DNA from: Geopsychrobacter sp.
GTDB lineage: Bacteria; Desulfobacterota; Desulfuromonadia; Desulfuromonadales; Geopsychrobacteraceae
Assembly: GCA_012974425.1 (NCBI GenBank)
Contig: JAAXQE010000138.1
Coordinates: 1 to 40,911, forward strand
Direction: 5' to 3'
DNA length: 40,911 bases
A model generated the notes under the pieces. It ran no database searches and was not told where the DNA came from. It saw only the letters and a program-made list of their open reading frames with translations. This document shows, piece after piece, positions 1 to 40,911 of the stretch; position 1 is the stretch's first letter; each line of letters starts with the position of its first letter. Made by a program: the position numbers and the translations under genes.

Positions 1-359
1 TCTTGCAGGTAGAGGAGCAGGCCGAAGCGCCGGCTGTCGCTGTAGCGCAGCAGTTGGCCATCGTCGAGAGAGATATCGACATGATCATGCTTGGCCGGCG
101 GGATTTGGGAATCGACCAGCCGCAACACCCCGCTCATGCCGAGGTGTAGCAGCAGACAGCCCTTATCCAGATGAAACAGCAGGTATTTGGCGCGGCGCGA
201 GATGCTCTGGATCTGTTGCCCGGCCAGTTGCCGGTCCAGCTGGGGGTCGAGGGGCAGGCGAAGTTTCTCCACCCGGCACAGGACCTTGACGATGCGCCGC
301 CCGCAGACCAGCGGCTCGAGGCCGCGCCTAATAGTTTCTACCTCGGGGAGTTCGGGCAT
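1..359 (-). CDS. mutM: Formamidopyrimidine-DNA glycosylase MutM (Fpg), N-terminal part only
   Basis: Base-excision repair glycosylase and AP lyase that removes oxidised purines such as 8-oxoguanine. The reverse strand opens with MPELPEVETIRRGLEPL, the family signature: the proline after the start methionine is the Schiff-base nucleophile and the following glutamate assists. The reading continues through KYLLFHLDKGCLLLHLGMSG, also typical. About 119 codons are present; the helix-two-turn-helix and C-terminal zinc finger lie outside the window, so activity cannot be judged. The gene starts 18 bases after the stop of the NTF2-like gene and is probably the distal member of the transporter operon. 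The start choice is certain because the N-terminal proline is catalytic. Confidence 0.95.
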   Translation of the reverse strand, partial: MPELPEVETIRRGLEPLVCGRRIVKVLCRVEKLRLPLDPQLDRQLAGQQIQSISRRAKYLLFHLDKGCLLLHLGMSGVLRLVDSQIPPAKHDHVDISLDDGQLLRYSDSRRFGLLLYLQ

Positions 360-377
360 GATTTCATCCTGGTGGGA

Positions 378-794
378 TTAGAATCTGATCTTGGTTGCCT
401 GCTGATCGAAATGGCTGAAATCGAGGGCGGCGAATTCACCCGAATAATCCTCGGCACTCAGCTTCTGCGCCGAATGGTAGCGCCAGCCCTCTTCAGCCTG
501 CATCAGCAGCGCCAGCTCGTAGAGGGTCTGGCTTTCTCCGGCGAGTTCAAAGCTGAGGCCACAGATCAGCTCGATGCCCTCCTCGGTTTCGCGTGCGGCC
601 CCGATCGAGGTTGCGCTGAGTTTAAGTTTGGCCAGGGCCTGAGCAGCGAAATCGAGGTAGGCTTCAAGGCTCGGAAACTGTTCGAGAAAGGGTGACTGCG
701 GATGGTAACTGGCATAGAGTGCAGCAAAGTCCTGTGCCTCAAGCGCGGCAAAACGTTGGCGAACCAACTCTTCGGCTTCTATTTTACTCTGCAT
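378..794 (-). CDS. Small NTF2-like (YchJ-type) protein of unknown function
   Basis: Soluble 138-residue protein with no signal peptide or membrane segment. Its layout of N-terminal helices, the element YASYHPQSPFLEQFPS, then alternating strands ending in GWRYHSAQ, resembles the NTF2-like fold of the YchJ/UPF0225 middle domain, but without the cysteine-rich SEC-C ends. No catalytic residues are evident. It lies 5 bases downstream of the permease gene at 800-1648 and just upstream of mutM, so it is probably cotranscribed with both. The fold assignment is pattern-based and moderate; the function is unknown. Confidence 0.75.
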   Translation of the reverse strand: MQSKIEAEELVRQRFAALEAQDFAALYASYHPQSPFLEQFPSLEAYLDFAAQALAKLKLSATSIGAARETEEGIELICGLSFELAGESQTLYELALLMQAEEGWRYHSAQKLSAEDYSGEFAALDFSHFDQQATKIRF

Positions 795-799
795 CCGAC

Positions 800-1648
800 T
801 TAATCCTTGAGGCGTGGGTCGAGGGCGTCACGAATCCCCTCGCCGAGCAGGTTATAACCGAGCACCGTCACCAGAATCGCCAGCCCGGGGAAGACCGACA
901 GCCACCAGGCGTAACCGAGGGTCTGCTTGCCGGCGATCAGCATGTTGCCCCAGGAGGGGGTCGGTGGTTGAACACCGATCCCTAAAAAGGAGAGTGCACT
1001 CTCGGTAAGGATAGCTCCGGCGATGCCCAGGGTTGCCGAGACCAGCACCGGTGAGAGGGCATTGGGGAGCATGTGGCGGAAGATCAGACGCAGATCACTG
1101 GCCCCTACCGCGCGTGCCGCCAGGACGAATTCACGTTCGCGCAGGCTCAAGAACTCAGCCCGCACCAGGCGCGCCACGCCCATCCAGCTGGTGATGCCGA
1201 TCACGATCATAATGTTCCAGATCGAGGGTTGCAGGAAGGCGATGACGGCCAGGATCAGGAAGAAGGTCGGGAAGCAGAGCATAATATCGACAAAGCGCAT
1301 CACCAGGGCATCGACCCAGCCGCCGTAAAATCCGGCCAGGGCGCCGACCAGAATGCCGAGCAGGGTCGAGATGCCGACCGCGACAAAACCGACCAGCAGG
1401 GAGATGCGTGCACCGTAGAGCATGCGCAGCAGGACATCACGCCCGAGATCATCGGTGCCGAGCAGATGTGCCCCGCCTGGTGGGAGCAGCGCCTCTTTTA
1501 TGTTGATTGCCGCCGGATCACCGGGCAGCAGTGCGGCCAGAGCGGCAAGCAGAAACATCAGCAGTACGATCGATCCGCCGAACAACGCCATGCGGTTATG
1601 TTTGAGTTGGCCCCAGACGACCTGGATCCAGAATGATCTCTTTTTCAC
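800..1648 (-). CDS. Peptide/nickel-type ABC transporter permease, OppC/DppC family
   Basis: Inner-membrane permease (282 residues) of a peptide-type ABC importer. It has an N-terminal membrane segment (about residues 20-42), an extracytoplasmic loop with the family motif LLGTDDLGRDVLLRMLYGAR, then about five membrane segments. The cytoplasmic coupling (EAA) loop contains EREFVLAARAVGASDLRLI and is followed by HMLPNALSPVLV. It ends in ALDPRLKD, the usual end of OppC proteins. The start is GTG behind an AGGAAGAGAG ribosome site. It pairs with the OppB-type permease at 2302-3279, but a MshEN-domain gene separates the two. No ATPase genes (OppD/OppF) are seen in the window, so they must be elsewhere or downstream. 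Confidence 0.95.
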   Translation of the reverse strand: MKKRSFWIQVVWGQLKHNRMALFGGSIVLLMFLLAALAALLPGDPAAINIKEALLPPGGAHLLGTDDLGRDVLLRMLYGARISLLVGFVAVGISTLLGILVGALAGFYGGWVDALVMRFVDIMLCFPTFFLILAVIAFLQPSIWNIMIVIGITSWMGVARLVRAEFLSLREREFVLAARAVGASDLRLIFRHMLPNALSPVLVSATLGIAGAILTESALSFLGIGVQPPTPSWGNMLIAGKQTLGYAWWLSVFPGLAILVTVLGYNLLGEGIRDALDPRLKD

Positions 1649-1663
1649 AGACTCTCTTCCTGA

Positions 1664-2284
1664 CTATTTCAAGTAATCGACATCCCGGTCACTTAGAACC
1701 CCCTTGCGCAGTAACAGGGCGATCAAGCGATCGAGACGATCTTCGGCACGCTCGGACTTAACGGCCCTTGGGTCGGTGATTGCCGCCAACTCTTCAACGA
1801 GGGGATTAGCTCTCGCCTTGGGCAGCGTAGCGCGTGGCCGACCGGCGGGAAAATGCCGGTTCAAGGCTGTTTCAATCTCAAATTCCGGGGCGATGACCGC
1901 CTGAATCCGGCTGCCGACCATGAACTGCAGATCGTCGATCAACTTGAGGTTGGTGGGATCGGTCATCGCCACCACCAGTACGCGTGATTTGCCTTGCGCC
2001 TGCCACTCAACCGGCACTACCATATTCTCATAGAGCGTGGTAACCGGAATTGCGCTGAGCGCATCCGGCGGAATTTTTAACATTTCCAGATCGACTCTGC
2101 TGATATCGTTCTGCTCATCCAGAAACTGCAGGATGGTCTCCTCGGCAATGTAGCCGAGTTTGACCAGGGCACTGCCGATCCGCCCGCCGACATTGCGCTG
2201 GAATGAGAGTCCCGAATCGAGTTGAAACTGATCGATCAATCCCGCTTCGAGCAGTAATTCTCCTAATTTTGTCGATTTGCCCAT
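1664..2284 (-). CDS. Stand-alone MshEN / GspE N-terminal domain protein, candidate c-di-GMP receptor
   Basis: Soluble 206-residue protein made mostly of the N-terminal domain of type II secretion / type IV pilus ATPases, with no ATPase domain after it. Two copies of the about 24-residue MshEN motif are visible: residues 6-29 begin KLGELLLEAGLI and end in SFQ; residues 36-59 begin RIGSALVKLGYI and end in DEQ. In MshE-type proteins this duplicated motif binds c-di-GMP. The second half (VLVVAMTDPTNLKLIDDLQF) matches the alpha/beta part of the same domain, then comes a basic, charged tail. It is encoded between the two permeases of a peptide transporter, with 15-17 base gaps, so it is made together with them. 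c-di-GMP binding is inferred; a degenerate pilus ATPase fragment is the alternative. Confidence 0.85.
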   Translation of the reverse strand: MGKSTKLGELLLEAGLIDQFQLDSGLSFQRNVGGRIGSALVKLGYIAEETILQFLDEQNDISRVDLEMLKIPPDALSAIPVTTLYENMVVPVEWQAQGKSRVLVVAMTDPTNLKLIDDLQFMVGSRIQAVIAPEFEIETALNRHFPAGRPRATLPKARANPLVEELAAITDPRAVKSERAEDRLDRLIALLLRKGVLSDRDVDYLK

Positions 2285-2301
2285 GAATTTCCCTCGATCT
2301 G

Positions 2302-3279
2302 TTACTCGCTATTTCTGATGCGTGGGTCGGCCAGTGCGTACGAAACATCCGCCAGCAGATTCCCCACCAGGGTTAACACCGCGCCGATCACCAGCACCCC
2401 CATGATCAACGGATAGTCGCGCATCATCACGCCATCATAAAAAAGCTTGCCCATCCCCGGGATGGCAAAGATCGTCTCGAAAATCACGCTGCCACCGATC
2501 AGTCCCGGTACGGAGAGGCCGAGGATGGTGATGACCGGCAGGAGTGCGTTACGCAGTGCATGCTTATAGATGACGACCCGTTCCGACAGACCCTTGGCGC
2601 GCGCGGTCATGATGTAGTCCTGGCGGATAACATCGAGCATATTCGAGCGCATATAGCGCGAGAACCCGGCCAGCCCGCCGATCGCGGCGATAAAGACCGG
2701 CAGAACCAGGTGGGCGGCGCGATCGAGCAGTTGACCGGAGAGATCCATATATTCATAGCCGAGGGATTTCAGGCCCGAGACCGGCAGCACCCCGAGACGC
2801 ACCCCCAGCCAGTCCATCATCAGCAGGGCCAACCAGAAGGAGGGCATGGCGAAGCCGACAAAGACCAACACCGTGCTCGCCCGATCGAAAAAGCTGTTGC
2901 GCCGCACCGCAGAGATCACCCCCAAGGGCAGCGCCACCGCCATAATCACCACCAGCGAGAGGACATTCAACAGGATCGTCACCGGCAGGCGCTCGGTGAT
3001 CTTGCCTAAGACCGGACGATTGTCCTGGGCGAAGGATTCGCCAAAATCGAGTCGTACCAGGCGCCCCAGCCAGAGCAGATACTGCTCATGCAGTGGTTTG
3101 TCGAGACCGTACTGCTTATGCAGCTTGGCCTGCAGATCAGAACTGGCCTGGGGATTCATCTGGGTCTGCATGTCGGTCGGCTCACCGGGGGCGAGATGAA
3201 TCACCGTAAAGGAGATCAGGGTAATCCCGATCAACAGCGGAATCATCATCAGCAAACGGCGCAGTAGATAGCGATACAT
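2302..3279 (-). CDS. Peptide/nickel-type ABC transporter permease, OppB/DppB family
   Basis: Inner-membrane permease (325 residues) with the classic OppB layout. A first membrane helix ([20 protein letters not shown]) is followed by a periplasmic region, [12 protein letters not shown] onward to [20 protein letters not shown], and then five further helices. The coupling loop reads [20 protein letters not shown], then [12 protein letters not shown]. It ends [12 protein letters not shown], the usual OppB terminus. The ATG at 3279 is preferred over an in-frame TTG two codons upstream because CGGA sits six bases before the ATG and overlaps the TTG. It follows the substrate-binding lipoprotein gene in the same operon. 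Confidence 0.95.
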
Positions 3280-3300
3280 GGGCAATCCGGTGAAAAAAGT

Positions 3301-4914
3301 TTAGCGACTGAACTTCTGCTGGCCCGCAGGCACATACCATTCGTTGAAATTATAGCGGATTCCGGCAGCAGTAGGTTCTATACCATGAAATCGGCTGGCG
3401 ACCGCAGGCAAAGCTTCACCAACAAACAAAAAGGTATAGGGCTGATCTTCGGCGAGGATCTGCTGGAAACGATCATAGATCTTCTTGCGCTCCTGCTGGT
3501 CGAAGATGCGTCGTCCCTTCTCGAGCAGCATATCGACTTCGGGATTTTTATATCCGATAAAATTCAGCTGGCGTGGCCCGGTCTTGCTGGAGTGCCAGAT
3601 CTCGAACTGATCCGGCTCCGGACCGCCAGTCCAGCCGAGGATGGTCGCATCAAAATTACCCGGGTTGATAAATTCCTTCAGAAAGGTCGCCCATTCGATG
3701 ATACGTAACTGTACGTCGATGCCGATCTCACGAAAACGCCGCTGAATAATCTCGCCGGCCTTGCTGCGCAGATCGTTGCCCTGATTGGTGACGATCGTAA
3801 AGGAGAAGTCTGCCCCCTGCTTATCGAGGATGCCGTCACCATCGCTATCGGCCCAGCCCGCTTCGGCCAGCAGTTCCCTAGCCTTCTGCGGATTGTAGGC
3901 ATAGTCCGGGACAGCGGGATTATAGACCCAGGCATCGGGCTTATAGGGGCCGGTCGCGGCCTGGCCATAGCCGAGCAACACCCCATCGATGATCTCCTGC
4001 TTATCGATGGCATAGGTCAGGGCCTGACGCACCCGCCGGTCCTGAAACATAGGCCTGTTCAGGTTGTAACCGAGATAGGTATAGCCGAAGGCGAGATAGC
4101 GATATTTATTGAACAGGCGCTTAAAGGCAAGGGTATCGGTCTGGCGATCATACTGCAGCGGGGAGAGCGACATAAAGTCGAGCCCGCCGGTTTGCAGTTC
4201 GAGAAACTGGGTCGAGGTATCGGGGATGATCCTAAAAACAAAGCGGCGGATGAAGGGACTCCCGTCAAAGTAATCCCGATTTGCCTCCAGCACGATCTTC
4301 TCGCCGCCTTGCCATTCGACAAAGCGATAGGGTCCGGTCCCAACCGGATGTCTGGCCAGCTCGCTCTCGGTGATTTTCTTGCCATCAAGCAGATGTTTCG
4401 GCAGAACCGAGAAGCCCCAACTCATCAACGCCGGCGCGTAGGGTTCGGCATAGCTTACGCGAAAGGTGTAAGCGTCCGGGGCTTCGGCATTTTCGACCTG
4501 CAGATAGGATTCGGCATAAGCGGTTGGTGTATCGGGATCGATATAGAGCTGGTAGGTGAAGAGCACATCTGCCGAAGTAAAGGGCGCGCCGTCATGCCAC
4601 TTGACCCCCCTGCGCAGATGGAAGGTTATGCTCAGATTGTCCGCAGAGATCTCCCAGCTCTCGGCCAGTTCACCGACAACCTTGAGCTCACCGTCGTAGC
4701 GCACCAGGCCGCTGTAGACCAGACCGTTGATCTCACTGGAGGAACTGTCGGAAGCCAGGATCGGCAGCAGCGTCGAGGCGTCACCAATCGAACCCTGGAG
4801 AAAGGTATCACCGAAGGCTGGCTCTTTGTCTGCGGGGGGTTCCAGCCCAGTGAGCGGCTCATTCGCCGGACAACCGGTCAACAGCAAGAGGAATAGAAGC
4901 AAATAACGCATCAT
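3301..4914 (-). CDS. Peptide ABC transporter substrate-binding lipoprotein (SBP_bac_5 family)
   Basis: Extracytoplasmic solute receptor (537 residues) for the adjacent OppB/OppC permeases. The N-terminus MMRYLLLFLLLLTGC is a lipoprotein signal with the modified cysteine at residue 15, so it should be anchored in a membrane. Family motifs include LVYSGLVRYDGELKVVGELA, the segment around ITFHLRRGVKWHDGAPFTSA, VGTGPYRF, and RQALTYAIDKQEIIDGVLLG. The stretch DSDGDGILD resembles a calcium-binding loop seen in some members. Oligopeptides or dipeptides are the likely ligand class, but the ligand cannot be read from sequence. The ATG overlaps the stop of the upstream DUF4292-like gene (ATGA), indicating translational coupling. 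Confidence 0.93.
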   Translation of the reverse strand: MMRYLLLFLLLLTGCPANEPLTGLEPPADKEPAFGDTFLQGSIGDASTLLPILASDSSSSEINGLVYSGLVRYDGELKVVGELAESWEISADNLSITFHLRRGVKWHDGAPFTSADVLFTYQLYIDPDTPTAYAESYLQVENAEAPDAYTFRVSYAEPYAPALMSWGFSVLPKHLLDGKKITESELARHPVGTGPYRFVEWQGGEKIVLEANRDYFDGSPFIRRFVFRIIPDTSTQFLELQTGGLDFMSLSPLQYDRQTDTLAFKRLFNKYRYLAFGYTYLGYNLNRPMFQDRRVRQALTYAIDKQEIIDGVLLGYGQAATGPYKPDAWVYNPAVPDYAYNPQKARELLAEAGWADSDGDGILDKQGADFSFTIVTNQGNDLRSKAGEIIQRRFREIGIDVQLRIIEWATFLKEFINPGNFDATILGWTGGPEPDQFEIWHSSKTGPRQLNFIGYKNPEVDMLLEKGRRIFDQQERKKIYDRFQQILAEDQPYTFLFVGEALPAVASRFHGIEPTAAGIRYNFNEWYVPAGQQKFSR

Positions 4915-5696
4915 GAGCGCTCCTCGGCGGGGCTCAGAGCTGGCAGGACCAGGGGCACAGCATTCGCCGGCGGGGAGAGGTTAAAACGGCTGTCTGCAGC
5001 CGGTTTGTTCAGGCTCACCTCGGAGAAATTAACCGTGAGCTTGGTCTGCGCTACGGGCATCTCGATCTGCACCCGCCGCGGGAACTGATCGGTCTTATCG
5101 ATCCGATCATAATCGACAATCAGGCTGACCTCTGCACCGCGCAGATAGCGAACTCGGCGGAGCAGTAACTGTTCATCAAACAGGAATTGCTGTTGCCGGT
5201 CGCCAAGGGTCAGGCGCAAAAGATAGCGATCCTCGCCCATCTCCACCCCGAGGGTTTGATAATCTGACTGTGGCGGATCATAGAGCAGGAGACGCACCAG
5301 TTCGGCAGCACCGAGGGGCAACTGGGTAAAGCGTGAGAGCAAGGCATCACTGGCCGGGCCGCGATAGAACTGCCCGGGGACGGTTGTATTCAGGAAAACC
5401 TGCAATTCACCCTGGTCGACAGTCAACTGCAGGGCGAGTTGGTTAAAGATTGAGAGGACATCGACCCTGAGCCGTTCCGGCTTCTCAATCAGCATAAATT
5501 GCTGGGTCGAAAGGTACTTCCCCGCACGCTCGAGACCGACCTTGGCTGCGGCATCCAACTGCTGCCAGCGCTGACTGGTTAGGGCGAGTTGCGCCAACAG
5601 GATCTGTGGTTCGGGCGCCGGGGGGAGTTGCAGTTTCGGAGCGCTGCAACCAACCAGCAACATCAGCAATATCAGAAGCGAAAAACATGATTTCAT
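4911..5696 (-). CDS. LolA/LolB-fold lipoprotein (DUF4292-like)
   Basis: Predicted outer-membrane or periplasmic lipoprotein of 261 residues. MKSCFSLLILLMLLVGC is a lipoprotein signal with the lipidated cysteine at residue 17. The mature part has a long helix with QRWQQLDAAAKVGLERAGKY, then strands such as RLRVDVLSIFNQLALQLTVD and FPRRVQIEMP, a layout typical of the half-barrel fold shared by LolA, LolB and DUF4292 proteins. These bind acyl chains or lipoproteins; here that is inferred from fold pattern only. It is coupled by ATGA overlaps at both ends: to the TPR lipoprotein upstream and the substrate-binding lipoprotein downstream. Confidence 0.85.
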   Translation of the reverse strand: MKSCFSLLILLMLLVGCSAPKLQLPPAPEPQILLAQLALTSQRWQQLDAAAKVGLERAGKYLSTQQFMLIEKPERLRVDVLSIFNQLALQLTVDQGELQVFLNTTVPGQFYRGPASDALLSRFTQLPLGAAELVRLLLYDPPQSDYQTLGVEMGEDRYLLRLTLGDRQQQFLFDEQLLLRRVRYLRGAEVSLIVDYDRIDKTDQFPRRVQIEMPVAQTKLTVNFSEVSLNKPAADSRFNLSPPANAVPLVLPALSPAEERS

Positions 5697-7423
5697 CGAA
5701 TCGATTGATCCTTCAATAATTCTTGCAACTTGGCTGCGATAGCCGTTGAGGTCGCATCGAGTTCAAGCGCCTTACGATAGGTTTCTTCGGCCTCAGCCCA
5801 GCGTTGCTGAGCCAGGTAAACATCCCCGAGGTGATCCAGAATCAAGGGGTCGGTCGAATCGAGCAGCACCGCTTTTTCCAGATGAACTCGCGCTTCATCA
5901 TAGCGTTGCATGCGATAGAATATCCATCCCAGGGTGTCATAGATATAACTTGTCTGCTTCTGTTCCAGGGCCATACGTGCTTGGGCCAGAGCCTGTTCAA
6001 GATTTTCACCCAGCTCGGCATAGTGATAGGCTATAAAATTTAGCGCATCAGCATTGGTCGGTTCACTGGTAAGGACCTGCTCCATTTCGAGCAAGGCCTG
6101 CGCTCGGTCATCCATTCTTTCGTAGATGATCCCGAGTTGATAGTGAAGACTCGGCTCATCCGGATAAAGTTCCAACCCCTGACGCACAGCCATGCCTGCG
6201 GCAGCCAGCTTACCAGTCTCTGCCAGAAATGCCGAGAGATAATAATAGAGATCGACCGTCTGCTTGCCGGTTTCGACTGCCTGTCGCAAGATCTCTACCC
6301 CCTGCTCCAGATCCCCCTCCTGGCGATAGAGATAACCTCGTTGCAGCGCGGCCTCGGCATAGACCATCGAATCATGCGGAATTTGCTGAAGGGTCAAAAG
6401 CGCTTCGCTATTTCGCTGCTGGCCGATGAGCGCCATCCCCAATGAATAGAGATTGCGGGGTTCATGCGGTTGCAGCATCAGTGCGCGCCTAAAGGTCTCT
6501 TCACCACCGAGGTAATCCTCGCGACTAAGCTGAAGAAGTCCAATACGGGTCAGAATCTGCATATCATCTGGTCGTTGGCGCTGCGCCTGCTCCAGCAGAA
6601 TAAGCGCTTCTTCATAACGCTCTTGCAGAATGAGAATGCGCGCCAGCTGATTATAGATCGCCAGCAACTCCGGGTTATCCTTGATGCTTTCACGGTAGAG
6701 GTCGATAGCCTCACCAACCTGCTGCTCCTTTTCGAGCAGTTGGCCTAATTCCAGAATCGTCTGTAATTGACCGGGCCGGCGCAACAACAGGTCACGATAG
6801 GTCTTAATCGCTTCAGCCGCCTGCCTGCTGTCGCGTTGCAAGCGCGCCAGAGTCAGGCGACCGGCCAACGAATCGGGATTCAAGCCCAGCAGGGTATTGG
6901 TTTCAGCAATGGCTTGCGGCAGGTCATTTTGCTGGTCATACACCGCAATCAGCCTGAGGCGGATGTTTTCATTAGCGGGATTTATCACTAAGGCCTGCGT
7001 ATAGGCCCTCAGCGCATCGGCATAACGCTCCTGATAAGAGCGTAATTCGCCAAGCAGCTGCCAGCCCTGCGCTTGATTCGGGAAACCCTGCAACAGACGC
7101 TCAAGAGTCGCGCCCCCTTTGTCGATCTGCTGGTTGTGAAGATAGGCCTTGGCCAGGGTCAATTGAAGCTTCTCCGATTGGGGGTCGAAGGCCAATGCGC
7201 GTTCCAGAGCCTGAATCGCTTCATCCCAGCGCTTGTCGACAATCAGCATCCGGAACTGGGCATAGCCAAAATAGGCCTTAGCCTCCGGCAGCACAATCTC
7301 TGAAACGTAGGGAGAGCGCGGCTCCACAACCGCTTCCAGTGCAGAGGGCTTAGGTGACGCACAACCAGCAACCAACATGAGCCCAAGCAAAACAAACAAC
7401 AAGCGTGGCAGACAAATTCTCAA
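5693..7423 (-). CDS. Large TPR-repeat lipoprotein
   Basis: Lipoprotein of about 576 residues, nearly all tetratricopeptide repeats. Repeats such as AWQLLGELRSYQERYADALR, YDTLGWIFYRMQRYDEARVH and LGDVYLAQQRWAEAEETYRK run from about residue 50 to the C-terminus, some 14-15 units, giving a protein-binding solenoid. I place the start at TTG 7423: it has GGGA eight bases upstream and yields a compact lipoprotein signal, RICLPRLLFVLLGLMLVAGC. An in-frame ATG at 7492 would give 599 residues, but it lies inside a perfect TATAAT box (7491-7496) and would add a long, unusual N-region. First gene of the minus operon; its function is probably assembly or envelope scaffolding (inference). Confidence 0.9.
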   Translation of the reverse strand: MRICLPRLLFVLLGLMLVAGCASPKPSALEAVVEPRSPYVSEIVLPEAKAYFGYAQFRMLIVDKRWDEAIQALERALAFDPQSEKLQLTLAKAYLHNQQIDKGGATLERLLQGFPNQAQGWQLLGELRSYQERYADALRAYTQALVINPANENIRLRLIAVYDQQNDLPQAIAETNTLLGLNPDSLAGRLTLARLQRDSRQAAEAIKTYRDLLLRRPGQLQTILELGQLLEKEQQVGEAIDLYRESIKDNPELLAIYNQLARILILQERYEEALILLEQAQRQRPDDMQILTRIGLLQLSREDYLGGEETFRRALMLQPHEPRNLYSLGMALIGQQRNSEALLTLQQIPHDSMVYAEAALQRGYLYRQEGDLEQGVEILRQAVETGKQTVDLYYYLSAFLAETGKLAAAGMAVRQGLELYPDEPSLHYQLGIIYERMDDRAQALLEMEQVLTSEPTNADALNFIAYHYAELGENLEQALAQARMALEQKQTSYIYDTLGWIFYRMQRYDEARVHLEKAVLLDSTDPLILDHLGDVYLAQQRWAEAEETYRKALELDATSTAIAAKLQELLKDQSIR

Positions 7424-7490
7424 ACGGATTATCCCGCGATATGAGTGTGAAATGAAAACGCTAACACAGCAGTTTTTTCTATGCCTCAGC

Positions 7491-7519
7491 ATTATAGCCG
7501 TAATTTCCTAAGCTTTACA
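7491..7519 (-). promoter_or_regulatory. Sigma-70 promoter of the TPR lipoprotein / transporter operon
   Basis: On the minus strand a perfect TATAAT lies at 7491-7496, with TGTAAA (a weak -35) 17 bases upstream at 7514-7519. Transcription would begin near 7484, leaving about a 60-base leader before the TTG start at 7423. The -10 box contains the only upstream ATG, which is part of the reason for rejecting that ATG as the start. The -35 positions coincide with those of the divergent promoter. Confidence 0.55.
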
Positions 7520-7541
7520 GGCCTGATTTTTCTGATAAATT
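7514..7541 (+). promoter_or_regulatory. Sigma-70 promoter of the kinase / partner-switching operon
   Basis: TTTACA at 7514-7519 (five of six -35 consensus bases), a 16-base spacer, and TAAATT at 7536-7541, preceded by TGA to make an extended -10. Transcription would begin about 7548, some 25 bases before the ATG at 7573, with the AAGGA ribosome site at 7559-7563. No other good promoter is seen before the downstream genes, which are coupled by overlaps. Confidence 0.55.
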
Positions 7542-7572
7542 CCAGAGGCACCCCAAATAAGGATATTTGCCA

Positions 7573-9120
7573 ATGAGCGAGCTCCATAAAACCCTGAGCC
7601 GCTGTGACGCCTACCCTGCGGAGACCAGCCAGGTTGAGCATATAGAAACCCACATTTCTCACCTCTACCTGACTGACAATCTGGTCTACAAAATCAAAAA
7701 AAATGTCGATTTCGGCTTCTGTAACTTTACCAATCTCGATCGGCGGCGCTTCTACTGTGAGGAGGAGGTCAGACTCAACAGGCGCCTGGCGCCGATCAGC
7801 TATCTGGGGGTGAGCAAGATTGTCCGTCAGGGTGATCGATTACTCATCGATCAGCCGGGAGAGATTTATGACTACGCGGTGCGCATGCGCCGGCTTCCGC
7901 AGAATCTGATGTTATCCAGCCTACTCGCGGACAACAGTCCGCAGATGGACCTGCCCCAGCATATCGAAACCGTTGCCAAAACCCTTGCCCACTTCCATGA
8001 GACTGCCCTAAAGATAAAAAAGTCGACCCATAACGCCCACAAATCGATGATCACTTTCTGGCATCAGAACTTCGAACAGACCCGCAACTGTTCTGACAAT
8101 CTGATCTGGCCGGACAGTTCTGAAACCATAGAACAAATCGTCATGCAGTTTATGGATAAGAATATCGAACTCTTTAACCGGCGGCAGGATCTCGGCTATG
8201 TTCGCGATGGTCATGGCGACCTGCACTGTGAACATATCTGCCTGACCAAACCGCTCGAGATATTCGATTGTATCGAATTCAATCCGGATCTGCGCTATGG
8301 CGACATCCTGAACGATATTGCCTTCCTCTATATGGATCTTGAATTCCGCCGCCGCAGCGATTTGGCCCTAGGTCTCTGGCAGAGCTATCAAAACAATATT
8401 GAGACTGGAGCACAAGCCGAGACTCTGCTCCGTTTTTACTGTCTCTACCGGGCATGGGTACGCGCCAAGGTGCACTTTTTTCAGATTGAGGCAACGGGAG
8501 ATGCTGCCGAACATCGCTACCAGTCTCGAGAATATTTTCGTCTGGCCAGCAGCTACGCCCTGCCACAGATGCTCCTGGTCTGCTGTGGCCTGATCGGAAG
8601 CGGCAAGACAACCCTGGCTCAAGACCTCGGCGCGGCGCTTCGCGCCCCGCTAATCAGCAGCGATCAGACCAGACCGAAGGCCCGGAAGATCTGGGCGAAC
8701 TCAGCATATGCCCAGGGTCGCTATAGCCAAAAAGCACGCCTTGCTGTCTATCACATGCTGGCCGCGCAGGTTGAAAACAGAATACCGCAAGGCAGAACCC
8801 TGATCCTGGATGCAACCTGCGAGACTCAAGCGATGCGCAGGATTTTTGCTGAGCTTGCCACGCGCATGGCTATCCCCTGCTATTTCATTGAAGCCAGTTG
8901 CGACCCAGCACTGATCCGCGCACGCCTTCAGAAGCGCTCAACAGACCCGCAAAAAGCCGGTGGTTCCGAAGCCGGACTCGAGCATTTCGAATCTCAGCGC
9001 CTCAGATTTGAGCCCTTAAATTCTGAAGCGCGTAGAATACGCGTCGAAACTGGCCAACCCCGCGAATATAATGTAGACTTTCTACTAGATAGGCTTCTAC
9101 AAACTTGCGGGACGCTGTAA
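7573..9120 (+). CDS. Fused aminoglycoside-phosphotransferase-like kinase and P-loop (AAA_33) kinase
   Basis: Soluble two-domain protein of 515 residues. Residues about 1-320 form an APH-like kinase fold: a lysine-bearing start (LVYKIKKNVDFGF), the catalytic loop RDGHGDLHCEHICL and the metal-binding region IEFNPDLRYGDILNDIAFLY. Residues about 330-510 form a P-loop kinase domain with the Walker A motif GLIGSGKTTLA and a LILDAT segment. The fusion corresponds to the COG2187 + COG0645 pairing; its substrate is unknown to me. The ATG at 7573 has AAGGA nine bases upstream; a TTG two codons earlier is too close to that site. Its stop is immediately followed by the start of the small membrane protein (TAATG), so it is the first gene of the partner-switching operon. 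Confidence 0.9.
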   Translation: MSELHKTLSRCDAYPAETSQVEHIETHISHLYLTDNLVYKIKKNVDFGFCNFTNLDRRRFYCEEEVRLNRRLAPISYLGVSKIVRQGDRLLIDQPGEIYDYAVRMRRLPQNLMLSSLLADNSPQMDLPQHIETVAKTLAHFHETALKIKKSTHNAHKSMITFWHQNFEQTRNCSDNLIWPDSSETIEQIVMQFMDKNIELFNRRQDLGYVRDGHGDLHCEHICLTKPLEIFDCIEFNPDLRYGDILNDIAFLYMDLEFRRRSDLALGLWQSYQNNIETGAQAETLLRFYCLYRAWVRAKVHFFQIEATGDAAEHRYQSREYFRLASSYALPQMLLVCCGLIGSGKTTLAQDLGAALRAPLISSDQTRPKARKIWANSAYAQGRYSQKARLAVYHMLAAQVENRIPQGRTLILDATCETQAMRRIFAELATRMAIPCYFIEASCDPALIRARLQKRSTDPQKAGGSEAGLEHFESQRLRFEPLNSEARRIRVETGQPREYNVDFLLDRLLQTCGTL

Positions 9121-9362
9121 TGAAAACGCCTGATTCAACATCAACCCATGAAGCATGGGTGCTCTGCCTGATTCTCGGGATTATCATGCTCAACTTTCCG
9201 TTCTTGCAGATTTTCAATACCGATCGTTCTATTTTTGGCATCCCGATTCTCATCTTTTATTTTTTCATCGGCTGGCCGATCTCAATTCTGGTTATCTTCC
9301 TTTTTGTAAATCGCATGCAGGCCAAAGAGCCTGACAAATCGCGCGATGAGGGGCATAAATGA
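9120..9362 (+). CDS. Small two-helix membrane protein, CbrX/DUF3311-like, coupled to the transporter-phosphatase
   Basis: An 80-residue protein with two hydrophobic segments, about residues 13-32 (around VLCLILGIIMLNFPF) and 38-62 (FGIPILIFYFFIGWPISILV), then a charged tail. The FP...FGIP...GWP pattern resembles DUF3311-type small partners of sodium/solute symporters, and the arrangement resembles the small cbrX gene in front of Pseudomonas cbrA (from memory). Both ends are coupled: the start shares a base with the kinase stop, and the stop overlaps the transporter start in ATGA. Likely role: a small membrane partner or assembly factor of the SLC5 domain, or a translational coupling device. 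The start at 9120 is chosen over a TTG at 9105 lying inside the upstream gene. Confidence 0.85.
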   Translation: MKTPDSTSTHEAWVLCLILGIIMLNFPFLQIFNTDRSIFGIPILIFYFFIGWPISILVIFLFVNRMQAKEPDKSRDEGHK

Positions 9363-12300
9363 TCTCTCCGCTCATCGTTACACTGGTCTCAATCGGCTAC
9401 TTTGCTCTGCTCTTTGGCGTTGCCTATTATGCTGACACAAGGTGTAATTCTGGTCGCAGTCTGATCAACAACCCCTATATCTATTCGCTCAGCCTCGGCG
9501 TCTACTGTACCTCATGGACCTTCTATGGCAGCGTTGGGCTCGCGGCAACAAGCGGGCTCGACTTCCTGCCTATCTATCTGGGACCGACCCTGATCGCCTT
9601 CACCTGGTGGTTTCTGTTACGCAAGATGGTCCGGGTCAGTAAAGATCAGAACATTGTCAGTATCGCCGACTTTATCTCCAGCCGCTACGACCGTTCCTCC
9701 GGACTTGGAGCTCTGGTTACCCTGATCTCAGTCCTGGGGATCATGCCCTATATCGCGCTGCAACTTAAAGCGGTCGCCCGGACATTTGATCTGCTCATCA
9801 GCCCGACAACCGTTGCCGAGGTTGGCCTACAAGACCTCTTCCCCGTTCTGCCTGGCTACGTAGATACGGCATTTGTCATGGCGCTGGTCCTCAGCCTGTT
9901 TGGGGTCCTGTTTGGAGCGCGCCATCTTGACGCTTCGGAGCGCCATGAGGGACTGGTCGCGGCAATCGCATTTGAATCGATTGTCAAGCTGATCGCCTTT
10001 TTAGCCGTTGGCGTGTTTGTGACCTTCGGGCTGTTTGATGGTTTTGGGGATATTTTCAACCGTTTTGCGCAACAGTTTCCAGAACGACTCTCCCTGTTCC
10101 GGCTCGATACGGAGGCGATCCCCTATACCAAGTGGTTTACCCTGACCTTCGCCTCAATGATGGCGATCATGTTTCTACCCCGCCAATTTCACATTATGGT
10201 TACTGAAAATGCGGATGAAAAGCATATCAAGGAGGCCATGTGGCGCTTCCCGGGCTATATGTTCCTGCTGAATATTTTTGTCATTCCAATCGCACTCGGT
10301 GGCTTACTCCTGAACGGTGGTGATACCTCACAGGCCGATTACTTCGTGATTAATCTTCCGCTGGCGGCAGGCCACCCCTGGTTGGCCCTGCTGGTTTTCA
10401 TCGGCGGATTCTCTGCCTCAGCCGGTATGGTCATGGTCTCTTCGATCACCCTGTCGACCATGATCCTCAACCACTTGATCATGCCGCTGATCCTGCGTCT
10501 CAATGTTAACATCAACGATTTTTCAGCGATCTTGATCAACCTCAAACGTTTCGGGATTTTTGCTGTTGTCTTCCTCGGATATTTCTACTACCGGGTGATC
10601 GGTGACTCCTATGCGCTGGCCAATATGGGGTTGATCTCCTTCATTGCTGCATCACAGTTTGCGCCAGCAGTCATCGGCGGACTCTACTGGAAGCGAGCCA
10701 ATAAGAAAGCTGCACTGGTCGGCCTTATCCTCGGGTTTCTCTTCTGGTTCTACACCCTGCTCGTCCCATCCTTTGTCCTGTCGGGCTGGATGGAGAGCAG
10801 CATTCTCGATCTGGGACCCTTCGGCATAGGCCTGCTGCGTCCGCTCCAACTCTTTGGTTTGACCGGTTTCGACATCTGGTCCAATTCTCTGTTCTGGACA
10901 ATGTTCTTCAATCTGGGAGCCTTTCTCGCCTTAAGCTTTTTCTGTAAGCAGAAGTCAGACGAACGTGAGCACGCCTTGCTTTTCGTCGATGCCTATGCAG
11001 AGACACAGGTCCCGGGTCAACGGCGTAGAATCAGCAAGGCACCGACTATCATGGAATTTGTCGAGTTGATGTCGAAATTCATTGGTGAGAAACCGGCGAA
11101 TACTGCAATTACAGCATATCTGCAGGATCAAGAGATCAACAGCAGAGGGAGCATGGCAGACCATGAAGTCCCTGCGCTCAAGGCCTTTACCGAACGAACC
11201 CTGGCCGGTTATGTCGGCGCGGCACCCGCTAAAATTATCCTCGACAATTACCTCTCGACTCGCGGCAGTGAGATGGAGGATGTCTTCGATATTTTCGGTT
11301 CGGTTACCTTAAGCAGAACCGCGAGTCGTGACCAGTTAAGCGTTCTCTACGAAGCGGCTAAGATTGTTTCGCGGGGCAGCGATCTCGACAAAACCCTGAA
11401 CGGCCTGCTGAATTTGCTGATGCAACAATTCAGGTTTGATCTCTGTGTTATCCGCTTTCTCGACGAGCAAGCGATGAGCCTTGTGGTCAGGGCCCAGATG
11501 GGGATGACCAGTACGCATTTTGGCGAGTCCGAACGCAATCTCGACCGGGATACCTATATCGGAACAACCTTCCTGTCGAATACCGCTACGGTCGTCAACG
11601 ACACCGAATATCTCGACAAACTGGAATCTGCACAAATTATCCACCGTGAAAAAATTCAATCGTTCGCACATTCTCCGATCATCGTAGAAGGCGAGCCAGT
11701 CGGTGTCATCTCGGCATTTTCACGTACGTCCAAGGGAATATTTACCGACGAATTCATTGCCCTGCTCAACAATCTGGCGCGTCAGGTCGGAATCGCCTGG
11801 CGGAACCATCAACAACTCGTCAAGCTATTGAGCGCCCGCGAGCAGGAACGCGACCTGGAGATTGCCAAAACAATTCAAAGGAGTCTGCTTCCGGCAGGGA
11901 TTCCGGAACTCAGTAATGTCGACCTCGCCGGGATCTGCGTCCCGACCCATGCGGTCGGTGGAGACTACTACGATTTTATTCGCCGTCCAAACGGTGCGCT
12001 CGATCTGGTTGTGGCCGATGTATCGGGCCACAATATCGGTTCCGCTCTGATCATGGCAGAAACCCGAACATTCATCCAGGCGATGCGTCAGATTGAACAC
12101 CCCTACGCCATGCTCGATGAGCTAAATCGGTTCTTCTGTGAAGACCTTTCCAGAGCCGATCTTTTTGTCACCATGTTCTACCTGCAATACCACCCCCAAA
12201 CGGGGCAATTACTCTATGCCAATGCGGGCCACAACAAGCCCGTCCTCTGGCGGAGTCAATCCGGCACCTGTGAGATGCTCGATGGCGACGGCCTGATCCT

Positions 12301-12613
12301 GGGCATCAAGCCCGATATAGATTTTGAACAACGCGAATGCATCCTCAGCATAGACGACATTCTGGTTCTTTACACCGATGGCGTCACCGAAGCTGAAGAC
12401 CACAATGAAGAGTTTTTTGGCGAGCTTCGCCTGTGTGCGCTGATTGAGGAGTACCATCATCTTGCGGCAACAGAACTGATCGATCAGATCCTGGAACAGA
12501 TCCGTATCTTTACCGGCAACCGTCATTTCATCGACGACGTTACACTCGTCGTGATGAAAGTCATCCATCAGAATTCGTTAAACATTGCGGCAAAGCAACA
12601 AACCATCAAGTAA
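9359..12613 (+). CDS. SLC5 sodium/solute symporter fused to STAC, GAF and SpoIIE/PP2C phosphatase domains
   Basis: A 1084-residue membrane signal protein. Residues about 1-530 form a PutP/SLC5-type transporter with about 13 helices (YCTSWTFYGSVGLAATSGLD; MAIMFLPRQFHIMVTE). Residues about 560-640 match the STAC linker known from CbrA-like kinases (FTERTLAGYVGAAPAKIILD). A GAF domain spans about 657-815, then a short coiled linker with EIAKTIQRSLLP. The output, about 855-1070, is a PP2C/SpoIIE Ser/Thr phosphatase with an intact metal site: GGDYYDF (about 867), VADVSGH (about 885), YANAGHN, YTDGVTEAED (about 1005), DDVTLVV (about 1059). STAS and anti-sigma kinase genes follow. Likely job: sense or import a solute and dephosphorylate the STAS protein. 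CbrA carries a histidine kinase at this position, so the phosphatase output is the notable difference. Ligand unknown. Confidence 0.95.
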   Translation: MISPLIVTLVSIGYFALLFGVAYYADTRCNSGRSLINNPYIYSLSLGVYCTSWTFYGSVGLAATSGLDFLPIYLGPTLIAFTWWFLLRKMVRVSKDQNIVSIADFISSRYDRSSGLGALVTLISVLGIMPYIALQLKAVARTFDLLISPTTVAEVGLQDLFPVLPGYVDTAFVMALVLSLFGVLFGARHLDASERHEGLVAAIAFESIVKLIAFLAVGVFVTFGLFDGFGDIFNRFAQQFPERLSLFRLDTEAIPYTKWFTLTFASMMAIMFLPRQFHIMVTENADEKHIKEAMWRFPGYMFLLNIFVIPIALGGLLLNGGDTSQADYFVINLPLAAGHPWLALLVFIGGFSASAGMVMVSSITLSTMILNHLIMPLILRLNVNINDFSAILINLKRFGIFAVVFLGYFYYRVIGDSYALANMGLISFIAASQFAPAVIGGLYWKRANKKAALVGLILGFLFWFYTLLVPSFVLSGWMESSILDLGPFGIGLLRPLQLFGLTGFDIWSNSLFWTMFFNLGAFLALSFFCKQKSDEREHALLFVDAYAETQVPGQRRRISKAPTIMEFVELMSKFIGEKPANTAITAYLQDQEINSRGSMADHEVPALKAFTERTLAGYVGAAPAKIILDNYLSTRGSEMEDVFDIFGSVTLSRTASRDQLSVLYEAAKIVSRGSDLDKTLNGLLNLLMQQFRFDLCVIRFLDEQAMSLVVRAQMGMTSTHFGESERNLDRDTYIGTTFLSNTATVVNDTEYLDKLESAQIIHREKIQSFAHSPIIVEGEPVGVISAFSRTSKGIFTDEFIALLNNLARQVGIAWRNHQQLVKLLSAREQERDLEIAKTIQRSLLPAGIPELSNVDLAGICVPTHAVGGDYYDFIRRPNGALDLVVADVSGHNIGSALIMAETRTFIQAMRQIEHPYAMLDELNRFFCEDLSRADLFVTMFYLQYHPQTGQLLYANAGHNKPVLWRSQSGTCEMLDGDGLILGIKPDIDFEQRECILSIDDILVLYTDGVTEAEDHNEEFFGELRLCALIEEYHHLAATELIDQILEQIRIFTGNRHFIDDVTLVVMKVIHQNSLNIAAKQQTIK

Positions 12614-12660
12614 ATGCGCTACAATTAAACGCACGAACTCAACAACAAGGAGACATTTAT

Positions 12661-12996
12661 ATGCAACTTAAAACTGAAGAGATCGGTGATATTGTGCTGA
12701 TTCAGATCGAGGAAGAACGGATGGATGCCCACAACAGCGGCACCTTCAAAGAGCAGATGTTGGCTCTGTTCGATGAAGGAAAATGCAAGCTGATCATAGA
12801 CCTTTCGCCAGTCAGATTTGTCGATTCTTCGGGTCTTGGGGCCCTGGTTTCAGGTTTTAAAAACGCCAGCGCACGCGAAGGCAGCCTGAAGCTTTGTGGC
12901 TTGCAACCGCAGGTCCGTTCCATGTTTGAATTGACCCGCCTGCATCGCGTTTTTGAAATTTTTGCTTCGGCCGAAGAAGCACAGGAAAGCTTCTAG
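12661..12996 (+). CDS. STAS-domain anti-anti-sigma factor (RsbV/SpoIIAA-like)
   Basis: A 111-residue cytoplasmic STAS protein. The hallmark phospho-acceptor loop FVDSSGLGALVSG is intact, with the candidate serines at 56 and 57 after Asp55. In partner switching the unphosphorylated form binds the anti-sigma kinase and frees its target; the kinase phosphorylates the serine and a PP2C phosphatase reverses this. Both partners are neighbours here: the SpoIIE domain upstream and the RsbW-like kinase downstream. The ribosome site AAGGAGA is strong, spaced eight bases from the ATG, suggesting higher production than its neighbours. Confidence 0.95.
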   Translation: MQLKTEEIGDIVLIQIEEERMDAHNSGTFKEQMLALFDEGKCKLIIDLSPVRFVDSSGLGALVSGFKNASAREGSLKLCGLQPQVRSMFELTRLHRVFEIFASAEEAQESF

Positions 12997-13012
12997 GGCG
13001 GGCTGACTCACC

Positions 13013-13435
13013 ATGGCTGAGAAGGTCGAAGTCGACATCACCATCCCCAATCACACCCGCTACCTGAGCTTAATAGGGCGCATCGGGGAGGATTTGGTTC
13101 ACTCTCTCGGTCACTATAATGGTGATCGTGAGGAGTTGGCCTATCATCTGAATCTGGTCCTGACGGAAGCGATTACAAACGCAATTTGCCACGCCAACGA
13201 GAGCGACCCGAATAAACAGATCCAGATTCAGATATCGACCTCTGATGAAAACTTAATTATCAAAGTATTTGATGAGGGCGATGGCTTCGATTTTGCCAAT
13301 TTCAAAACCACCGATATGCAGGATACTGATGAATGCGGGCGTGGCATCCACATCATCAATAGACTGATGGATAATGTTAGCTACCACAGAATAAATAAAC
13401 GTAATGTGCTTGAAATGACTAAAAAACTACATTAA
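13013..13435 (+). CDS. RsbW/SpoIIAB-like anti-sigma factor serine kinase
   Basis: A 140-residue GHKL ATPase of the anti-sigma type. The N-box TEAITNAICHAN has Glu52, Asn56 and His60; the G1 box DEGDG (87-91) and G2 box GRGI (109-112) are present, so ATP binding is expected. It has no membrane segment and no histidine-kinase dimer domain. It should phosphorylate the STAS protein encoded 16 bases upstream and hold a target protein inactive. No sigma factor gene is in the window, so the target is unknown; in non-Firmicutes such kinases can control regulators other than sigma factors. The ribosome site is weak, consistent with coupling to the STAS gene. Confidence 0.95.
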   Translation: MAEKVEVDITIPNHTRYLSLIGRIGEDLVHSLGHYNGDREELAYHLNLVLTEAITNAICHANESDPNKQIQIQISTSDENLIIKVFDEGDGFDFANFKTTDMQDTDECGRGIHIINRLMDNVSYHRINKRNVLEMTKKLH

Positions 13436-13450
13436 AAACTTAATTCAATC

Positions 13451-14071
13451 TCACCCGAGAACCTTATTTGCCAGTTCGGTATGCGTATTGACCCGGGCAC
13501 CCTGTTCGATCCTTTTACCAAAACCAACGAAGGGCATTCCGGCCTCAATTGCCGCCCGTTGATCAAGCTCTGAATCCCCGATAAAGAGGCATTCGCCCGG
13601 CGATCTTCCAAGCCGGCTTGCCGCCAAAAGAAGCATGTCGGGAGCCGGTTTCGGATTTTCAACGTCACGGCTGGTTACAACGATCTCAAAGAATTGAGAC
13701 AGTTCAAAATACTCAAGCACATCCTGCATACTGCTGCCCCGGTTGGTCGCAACAGCTAACGGGAAGCTATCCGTCAGGCGTGCCAACGCAGCCTTAAGTC
13801 CAATAGATTCTGTCATTAAGGGCACAAACTCACGATAATCGATTGTCTGAGCATAAGTCATTGCCGCCTCAACATCAGCATCATGCATGATGCTGGAGAG
13901 AACGACAGGGCTGCTGGCAGTGTGACAGATATGCGCCTCAATCGAATCAGGATTCTCGATTAAGGGATAATCAAATTCAGAAAAAATTCGGTTGTAATAC
14001 GCCAGGTTGGCAGGATGACTCTCGAAGAGGACCCCGTCACAATCAAAAATTATCGCTTTTAGCCCGATCAT
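13451..14071 (-). CDS. HAD-superfamily phosphatase, phosphoglycolate-phosphatase-like
   Basis: A 206-residue HAD hydrolase with all four motifs: IIFDCDGVLFES (motif I, nucleophile and acid/base aspartates at residues 9 and 11), VATNRGS (motif II), NPKPAPDMLL (motif III lysine) and FIGDSELDQRAA (motif IV). The small helical cap between motifs I and II fits the subfamily of phosphoglycolate and beta-phosphoglucomutase-like enzymes. The substrate cannot be told from sequence. Its ATG overlaps the stop of lgt (ATGA), so the two are coupled. It converges with the anti-sigma kinase gene across only 15 bases. Confidence 0.92.
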   Translation of the reverse strand: MIGLKAIIFDCDGVLFESHPANLAYYNRIFSEFDYPLIENPDSIEAHICHTASSPVVLSSIMHDADVEAAMTYAQTIDYREFVPLMTESIGLKAALARLTDSFPLAVATNRGSSMQDVLEYFELSQFFEIVVTSRDVENPKPAPDMLLLAASRLGRSPGECLFIGDSELDQRAAIEAGMPFVGFGKRIEQGARVNTHTELANKVLG

Positions 14072-14850
14072 GCCCGCTCACGCTTCCAGAGCCAAAGCAA
14101 TCCAACCAAACCAAATAGAATCATCGGCAGCGACAACAACTGCCCCATGGTTGCCCCGCCCCACAGATATCCAAGGTGCGCGTCTGGCTCACGTACAAAT
14201 TCAACCAAAAATCGGAAGAGGCCGTAAAACAGGAAAAAATTGAAGAAAGGCACGCCGTCTTTGGTCTTGAGGCGATGCAAGATCCAAATCCACACAAAAA
14301 GAACAACCCCTTCAAGCAACATCTCATACAGTTGGCTTGGATGGCGTGGTAGATCTCCGGCATAGGGGAAAACCATCCCCCAGGGTAGGTCCGTGGTTCG
14401 TCCCCAGAGTTCTGCATTTATAAAATTACCAAGGCGCCCCAAGCCCAAGCCGATCGGAGCAGCGGCAACAACAAGGTCACCCAGGGTCAACGGGGGGTAT
14501 TTAAATTTGCGACAGAAGATCAACATGGCAACAACAACGCCGAGCAGACCACCGTGGAAGCTCATCCCACCTTCCCAGACGGCAAATATTTTCAAGGGGT
14601 TATCTAGAAAAAAAGCTCCGTTATAAAAAACAACATAACCGAGACGTCCACCCAGAATCACTCCCAATACTGCATAGAAAATGAGATCCGAAAGACGATC
14701 CTTATTCAGATCCAGATTTCGCCCCCTGGCCAGCCGTGAAATCCAGAAAGAACCCAAAAGAAAACCACCCAGATACATCAAGCCGTACCAACGCACAGCG
14801 AGCGGCCCGATCTGAAAAAGAATTGGATCAAATTGAGGAAAAGTCAGCAT
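14068..14850 (-). CDS. lgt: Prolipoprotein diacylglyceryl transferase Lgt
   Basis: Inner-membrane enzyme (260 residues) that moves diacylglycerol from phosphatidylglycerol to the lipobox cysteine of prolipoproteins. It has about seven hydrophobic helices and the family motifs VRWYGLMYLGGFLLG, MSFHGGLLG (essential histidine), GLGRLGNFINAELWGR (Lgt signature arginine and asparagine), HPSQLYEMLLEG and LFRFLVEFVREPD. The ATG at 14850 follows TTAGGA and gives the usual N-terminus MLTFPQFDPILFQIGPLAVR; a longer in-frame reading to 14940 overlaps the upstream gene and is not supported. At least five predicted lipoproteins in this window would be substrates. Confidence 0.98.
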   Translation of the reverse strand: MLTFPQFDPILFQIGPLAVRWYGLMYLGGFLLGSFWISRLARGRNLDLNKDRLSDLIFYAVLGVILGGRLGYVVFYNGAFFLDNPLKIFAVWEGGMSFHGGLLGVVVAMLIFCRKFKYPPLTLGDLVVAAAPIGLGLGRLGNFINAELWGRTTDLPWGMVFPYAGDLPRHPSQLYEMLLEGVVLFVWIWILHRLKTKDGVPFFNFFLFYGLFRFLVEFVREPDAHLGYLWGGATMGQLLSLPMILFGLVGLLWLWKRERA

Positions 14851-14875
14851 TAGATTCCTAATCGGCGAAAAAGTA

Positions 14876-15823
14876 TCAAATCGAATCAGCGAACAGTTTA
14901 TCGTTGAGCCTTTGCATATCGGTCGGCATCGGCAAATCAAAAGTTAAGGGTTCGGCAGTAACCGGATGTTTAAATGCAAGATGAAAAGCATGCAACATCG
15001 GTCGAGCCAAAGATAACTCCGCATAATTCATCACACCTCCATAGAGACTGTCGCCAAGTAAAGGCGAACCCGATTCCGACATGTGCGCGCGAATCTGGTG
15101 AGAACGGCCGGTCAGGAGTTCTATCTCCAACAAGGCTCCTGCGCCGCATGTGATTTTGGTCTGGTAACGCGTGATAGCATCTTTACCGCCATGCTCGACT
15201 GATACCATGCGATTATATTTGCGCGATCTGGCCAACATCGAACGAATCTCACCCGTTGCGGGATCGGGTGCATTCTCTACCAGCGCAAGATAACGTTTAT
15301 CGACCAGATGCTCCAGAAAAATTTTACTTAAGCCCTTGTGGGCGCTTTGATGGATTGAGAATACCATCAGGCCTGAAGTCCCGCGATCCAACCTTTGGAC
15401 CATACCGAGTTCAGGCTTTTTGCGCCCCGGAACTGGACCAAGCAATGCCAACAGGGCATCGTAGAGGGTCCCTTTGTAGCGAGAAGGTGTGGGTTGCGTG
15501 TCAATTCCTGCTGGCTTATTCAGGACCAGAATATATTTATCCCGATACAGAATCTGCTCATCTGCGAGTCGAAAGATATCGAATGGCAGACCGTCCACAA
15601 ACATTTCGATCTGCATGCCATTCTTAACACTGGTAAAACAGGTTCCAACCCGCCGGCCATCGAGGTGGACTCCGCCAAGGTCGATTATTTTGCGGGCTTC
15701 GGTGCGGGAAAGTTCAGGTATTTCATCACAAAGAGCCTGGTCTAGACGCAACCCGGAAGCAGCATTCTGGATTGTTATGCGAAATAACTGTCTGATTCCA
15801 AGTTGATAGGTTTTTTGCTTCAT
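14876..15823 (-). CDS. RluA-family 23S rRNA/tRNA pseudouridine synthase
   Basis: RNA modification enzyme (about 315 residues) that isomerises uridine to pseudouridine. An S4 RNA-binding domain (about residues 20-80, LRLDQALCDEIPELSRTEAR) precedes the catalytic domain. The catalytic motif VQRLDRGTSGLMVFS carries the essential aspartate; later motifs are LTGRSHQIRAHM and PLLGDSLYGG. Which RluA-family position it modifies (RluC/RluD-like) cannot be decided. The ATG at 15823 is used; an in-frame TTG four codons upstream is possible, and neither has a strong ribosome site. The upstream sequence is very AT-rich and overlaps the divergent 6S RNA promoter. The stop is 25 bases before lgt. Confidence 0.93.
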   Translation of the reverse strand: MKQKTYQLGIRQLFRITIQNAASGLRLDQALCDEIPELSRTEARKIIDLGGVHLDGRRVGTCFTSVKNGMQIEMFVDGLPFDIFRLADEQILYRDKYILVLNKPAGIDTQPTPSRYKGTLYDALLALLGPVPGRKKPELGMVQRLDRGTSGLMVFSIHQSAHKGLSKIFLEHLVDKRYLALVENAPDPATGEIRSMLARSRKYNRMVSVEHGGKDAITRYQTKITCGAGALLEIELLTGRSHQIRAHMSESGSPLLGDSLYGGVMNYAELSLARPMLHAFHLAFKHPVTAEPLTFDLPMPTDMQRLNDKLFADSI

Positions 15824-15876
15824 ATATATGTTCAAATGTTCATATTTCTTTATTTAATTCTCTTAATATATTTATC

Positions 15877-15904
15877 TTGACTTCTAAATTCCGAGTGATA
15901 AGAT
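15877..15904 (+). promoter_or_regulatory. Promoter of the 6S RNA
   Basis: TTGACT at 15877-15882, a 16-base spacer, then TAAGAT at 15899-15904, in a strongly AT-rich stretch. It faces away from the pseudouridine synthase gene and predicts a transcript start near 15911, immediately ahead of the 6S RNA. Confidence 0.6.
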
Positions 15905-15911
15905 TTAAATC

Positions 15912-16106
15912 AAGCACAAGATGATCTTTGAAAACTCTGGGGTGTTCGCATCTATAGCTTTTTTTGGCCAACGTTAAGTCCAACCGTCGATGCGTGAGGT
16001 TTTGGTGAGCAAGCCTGCATTCAAGCAGGAAGCCTGAAAAAACCTTCGAAGACAAACCTAGCCATAAGGTCAAATAGGCGCAATAGTACGGCATCCCGGA
16101 GCCGAA
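15912..16106 (+). ncRNA. ssrS: 6S RNA
   Basis: Regulatory RNA that binds sigma-70 RNA polymerase by mimicking an open promoter. The closing stem is visible: CTCTGGGGTG (15935-15944) pairs over all ten positions, with two wobbles, with CATCCCGGAG (16092-16101). The element GGTGTTCGCA follows the first arm, as in E. coli 6S. The apical part GGTTTTGGTGAGCAAGCC, an inner hairpin CCTGC/GCAGG, then GAAGCCTGAAAAAACC closely follows the E. coli pattern. Length of about 195 bases fits the family. The ends are estimated from the promoter and the stem, so they are uncertain by 5-10 bases. No tRNA-like or SRP features were seen. Confirmation by a covariance model was not possible here. Confidence 0.85.
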
Positions 16107-16262
16107 TTAACAATTGATAACTACCCTCAAGCGATGCCCTCCCTGCATTACTGCAGCCTGTGTCTGCTGGAAGGCGACTGACCCGGCCCACAACACTTCG
16201 GTCCCGGTCGATGGGTTGGTCACCACCCCGCATGCGGCGCTACAGAGTATGTCAATTGTCTT
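16107..16262. other. Unassigned GC-rich structured stretch between 6S RNA and the ihfB terminator
   Basis: About 155 bases with no convincing gene. The base composition changes abruptly from the AT-rich 6S promoter region to GC-rich. Possible pairings on the plus strand include GACTGACCC with GGGTTGGTC (nine pairs, two wobbles), CTGCA/TGCAG around a four-base loop, and the palindrome CCGCATGCGG. Open frames crossing it on both strands have no start with a ribosome site and no recognisable homology. It could be a second small RNA, a decayed gene, or a 3' extension of the 6S transcript. Confidence 0.4.
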
Positions 16263-16268
16263 TATAAC

Positions 16269-16305
16269 AGAAAAGCCCCGGCCATTTATGGCCGAGGCTT
16301 TTCTG
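16269..16305 (-). terminator. Intrinsic terminator downstream of ihfB
   Basis: Long inverted repeat 24 bases past the ihfB stop: the arms CAGAAAAGCC and GGCTTTTCTG flank an inner stem CGGCCAT/ATGGCCG with one mismatched position between them. The T-rich run is partly inside the distal arm (GGCTTTTCT). Because the arms are symmetric it may stop transcription from both sides, including the 6S transcript from the left. Confidence 0.75.
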
Positions 16306-16328
16306 CGAATTTTACAGTGTATAACCAC

Positions 16329-16607
16329 TCAGCTATCAACCCGTTCCCGCAATTCTTTGCCGGTCTTGAAAAATGGGGTTTTACGATTAGGGATACTGAC
16401 AAGCTCACCACTTTTCGGATTTCGTGCTTCGCGGGCTTCGCGCTCGCGAACTGAAAAAGATCCGAAACCACGTATTTCAACGCGATCCCCTTGCGAAAGG
16501 GCATCACCGATACCATTAAAAATAAGATTAACCACACCCTCAGCATCGCGCTTCTTGAGGTAGTCGTGCTCTACCGACAATCTTTCAATCAATTCACTCT
16601 TGGTCAT
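16329..16607 (-). CDS. ihfB: Integration host factor subunit beta (HU/IHF family)
   Basis: DNA-bending nucleoid protein of 92 residues, normally a heterodimer with IhfA. MTKSELIERLS is the usual IHF-beta N-terminus; the body shows RVEIRGFGSFSVREREAREA, the DNA-intercalating arm RNPKSGELVSIP, and FFKTGKELRERV, the usual end. HU proteins lack the MTKSELIE start, which favours IHF-beta. The position after rpsA matches E. coli (cmk-rpsA-ihfB), here with sppA inserted between. GGAGG precedes the ATG. IHF is needed at many sigma-54 promoters, and one candidate sigma-54 site lies in this window. Confidence 0.93.
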   Translation of the reverse strand: MTKSELIERLSVEHDYLKKRDAEGVVNLIFNGIGDALSQGDRVEIRGFGSFSVREREAREARNPKSGELVSIPNRKTPFFKTGKELRERVDS

Positions 16608-16647
16608 TTTAACCCTCCGCCTTCAGCAGCGACAAATCTTCAAATTC

Positions 16648-17535
16648 TTACAAACCCGTCCAAAGATATTGTGGACCAACCTTCCAGTACTGGCGCGCAT
16701 CAAAAGAGATATCCCCCAAGGCGATATTTATTAGCCGTTCAATCAGGTCCGGCTCTTCAACCTCGGGATAGATAAGTTTGGGATCCTCATCCATACCGAC
16801 AAGTTTTGCCGTGTACTCAACCGCATCCTGGAAGCCACCAAGCTCATCAATCAACCCAACCTGCAACGCCTGCCGTCCGCTAAAGATACGTCCGTCAGAA
16901 AGGTCACGAATCTTTTCGGCTGGGATTTCACGGCCCAAACTTACCGCTTCAACAAACTGTGAATGGACATCATCAATTAACGACTGCATCAACTTGCGTT
17001 CATCGTTATTAAATGGACGAGCTGCGGAACCAATATCTTTAAAGCGTCCGGATTTCACAACAACCGACGATACACCAACCTTCTCCATCAAACCTTCATA
17101 GTTTGGAAAAGACATGATAACACCGATACTACCGGTTATTGTCCCGGGATTGGCAAATAATCGATTCGCCGGAGCAGCAATATAATATCCACCTGATGCT
17201 GCGACCGACCCCATGGATACGACAACCGGTTTTTTCTTTTGCAGTTTGATGATTTCGTTATAAATCTCCTGAGAAGGGCCAACCGCCCCGCCAGGTGAAT
17301 CAACTCTTAATATCACCGCTTTAATCGATTTATTGTCGCGAAAATCGATGATATCCCGATTTAGATCAGTCGAAGACATGATCGGGCCAAAGACCTCAAT
17401 CACACCAATCTTCTCTCCAAGCGAAACCAGGTCTGGCGATGAACCGCTTCTGCCTAGCAGCAGAGCAAACAGTAGAAATACCAGAAATATTCCGGCAATC
17501 GTCAGGGTTGCCAGTAAAATCGGGCGTTTTTTCAT
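16648..17535 (-). CDS. sppA: Signal peptide peptidase SppA, short (36K) type
   Basis: Membrane-anchored serine protease (about 295 residues) that degrades cleaved signal peptides. One N-terminal helix (about residues 6-27, ILLATLTIAGIFLVFLLFAL) is followed by the S49 peptidase domain: AVILRVDSPGGAV, then VSMGSVAASGGYYIAAPANR with the nucleophilic serine, PGTITGSIGVIM, and SGRFKDIGS with the catalytic lysine. Single-domain length is typical of bacteria outside the enterics. ATG 17535 (MKKRP) is used, with GGGGA eight bases upstream; ATG 17544 and TTG 17550 are in-frame alternatives. The start lies directly after the rpsA terminator hairpin, so its expression may depend on read-through. Confidence 0.93.
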   Translation of the reverse strand: MKKRPILLATLTIAGIFLVFLLFALLLGRSGSSPDLVSLGEKIGVIEVFGPIMSSTDLNRDIIDFRDNKSIKAVILRVDSPGGAVGPSQEIYNEIIKLQKKKPVVVSMGSVAASGGYYIAAPANRLFANPGTITGSIGVIMSFPNYEGLMEKVGVSSVVVKSGRFKDIGSAARPFNNDERKLMQSLIDDVHSQFVEAVSLGREIPAEKIRDLSDGRIFSGRQALQVGLIDELGGFQDAVEYTAKLVGMDEDPKLIYPEVEEPDLIERLINIALGDISFDARQYWKVGPQYLWTGL

Positions 17536-17548
17536 CCGCAACATCCCC

Positions 17549-17583
17549 AAAAAAAGGGGCCCTGCATTTGACAGCAGGGCCCC
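17549..17583 (-). terminator. Intrinsic terminator of rpsA, abutting the sppA start
   Basis: On the minus strand, perfect ten-base arms GGGGCCCTGC and GCAGGGCCCC flank an eight-base loop and are followed by seven Ts. The hairpin starts 22 bases past the rpsA stop. The T run ends at the GGGGA that serves as the sppA ribosome site, so little room is left for a separate sppA promoter. Confidence 0.9.
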
Positions 17584-17604
17584 GGCAGTACAAAACTATC
17601 TGAC

Positions 17605-19323
17605 TTAGATGTCCTGATCGTTACGACCCTTAACACCCTGGAGCAAATCACCGAGGTTCGATGTCGCGGTCTTCTGCGCACCGAGGAATTCATTAACCTC
17701 AGCTTTTTCCTTCTGTACATCGATGTTCTTGATTGAGAGTGCGATCTTGCGATCGGCAGGGTCAACCTGCAGCACTGTAGCCTCCAGAACATCACCAATC
17801 TTGGCGAAATCCTTGGCGTCCTCAATCTTCTCTTTGCTCAGCTCAGAAACATGGATCAGACCCTCGATCCCTTCCTCAAGCTCTAGGAAGACGCCAAAGT
17901 CGGTAACCGAAGTCACAGCGCCCTTGATGATAGTTCCTGGAGCATAGCGAGTTGGGACAGACTCCCAAGGGTCACTGTTGAGTTGCTTGAGACCCAGAGA
18001 GAAGCGCTCGTTCTCACGGTCGATATTTAACACGACGGCCTTGACAACATCACCCTTTTTGAATGCTTCCGAAGGATGCTTGATGCGTTTGGTCCAGGAA
18101 AGGTCTGAGATATGAACCAGACCGTCAATCCCCTCATCAACTCCGACGAACACGCCGAAATCAGTGATGTTCTTGACTTGTCCCTCGATAATGGTACCAA
18201 TCGGGAACTTCTCGCCAATAACTTCCCAAGGGTTAGGCTCAATCTGTTTGAGGCCCAGGGAGATACGACGATTTTCGGTATCAAGCGCAAGAACGACAGA
18301 CTCCACATCGTCACCAATGTTCAGAATCTTGTTCGGGTGCTTGATCCGCTTGGTCCAGCTCATCTCGGAAACATGAATCAGACCTTCAACGCCCTCTTCA
18401 AGCTCGATAAATGCACCGTAATCGGTCAGGCTGACGACCTTACCGGTCACCCTGTTCTCAACCGGATACTTGGCCTGGACGTCTAACCATGGATCGGGAG
18501 CAATCTGCTTGAGACCCAGCGAGACACGCTCCTTCTCACGGTCAAACTTGAGAACCTTGACGTTGATCTTGTCGCCCACAGCGATGATGTCGGAAGGATG
18601 CTTGACGCGGCCCCATGACATATCGGTGATGTGCAGCAGACCGTCAATACCGCCGAGGTCGATAAATGCACCGTAATCGGTGAGATTCTTAACGATACCC
18701 TCAACAACCTGCTCTTCAGAGAGGTTCTCAAGCGTACCACTGCGCATACTCTCACGCTCTTTTTCAAGCAGAACACGACGCGACAGTACGATGTTACCGC
18801 GACGCTTGTTCAGCTTGATAATCTTAAAATCAAAGGACTGGCCAATAACCTTGTCGAGATTGCGGACAGGACGCAGATCGACTTGGGATCCGGGAAGGAA
18901 CGCCATAACGCCGATATCGACAGACAAGCCACCCTTGATCCGAGTGACGATCCGGCCTTCGACAACAGCATCTTCTTCGAGGGAATTCCAGATCTTCTGA
19001 CGGTCGGCTTTCTCTTTCGACAGATTGATCATGCCACTGTCGCTTTCGCCACCACCGAACAGAACGTCATAGACATCACCCACATTGACATTGATTTCGC
19101 CTTTTTCATCAGCGAACTCACGCAGTGGAATAACACCTTCCGACTTGTAGCCGACATCGACAACAACCGAATCAGGATTCACCTGAACTACGGTTCCTGC
19201 TACGACATCGTTGCGCTTGAGCTCAAGGCCACCCTGCTCATACTCATTGAGCATTGCCTCAAAGCTATCTTCTCCTACTTCTTGTTCCATGTCTTCTTCG
19301 AACATATCTTTTTCTTCAACCAT
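17605..19323 (-). CDS. rpsA: 30S ribosomal protein S1
   Basis: Large mRNA-binding ribosomal protein of 572 residues with six S1 (OB-fold) repeats, at about residues 35-105, 120-188, 205-275, 290-362, 377-449 and 464-534. Recurrent elements are visible: LTDYGAFIDLGGIDGLLHIT, LTDYGAFIELEEGVEGLIHV, ITDFGVFVGVDEGIDGLVHI, VTDFGVFLELEEGIEGLIHV, each followed by VSLGLKQ or a variant. Length fits the family (E. coli 557). The start ATG follows AAGGGGG. The gene is separated by 170 bases from ispH upstream and is followed by a strong terminator, so it is probably its own transcription unit. Confidence 0.98.
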   Translation of the reverse strand: MVEEKDMFEEDMEQEVGEDSFEAMLNEYEQGGLELKRNDVVAGTVVQVNPDSVVVDVGYKSEGVIPLREFADEKGEINVNVGDVYDVLFGGGESDSGMINLSKEKADRQKIWNSLEEDAVVEGRIVTRIKGGLSVDIGVMAFLPGSQVDLRPVRNLDKVIGQSFDFKIIKLNKRRGNIVLSRRVLLEKERESMRSGTLENLSEEQVVEGIVKNLTDYGAFIDLGGIDGLLHITDMSWGRVKHPSDIIAVGDKINVKVLKFDREKERVSLGLKQIAPDPWLDVQAKYPVENRVTGKVVSLTDYGAFIELEEGVEGLIHVSEMSWTKRIKHPNKILNIGDDVESVVLALDTENRRISLGLKQIEPNPWEVIGEKFPIGTIIEGQVKNITDFGVFVGVDEGIDGLVHISDLSWTKRIKHPSEAFKKGDVVKAVVLNIDRENERFSLGLKQLNSDPWESVPTRYAPGTIIKGAVTSVTDFGVFLELEEGIEGLIHVSELSKEKIEDAKDFAKIGDVLEATVLQVDPADRKIALSIKNIDVQKEKAEVNEFLGAQKTATSNLGDLLQGVKGRNDQDI

Positions 19324-19400
19324 TGGGATAAAACCCCCTTACGAATTTCCCGACGCCTTTCGACGGCGGACTCTTGCGAGACGCGCAACGTAGCACAGCC

Positions 19401-19429
19401 TTTAAAAAAAACAAAGTAATATTTTTCAA
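19401..19429 (-). promoter_or_regulatory. Candidate promoter of rpsA
   Basis: On the minus strand TTGAAA (19424-19429), a 17-base spacer and TTTAAA (19401-19406) lie about 80 bases upstream of the rpsA start in an AT-rich stretch. The leader between contains a small possible hairpin (CGCC/GGCG around GTCGAAA). The match is moderate. Confidence 0.35.
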
Positions 19430-19493
19430 TACGTTAGTAGATAAAACTGGTCGATAGAATAGAAATAACCTTAGCGGAATGCTCGTCAATTCT

Positions 19494-20324
19494 CTAAAAT
19501 CGCGCGAGAGTTGCCATGATTTCATCAATCAGAAATTGTGGAGTCGAAGCCCCTGCCGTCAAGCCAACCCGTCCCACACCCTCAAACCAGAGCGGATCGA
19601 TCTCTCCAGCAGTTTCTACATGATAGGTCAGCGTCCCCTGTTCACGACAGAGGCCAGCCAGGCGTGTCGTATTGGCACTGTTGTAGCCACCAACGACCAG
19701 CATCAAATCAACCTGTGCCGCAATACTGACCGCATCTTCCTGGCGTACCGATGTCGCGTCACAGATCGTATTGTAGATTTTCAAATGACGGGTCTTCTCC
19801 AGGCAAACGCTGACGATCGTCCGAAAATTATCAATCGACTGGGTCGTCTGGGCAATAATCCCGATCTTGCGATTTTTGGGCAGCTCTTCTGCCTCGGCGG
19901 GGCTGGCGACAACCACAACCTCACCACCGGCATAGGAGACAATCCCCTGAACCTCAGGGTGATGCGCCTCGCCGACCAGCACCAGCAGGTAGCCTGCATG
20001 ACTGAGGTCCGCGGCATACTTCTGAGCCTTGGTCACGAAGGGACAGGTTGCATCCACAATCGCTTTCCCACAGGCATTGAGCGCTTCAAGCTCTTCGGCA
20101 GTAACCCCGTGTGAACGGACCACGATTGCATCGCCATCGGCCTCATCGACCTGCGTACAGACCCGGATTCCACGATCTTCGAGCTTCTTGACCATCTGTG
20201 GAGAGTGGATCAGCGGACCCAGGGATTGCAATGACTGATAGGTATCAGCTGCATCAAACGCCATCTGGGTCGCACGCTTCACACCGAAACAAAAGCCAGC
20301 ACTCTTGGCAAGCAGGATCTCCAT
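19494..20324 (-). CDS. ispH: 4-hydroxy-3-methylbut-2-enyl diphosphate reductase IspH (LytB)
   Basis: Last step of the MEP isoprenoid pathway, reducing HMBPP to IPP and DMAPP with a 4Fe-4S cluster. Three conserved cysteines are present in AGFCFGVKRA (Cys12), VDATCPFV and NTICDATSVRQ. Also present are SLGPLIHSPQMV, VRSHGV and the C-terminal GLTAGASTPQFLIDEI. At 276 residues it is the short stand-alone type; in some Firmicutes and relatives an S1 domain is fused to IspH, whereas here rpsA is a separate downstream gene. ATG 20324 with GGGAG eight bases upstream is chosen over the adjoining GTG. Confidence 0.97.
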   Translation of the reverse strand: MEILLAKSAGFCFGVKRATQMAFDAADTYQSLQSLGPLIHSPQMVKKLEDRGIRVCTQVDEADGDAIVVRSHGVTAEELEALNACGKAIVDATCPFVTKAQKYAADLSHAGYLLVLVGEAHHPEVQGIVSYAGGEVVVVASPAEAEELPKNRKIGIIAQTTQSIDNFRTIVSVCLEKTRHLKIYNTICDATSVRQEDAVSIAAQVDLMLVVGGYNSANTTRLAGLCREQGTLTYHVETAGEIDPLWFEGVGRVGLTAGASTPQFLIDEIMATLARF

Positions 20325-20349
20325 CACCCAGACTCCCTTTGTAACTTAC

Positions 20350-21027
20350 TCACTTCTCCGCCAGCCTTTCGTTGACCACTCCAAGCATGAAGGCCAGCAC
20401 CTGGTCAATATTCAAAACGGTTGAATCTATGTCGATCGCATCCTCGGCTCGGCACAGTGGGGCATGCTCACGACTGCTATCTGCGGCATCACGCGCACGC
20501 ACCTCTTCAATCGTCTGCGCAAGATCGACATTCATCCCCTTGGCCCGCAACTCTTCATAGCGGCGGCGACCGCGCTCTTCTGCCGAAGCCGAAAGAAAGA
20601 ACTTAATCTCGGCCTGCGGGAAAACCACCGTTCCGATATCACGCCCCTCCAGCACAACCCCGCCCACACGCCCTAACTGCTGCTGCATACGCAGCAGTTC
20701 CTCGCGGACAGCCGGGCAGGCGGCAACCTGCGAGGTCAACATACTCACTTCCGGCATGCGGATAGCGGCCGAAATATCCTCGCCATTAACCAAAACCTTT
20801 TCATTGTCGCCGTTGCGCTGAAATTCAAGCTGCATATTGCGACAAAGCTGGCTTAAAGCCAGAGCATCATCGAGAGAGATCTGGTTACGGGTGGCAAGCA
20901 GGGCGACCGCGCGATACATGGCGCCGGTATCTATATTTGCATAACCGAGCTGGGTAGAGAGGGCCTTGCTCAGAGTACTCTTGCCCGCCCCGGAAGGACC
21001 ATCAATCGCAATAATCAGTTTAGCCAA
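20350..21027 (-). CDS. cmk: Cytidylate kinase
   Basis: Phosphorylates CMP and dCMP with ATP. The 225-residue protein starts with the P-loop IAIDGPSGAGKSTLSKAL and has NIDTGAMYRAVAL, LEGRDIGTVVFP and the lid region ERGRRRYEELRAKG, in full agreement with Cmk (E. coli 227). I choose a TTG start at 21027 because AGAGGA sits six bases upstream and the protein then begins MAKLIIAIDG; a longer reading from TTG 21051 would overlap aroA by four bases and lacks such a site. Between aroA and ispH in an operon. Confidence 0.95.
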   Translation of the reverse strand: MAKLIIAIDGPSGAGKSTLSKALSTQLGYANIDTGAMYRAVALLATRNQISLDDALALSQLCRNMQLEFQRNGDNEKVLVNGEDISAAIRMPEVSMLTSQVAACPAVREELLRMQQQLGRVGGVVLEGRDIGTVVFPQAEIKFFLSASAEERGRRRYEELRAKGMNVDLAQTIEEVRARDAADSSREHAPLCRAEDAIDIDSTVLNIDQVLAFMLGVVNERLAEK

Positions 21028-21047
21028 GTTCGTTCCTCTAGCAAAAA

Positions 21048-22343
21048 TCAAGCATTAATCCGGGACAGAAGATCCCAGAAGTTCGGAAAGGAGGTTGCGG
21101 TACAGCCAGTGTCCTCAATAATAATCTCTGCGGAGGCCACCTGGGCGGCAACCGCCATGCTCATTGCGATGCGGTGGTCGCCAAAGGAGTTAACCCGGCC
21201 GCCTTGCAAGTGCCCGGTGCCGATAATCCGCATGCCGTCCTCAAGCGGTTCAATCAGACCGCCAATCTTCCCCAGCGTATCACAGACGGCCGCAATCCGG
21301 TCGGTCTCCTTGACCCGCAATTCCTTCGCCTCACGGATAAGGGTCTCCCCTTCGGCAAAGGCCGCCGCAACGCTGACGACCGGGAATTCATCAATCGCGC
21401 GTGGCACCAGCTCTCCGCCAATCTCGATGCCACGCAGGGCACTGTGGCGGACCAACAGATCGGCAACCGGCTCACCTGAAAGCTCACGCTGATTCAGCAG
21501 CTCGATACTGCCACCCATCTGCTGCAGGATATCTATAATCCCGCTGCGGGTTGGATTAACGCCGACATTTTTCAACAATAGCTCAGAGCCGGGAGTGATC
21601 AGGGCGGCGACCAGGAAGAAGGCTGCCGATGAGATATCTCCAGGCACATCAACCTCGCGGCCCTGAAGGTTCGCGGGCCCACAGACTGAGGCCCCACCGG
21701 CAAAAGACTGGATGGCGACGCCGAAATAGCGGAGCATCCGCTCACTATGGTCACGCGAAAGATGCGGTTCAAAGACCCGCGTCTCCCCTGCGACCTGCAT
21801 TCCGGCCAGGAGGATTGCTGATTTCACCTGGGCACTGGCAACCGGAGAATGGTATTCACCAGCGCGTAATTTCCCGCCCTGGATAGCCAGAGGCGCCTTG
21901 CGGCCGGCTTCACGCCCGCTAATCTGTGCGCCCATCGCAACCAGTGGTTCGATAATCCGCGCCATCGGCCGCCGCCGCAGATACTTGTCACCGCTCAAGA
22001 CGGAGAAAAATGGCTGGGCCGCCAGGATTCCACTCATCAGACGCATGGTCGTCCCGGAGTTTCCACAGTCGATCACATCGCCCGGCTCCTGAAGACCGCG
22101 GATACCCCGGCCCTCAATCAGCAATTCATCGCCGCGCTCCTCAACCCGCACGCCCATCTGCTGGAAGGCCGCCAGGGTTGAAAGACAATCTTCGCCGCGC
22201 AGAAGACCGCGCACTAGACTGGTCCCCTCTGCTAGGGAGGCAAACATGATGGCACGATGCGATATCGACTTGTCGCCAGGAACAATAATTTCGCCCCTTA
22301 AGCCGCGACTCGGAGCGATAGTTCTACTCTCTAACTGATGCAT
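21048..22343 (-). CDS. aroA: 3-phosphoshikimate 1-carboxyvinyltransferase (EPSP synthase)
   Basis: Sixth step of the shikimate pathway, joining PEP to shikimate-3-phosphate. The 431-residue protein shows VPGDKSISHRAIMFASLAEG, CGNSGTTMRLMSGILA (PEP-binding loop), SRDHSERMLRYFG, the domain-2 elements DEFPVVSVAAAFAEG and KETDRIA, and FGDHRIAMSMAVA near the end with TSFPNFW. Alanine follows the CGNSGTTMRLMSGIL motif, and the N-terminal half resembles the Bacillus-like class rather than the E. coli-like class, judging by memory only. It follows tyrA by 40 bases and precedes cmk. Confidence 0.97.
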   Translation of the reverse strand: MHQLESRTIAPSRGLRGEIIVPGDKSISHRAIMFASLAEGTSLVRGLLRGEDCLSTLAAFQQMGVRVEERGDELLIEGRGIRGLQEPGDVIDCGNSGTTMRLMSGILAAQPFFSVLSGDKYLRRRPMARIIEPLVAMGAQISGREAGRKAPLAIQGGKLRAGEYHSPVASAQVKSAILLAGMQVAGETRVFEPHLSRDHSERMLRYFGVAIQSFAGGASVCGPANLQGREVDVPGDISSAAFFLVAALITPGSELLLKNVGVNPTRSGIIDILQQMGGSIELLNQRELSGEPVADLLVRHSALRGIEIGGELVPRAIDEFPVVSVAAAFAEGETLIREAKELRVKETDRIAAVCDTLGKIGGLIEPLEDGMRIIGTGHLQGGRVNSFGDHRIAMSMAVAAQVASAEIIIEDTGCTATSFPNFWDLLSRINA

Positions 22344-22383
22344 AGGCTTAGCTTTCTACTCTTTGGGCTTTAATTCAATCTAC

Positions 22384-23250
22384 TTAAAGGATGGCGTCAC
22401 GCAGCTGCTTGGAGCGCACAAAAAACTCGAAGAGACGCTCGAGATCACCCTTACGCACGTCCTCTTTAAGTTCTGAAAAGAAGGCTTCAAACTGCTCCAT
22501 CATCTCAAGCAGGGCGCTCTGATTTGTCATGGCAATATCACGCCACATGGTCGGATCAGATGAGGCGATCCGGGTAAAATCACGAAATCCACCCGCAGAA
22601 TATTCCAGGATATTCTCCTCATAATGATCGTATGAACCAACCGCATTGACCAATGAGTAAGCAACCATATGCGGCAGATGACTGATCGCGGCCAGGACTC
22701 TATCGTGCTTTTCAGCCGGCATGCAGACAACTTCACTGCCCGCGGCCTGCCACATCTCCGTGACCATTTTCAAGGCCTGCGCATCGGTCTCGACGTTGGG
22801 GGTCAGGATACAGCGCTTGCCGCGATACAGGCTCGAAAAGGCTGCTTCGGCGCCACTCTTTTCTGTCCCGGCAATCGGGTGTCCGGCAACAAAATGGACC
22901 CCAGCGGGCACCAATGGACTGATCGCCCGCAGGACCTCTGCCTTGACACTGCCGCCATCAGTCAGAATGGTGCCGACCTTGAGGGCAGGGGCAATTTCAG
23001 CAACCAGCGCGGCCAGGGTGCGGACCGGTGTCGCCAGAAAGACCAGATCGGCTCCTGCTACCGCCTTTTGCGGATCACGTTCATAGCGATCGATGACCCC
23101 AAGCTTAAGAGCTGTTTCGAGATTCGGTTTACCGCGGCCACAGCCAACCACTTCACCGACGAAGCCAGCCTCCTTAAGGGCCAGCGCCAGCGAACCACCA
23201 ATCAAACCGACGCCGAGTATCGTCAGCCGTTCAATCCGGGTTGTGCTCAT
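22384..23250 (-). CDS. tyrA: Prephenate dehydrogenase
   Basis: NAD(P)-dependent oxidative decarboxylation of prephenate on the tyrosine branch. The 288-residue protein has an N-terminal Rossmann motif ILGVGLIGGSLALALKEAG, then ADLVFLATPVRTLAAL, DGGSVKAEVLRAI, the substrate-site motif VAGHPIAGTEKSGAEAA, and the helical dimer domain with ISHLPHMVAYSLVNAVG. No ACT domain is present. The ATG at 23250 overlaps the pheA stop (ATGA) and has GGAGAG upstream; a longer frame to 23307 lies inside pheA. Translational coupling with pheA ties the phenylalanine and tyrosine branches together. Confidence 0.96.
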   Translation of the reverse strand: MSTTRIERLTILGVGLIGGSLALALKEAGFVGEVVGCGRGKPNLETALKLGVIDRYERDPQKAVAGADLVFLATPVRTLAALVAEIAPALKVGTILTDGGSVKAEVLRAISPLVPAGVHFVAGHPIAGTEKSGAEAAFSSLYRGKRCILTPNVETDAQALKMVTEMWQAAGSEVVCMPAEKHDRVLAAISHLPHMVAYSLVNAVGSYDHYEENILEYSAGGFRDFTRIASSDPTMWRDIAMTNQSALLEMMEQFEAFFSELKEDVRKGDLERLFEFFVRSKQLRDAIL

Positions 23251-24335
23251 TCTTTCTCTCCTGGCCCGGCGATCGGATAGGAACCCAGAATCTTCAAGAA
23301 ATGGCAATGGACGCGCAACTCCTCAATGGCCGCGGTGATCACCTCATCCTCGACATGCCCAACCAGATCGAGGAAGAAGATATACTCCCAGGCCTTCTGC
23401 TTCATCGGCCGGCTCTCAATTTTCACCAGGTTGATGTCACGCTTGCTGAAGGGTTCGAGCATGCGGTAGAGAATACCCGGCTCATCACGCACACTGAACA
23501 TGATGGAGGTCTTATCGCGCCCGCTCGGTTCTGGTGTTTTGCGTCCGATCACCAGAAAACGGGTGAAATTATTGGGATTATCCTCAATCTTGGCCTTCAC
23601 GACCTGCAGCCCGTACTGGCGCGCTGCGGCCTGACTGGCGATAGCAGCCACCGAATCATCCTCCGCCGCCATCTGTGCTGCCGCTGCAGTACTGGTCAAA
23701 TCCACCTGGGGCGTATCGGGCAGATTTTCATCCAGCCAGCGACGGCATTGAGCCAGGGCCTGGGGATGAGAAACAACCTTGCCGATCTGCTCCAGCTTGC
23801 CGGTTTTAGACAGAAGATCGTGCGAGATTTCAAGCAAGATCTCAGCAATGACCTGCAGCTCCGAACTGATGAACATATCGAGGGTATGATTCACAACCCC
23901 TTCAGTCGAATTTTCTACCGGAACCACACCATAATGTGCCCTGCCCCGCTCAACCTCTTCAAAGACCGAAGGGATGCTCTTCTGGGGAACCAGTTGGGCC
24001 GACAACCCAAACTGCTCCATTGCCGCCACGTGGGTGAAGGTCGATTGAGGACCCAAAAAAGCAACCTTCATCGGTAGTTCGAGGGACAAGGAGGCACTGA
24101 TAATCTCGCGAAATACCCGGCAGACCGATTCATTCGGAAAGGGACCCTGGTTGTCGGCCTGGAGTCGTTCAAAAATGGCGCGTTCTCGGCTCGGCACATA
24201 AAATTCACGGCTCTCACCGGCCTTGGTTTTACCAACCTCAAGCACCACGCGCGCGCGGTCATTGAGCAGTTCGAGGATTTTATCATCAATCTGATCGATC
24301 TGATTCCTGAGCTTTCTTAGATTCGGACTCGACAT
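23247..24335 (-). CDS. pheA: Bifunctional chorismate mutase / prephenate dehydratase (P-protein)
   Basis: Converts chorismate to prephenate and then phenylpyruvate. The 362-residue protein has an AroQ chorismate mutase at about 5-88 (LRNQIDQIDDKILELLNDRA, with the REFYVPSRERAIF helix), a dehydratase domain at about 92-270 (VAFLGPQSTFTHVAA, GVVPVENSTEGVVNHTLDM, NFTRFLVIG) and a C-terminal ACT domain at about 282-355 with GILYRMLEPF and NLVKIESRP, the phenylalanine-sensing motif. Feedback inhibition by phenylalanine is therefore expected. ATG 24335 is preferred, with AGGGG six bases upstream; an in-frame start at 24368 is less good. First gene of the pheA-tyrA-aroA-cmk-ispH set. Confidence 0.97.
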   Translation of the reverse strand: MSSPNLRKLRNQIDQIDDKILELLNDRARVVLEVGKTKAGESREFYVPSRERAIFERLQADNQGPFPNESVCRVFREIISASLSLELPMKVAFLGPQSTFTHVAAMEQFGLSAQLVPQKSIPSVFEEVERGRAHYGVVPVENSTEGVVNHTLDMFISSELQVIAEILLEISHDLLSKTGKLEQIGKVVSHPQALAQCRRWLDENLPDTPQVDLTSTAAAAQMAAEDDSVAAIASQAAARQYGLQVVKAKIEDNPNNFTRFLVIGRKTPEPSGRDKTSIMFSVRDEPGILYRMLEPFSKRDINLVKIESRPMKQKAWEYIFFLDLVGHVEDEVITAAIEELRVHCHFLKILGSYPIAGPGEKE

Positions 24336-24403
24336 GCAATACCCCTGATCAAGTGAGAAATCCTGCAAAAAAAATGGCGAAACCAGCCTGTTGCGGGTCT
24401 GGA

Positions 24404-24432
24404 AATGTAGCTTATCTGCGGGTAAAATGCAA
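24404..24432 (-). promoter_or_regulatory. Candidate promoter of the pheA operon
   Basis: Minus strand TTGCAT (24427-24432), a 17-base spacer and TACATT (24404-24409), about 70 bases ahead of the pheA ATG. I looked for an attenuator with a phenylalanine-rich leader peptide in the leader and saw none. Moderate match only. Confidence 0.35.
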
Positions 24433-24479
24433 ATAACTGCTGCTGCTTTAATCGATCAAAGGATTGACAAATCGAGCTA

Positions 24480-24508
24480 TTGACCAGGGTCTTGCAGACC
24501 GCTAAACT
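24480..24508 (+). promoter_or_regulatory. Candidate promoter of the aminotransferase gene
   Basis: TTGACC (24480-24485), a 17-base spacer and TAAACT (24503-24508), giving a start near 24515 and a leader of about 45 bases before the ATG at 24561. A second TTGACA at 24463-24468 lies just upstream without a good -10 partner. Confidence 0.45.
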
Positions 24509-24560
24509 GCTGGATCGCAACGCACAATACTAACGCTCACACATTACTACGAGGTGCCCG

Positions 24561-25748
24561 ATGTCGATCATCGCCAAGAAGGTTAACGACTGTATTGAAA
24601 ACGCGTCATGGATCCGCCGCATGTTTGAAGAAGGGACGGCACTAAGGCTAGAGCATGGAGATGACAAGGTTTTCGATTTCACCCTCGGCAACCCAACCAC
24701 AGAGCCTCCGGCGGCGCTGAAAGAGGAGTTAAAACGCCTGGCCGATTTTCCAGTTCCCGGCATGCATCGTTACATGAACAACGCCGGCTATGAAGAGACT
24801 CGATCTGCGGTGGCTGAAGTCATTGCTGAAACCTGCAGCCAGCCAGTCGAGGCAGCCCATGTGGTCATGACATGTGGGGCCGGTGCGGCAATGAACATCT
24901 GCCTCAAGACCATTCTGAACCCCGGAGATGAGGTCATTATCCTCACCCCCTTCTTTGTCGAATACAAGTTCTATATCGACAATCAGGGTGGCGTGGCGGT
25001 TGCGGTACCAACCGGAGAGAATTTCCAACCAGATCTTGCCGCGATTGAAGGGGCAATCACTCAGAAAACCCGGGCAATCATCATTAATTCGCCGAACAAT
25101 CCGACCGGGGTCATCTACCCGAAATCGACCCTCATGGAACTCGGAGAATTGTTGCAGCGCATGGAGAAGCAGATCGGTCGGCCACTGACCCTGATATCTG
25201 ACGAACCCTATGCCCGGATCAGCTTCGAAGAGCCGGTCGCCAATATCTTCGACTGCGTCCAAAACTCGGTGATTGTCACCTCACACTCTAAGGATCTGGC
25301 CCTGCCGGGTGAGCGAATCGGTTACCTGGCGGCGAATCCGGCGATGCCAGAGGTTGACCTGTTCATGCAGGGTGCCATCTTCTGCAACCGGGTACTCGGC
25401 TTTGTCAACGCTCCGGCACTGATGCAGCGCCTGGTCACCAACCTGCAACGCTGCAGTGTCGATATTGAGGAATACCGCAAAAAACGGGATCGTCTCTACG
25501 ATCACCTGAGTGGCCTGGGCTTTAAAATGGTCAAGCCCGGCGGTGGCTTCTACCTCTTCCCCGAATCTCCGATAAAAGATGAGATGGAATTTATTCGCAT
25601 CGCGCAGAAATATCTGATTCTTTTAGTCCCCGGCTCCGGCTTCGGTGCTCCGGGATATTTCAGAATCGCCTATTGCGTCGACGATGAGATGATCGAACGC
25701 AGTCTGATCGCCTGGGAGAAACTGGCCGAAGAGGTCGGTCTTAGATAG
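24561..25748 (+). CDS. PLP-dependent class I/II aminotransferase
   Basis: Cytoplasmic fold-type I aminotransferase (395 residues). Visible motifs are TLGNPTTEPPAALKEEL, MTCGAGAAMNICLKTILNPG, IINSPNNPTGVIYPKS (substrate carboxylate site), LISDEPYARISF (cofactor Asp and Tyr) and VTSHSKDLALPGERIGYLAA with the Schiff-base lysine. It ends within the family's usual length. It is transcribed divergently from pheA-tyrA-aroA, so transamination of phenylpyruvate, hydroxyphenylpyruvate or prephenate is plausible, but aspartate or another amino acid cannot be excluded. GAGG lies six bases before the ATG. Confidence 0.93.
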   Translation: MSIIAKKVNDCIENASWIRRMFEEGTALRLEHGDDKVFDFTLGNPTTEPPAALKEELKRLADFPVPGMHRYMNNAGYEETRSAVAEVIAETCSQPVEAAHVVMTCGAGAAMNICLKTILNPGDEVIILTPFFVEYKFYIDNQGGVAVAVPTGENFQPDLAAIEGAITQKTRAIIINSPNNPTGVIYPKSTLMELGELLQRMEKQIGRPLTLISDEPYARISFEEPVANIFDCVQNSVIVTSHSKDLALPGERIGYLAANPAMPEVDLFMQGAIFCNRVLGFVNAPALMQRLVTNLQRCSVDIEEYRKKRDRLYDHLSGLGFKMVKPGGGFYLFPESPIKDEMEFIRIAQKYLILLVPGSGFGAPGYFRIAYCVDDEMIERSLIAWEKLAEEVGLR

Positions 25749-25765
25749 TTAAAGTCATATCCATA

Positions 25766-25813
25766 GCACACAGTAGGACAATAGTTATGCATAACTATTG
25801 TCCTACTGTGTGC
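25766..25813. repeat. Perfect 48-bp palindrome
   Basis: Uninterrupted inverted repeat: arms of 23 bases starting GCACACAGTAGGACAATAG are exact reverse complements on either side of a central GC, so the whole 48 bases are self-complementary (centre ATGCAT). It begins 17 bases after the aminotransferase stop. No T run follows on either strand, so it is not a classical intrinsic terminator, although the RNA hairpin would be very stable. Only one copy exists in the window. Confidence 0.95.
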
Positions 25814-25905
25814 GACTTGCACCATCCCACCACGAGGGTTATATTGTAAGAAACTTCTCGCTCTAGAGACATTACAGCTGCACATACCTACCTCAAGGGT
25901 ACGCC

Positions 25906-26220
25906 GTGATTCCTGCTGTTCGCCATATCCCCGAAGTCTACTCAAGGCCTCGACCTGTTGATCTGCAAAGAGCAGAACAGCAGGCACCCCCCCGGCCGGA
26001 GCAGAGAATCCGCCCAGAGCAGGTGATCGAAGCCGAATGGCGCGCGGTCAACAAACCAGACTCCAGACTCAATGCCTACCAGGCAGACTCGACAACCTTT
26101 ACCAAAGATGAATCTACCCTGCGCGAAACCAGCCACCCGGCGCGAGTAACCGCACGCTACCAACAGATGTCACCTCGACTGCGTCAGCAACCTGGAACCC
26201 ACCTCAACACCGAAGCCTGA
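25906..26220 (+). CDS. Orphan small proline/glutamine/arginine-rich protein
   Basis: A 104-residue protein I do not recognise. It begins at GTG with AAGGG six bases upstream (MIPAVRHIPEVYSRPRPVDL). It is basic and polar, rich in Pro, Gln and Arg, has no hydrophobic segment or cysteine, and looks largely disordered. Its codon use is similar to its neighbours, and the reading frame ends exactly at the base of a nine-pair hairpin, which favours a real gene. It sits alone between the aminotransferase and recJ, with the perfect palindrome upstream. A chance open frame remains possible. Confidence 0.6.
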   Translation: MIPAVRHIPEVYSRPRPVDLQRAEQQAPPRPEQRIRPEQVIEAEWRAVNKPDSRLNAYQADSTTFTKDESTLRETSHPARVTARYQQMSPRLRQQPGTHLNTEA

Positions 26221-26241
26221 GCAGACCCTAGATCTGCTCAG
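26217..26241. terminator. Hairpin between the convergent small gene and recJ
   Basis: CTGAGCAGA and TCTGCTCAG form a perfect nine-base stem with a seven-base loop. The left arm contains the stop codon of the small gene, and the right arm ends 20 bases short of the recJ stop. No T tract, so termination strength is uncertain; it may act on both strands. Confidence 0.5.
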
Positions 26242-26261
26242 TCCGCCAGAACTAAGACTGA

Positions 26262-27971
26262 CTAGCGAGGACTGGGACGAAAATCAATGACTTGCAGCTG
26301 TACCGAATCCCGGCCACGAAAGCTGTTGATCTCGGGGCGAAACAGCAGATCAACCGGGCCAACAAGCTGGTCGAATCGATCCGCCAGGCCGAAAGCGATG
26401 CAGCCAAGCTGCCCCCCTTTAGCCGAAACCCTGAAGCGCAGGTGTTTCTCTCCGACAATCTGCGGGGAGACCACGTCGAGCCTACAACAGACAAACGCTG
26501 GCTGCGGATTGCCGATGCCGAAGGGAGCCAGTTCGGCCAGTTGTAAAACGGCCGCCATCTGCAGCTCAGGCAATTCGATTTCGCCATCGTGTTCAAGGCG
26601 TGGGAGCAGATCCTCGGCCGTTAATGCTTCAGCGGCGACCCGTTCAAAATCAGCTCGGAACTCATCGAGATGCGCAGCCTTCAATGACAGGCCCGCTGCG
26701 GCAGCATGCCCACCGAAGCTGTCGAGGCTTGCGCCAGCTCGGCCAAGGGCGGCAAACAGATGAAAGCCATGAACCGAACGCGCAGATCCCTTGCCTACCC
26801 CATCGGCCAGAGCAATCATGACCGTCGGGCGATAGTAACGCTCAACCAGTCGGCTGGCGACAATACCGATCACCCCGGGGTGCCATTCTTCGGCAGCCAG
26901 CACCAAACTGTGCTTAACGGCAGCACCCTCCTCGACGGCTGCTATCGCCTCATAAAGGGTCTGCTCTTCAAGCTGCTGGCGTTCCCGGTTACAACGATCC
27001 AGGTAGGCGGCCTGCTCAGCCAATGGCTCAGCCGCCGTGCCGAGCAGCAGCTGCACCCCGCGGGTTGCATCATCCAGGCGTCCGGCGGCATTCAGACGTG
27101 GCGCCAGGCGAAAACCGACTGTGCCACAGGTGACCTTGGTCACTTCAGCAACCTGCTTGAGGGCCGCAATCCCTGGCCGCTTTCCTTCATCGAGTAAGTG
27201 CAAACCGAAACGGACCAGAACCCGGTTGACTCCACCCAGCGGAACCATATCGGCGATGGTCCCGAGGGCAACCAGATCGAGGCCCTGGCGCAAATCAGGT
27301 TCAGTCCGCTCCTTAAACCAGCCATTCTCACGCAACCTGCGACGCAGACTCAGCAACAGAAAGAACGCGACACCGACTCCGGCCAGATCAGGCCAGGGGA
27401 AACGATTATGCGACAGGTGCGGGTTAACCAGCGCGAGACAGCTCGGCAACTTTTCCGGGGCCTGGTGGTGATCGGTAACGATCAGGTCCAGACCAAGCTC
27501 TGCAGCCAGATCGGCTTCGAGCAGCGCCGAGACACCACAATCGACCGTGAGCACCAGGGCACAGCCACCCTTGGCGGCACGCCTGATCGCCTCCCCAGAA
27601 AGACCGTATCCGTCTGTCATGCGTGACGGAATGTGATATTCAACCTCAGCCCCAAAAGCGCGCAGAGATTCAACCAAAAGGGTCGTGCCGGTAATTCCAT
27701 CGACGTCATAATCACCATGCACGGCAATCCGCTCCCCCTTGATCAGGGCTTCTTCAAGACGGGCAACAGCAACCGCCATATCGGGAAGCAGGTCGGGATC
27801 GGGGAGAGAGCTGAGCTTTGCGTGCAAAAAATCATGGGCACTCTGGGGAGTCTGCTGGCCACGACTAACCAGGGCCCTGGCGGTCAGCGGCATCACCCCG
27901 AGTTCAGTGCCCAGAGTCGCAACCTGTACAGCATCAGCCTGCCGCTCTACCCAGCGTTTTTGAGGGATCAT
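26262..27971 (-). CDS. recJ: Single-stranded-DNA-specific 5'-3' exonuclease RecJ
   Basis: DHH-family nuclease (569 residues) for recombination and mismatch repair. The N-terminal DHH domain shows RIAVHGDYDVDGITGTTLLV (motif I), LVLTVDCGVSAL (motif II) and LIVTDHHQAPEKLPS (motif III, DHH), then AGVGVAFFLLL. The DHHA1 domain has WHPGVIGIVASRLVERYYRP and SFGGHAAAAGLSL, followed by an OB-fold C-terminus. Length is typical. The ATG overlaps the stop of the beta-helix lipoprotein (ATGA). It is the last gene of the queA-tgt-yajC-secDF run. Confidence 0.96.
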   Translation of the reverse strand: MIPQKRWVERQADAVQVATLGTELGVMPLTARALVSRGQQTPQSAHDFLHAKLSSLPDPDLLPDMAVAVARLEEALIKGERIAVHGDYDVDGITGTTLLVESLRAFGAEVEYHIPSRMTDGYGLSGEAIRRAAKGGCALVLTVDCGVSALLEADLAAELGLDLIVTDHHQAPEKLPSCLALVNPHLSHNRFPWPDLAGVGVAFFLLLSLRRRLRENGWFKERTEPDLRQGLDLVALGTIADMVPLGGVNRVLVRFGLHLLDEGKRPGIAALKQVAEVTKVTCGTVGFRLAPRLNAAGRLDDATRGVQLLLGTAAEPLAEQAAYLDRCNRERQQLEEQTLYEAIAAVEEGAAVKHSLVLAAEEWHPGVIGIVASRLVERYYRPTVMIALADGVGKGSARSVHGFHLFAALGRAGASLDSFGGHAAAAGLSLKAAHLDEFRADFERVAAEALTAEDLLPRLEHDGEIELPELQMAAVLQLAELAPFGIGNPQPAFVCCRLDVVSPQIVGEKHLRFRVSAKGGQLGCIAFGLADRFDQLVGPVDLLFRPEINSFRGRDSVQLQVIDFRPSPR

Positions 27972-28828
27972 TCGACATGCTCCAGACTAACCGGCCGGCT
28001 GCGAACCGGCAGGTATGCGATTCTACCAAGCCAGTCATCAGAGCGGCCATCGAAGAAGCGGGCTTCAAGCGCGGACCCGGCAGATTCACTCCAGTGATTG
28101 TTGCGCAGATCGACCGCTTGGCGGACCCCCTCACCAAGGCTGACTTGATAGGGAGCATTGTCGATGAAGCCGTTGTTCTCAATCCGGTAATCGCGGGGTT
28201 CAGCTGAGATAAAGAGTCCCTTGCGGTTATTCCGGATAAGATTATTGCAGATCACCGGTGAACCGAAATGAAAACGGATGGCCGTCCCATTATTTTCGAA
28301 CAGATTATTTTCGACCAGCAGACGGGTGTCGTGAAAACGGACCCCGACAAGATTATTACGGAAGCTCGAGTGCTCAACCGTTACCCAGGATTGACGGGAG
28401 TGGAGCGCACTGTCGGCCTGTTCGAAACGAGAATAGGTAAAATGAGCCCCAGGAGAGTCTTCAATATTGATACCGCCCCAACTCCCCGCCGCCCCTGCGG
28501 GATCAGCAGCCATGAAAATAATTGGCTCTTCAGCAGTACCGCGAGCGATCAAGCGACCGCGCACAATCAGTTCGCTGCCGACAAAATTGGGATGATCGCG
28601 ATAGATGTCCTCACCCGGGCGGGGAGGCTCGAAGATCACCCTTGTGCCGGGCGCAATGATCAGTTCGGCGCCGGCCTCAAGAATAACATCACCATGCAGG
28701 CGAACTTCATCCTGCCAGTAAATTTTCCCACTAAGCACCTGCCCGACAGGTGGGTGCGGCAAACTACAAGAGCTCAGGAGAAAAACAAACGGAAGTAACG
28801 GAAGTAAATAGAAGAGACGGGTCAACAT
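27968..28828 (-). CDS. Right-handed beta-helix repeat lipoprotein
   Basis: Predicted lipoprotein of 286 residues; MLTRLFYLLPLLPFVFLLSSC is a signal peptide with the lipidated cysteine at residue 21. The mature part is a parallel beta-helix of the NosD/pectate-lyase type: EVRLHGDVILEAGAELIIAP opens the helix, and repeating coils follow (WVTVEHSSFRNNLVGVRFHD, LLVENNLFENNGTAIRFHFG, CNNLIRNNRKGLFISAEPRD). Such folds bind or cleave polysaccharide, but no catalytic set is evident. It is coupled to recJ by overlap without an obvious functional link. It would be matured by the Lgt encoded in this window. Confidence 0.88.
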   Translation of the reverse strand: MLTRLFYLLPLLPFVFLLSSCSLPHPPVGQVLSGKIYWQDEVRLHGDVILEAGAELIIAPGTRVIFEPPRPGEDIYRDHPNFVGSELIVRGRLIARGTAEEPIIFMAADPAGAAGSWGGINIEDSPGAHFTYSRFEQADSALHSRQSWVTVEHSSFRNNLVGVRFHDTRLLVENNLFENNGTAIRFHFGSPVICNNLIRNNRKGLFISAEPRDYRIENNGFIDNAPYQVSLGEGVRQAVDLRNNHWSESAGSALEARFFDGRSDDWLGRIAYLPVRSRPVSLEHVE

Positions 28829-28857
28829 GGCAAGAGGCTAGTCCACTTCAAAAGCAG

Positions 28858-28888
28858 AACGGCCAGCCTGACGAGCAGACTGACCGTT
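28858..28888 (-). terminator. Stem-loop after the TPR gene, possible attenuator
   Basis: Minus-strand hairpin of 13 pairs (two wobbles) with arms beginning AACGGTCAG and ending CTGGCCGTT around the loop CTCGT, followed by CTGCTTTT. It lies between the TPR gene and the beta-helix lipoprotein and may reduce transcription into the last two genes of the run. Confidence 0.5.
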
Positions 28889-28906
28889 CCGGGAGAAACA
28901 ATCTAT

Positions 28907-29458
28907 TTAAGGTTGGCTATTGATGAAATTAAGCTCTGCTCGAACCTGATCGGCGCCAGGCCCCGAGGGGTTAATTTTCAGATAACGTTCCCAAGCTTCT
29001 TTGGCCTTAGCAAAATCCTGCAGGTCATAACGATAAACAACCCCGAGATTGAAAAGACTTTGGCCATGATTTGAATCGACCCTGTACGCCTGTTCGAAGG
29101 CGCTGACCGCCTTAGCGAACCAACCAAGCTTGCGGAACATGATCCCTTGGTCAGTCAAAACATTGGGGTCATTGACGTTGATGGCCAATGCCTTATCATA
29201 GGCATCAATCGATTTCATCGGCTGATTCGAATCGAAGTAGGCATTCCCGAGCTGTACCCAGGCATTCCGATTAGACGGCTCCCTGACAACGATTCCTTCG
29301 AGCATGGTTATCTGCTGACCGGCATTCACTGCTGGGGCAGAAGAGACCGGAGCAGAGGAGGCATTTCGATCAGTCTTGCGTGCATTGGTGACAATAACAG
29401 CAACCAGCACGCCAATGATCATTGCGACGACTGCAAAAAAAATGGTTTCTTTTTTCAT
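28907..29458 (-). CDS. Membrane-anchored TPR protein
   Basis: A 183-residue protein with one N-terminal helix (about residues 5-24, TIFFAVVAMIIGVLVAVIVT), a Ser/Ala-rich linker and about three tetratricopeptide repeats (AWVQLGNAYFDSNQPMKSID, VLTDQGIMFRKLGWFAKAVS, SLFNLGVVYRYDLQDFAKAK). The repeats would face the periplasm. The position right after secF suggests a role near the translocon or envelope biogenesis, but this is only context. It has an A-rich, GGAGG-led start 25 bases after the secF stop. Confidence 0.9.
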   Translation of the reverse strand: MKKETIFFAVVAMIIGVLVAVIVTNARKTDRNASSAPVSSAPAVNAGQQITMLEGIVVREPSNRNAWVQLGNAYFDSNQPMKSIDAYDKALAINVNDPNVLTDQGIMFRKLGWFAKAVSAFEQAYRVDSNHGQSLFNLGVVYRYDLQDFAKAKEAWERYLKINPSGPGADQVRAELNFINSQP

Positions 29459-29483
29459 TCGGACCTCCCTGCCAAAAACAACA

Positions 29484-30389
29484 TCAGCTCTTTTTCGCCT
29501 TACGCTGCTCCAAATAGATCAAAATTGGGCTGGCAACGAAAACCGACGAATAGGTACCGATCAAAACACCGATGAGCATGGCGAAGGCAAAGTTATGAAT
29601 AACCCCACCACCCAGCACAAAAAGAGCCAGCACGACCAACAGAGTGGTCCCGGAGGTCAACAGGGTGCGCGACAGGGTATCGTTGATGCTGCGGTTGACA
29701 ATAAAGGAAAAACTCTCCTTGTTATAGCGCGCGACATTCTCACGAATTCGATCATAAACGATGATCGTATCATTCAGGGAATAGCCGATAATCGCCAGGA
29801 AGGCCGCGATGATTGGCAGGTCAATCTCCTTGCCGAAAAGGCTGAAAAACCCAAGGGTGATCGCCACATCATGAATCAGCGCGATGATGGCACCGACCGC
29901 AAAGCGGAACTCAAAACGCCATGAGATGTAGACCAGGATCCCGATCATCGCGAAGAGGATCGCCTTGATCCCCTTGTTCCGCAGGTCACTGCCGACCTGT
30001 GGCCCGACCATCTCGGTGCGCCGCACGTCAACCTTATCGGCGGTATAGGCTGAGGTCAGGTGATTTTTAACCTCAAGAGCAAGGCCTTTAAGTTCGGACG
30101 ATGAATTTTCCATGCGAATCATAAATTCGTTGGCATCATCCCCAAACTGCTGAACAACCATGCTTCCGGCGTCCATCCCTTCGAGGGCCTTCTTGATTGC
30201 CACTGCGTCAGTCGGCTCAGTAAAGCGGACCTGGACCAGGGTTCCGCCAGCAAAATCGATACCGTAATTAGGTCCGCCGTTGGCGATCAGAGAAACAATC
30301 CCCACAGCAATCAGCAGCAGCGACACCGCCAAAGCGATGGTCCGCTTGCCGACGAAATCAATATTTGTATCCGGTTTAATTAACTGCAT
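29484..30389 (-). CDS. secF: Protein translocase subunit SecF
   Basis: Inner-membrane RND-like subunit (301 residues) that with SecD uses the proton gradient to pull exported proteins out of the SecYEG channel. Six helices are expected. Signatures: NYGIDFAGGTLVQVRF in the periplasmic start, ISWRFEFRFAVGAIIALIHD, the TM4 motif IGYSLNDTIIVYDRIREN and SINDTLSRTLLTSGTTLLVV. The acidic C-terminal neighbours end QRKAKKS. It follows secD by 15 bases. Confidence 0.97.
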   Translation of the reverse strand: MQLIKPDTNIDFVGKRTIALAVSLLLIAVGIVSLIANGGPNYGIDFAGGTLVQVRFTEPTDAVAIKKALEGMDAGSMVVQQFGDDANEFMIRMENSSSELKGLALEVKNHLTSAYTADKVDVRRTEMVGPQVGSDLRNKGIKAILFAMIGILVYISWRFEFRFAVGAIIALIHDVAITLGFFSLFGKEIDLPIIAAFLAIIGYSLNDTIIVYDRIRENVARYNKESFSFIVNRSINDTLSRTLLTSGTTLLVVLALFVLGGGVIHNFAFAMLIGVLIGTYSSVFVASPILIYLEQRKAKKS

Positions 30390-30404
30390 TTCCAGAATCT
30401 CCCT

Positions 30405-32003
30405 TTAAATGCTCAGTCGCCGCACTTGCCGGCGGTTCAGGAAAAAGTCAAAAATTACCCTGGAAACGAAAATCGCGGTAAAGAGCGACGCTACAATACC
30501 GATCGACAGGGTTACGGCAAAGCCCTTAACCGGGCCGGTACCGAACTGAAAGAGAACCAAAGCGGCCAACAATGTGGTCAAGTTGGCATCCATAATCGTC
30601 ACGAAGGCCTTGCCGTAGCCGAGGTCGAGTGCAACCTTGGGGGCCTTGCCCAGACGAAGTTCCTCACGAATACGCTCAAAGATCAGCACGTTGGCATCGA
30701 CCGCCATACCGACAGTCAGAACGATACCCGCAATACCTGGCAGAGTCAGTGTCGCGCCGAACAGGGCCAACATGGCACCGATGAAGAGAACATTGAGGGT
30801 CAACGCCACAACGGCAACCAGGCCCGACAGACTGTAATAGACGATCATCGCACAGACAACCAGAAGGCTGCCGACAATAACCGACTTAATCCCTTTGCTG
30901 ATCGAGTCATGCCCAAGGGAAGGTCCAACCGTACGATTCTCAAGGATATTAACCGGCGCAGGAAGTGAGCCGGCACGCAGGACAATCGCCAGATCCGTTG
31001 CTTCCTGTGAGGTAAAGGAGCCCGAAATCTGGGCACTTCCCCCCGAGATCCGCTCACGAATCACCGGTGCAGAATAGACGGTGTCATCGAGAACGATGGC
31101 CATCCGCTTGCCGACACTGGCTGCGGTGATTTGATCGAAGCGCTTGGCACCCACGCGGTTGAAATCGATCGACACATAAGGCTCGTTGTAGCGGGTATCG
31201 ATACGGACGTTGGCATCCTCAAGCAGGTCACCCGTCAAGGAAGTTTTGGAGTAGACCACAATCGGCGTTTCTGTGACCAGGCCGGTATTCTTATCGGTGT
31301 TGCGCTCATAGAGCAATTGAGTTCCGGCGAGCAGGTTCCCATTCTGGGCCGCTGCGACATCTGCAGTCTCAGCAACCATCTTGAACTCGAGACGTGCGGT
31401 TTTGCCGATCAGCGAAATAGCCCGCTCGGGATCCTTGACACCCGGCAGCTGAATCAGGATGCGATTATCGCTCTGACGCTGCAGGGTCGGCTCACTCACA
31501 CCGAACTCATCAACCCGGTTACGCATGGTCTCCAGAGCCTGACGCACGGCGTAATCAGCGATATTGGCCGCTTCCTGTTCACTGAGACGGTAGTGTTTTT
31601 CAACATAACCACCGGCAATCGGCAGGGTCTCAACCTCAAGGCTAGGGAAATTCTCCATCATCAGGACATCAACCTGATCACCAGCTTCGCTGTCATAGAC
31701 CACAACGACCAGGCGGTCACCCTCACGACGCTCAATCCGCTTAAACACCAGATCTTTTTCACGCAACAGGGAATCTGTCTGATCAATGAGTGAATCGATA
31801 CGACTCTCGACGGCCTTATCTACATCAACGCCAAGGACGAGATGCATCCCCCCCTGTAAGTCGAGACCGCGATGAATTGGGTCAACCGATTCCTGCCACC
31901 AACTGGGCAGACTGTCATTCAGGAAGGTCGGAGCCAATGAGAACAGGGCCAGAACCAGGCAAACAAAAACAACCAGGCCCCGTATTTTAAGACTATTCGA
32001 CAT
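30405..32003 (-). CDS. secD: Protein translocase subunit SecD
   Basis: Partner of SecF (532 residues) in late steps of Sec export. The N-terminal helix is followed by HRGLDLQGGMHLVLGVDVDK, the large P1 periplasmic head (NRVDEFGVSEPTLQRQSDNR, ILIQLPGVKDPERA), and the membrane part with TLPGIAGIVLTVGMAVDANV and LIFERIREELRLGK, the proton-relay region with the conserved aspartate. ATG 32003 with AAAGGAG upstream is used; a longer frame starts at 32030 without support. Confidence 0.97.
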   Translation of the reverse strand: MSNSLKIRGLVVFVCLVLALFSLAPTFLNDSLPSWWQESVDPIHRGLDLQGGMHLVLGVDVDKAVESRIDSLIDQTDSLLREKDLVFKRIERREGDRLVVVVYDSEAGDQVDVLMMENFPSLEVETLPIAGGYVEKHYRLSEQEAANIADYAVRQALETMRNRVDEFGVSEPTLQRQSDNRILIQLPGVKDPERAISLIGKTARLEFKMVAETADVAAAQNGNLLAGTQLLYERNTDKNTGLVTETPIVVYSKTSLTGDLLEDANVRIDTRYNEPYVSIDFNRVGAKRFDQITAASVGKRMAIVLDDTVYSAPVIRERISGGSAQISGSFTSQEATDLAIVLRAGSLPAPVNILENRTVGPSLGHDSISKGIKSVIVGSLLVVCAMIVYYSLSGLVAVVALTLNVLFIGAMLALFGATLTLPGIAGIVLTVGMAVDANVLIFERIREELRLGKAPKVALDLGYGKAFVTIMDANLTTLLAALVLFQFGTGPVKGFAVTLSIGIVASLFTAIFVSRVIFDFFLNRRQVRRLSI

Positions 32004-32068
32004 AATCGTCGCCACTCCTTTCGAACACACACCCTCGATATTGAGGCACTACCAAAAAAACTATCAAA

Positions 32069-32380
32069 TTAAGCGGCGCCCTTCACCTCAGTGATAGACG
32101 TACGATTCATCTTAACTTTGACACCAGTCGCAATCTCAACAGTGGCCGATGTTTCTTCAACGGAAACAACCTTGCCATGCATGCCGCCAGCAGTCACAAT
32201 TTGATCTCCGGACTTCAGGGCGCCGACCAGTTCACGATGCTGCTTGGCCCGCTTTTGCTGCGGACGAATCAGCAAAAAATAGAAAATTGCAAACATCAGG
32301 ACCAGCATAATCAGTCCTTCGTAACCTTGCTGCCCCCCCTTCGAAGCACCTCCTGCCATGGCAAAAGCTTCTGATACCAT
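32069..32380 (-). CDS. yajC: Preprotein translocase subunit YajC
   Basis: A 103-residue single-span accessory subunit of the SecDF complex. One helix, GLIMLVLMFAIFYFLLIRPQ, is followed by the family motif QQKRAKQHRELVGALKSGDQ and the beta-rich domain with IVTAGGMHGKVVSVEET. The order tgt-yajC-secD-secF is the common bacterial arrangement. AGGAG lies nine bases before the ATG. Confidence 0.97.
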   Translation of the reverse strand: MVSEAFAMAGGASKGGQQGYEGLIMLVLMFAIFYFLLIRPQQKRAKQHRELVGALKSGDQIVTAGGMHGKVVSVEETSATVEIATGVKVKMNRTSITEVKGAA

Positions 32381-32434
32381 CTACTTCATCTCCTCTTGTT
32401 GGATAAAACGGTTAGTTGAGCTAAATTAAATTTG

Positions 32435-33553
<1,119 letters not shown>

Positions 33554-33566
33554 CTATCCAAAACTG

Positions 33567-34598
33567 CTAAAGAATCAGCATGCAATCGCCGTAGCTAAAA
33601 AAACGATAGCGTTCAGCGATTGCCTGTCGATAGGCTTGCATAATAAATTCGCGCCCGGCCAAAGCACTGACGAGCATCAATAGGGTCGATTTGGGCAGAT
33701 GAAAGTTAGTCACCAGTCCGTCGACCATGCGAAATTGGTAACCGGGGAAAATAAATATTTCGCTCTCTCCCCGGCCGGAGCGCAACCACCCCTCTTGGTC
33801 AACCGCCGTCTCGAGGGTTCGCGCTGCAGTTGTTCCCAGCGCTATGACCCTGCGACCCTGCTTTTTGGCGAGGTTGACTGCAACTGCCGTTGATTCAGGC
33901 ACCTCATATACCTCAGCATGCATCCGGTGCTCACGAATATTCTCAACCCGAACAGGCAGAAAGGTCCCAATGCCGACATGCAGGGTCAAAGGGACAATCT
34001 GAACACCCTTATCACGCAATTGCTGCAAGAGAGGCTCGGTAAAATGGAGACCTGCCGTTGGAGCCGCAACCGCTCCGGTATTGCGCGCGAATACTGTCTG
34101 ATAGCGTTCTCGGTCAATCCGGGACTCATCACGTCGGACATAGGGTGGAAGCGGCAAATGGCCGATCTCCTCGACCAAGGCCTCGAAATCTCCTCTGTAG
34201 CTGAAGCGGGCTATCTTCTGCTGATCGATACCGCCTGGCAGTATCTCTGCCGAGACCCCAGAAGAAAAATTTATCTTGGTTCCCGGTCGTAATGGTCGCG
34301 AGCTACGCCCGAGACAACTCCAGTCTTCAGCATCACCCGCTAAACGCTGCAATAATAGCAGCTCGACCTGGCCACCAGACTCCTTGGTTCCCAAGAGGCG
34401 GGCTGGTCTGACGCGAGTGTCATTTAAGACGAGAAGATCACCTTCAACAAAGGCGTTGGTAATGTCAGGGAAAAGACCACTGGTAATCTTTCCAACCTGA
34501 GGTTCAAGGCGCATCAAACGAGAGGCATCCCTGGTCGCTGCCGGATGCTGAGCAATCAGCTCTTCAGGCAAGCTATAATCAAAGTTTTCCAACAGCAT
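33567..34598 (-). CDS. queA: S-adenosylmethionine:tRNA ribosyltransferase-isomerase QueA
   Basis: Converts preQ1-tRNA to epoxyqueuosine-tRNA with the ribosyl group of SAM. The 343-residue protein has FDYSLPEELIAQHPAATRDA, LLVLNDTRVRPARLLGTKES, GAVAAPTAGLHFTEPLLQQL, LTLHVGIGTFLPVRVENI, and the C-terminal DGLVTNFHLPKSTLLMLVSA. ATG 34598 (MLLENFDYSLP) gives the usual N-terminus; ATG 34622 would add eight residues (MGLEKWCL) and cannot be excluded. It appears to be the first gene of the queA to recJ run. Confidence 0.97.
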   Translation of the reverse strand: MLLENFDYSLPEELIAQHPAATRDASRLMRLEPQVGKITSGLFPDITNAFVEGDLLVLNDTRVRPARLLGTKESGGQVELLLLQRLAGDAEDWSCLGRSSRPLRPGTKINFSSGVSAEILPGGIDQQKIARFSYRGDFEALVEEIGHLPLPPYVRRDESRIDRERYQTVFARNTGAVAAPTAGLHFTEPLLQQLRDKGVQIVPLTLHVGIGTFLPVRVENIREHRMHAEVYEVPESTAVAVNLAKKQGRRVIALGTTAARTLETAVDQEGWLRSGRGESEIFIFPGYQFRMVDGLVTNFHLPKSTLLMLVSALAGREFIMQAYRQAIAERYRFFSYGDCMLIL

Positions 34599-34644
34599 CA
34601 GACACCACTTCTCCAGGCCCATTTACAGGGCAGACCAGCGACAT

Positions 34645-34673
34645 AGAAAATCATAATCAGAAGGCAAAGTCAA
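34645..34673 (-). promoter_or_regulatory. Candidate promoter of the queA operon
   Basis: Minus-strand TTGACT (34668-34673), a 17-base spacer and TTTTCT (34645-34650) preceded by TGA as an extended -10. Start near 34638, about 40 bases before the queA ATG. The -10 hexamer is weak. Confidence 0.4.
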
Positions 34674-34766
34674 ACCCAATTTCCACAGGAAAAACTCCTA
34701 GGCAGCACTGCGACTTATAGGCTATTTTAGATTTTTCCATTTACGTTCCGCCAATTGGCAACAGCG

Positions 34767-34782
34767 TGGCAGGCAATTTGCA
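34767..34782 (+). promoter_or_regulatory. Sigma-54 (RpoN) type promoter ahead of the heme-c HD-GYP gene
   Basis: TGGCAGGCAATTTGCA matches the -24/-12 consensus TGGCAC-N5-TTGCA, with exactly ten bases between the GG and GC dinucleotides. Transcription would begin about 34794 and give a leader of about 146 bases before the gene at 34940. The rest of the 340-base gap (34599-34939) holds the queA promoter on the other strand and AT-rich sequence; no riboswitch was recognised in the leader. Confidence 0.6.
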
Positions 34783-34939
34783 ATAATTCGAATTCAGTAA
34801 GCAATACCCCAACCAGGCAGAACCCTAAAATTACGAAATTCGTGTAAATATATATTCTTGATATGCAGCGGGGGAACCAAAATTCGGGCTTTTAGCGTGT
34901 AGATTTGGCCTTTAGACTGAAAAGTAGCGCTTATCTAAT

Positions 34940-36982
34940 ATGAACTCACTTAAAATCAAAATACTCGGCCTAACTATCGGCATTACTATACTCACCGTCT
35001 TACTCGGGACCTGGCATAACCTGCGCACCCAGTCAGCGATGATTGAGCGGATCGCCGCGCACGACAGTCGCCTCCTTTCTGACACCATCCGCAGCAGCAT
35101 CCGCACCTCGATGTCGATCGGCCGCAATGAGGATGTCGCAAGCATCCTCAAGGGGATCTCCGACGAAGTAACTATATCCAGTGTCCGGATTATCGACCAG
35201 AACGGTAAAATCTTGCGTTCGGCTGACCATAATGAGATTGGCAAACTGGTTGATGCTACAGACCTCATGACCTATAGACGTCAGCCTGATCAATTTTCAT
35301 TCATGCCACATGAAAATAACCGTTTCACATCAACGCTGCCTATTTTCAACCAAGAAGATTGTCACCGCTGTCACGGCCCACAGCAAGAAGTCCTGGGTAT
35401 TCTCAGCGTTCATCTTTCCCTCGATGGCATTGAATACCTGCAATCCAAAGGACGTGAAGCAACGATTATCTCCTCCGCTACTATTATCGTTATCATGATC
35501 TTCTCGATCAGTTTTTTCATCCTCTACTATGTAGATGCACCGATCCGCCAAATGGTCGCAGCAATGACCAGACTTGAGAATGGTGAATTCGATAAGGCCG
35601 CGACCAACATAACCAGTTCACGCGAAATGTCGACCCTCTCCGACAAATTTAATAGCATGGTAAATCGCCTGCAGTCACTCATCGACTCAACGGTCTCCTA
35701 TGAACTGGAAACAGCCGTACACCGCGAAAAACTCTCCCACCAGTCAAAGATCGAGGATATGAACGTAACCCTCGAAGATCGTCTGCGCGAGATTGAATAT
35801 CTGAATATCACCCTTGAAGAACGCATTGAAGAGGTCGAGGAAGCCAACTTCAAAATCGCTGACCTGGCTAGCGACCTCGAGGACCGCAATACCAACCTTG
35901 CCAACGCAGTCCACCGGCTGTCATCCCTCTACAAAATGGGGCTGGCGGTCAACTCGACCATGGACTTGCATCAGCTCTTCAACCTGCTTCTGCATAAAGC
36001 GATCAGCTCCTTAAATGGCAGCATCGGCTATATCCTGCTTCTCGACAAAAACCGCAACAGCCTGCGTATTGGTGATGTCGTAGGCCTGAATAACCCCGAT
36101 TTTGACCGCGACATGACAATTGAACTGACGCGGGGTGGTGTCTCCAACTGGGTTATCGAGAATCGTGAACCGATCCTGATTCGCAAGATTGAGGACTCAC
36201 GTGACTTTTCACGCATGAGCCATCTCGGTTTTGCGCGTGAAACAGTCATCTGCGCCCCCCTGTTTGTACAGGATGAAGTCTTCGGCACCCTGACCATTGC
36301 CAATCGCCCCGACGGGGCGACCTTCAAAGACGAAGACATGGAGATGCTCTCAACCATAGCTGCACAGGCCAGCGTTGCGATTAAAAATGCCCGACTCTAC
36401 GAAGAGCAACAGACGACCTATCTGAATACGGTTCACGCTCTGGTCACTGCGATTGAGGCCAGCGATCCCTATACCCGCGGCCATTCAGAGCGCGTCACAC
36501 GCTACTCACTGGCACTGGCCCGTCAGCTCCAACTGCCCGAACCCTCACTCAAAGATCTCGAACAGGCGGCGATTCTGCACGATATCGGCAAGATCGGCAT
36601 CGACGATTCACTGCTACATAAGGTAGATGAACTCTCCCTGAACGACATTGACCGGTTGCGCCAACATCCGATGATCGGCATGCGCATCCTGGAACCAATC
36701 CAGTTTATGACCAGAGTGCGTGAGATCATCGGCCAGCACCATGAGCGCTTCGATGGGCAGGGCTACCCCCTCGGTCTGCCTGGTGACAAGTTGCTTTTTG
36801 AGTCGCGGATTCTGGCCGTTGCAGACAGCTATGATGCGATGACCTCTGATCGTCCTTATCGCAAGGCCCTCCCTCAGGAAGTTGCCATCAAGGAGCTCGA
36901 ACAACATAGGGGTACTCAATTCGACCCAAGAGTCGTAGCGGCGTTCACAGAATTGATCAATAGCGGAAGCCTTCCAGGCTAA
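34940..36982 (+). CDS. Periplasmic heme-c sensor with HAMP, GAF and HD-GYP domains (predicted c-di-GMP phosphodiesterase)
   Basis: A 680-residue membrane sensor. Helix 1 (about 7-25) and helix 2 (about 174-197) enclose a periplasmic domain containing CHRCH at 141-145, a CXXCH c-type heme site, in a PAS-like setting (SVRIIDQNGKILRSADHNEI). Then come HAMP (about 198-250), a long coiled coil (about 258-335), GAF (about 345-490) and HD-GYP (about 500-675). The HD-GYP site is intact: GHSERVTRYS, LHDIGKIG with His547/Asp548, HPMIGMRIL, HHERFDGQGYP with GYP at 608-610. It should hydrolyse c-di-GMP, controlled by a heme ligand or redox state and by the GAF domain. A diguanylate cyclase gene follows after 21 bases. 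Heme attachment needs the cytochrome c maturation system, not seen here. No strong ribosome site precedes the ATG. Confidence 0.93.
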   Translation: MNSLKIKILGLTIGITILTVLLGTWHNLRTQSAMIERIAAHDSRLLSDTIRSSIRTSMSIGRNEDVASILKGISDEVTISSVRIIDQNGKILRSADHNEIGKLVDATDLMTYRRQPDQFSFMPHENNRFTSTLPIFNQEDCHRCHGPQQEVLGILSVHLSLDGIEYLQSKGREATIISSATIIVIMIFSISFFILYYVDAPIRQMVAAMTRLENGEFDKAATNITSSREMSTLSDKFNSMVNRLQSLIDSTVSYELETAVHREKLSHQSKIEDMNVTLEDRLREIEYLNITLEERIEEVEEANFKIADLASDLEDRNTNLANAVHRLSSLYKMGLAVNSTMDLHQLFNLLLHKAISSLNGSIGYILLLDKNRNSLRIGDVVGLNNPDFDRDMTIELTRGGVSNWVIENREPILIRKIEDSRDFSRMSHLGFARETVICAPLFVQDEVFGTLTIANRPDGATFKDEDMEMLSTIAAQASVAIKNARLYEEQQTTYLNTVHALVTAIEASDPYTRGHSERVTRYSLALARQLQLPEPSLKDLEQAAILHDIGKIGIDDSLLHKVDELSLNDIDRLRQHPMIGMRILEPIQFMTRVREIIGQHHERFDGQGYPLGLPGDKLLFESRILAVADSYDAMTSDRPYRKALPQEVAIKELEQHRGTQFDPRVVAAFTELINSGSLPG

Positions 36983-37003
36983 GAAAGACGAGAGGGCTCA
37001 TCC

Positions 37004-39151
37004 ATGCCCAAGGTCACAACACTTTCACTCCTCGGGCAGTTGCTCCGCCCGTTCATTATCCTGCTGCTCATTCTGGCCTGCGCCACAGTAATTGGCTCAG
37101 GGCTTTTGCTCCACCGTAGCCTGGTGGATTCAGTCGACCAGCAGCTCAAACATGCACAAAAGATGGTCTATCAGGAGTTAAAGCAACGCGAATTAACACT
37201 AGCCGATATCCTGACAGTCCTCGCTCAAAAGCCCGCAGAAATCCCGGTCTCAACCCTGGAGAAGGAAGCACGAGCCTATCAGCCCCTGCTGGACATTCAC
37301 CTTTTTGATGCGCAGAATGAGCTCAGCCCACAACTTCGCGAACTGACAGACTCAGTCATTCAAAGCCAGAAATCCTTAAGCCATATCACTTTTGATAGTC
37401 GTAAAAATTTCTACTCCCTGAGTATCTTTCAGCCCGTTGCCGCCCCGCGCAATGCACTTTTAATCCAATTCCCGCTCAACCAAAAGCTCTTAAAGGTTCT
37501 GGCTGGCCGCTATAAATGTGATCTCTCTCTGTTTTCTGAGGAGGGTCACCTGATGATTAGCAACAACAATCATCTGAATCAGGCGCAAATGCTCTCTGAA
37601 ATTCAGCTGGCACAGATCACAGGCAGCAACAACATCTATACTACGATGAGAAACAATGCTGATTCTCGCCGCCTACTGGCTCCACTTCCCCTCGGTAGCG
37701 ACGGCAATTTCTACCTGGCAGCGAGTAAGTCCCTTGATGAGCTGAACAATCTGCTAATTACCAACAGCTGGAGACTCCTCTTAACCGTTCTCCTAACCCT
37801 TGCGCTTGGCGCAACAATTTACTACCGGATGTTACTGCACGCACTGACTCCCTTAAAGAACCTCCTTGAGACCATCCACCAGGTCGCAGGGGGAAACCTT
37901 TCGAGCAGAACGGAGACAACATCCGACAACCATCTTCACGCCCTAAGCAGCAGCTTCAATCAGATGTTGGAGCAGCTAGAAAATCTCTACGAAAACCGTC
38001 TTGAATCTGAAAAAAACTCCGCCCTCAACCAGGAAACTGCTAAATACAGTATCCACCTGAAGAAAAAAAGCCTCGAGATAGAGCGAGCGAATATTCAGCT
38101 CAAGGAGCAATTTAAAGAGCTCACGGCACTCTTCCAGGTTTCACGCAGCCTGACATCGGCCCTGGATCAAAATCTGCTGTTCGAAAAAGTCTTTACAATT
38201 TTACGCGATACCCTGCACTGCGACCGCATCGTCTTGCTCCTCTATCACCCTGGATCTGAATCATTGGACGTGGCCAAAACCACCGGGATTGATGCGGTTA
38301 CCTCCAAAGGGCTCAGCTTTAGCCTTGGCGAGGGGATCAGCGGCCTGGTCGCTGCGAGCATGAAACCGATCTACAGTGTCGATCTCAGCAGCGACGCCCG
38401 CAACCTCAACTACAAAGGACGCTGGGCCTCTACGGGGAGCCTGCTTTCGATGCCGATGGTGCTCCAGAATCGCTTGATCGGAGTGCTGAATATCCACCAT
38501 CAGCAAGTGGATGCCTTTAATCCGGTCGCACAACAAATGGCCCAGGCAATCGCCGACCAGACAGCCATCTCAATCGAAAACTCACGGCTTTATGAAAAAA
38601 CCCGGACGCTCTCGGCAACCGACGACCTGACCGGCCTGGCCAACCGCCGCCAATTCCAGGATTACCTACAGCGTGAGTGGGCGCAGTCGCGGCGCTATCA
38701 CGGCAATTTCAGTCTATTGATGCTTGATATCGACTTCTTCAAAGCGTACAACGACACCCATGGTCACCTCAAAGGAGATATCCTGCTCAAGAAATTTTCG
38801 GCTTTGCTCCTACAGAATACACGCGGAATTGACCTGGTGGCACGCTTTGGTGGCGAGGAGTTTGTGATACTGCTACCGAAAGCGGATAAGGAAGGGAGTC
38901 TCGCGGTCGCTAAAAAACTCTGCAATTGCATTGAGGCGGAACAGTTCAACGGAATGGAAAGGAGCCAGCCACAGAAGAAGATAACCGCATCTATCGGAAC
39001 CGCAACCTTTCCGACTGACAGTACCGATATCTATGAACTCTTGAATATGGCAGATGAAGCTCTATATCAGGTCAAACGGAATGGACGGAATAATGCGGCT
39101 GTCTGGACCCGCGAAACGGCCCAAGCCAGAGAAGAACAGTCCCCCCGCTGA
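37004..39151 (+). CDS. Membrane diguanylate cyclase with HAMP, GAF and GGDEF domains
   Basis: A 715-residue membrane sensor enzyme that makes c-di-GMP from two GTP. Helix 1 (about 15-37) and helix 2 (about 253-275) bracket a periplasmic sensor of about 215 residues (CHASE/dCache-like, no heme motif). HAMP, a coiled coil and a GAF domain (about 370-530) follow. The GGDEF domain starts at DDLTGLANRRQF; the active site is GGEEF (616-620) and the inhibitory I-site RGID (607-610) is present five residues before it, so product inhibition is expected. It is encoded 21 bases after the HD-GYP sensor, behind GACGAGAGG, so an opposing enzyme pair is made from one transcript. Confidence 0.95.
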   Translation: MPKVTTLSLLGQLLRPFIILLLILACATVIGSGLLLHRSLVDSVDQQLKHAQKMVYQELKQRELTLADILTVLAQKPAEIPVSTLEKEARAYQPLLDIHLFDAQNELSPQLRELTDSVIQSQKSLSHITFDSRKNFYSLSIFQPVAAPRNALLIQFPLNQKLLKVLAGRYKCDLSLFSEEGHLMISNNNHLNQAQMLSEIQLAQITGSNNIYTTMRNNADSRRLLAPLPLGSDGNFYLAASKSLDELNNLLITNSWRLLLTVLLTLALGATIYYRMLLHALTPLKNLLETIHQVAGGNLSSRTETTSDNHLHALSSSFNQMLEQLENLYENRLESEKNSALNQETAKYSIHLKKKSLEIERANIQLKEQFKELTALFQVSRSLTSALDQNLLFEKVFTILRDTLHCDRIVLLLYHPGSESLDVAKTTGIDAVTSKGLSFSLGEGISGLVAASMKPIYSVDLSSDARNLNYKGRWASTGSLLSMPMVLQNRLIGVLNIHHQQVDAFNPVAQQMAQAIADQTAISIENSRLYEKTRTLSATDDLTGLANRRQFQDYLQREWAQSRRYHGNFSLLMLDIDFFKAYNDTHGHLKGDILLKKFSALLLQNTRGIDLVARFGGEEFVILLPKADKEGSLAVAKKLCNCIEAEQFNGMERSQPQKKITASIGTATFPTDSTDIYELLNMADEALYQVKRNGRNNAAVWTRETAQAREEQSPR

Positions 39152-39167
39152 ATAATCCTAGCTCGCG

Positions 39168-40517
39168 TTATTTGCCTTCATACAGAATTTTCCAGCTGCT
39201 ATCCTCATCCACCAGATAGAGTTTTTTCTGCATGTCACCACTAAAATTATTCGATTGATATTTTTGCATAAAGGTGGCGACAACCATGTTGCGCCCCTCA
39301 CTCCCCTGGCGCGGATAACCGAACAGAGAGATCTCTCGCAGGGCAATATTCTGTCTTTTCTTGCTGCGCAAAACCCGGGTTTTATAGGCCTTCCAGCTTT
39401 TCAAATCATGTTTGTCACTCCAAAAATCACTGGCGTAGGATTGCAGATAATCTGTCAGCCTTACATTTTCCCAGTTACTCCGCCAATCTTCCAGCATCGA
39501 CTGAAGTTCAATATTTCGATCCAGCCATTGCTGGCCAGCGATCCACTCTACTTCGCCACTGATAACGACAGGCGTTACGCCCGGCTCGATATATCTGTCA
39601 ATCCGCAGCAACTCCTCGTTTGTCAGCGCTACACAACCCTCAGTATCACGTGGCGGGCGGCTATAGAGGCTTTTGTGGGTGCCGTGCAACCAAATACCGT
39701 AACCTGTTTTATTCAGATGCTGATCATAAGCGTTAGGGTAATCGACCGGGAATGCACCAGTTCCATACTTGATAGGCAATTCTTCATCACCGATATGCCC
39801 TGTCACAAAATAGAGCCCACTGGGGGTTTTCAGATCGCCCTTGCGGTATTTATTACCCGGTTCCTGCCCGAGGACAACATAGTAGTCATCAACCAGTTCT
39901 GGCGGCAAACCAGGTCCAACATTACGAAAGACATAAAGTCGGTTGCTTGATTTATCGACGAGCAGAGCATATTTTATGGATGGGCCAAGAGTCAGGAATG
40001 CTGCAGGAATCTTTTGCCCCTGTAGCAAGCGAAGATAGCCCTGCAAGCGCGCATGAACTTCCCGACGTAGACCTTCGATCTGTTCATCATCCTGCCCAGA
40101 GGCAATATTCGCCAAAAGATCAGATCCGCCGAACTGCTCAAGTCGAGCAAAACGAGCCACCAGAAGATCCCCATAAACCAGGTGAGCCAATTGAAACTTA
40201 GGTGCCTTAAGCGTCAGATCACGTAAAATTGAGACGGCATCATCCAATCGATCAATCTGGAAAAACAACAAGGCCGTAAGCAACTGTGCCTCATAGTCAT
40301 CCGGATTAACCTGCTGTCTCTGCTGGAGGCGTTGATAGAGCGCCTGCTGCTGTGGCGACAGCTCGCTCTTCATTTCTTGCTTCAGGAGCAGCGTGCCTTG
40401 CTCAGACGGGCGGAGATTTTCACCAAAAGGCTGGTTGCGCCACAGAGCCCAAACACTCACAACGGTTGCAATCAGCAGTGAGCAAACAACAATTATGAAC
40501 AATCCACGTTTCAACAT
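39168..40517 (-). CDS. YkuD L,D-transpeptidase with C-terminal Cds6/NTF2-like domain
   Basis: Membrane-anchored, periplasm-facing protein (449 residues). An N-terminal helix (about 5-25), a helical TPR-like region (about 50-150), then a YkuD domain (about 178-325): YALLVDKSSNRLYVF, GDLKTPSGLYFVTG, and the active site GIWLHGTHK followed by DTEGCVALTNEEL with the catalytic cysteine. It forms peptidoglycan 3-3 cross-links or attaches proteins to the wall. Residues about 340-449 form an NTF2-like domain (YLQSYASDFWSD; SSWKILYEGK) as in Cds6-type enzymes. The same domain occurs in the gene upstream, whose stop overlaps this start (TGATG). It converges with the diguanylate cyclase gene across 16 bases. 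Confidence 0.93.
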   Translation of the reverse strand: MLKRGLFIIVVCSLLIATVVSVWALWRNQPFGENLRPSEQGTLLLKQEMKSELSPQQQALYQRLQQRQQVNPDDYEAQLLTALLFFQIDRLDDAVSILRDLTLKAPKFQLAHLVYGDLLVARFARLEQFGGSDLLANIASGQDDEQIEGLRREVHARLQGYLRLLQGQKIPAAFLTLGPSIKYALLVDKSSNRLYVFRNVGPGLPPELVDDYYVVLGQEPGNKYRKGDLKTPSGLYFVTGHIGDEELPIKYGTGAFPVDYPNAYDQHLNKTGYGIWLHGTHKSLYSRPPRDTEGCVALTNEELLRIDRYIEPGVTPVVISGEVEWIAGQQWLDRNIELQSMLEDWRSNWENVRLTDYLQSYASDFWSDKHDLKSWKAYKTRVLRSKKRQNIALREISLFGYPRQGSEGRNMVVATFMQKYQSNNFSGDMQKKLYLVDEDSSWKILYEGK

Positions 40518-40911
40518 CAGGGAATCCGGCCCAAAGACCTTTCTTCAACAATCGCCCAAGACTGTCCACTGCGCTGCAAGACAAAAAACTTGCGGGTACG
40601 ATCCATATAGCGATCACTACGATAGGCTTGAATGACTTGGACCCTTGATTCCCCAGCAGATTCACTGACAGACTCAAACTTGTCCAGCCTGATCTCGATA
40701 CTCTTCGGCGCGGTTATGCGCTTACGGCGGCTTTTCTGCCAGGCCGCTCTTGTCTGCTCTCCATCTGGCACAAATTCGCTAGCGTAGCTCTGTAAATAGT
40801 GATCGACATTCTGTGCGGACCAAGCCTGCGCCCACTGCTCTAAAAACTGCTGAGGCGAAACATGGGCCGACGGATCGGATAGAGGCGAATCCAGAGGAAT
40901 CCCGTCTGGCG
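40517..40911 (-). CDS. C-terminal part of an NTF2-like (Cds6-type) domain protein
   Basis: Only the last 130 residues are present; the start is beyond the right edge. The reading frame stays open to the window end, so the GTG at 40771 is an internal codon, not the start. The visible part reads QFLEQWAQAWSAQNVDHYLQ, then SYASEFVPDGEQTRAAWQKS, and ends SWAIVEERSLGRIP. This parallels the C-terminal domain of the downstream L,D-transpeptidase (YLQSYASDF, SWKAYKTRV, SWKILYEGK), so the two genes are probably related by duplication or share a partner. An L,D-transpeptidase or TPR N-terminal half is possible but unseen. Confidence 0.85.
   Translation of the reverse strand, partial: PDGIPLDSPLSDPSAHVSPQQFLEQWAQAWSAQNVDHYLQSYASEFVPDGEQTRAAWQKSRRKRITAPKSIEIRLDKFESVSESAGESRVQVIQAYRSDRYMDRTRKFFVLQRSGQSWAIVEERSLGRIP

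Follow-up and report, generated by a model that had tools for sequence, protein, structure and literature searches.

A probable CbrA-like transceptor with a putative partner-switch output in Geopsychrobacter sp. and its relatives

CbrA-type transceptors are described as rare receptors built on a transporter fold, in which the communication between transporter and output remains open (PMC13022988). The STAC domain is reported to link SLC5 domains "almost invariably" to two-component domains (PMC4834066), and CbrX, a membrane hairpin, is bound to the SLC5 domain of CbrA (PMC13022988). Here we describe a locus in a window of 40,911 nucleotides, which is the whole stretch of DNA analysed, from Geopsychrobacter sp. 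(Desulfuromonadia; Desulfuromonadales). The likeness to CbrA (with CbrX), CrbS/MxtR and RpuS comprises the SLC5 and STAC domains, a lysine at the position of the Na2 site, most pocket positions and, as a candidate counterpart of CbrX, a small overlapping upstream membrane peptide (PMC13022988, PMC6591292, PMC9100948, PMC5715377). However, CbrA-type kinases have a PAS domain, a DHp-CA kinase output and a response regulator as partner, whereas the sensor studied here has a GAF domain and a SpoIIE phosphatase, accompanied by a STAS protein and an RsbW-type kinase.

The output side resembles the RsbU/RsbP-RsbV-RsbW and SpoIIE-SpoIIAA-SpoIIAB switches, having in common with them a SpoIIE/PP2C phosphatase, a STAS protein with a conserved serine and a GHKL kinase, all in one cluster; unlike these switches, it displays a transporter-derived membrane input, and searching the genome turned up no sigma factor of SigB/SigF type. 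In the SiaABCD system of Pseudomonas aeruginosa, SiaB is the kinase and SiaC the STAS protein, whose proposed target is the diguanylate cyclase SiaD. This system resembles ours as a PP2C phosphatase pathway, one answering carbon availability, and differs in relying on threonine phosphorylation (PMC7647112) instead of a serine motif, and in including a diguanylate cyclase, which is absent from the flanks of our gene set in the window (APH-AAA, TPR, HAD and LGT genes). The PP2C fold of SiaA (6k4e) matched the sensor model in Foldseek, and the SiaA family model scored 39.4 bits on the sensor, far below its cut-off of 700. Furthermore, a SMART survey includes actinobacterial SSS + HATPase_c + GAF + PP2C_SIG proteins which, as here, unite transporter, PP2C and GAF in one chain (PMC7918813); these carry HATPase_c in the same chain, whereas in our locus the kinase is a separate gene, and STAC and a STAS gene are present in addition. 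Among the literature matches listed on SLC5/STAC, CbrA, SpoIIE/PP2C and transceptors, an SLC5-STAC-SpoIIE protein is undescribed; an article on STAC (J Mol Biol 427:3327, 2015) lies outside this survey and may mention one. The terms 'symporter', 'SSF' and 'GAF' did not occur in the searchable text of a PP2C survey (PMC12088040), and literature searches for symporter-SpoIIE partner switching, or for RsbW-SpoIIE in Geobacter, returned no match. Papers retrieved for the structure 2QYB were all unrelated.

Architecture of the locus

The features of the locus are as follows:

7567-9120, plus strand: upstream gene, 517 aa, APH and AAA_33 domains (kinase-like fusion)
9120-9362, plus strand: small two-helix membrane protein, 80 aa from the ATG at 9120; candidate CbrX-like SLC5 subunit
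9359-12613, plus strand: SLC5-STAC-GAF-SpoIIE membrane sensor phosphatase, ORF of 1084 aa
9359-10987, plus strand: SLC5 transporter domain, residues 1-543 (10ED alignment, helices in the AF2 model)
11048-11260, plus strand: STAC four-helix domain, residues 564-634 (10ED alignment, AF2 helices)
11378-11800, plus strand: GAF domain, residues 674-814 (E 6.3e-13)
11747-11887, plus strand: single 47-residue helix running from GAF into the phosphatase, residues 797-843 (AF2 model)
11990-12562, plus strand: SpoIIE/PP2C phosphatase domain, residues 878-1068 (E 3.2e-52)
12661-12996, plus strand: STAS protein of anti-anti-sigma type, ORF of 111 aa
13013-13435, plus strand: RsbW/SpoIIAB-type GHKL serine kinase, ORF of 140 aa

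The ORFs agree exactly with the positions given in a preliminary description, which named the sensor gene (9359-12613) and the two genes that follow; its range of 9120-13435 covered these three genes and also spanned a fourth (9120-9362), which it left undescribed. Pfam SSF covers merely residues 46-148 of the sensor (E 3.2e-8), and the solved SLC5-STAC chain of CbrA (10ED) aligns to residues 7-634 (E 9.8e-80), spanning both transporter and STAC. In the AF2 model, residues 4-543 constitute the helical part, for which Foldseek returned SGLT/NIS-type folds. No STAC family model matched the sensor in the family-model searches, and the STAC assignment rests on the 10ED alignment together with four predicted helices (564-575, 577-588, 601-619 and 621-634). 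The 10ED alignment, with the GAF and SpoIIE family matches, bears out the domain order SLC5-STAC-GAF-SpoIIE proposed in the preliminary description and its comparison with CbrA, where the same front end stands on a histidine kinase; of the two domain matches it had asked for, the one to SpoIIE was obtained, while STAC was recovered through the structure alignment. A two-component output (HisKA/HATPase or receiver) is absent, and SpoIIE stands in its place. The SpoIIE metal site is intact, as had been proposed: D869, D887, D1007, D1059 and D1060 are present, and none of the five varies across 45 aligned sequences, among them P0001. Residues 663-832 align to 2QYB, whose title gives it as the GAF portion of a membrane protein from Geobacter sulfurreducens. 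The linkers 550-560 and 635-655 have low confidence in the AF2 model, which is therefore uninformative on coupling between STAC and GAF.

The STAS protein (family match E 4.6e-23) contains a DSSGLG motif whose S56 and S57 are both invariant in an alignment of 17 sequences, Ser57 (or Ser56) being the candidate phospho-acceptor. The kinase matches HATPase_c_2 (E 1.3e-23) and contains E52, N56, H60, DEGDGF and GRGI (N and G boxes). Thus, all the residues formerly listed for a matching STAS substrate and anti-sigma kinase are found in the sequence.

The small protein gene overlaps the sensor gene by four bases (ATGA, stop over start), and its product has two hydrophobic segments, modelled by AF2 as helices at 11-36 and 48-73 of an 85-aa ORF (pLDDT 69). 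Its likeness to CbrX lies in gene position, overlap and predicted membrane hairpin; no sequence match to CbrX was found in a PDB search with a profile of 22 small proteins, which retrieved unrelated membrane proteins only. Pfam gave weak matches of these 22 to DUF3311 (4/22, best 0.0018) and DUF4212 (1/22, 0.0078), which are small partners of SSS permeases; a stronger, unrelated claudin match (1/22, 0.00098) also appeared, and we do not take these matches as proof. NCBIfam matches were scattered and weak.

The stop codon of the upstream APH-AAA_33 gene (9118-9120) shares one base with the small-protein ATG at 9120, and this gene is perhaps part of the same operon; it adjoins the set in many relatives. 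The evidence does not make it a member of the circuit, and it adjoins STAS-RsbW in 4 of 8 loci of the f17 family, where the sensor is missing. Downstream of the kinase, the window carries HAD and Lgt genes on the opposite strand. A scan for promoters and terminators gave no evidence of either (promoter-like, 8 found against 5.4 expected; terminator-like, 3 against 5.4).

Conservation of the gene set and of the SLC5 front end

Of 136 genomes belonging to the order, 119 matched the sensor (E<=1e-60), in some cases through fragments at contig ends. The conserved neighbourhood anticipated in the preliminary description was found, with all four genes together in 82 of the 97 distinct rows of SpoIIE type. 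The 82 do not include the window itself, whose full row had been merged into a cut copy (L002). The full set is found in the named strains Malonomonas rubra DSM 5091 (L170), Pelovirga terrestris (L110) and Geobacter sp. OR-1 (L149). The expectation that STAS and RsbW genes always follow is correct for most rows and fails as a rule: in 9/97 rows (L073, L115, L134, L169, two in L202, L237, L238 and L239), each followed by 1.5 kb or more of sequence, they are not adjacent, and in f17 the pair occurs without the sensor. L160 and L240 also lack them, within downstream sequences of merely 0.9 and 0.5 kb. For the two Deferribacteraceae among these (L160 and L169), a STAS-RsbW pair is located elsewhere in the genome, its RsbW fitting the profile of this family at E 6e-21 and 1e-36; the second STAS-RsbW pair of our own genome fits less well (1.5e-10). 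Apparently separated sensor and phosphatase halves in G022, G023 and G024 were rejected, as these halves lie at contig ends.

In the f17 family, both the small protein and the sensor are missing while STAS-RsbW is kept at the same site in 8/8 loci, and therefore the sensor would be an input module attached to a core switch, exchangeable and not necessarily the sole one. These genomes (8 examined) contain 2-5 other SpoIIE genes each, so the pair could have partners other than the sensor phosphatase. In the G523 phylum group, two of the three Desulfuromonadales-type copies, probably transferred between phyla, adjoin STAS-RsbW, and 11 of 13 further loci display the sensor without STAS/RsbW in the available stretch.

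On histidine kinases, the SLC5-STAC front end occurs mostly outside the class, with a predicted pocket much alike and the small protein often present; three kinase-type relatives that were scanned contain two-component output domains. A small-protein homologue adjoins 91/97 SpoIIE-type and 25/45 kinase-type SLC5 rows, none being found in the other 20/45. Sensor K210 (9986-9988) aligns to K196, the lysine that occupies the Na2 site of CbrA, and it is kept in 63/64 SpoIIE-type and 42/45 kinase-type rows. Sodium coupling is therefore doubtful: of the sodium/solute-symporter domain previously proposed, the SLC5 fold stands by the 10ED alignment, and sodium/solute symport as its mechanism does not sit easily with a lysine at that site. 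The conservation of K210 and of the pocket columns also suggests that the SLC5 domain is under selection whatever the output. Quick trees needed 2 changes of output type, and a single clade of SpoIIE types was not rejected (AU p 0.70 with 21 rows, 0.75 with 31 rows), consistent with one or two origins of the fusion. The first tree was thinned from 141 rows to 109, and the two AU-tested trees had 47 and 57 rows after dropping near copies and 13 distant, partly long-branched kinase-type rows; in the 57-row tree, 3 of 13 new G523-group rows were dropped as near copies. The window's own protein, collapsed into the omitted L002, is represented in the trees by near relatives such as L008.

Proposed circuit and alternative explanations

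We call this arrangement a CbrA-like transceptor with a partner-switch output, and we infer that it works as a phosphatase of the transceptor type that provides the input to a partner switch, a reading to which we assign a probability of about 0.7. The SLC5 domain would bind, and perhaps carry, a small solute, and its conformation would be passed through the STAC bundle beneath it to GAF, from which a single long helix would relay it to the SpoIIE phosphatase, whose activity would thus depend on the state of the solute; a dimer-driven helical switch is known to activate a SpoIIE-type PP2C (PMC5468089). GAF might add a second, cytosolic signal. The active phosphatase would strip phosphate from the neighbouring STAS protein, its presumed substrate, and the bare STAS protein would bind the RsbW-type kinase and free whatever the latter holds, until rephosphorylation by RsbW resets the system. 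The small upstream protein would contact the SLC5 domain as a subunit, as CbrX does on CbrA.

GAF is a usual sensor domain ahead of SpoIIE, and it could be the real sensor here, leaving SLC5-STAC only as a membrane anchor or independent transporter with no coupling from solute to phosphatase; the continuous GAF-to-phosphatase helix of the AF2 model would suit such a design. Physical contact between SSS and kinase in CbrA also seems dispensable for transport and signalling, although the SSS modulates the kinase (PMC7918813). We nevertheless consider an anchor-only or uncoupled SLC5-STAC unlikely, as SpoIIE-type and kinase-type proteins alike preserve the pocket columns and the Na2-site lysine, and the small protein, needless for a mere anchor, is kept with the sensor and lost with it in f17. 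Even more improbable, in our judgement, is that the neighbours are an old operon and the phosphatase works exclusively on a different STAS protein. The sensor-less f17 loci with their other SpoIIE genes agree with this, as do the genome's five SpoIIE genes over the cut-off, compared with only two places where a STAS gene lies beside a standalone HATPase_c_2 kinase, and the extra, unpaired sensor copies in genomes that also have a paired copy (G044, G069, G123, G124 and G160); however, adjacency in 82/97 rows, and in two of the three copies of the probable inter-phylum transfer, argues against it. Several phosphatases sharing one switch would fit the transceptor reading, whereas exclusive action elsewhere would not.

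The circuit had been called complete, which overstates the case: no target was found beside the gene set, no same-strand gene consistently follows RsbW among the loci of named relatives, and the sigma70-family search of the genome yielded four genes, RpoD, RpoS-like, ECF and FliA, with no SigB/F/G type over the cut-off, a negative to be read with caution in an assembly of 327 contigs where RpoH, too, went unmatched. It is a serious possibility, slightly short of an even chance and compatible with the transceptor reading, that the switch acts on something other than a sigma factor, with STAS or the kinase directly controlling another effector on the model of SiaC-SiaD. This would accord with the sigma factors just listed, with the STAS protein being more conserved than the kinase (mean column identity 73% against 64%, 17 sequences each), as if it had more partners, and with a sigma factor table of G. 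sulfurreducens and G. metallireducens in which no SigB type appears (PMC2700814). Conversely, the best family matches of kinase and STAS are anti-sigma and antagonist families, the switch could be aimed at FliA or at the RpoS-like factor, and the TPR, HAD and Lgt genes flanking most loci offer no obvious effector, the neighbours of relatives having been scanned in part. Co-occurrence with RpoS is uninformative because TIGR02394 finds a match at E<=1e-85 in 130/136 genomes of the order, those of f17 among them, RpoD matches it too, and no match passes the cut-off.

Implications for the Desulfuromonadales and related groups

As the same kind of receiver is found on a different class of enzyme, the point of the swap indicates which part may transmit the signal. 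The GAF domain of the Geobacter sp. OR-1 sensor matches 2QYB with 236 bits over 178 residues; thus, 2QYB may be the structure of part of an orthologue. On a broader and tentative reading, which we regard as possible rather than likely, SLC5-STAC(-GAF) with its small subunit would be a general, output-independent solute receiver, one pocket having been wired to histidine kinases by several lineages, whereas Desulfuromonadia and Deferribacterota joined it to a phosphatase, with a partner switch onto a core regulator other than a SigB-type sigma factor (e.g., RpoS-like) and a small carboxylate as ligand. In the predicted sensor pocket, Thr replaces the CbrA Ser in contact with the carboxylate of the ligand, and a few extra sensor copies adjoin carboxylate-related genes, both of which hint at a small carboxylate as the solute.

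Taken together, the set kept in most of the order looks like a real, though still putative, way for a solute to set a gene-control switch via a sensor phosphatase. It would provide a regulatory input, and an unknown partner-switch target to hunt, in metal- and sulfur-respiring bacteria; if the receiver reading is true, a non-sodium transporter fold would report the electron donor to these respirers.

Domain organization of the sensor and its candidate small membrane partner

The three open reading frames of the preliminary description were recovered at exactly the same positions. The sensor, P0001 (9359-12613), is a protein of 1084 aa in which Pfam identified two C-terminal domains:

Pfam domains of P0001
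Residues 674-814: GAF domain
Residues 878-1068: SpoIIE domain

Pfam SSF recognized the transporter part weakly (residues 46-148), and residues 7-634 aligned with chain A of 10ED, which the accessible text of PMC13022988 describes as the Pseudomonas putida CbrXA SLC5-STAC structure. An AlphaFold2 model built on an alignment of 45 sequences (A5; mean pLDDT 81.9) predicts a helical membrane domain followed by GAF and PP2C folds, with four helices at residues 564-634 and a single 47-residue helix at residues 797-843. The best Foldseek rows for this model included SGLT/NIS-type transporters, RssB, the PP2C domains of SiaA and SpoIIE, and 2QYB, with 10ED absent from the best 50. The SpoIIE metal site had been described as intact, and its catalytic residues are present both in the sequence and in the alignment of 45. 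The STAS protein (12661-12996) and the anti-sigma kinase (13013-13435) proposed downstream likewise match their families: S56 and S57 of the former are invariant among 17 sequences (alignment A4), as are E52 and N56 of the latter among 17 (A3), with H60 kept in at least 90%.

The range initially proposed for this circuit began at 9120, which is a real ATG, but one belonging to a separate 80-residue protein and not to the sensor. This ATG shares a base with the stop codon of the gene before it (TAATG), and the small protein's own stop overlaps the sensor start (ATGA). The protein has two hydrophobic segments, predicted as two helices (pLDDT 69), and no Pfam or NCBIfam family match; W18, G25, N30, P32, P47, G56 and W57 (numbering of an 85-aa ORF), among others, are common to 22 aligned small proteins including that of the window. 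According to the portions available of PMC6591292 and PMC13022988, respectively, CbrX (~58 residues) overlaps cbrA and is translationally coupled to it, and is a helical hairpin bound to the SLC5 domain of CbrA that is dispensable for growth on histidine. Since the overlap and the predicted hairpin are shared and a search for sequence homology found none, the likeness to CbrX is restricted to position and shape. An APH and AAA_33 fusion gene (7567-9120) is perhaps co-transcribed with the cassette; it adjoins the cassette in many relatives and was not found beside it in others.

Conservation, probable sensor loss and probable transfer of the cassette

P0001 matched 43 of the family's 44 genomes at E<=1e-20, though other SpoIIE proteins also pass this threshold, and, at E<=1e-60, 119 of the 136 genomes in the order, some of them through contig-end fragments only. 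An even sample of the phylum gave matches in 78 of 395 genomes at E<=1e-80; among the matches listed outside the class, the alignment stops at or before residue 840. The RsbW profile matched 132 of the 136 genomes of the order (E<=1e-8).

It had been asked whether STAS and RsbW genes always follow the sensor. Within 1.5 kb they do so, together with the small protein, in 82 of 97 SpoIIE-type rows (relatives with phosphatase output, distinct by their last 400 residues), but not in all. The 15 incomplete rows comprise L002, a truncated copy that absorbed the complete row of the window itself; five with <1 kb downstream (L027, L035, L108, L160, L240); and nine lacking both genes despite at least 1.5 kb downstream (L073, L115, L134, L169, two in L202, L237, L238, L239). 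The small protein adjoins the sensor in 91 of the 97 rows, and in 57 of those 91 the two genes share the ATGA overlap. Extra sensor copies come from G044, G069, G123, G124 and G160, genomes each also holding a copy that adjoins RsbW. The two sensor genes of L202 flank a DUF3482 GTPase gene and are separated by 4.7 kb, and the sensor gene of L240 is near a contig end. An in-frame stop breaks the sensor gene at L062:1489-4701 (G105), either a pseudogene or a sequencing error, and a locus labelled Chloroflexi bacterium (L097, JADFVC010000026.1), 68% identical to the window's sensor and with the usual neighbours, is probably mislabelled.

The 17 genomes of the order without a match were G013, G035, G057 and all 14 of one family (f17). 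The RsbW profile matched 13 of these 14 (best E 1e-50 to 1e-59), and STAS and RsbW occupied the usual site in all eight loci examined (L247-L254), flanked by a TPR gene on one side (plus APH-AAA in 4/8) and by HAD and/or lgt on the other; TPR, HAD and LGT genes were also identified in the window. Profiles for the small protein, SLC5, GAF and SpoIIE gave no match in this stretch in any of the eight; eight f17 genomes carry 2 to 5 other SpoIIE genes each. Because Geobacteraceae outside the order also carry the set, loss would be the simple reading of the sensor's absence. From this pattern, the small protein and the sensor are gained or lost as one unit, and STAS-RsbW is the core.

In a 109-row SLC5-STAC tree, a single clade (SH-aLRT 100) unites 62 of the 64 SpoIIE-type rows, the two outside it being from Deferribacteraceae. 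In the phylum group to which G523 (source of L169) belongs, 17 of 50 genomes encode a full-length relative. All 13 loci examined there have the small protein and two (L273, L274) an adjoining STAS-RsbW pair, the flank at L267, L271 and L272 being only ~1.5 kb; the genomes of L160 and L169 have a related pair elsewhere. L273-L275 carry a Desulfuromonadales-type sensor, with STAS-RsbW adjoining in two of the three, and nest inside the Desulfuromonadia clade (SH-aLRT 99-100), which suggests lateral transfer between phyla.

Kinase-type relatives and the predicted pocket

Behind the same front end, three scanned kinase-type relatives have GAF-HisKA-HATPase, one with added receivers. Among 45 kinase-type rows, assigned by profile and mostly from outside the class with a few extra genes inside the order, the small protein lies upstream in 25 and STAS/RsbW beside none. 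In L159, L161, L163 and L165 the relative is followed by genes of ~130 and ~355 aa (judged partly by eye), the former a receiver in L159 and the latter REC-HisKA-HATPase in L159 and L165.

Pocket residues were mapped by hand from the 10ED alignment and the CbrA residues named in the accessible text of PMC13022988: Y51, S53, W55, A56, Y75, K196, F248 and F406 correspond to Y49, T51, W53, T54, Y73, K210, S266 and F428 of P0001. These columns are much alike between 64 SpoIIE-type and 45 kinase-type rows, respectively: T51 is Thr in 63 and 33, with Ser in 10 of the kinase type; S266 is Ser in 57 and 33, with Ala in 12 of the kinase type; and K210 is kept in 63 and 42. In CbrA, that same text reports, the lysine occupies the Na2 site and no sodium is required for transport; the same would be likely for P0001.

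Candidate target, solute and precedents

The own genome gave six SpoIIE matches, five above the cut-off, and a standalone HATPase_c_2 kinase adjoins STAS at two places, this cassette and contig C318. The C318 genes, a second partner-switch set of this genome (L193:6560-9380), comprise Cache-HAMP-SpoIIE, HATPase_c_2 and STAS genes, and adjoin AcrB-type (ACR_tran) and HlyD-type genes. The sigma70-family matches were RpoD, an RpoS-like protein below the curated cut-off, ECF and FliA, with none of SigB/F/G type; assembly or search may miss some, as RpoH also gave no match. Among the extra sensor copies whose surroundings were scanned, neighbouring genes encode DctP/DctM (L115), DctP and acetyl-CoA hydrolase/transferase (L134), FAD-oxidase (L239) and aldehyde oxidoreductase (L202), but also universal stress protein (L238) and, again in L202, GTPase-DUF3482 and an MFS protein. 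As these loci were hand-picked without a control, they give only a hint that the solute is a carboxylate.

By itself, a new sensor on PP2C does not amount to a new type of system, since more than 1500 architectures contain PP2C domains (PMC5468089, available portion) and actinobacterial SSS proteins with PP2C_SIG are mentioned in the accessible part of PMC7918813. In a limited literature search of partial texts, no published description of an SLC5-STAC-SpoIIE partner-switch set was found. What is unusual is that a transceptor unit comes together with STAC, a small partner and a conserved partner switch, and that such a unit is found with kinase as well as phosphatase outputs.
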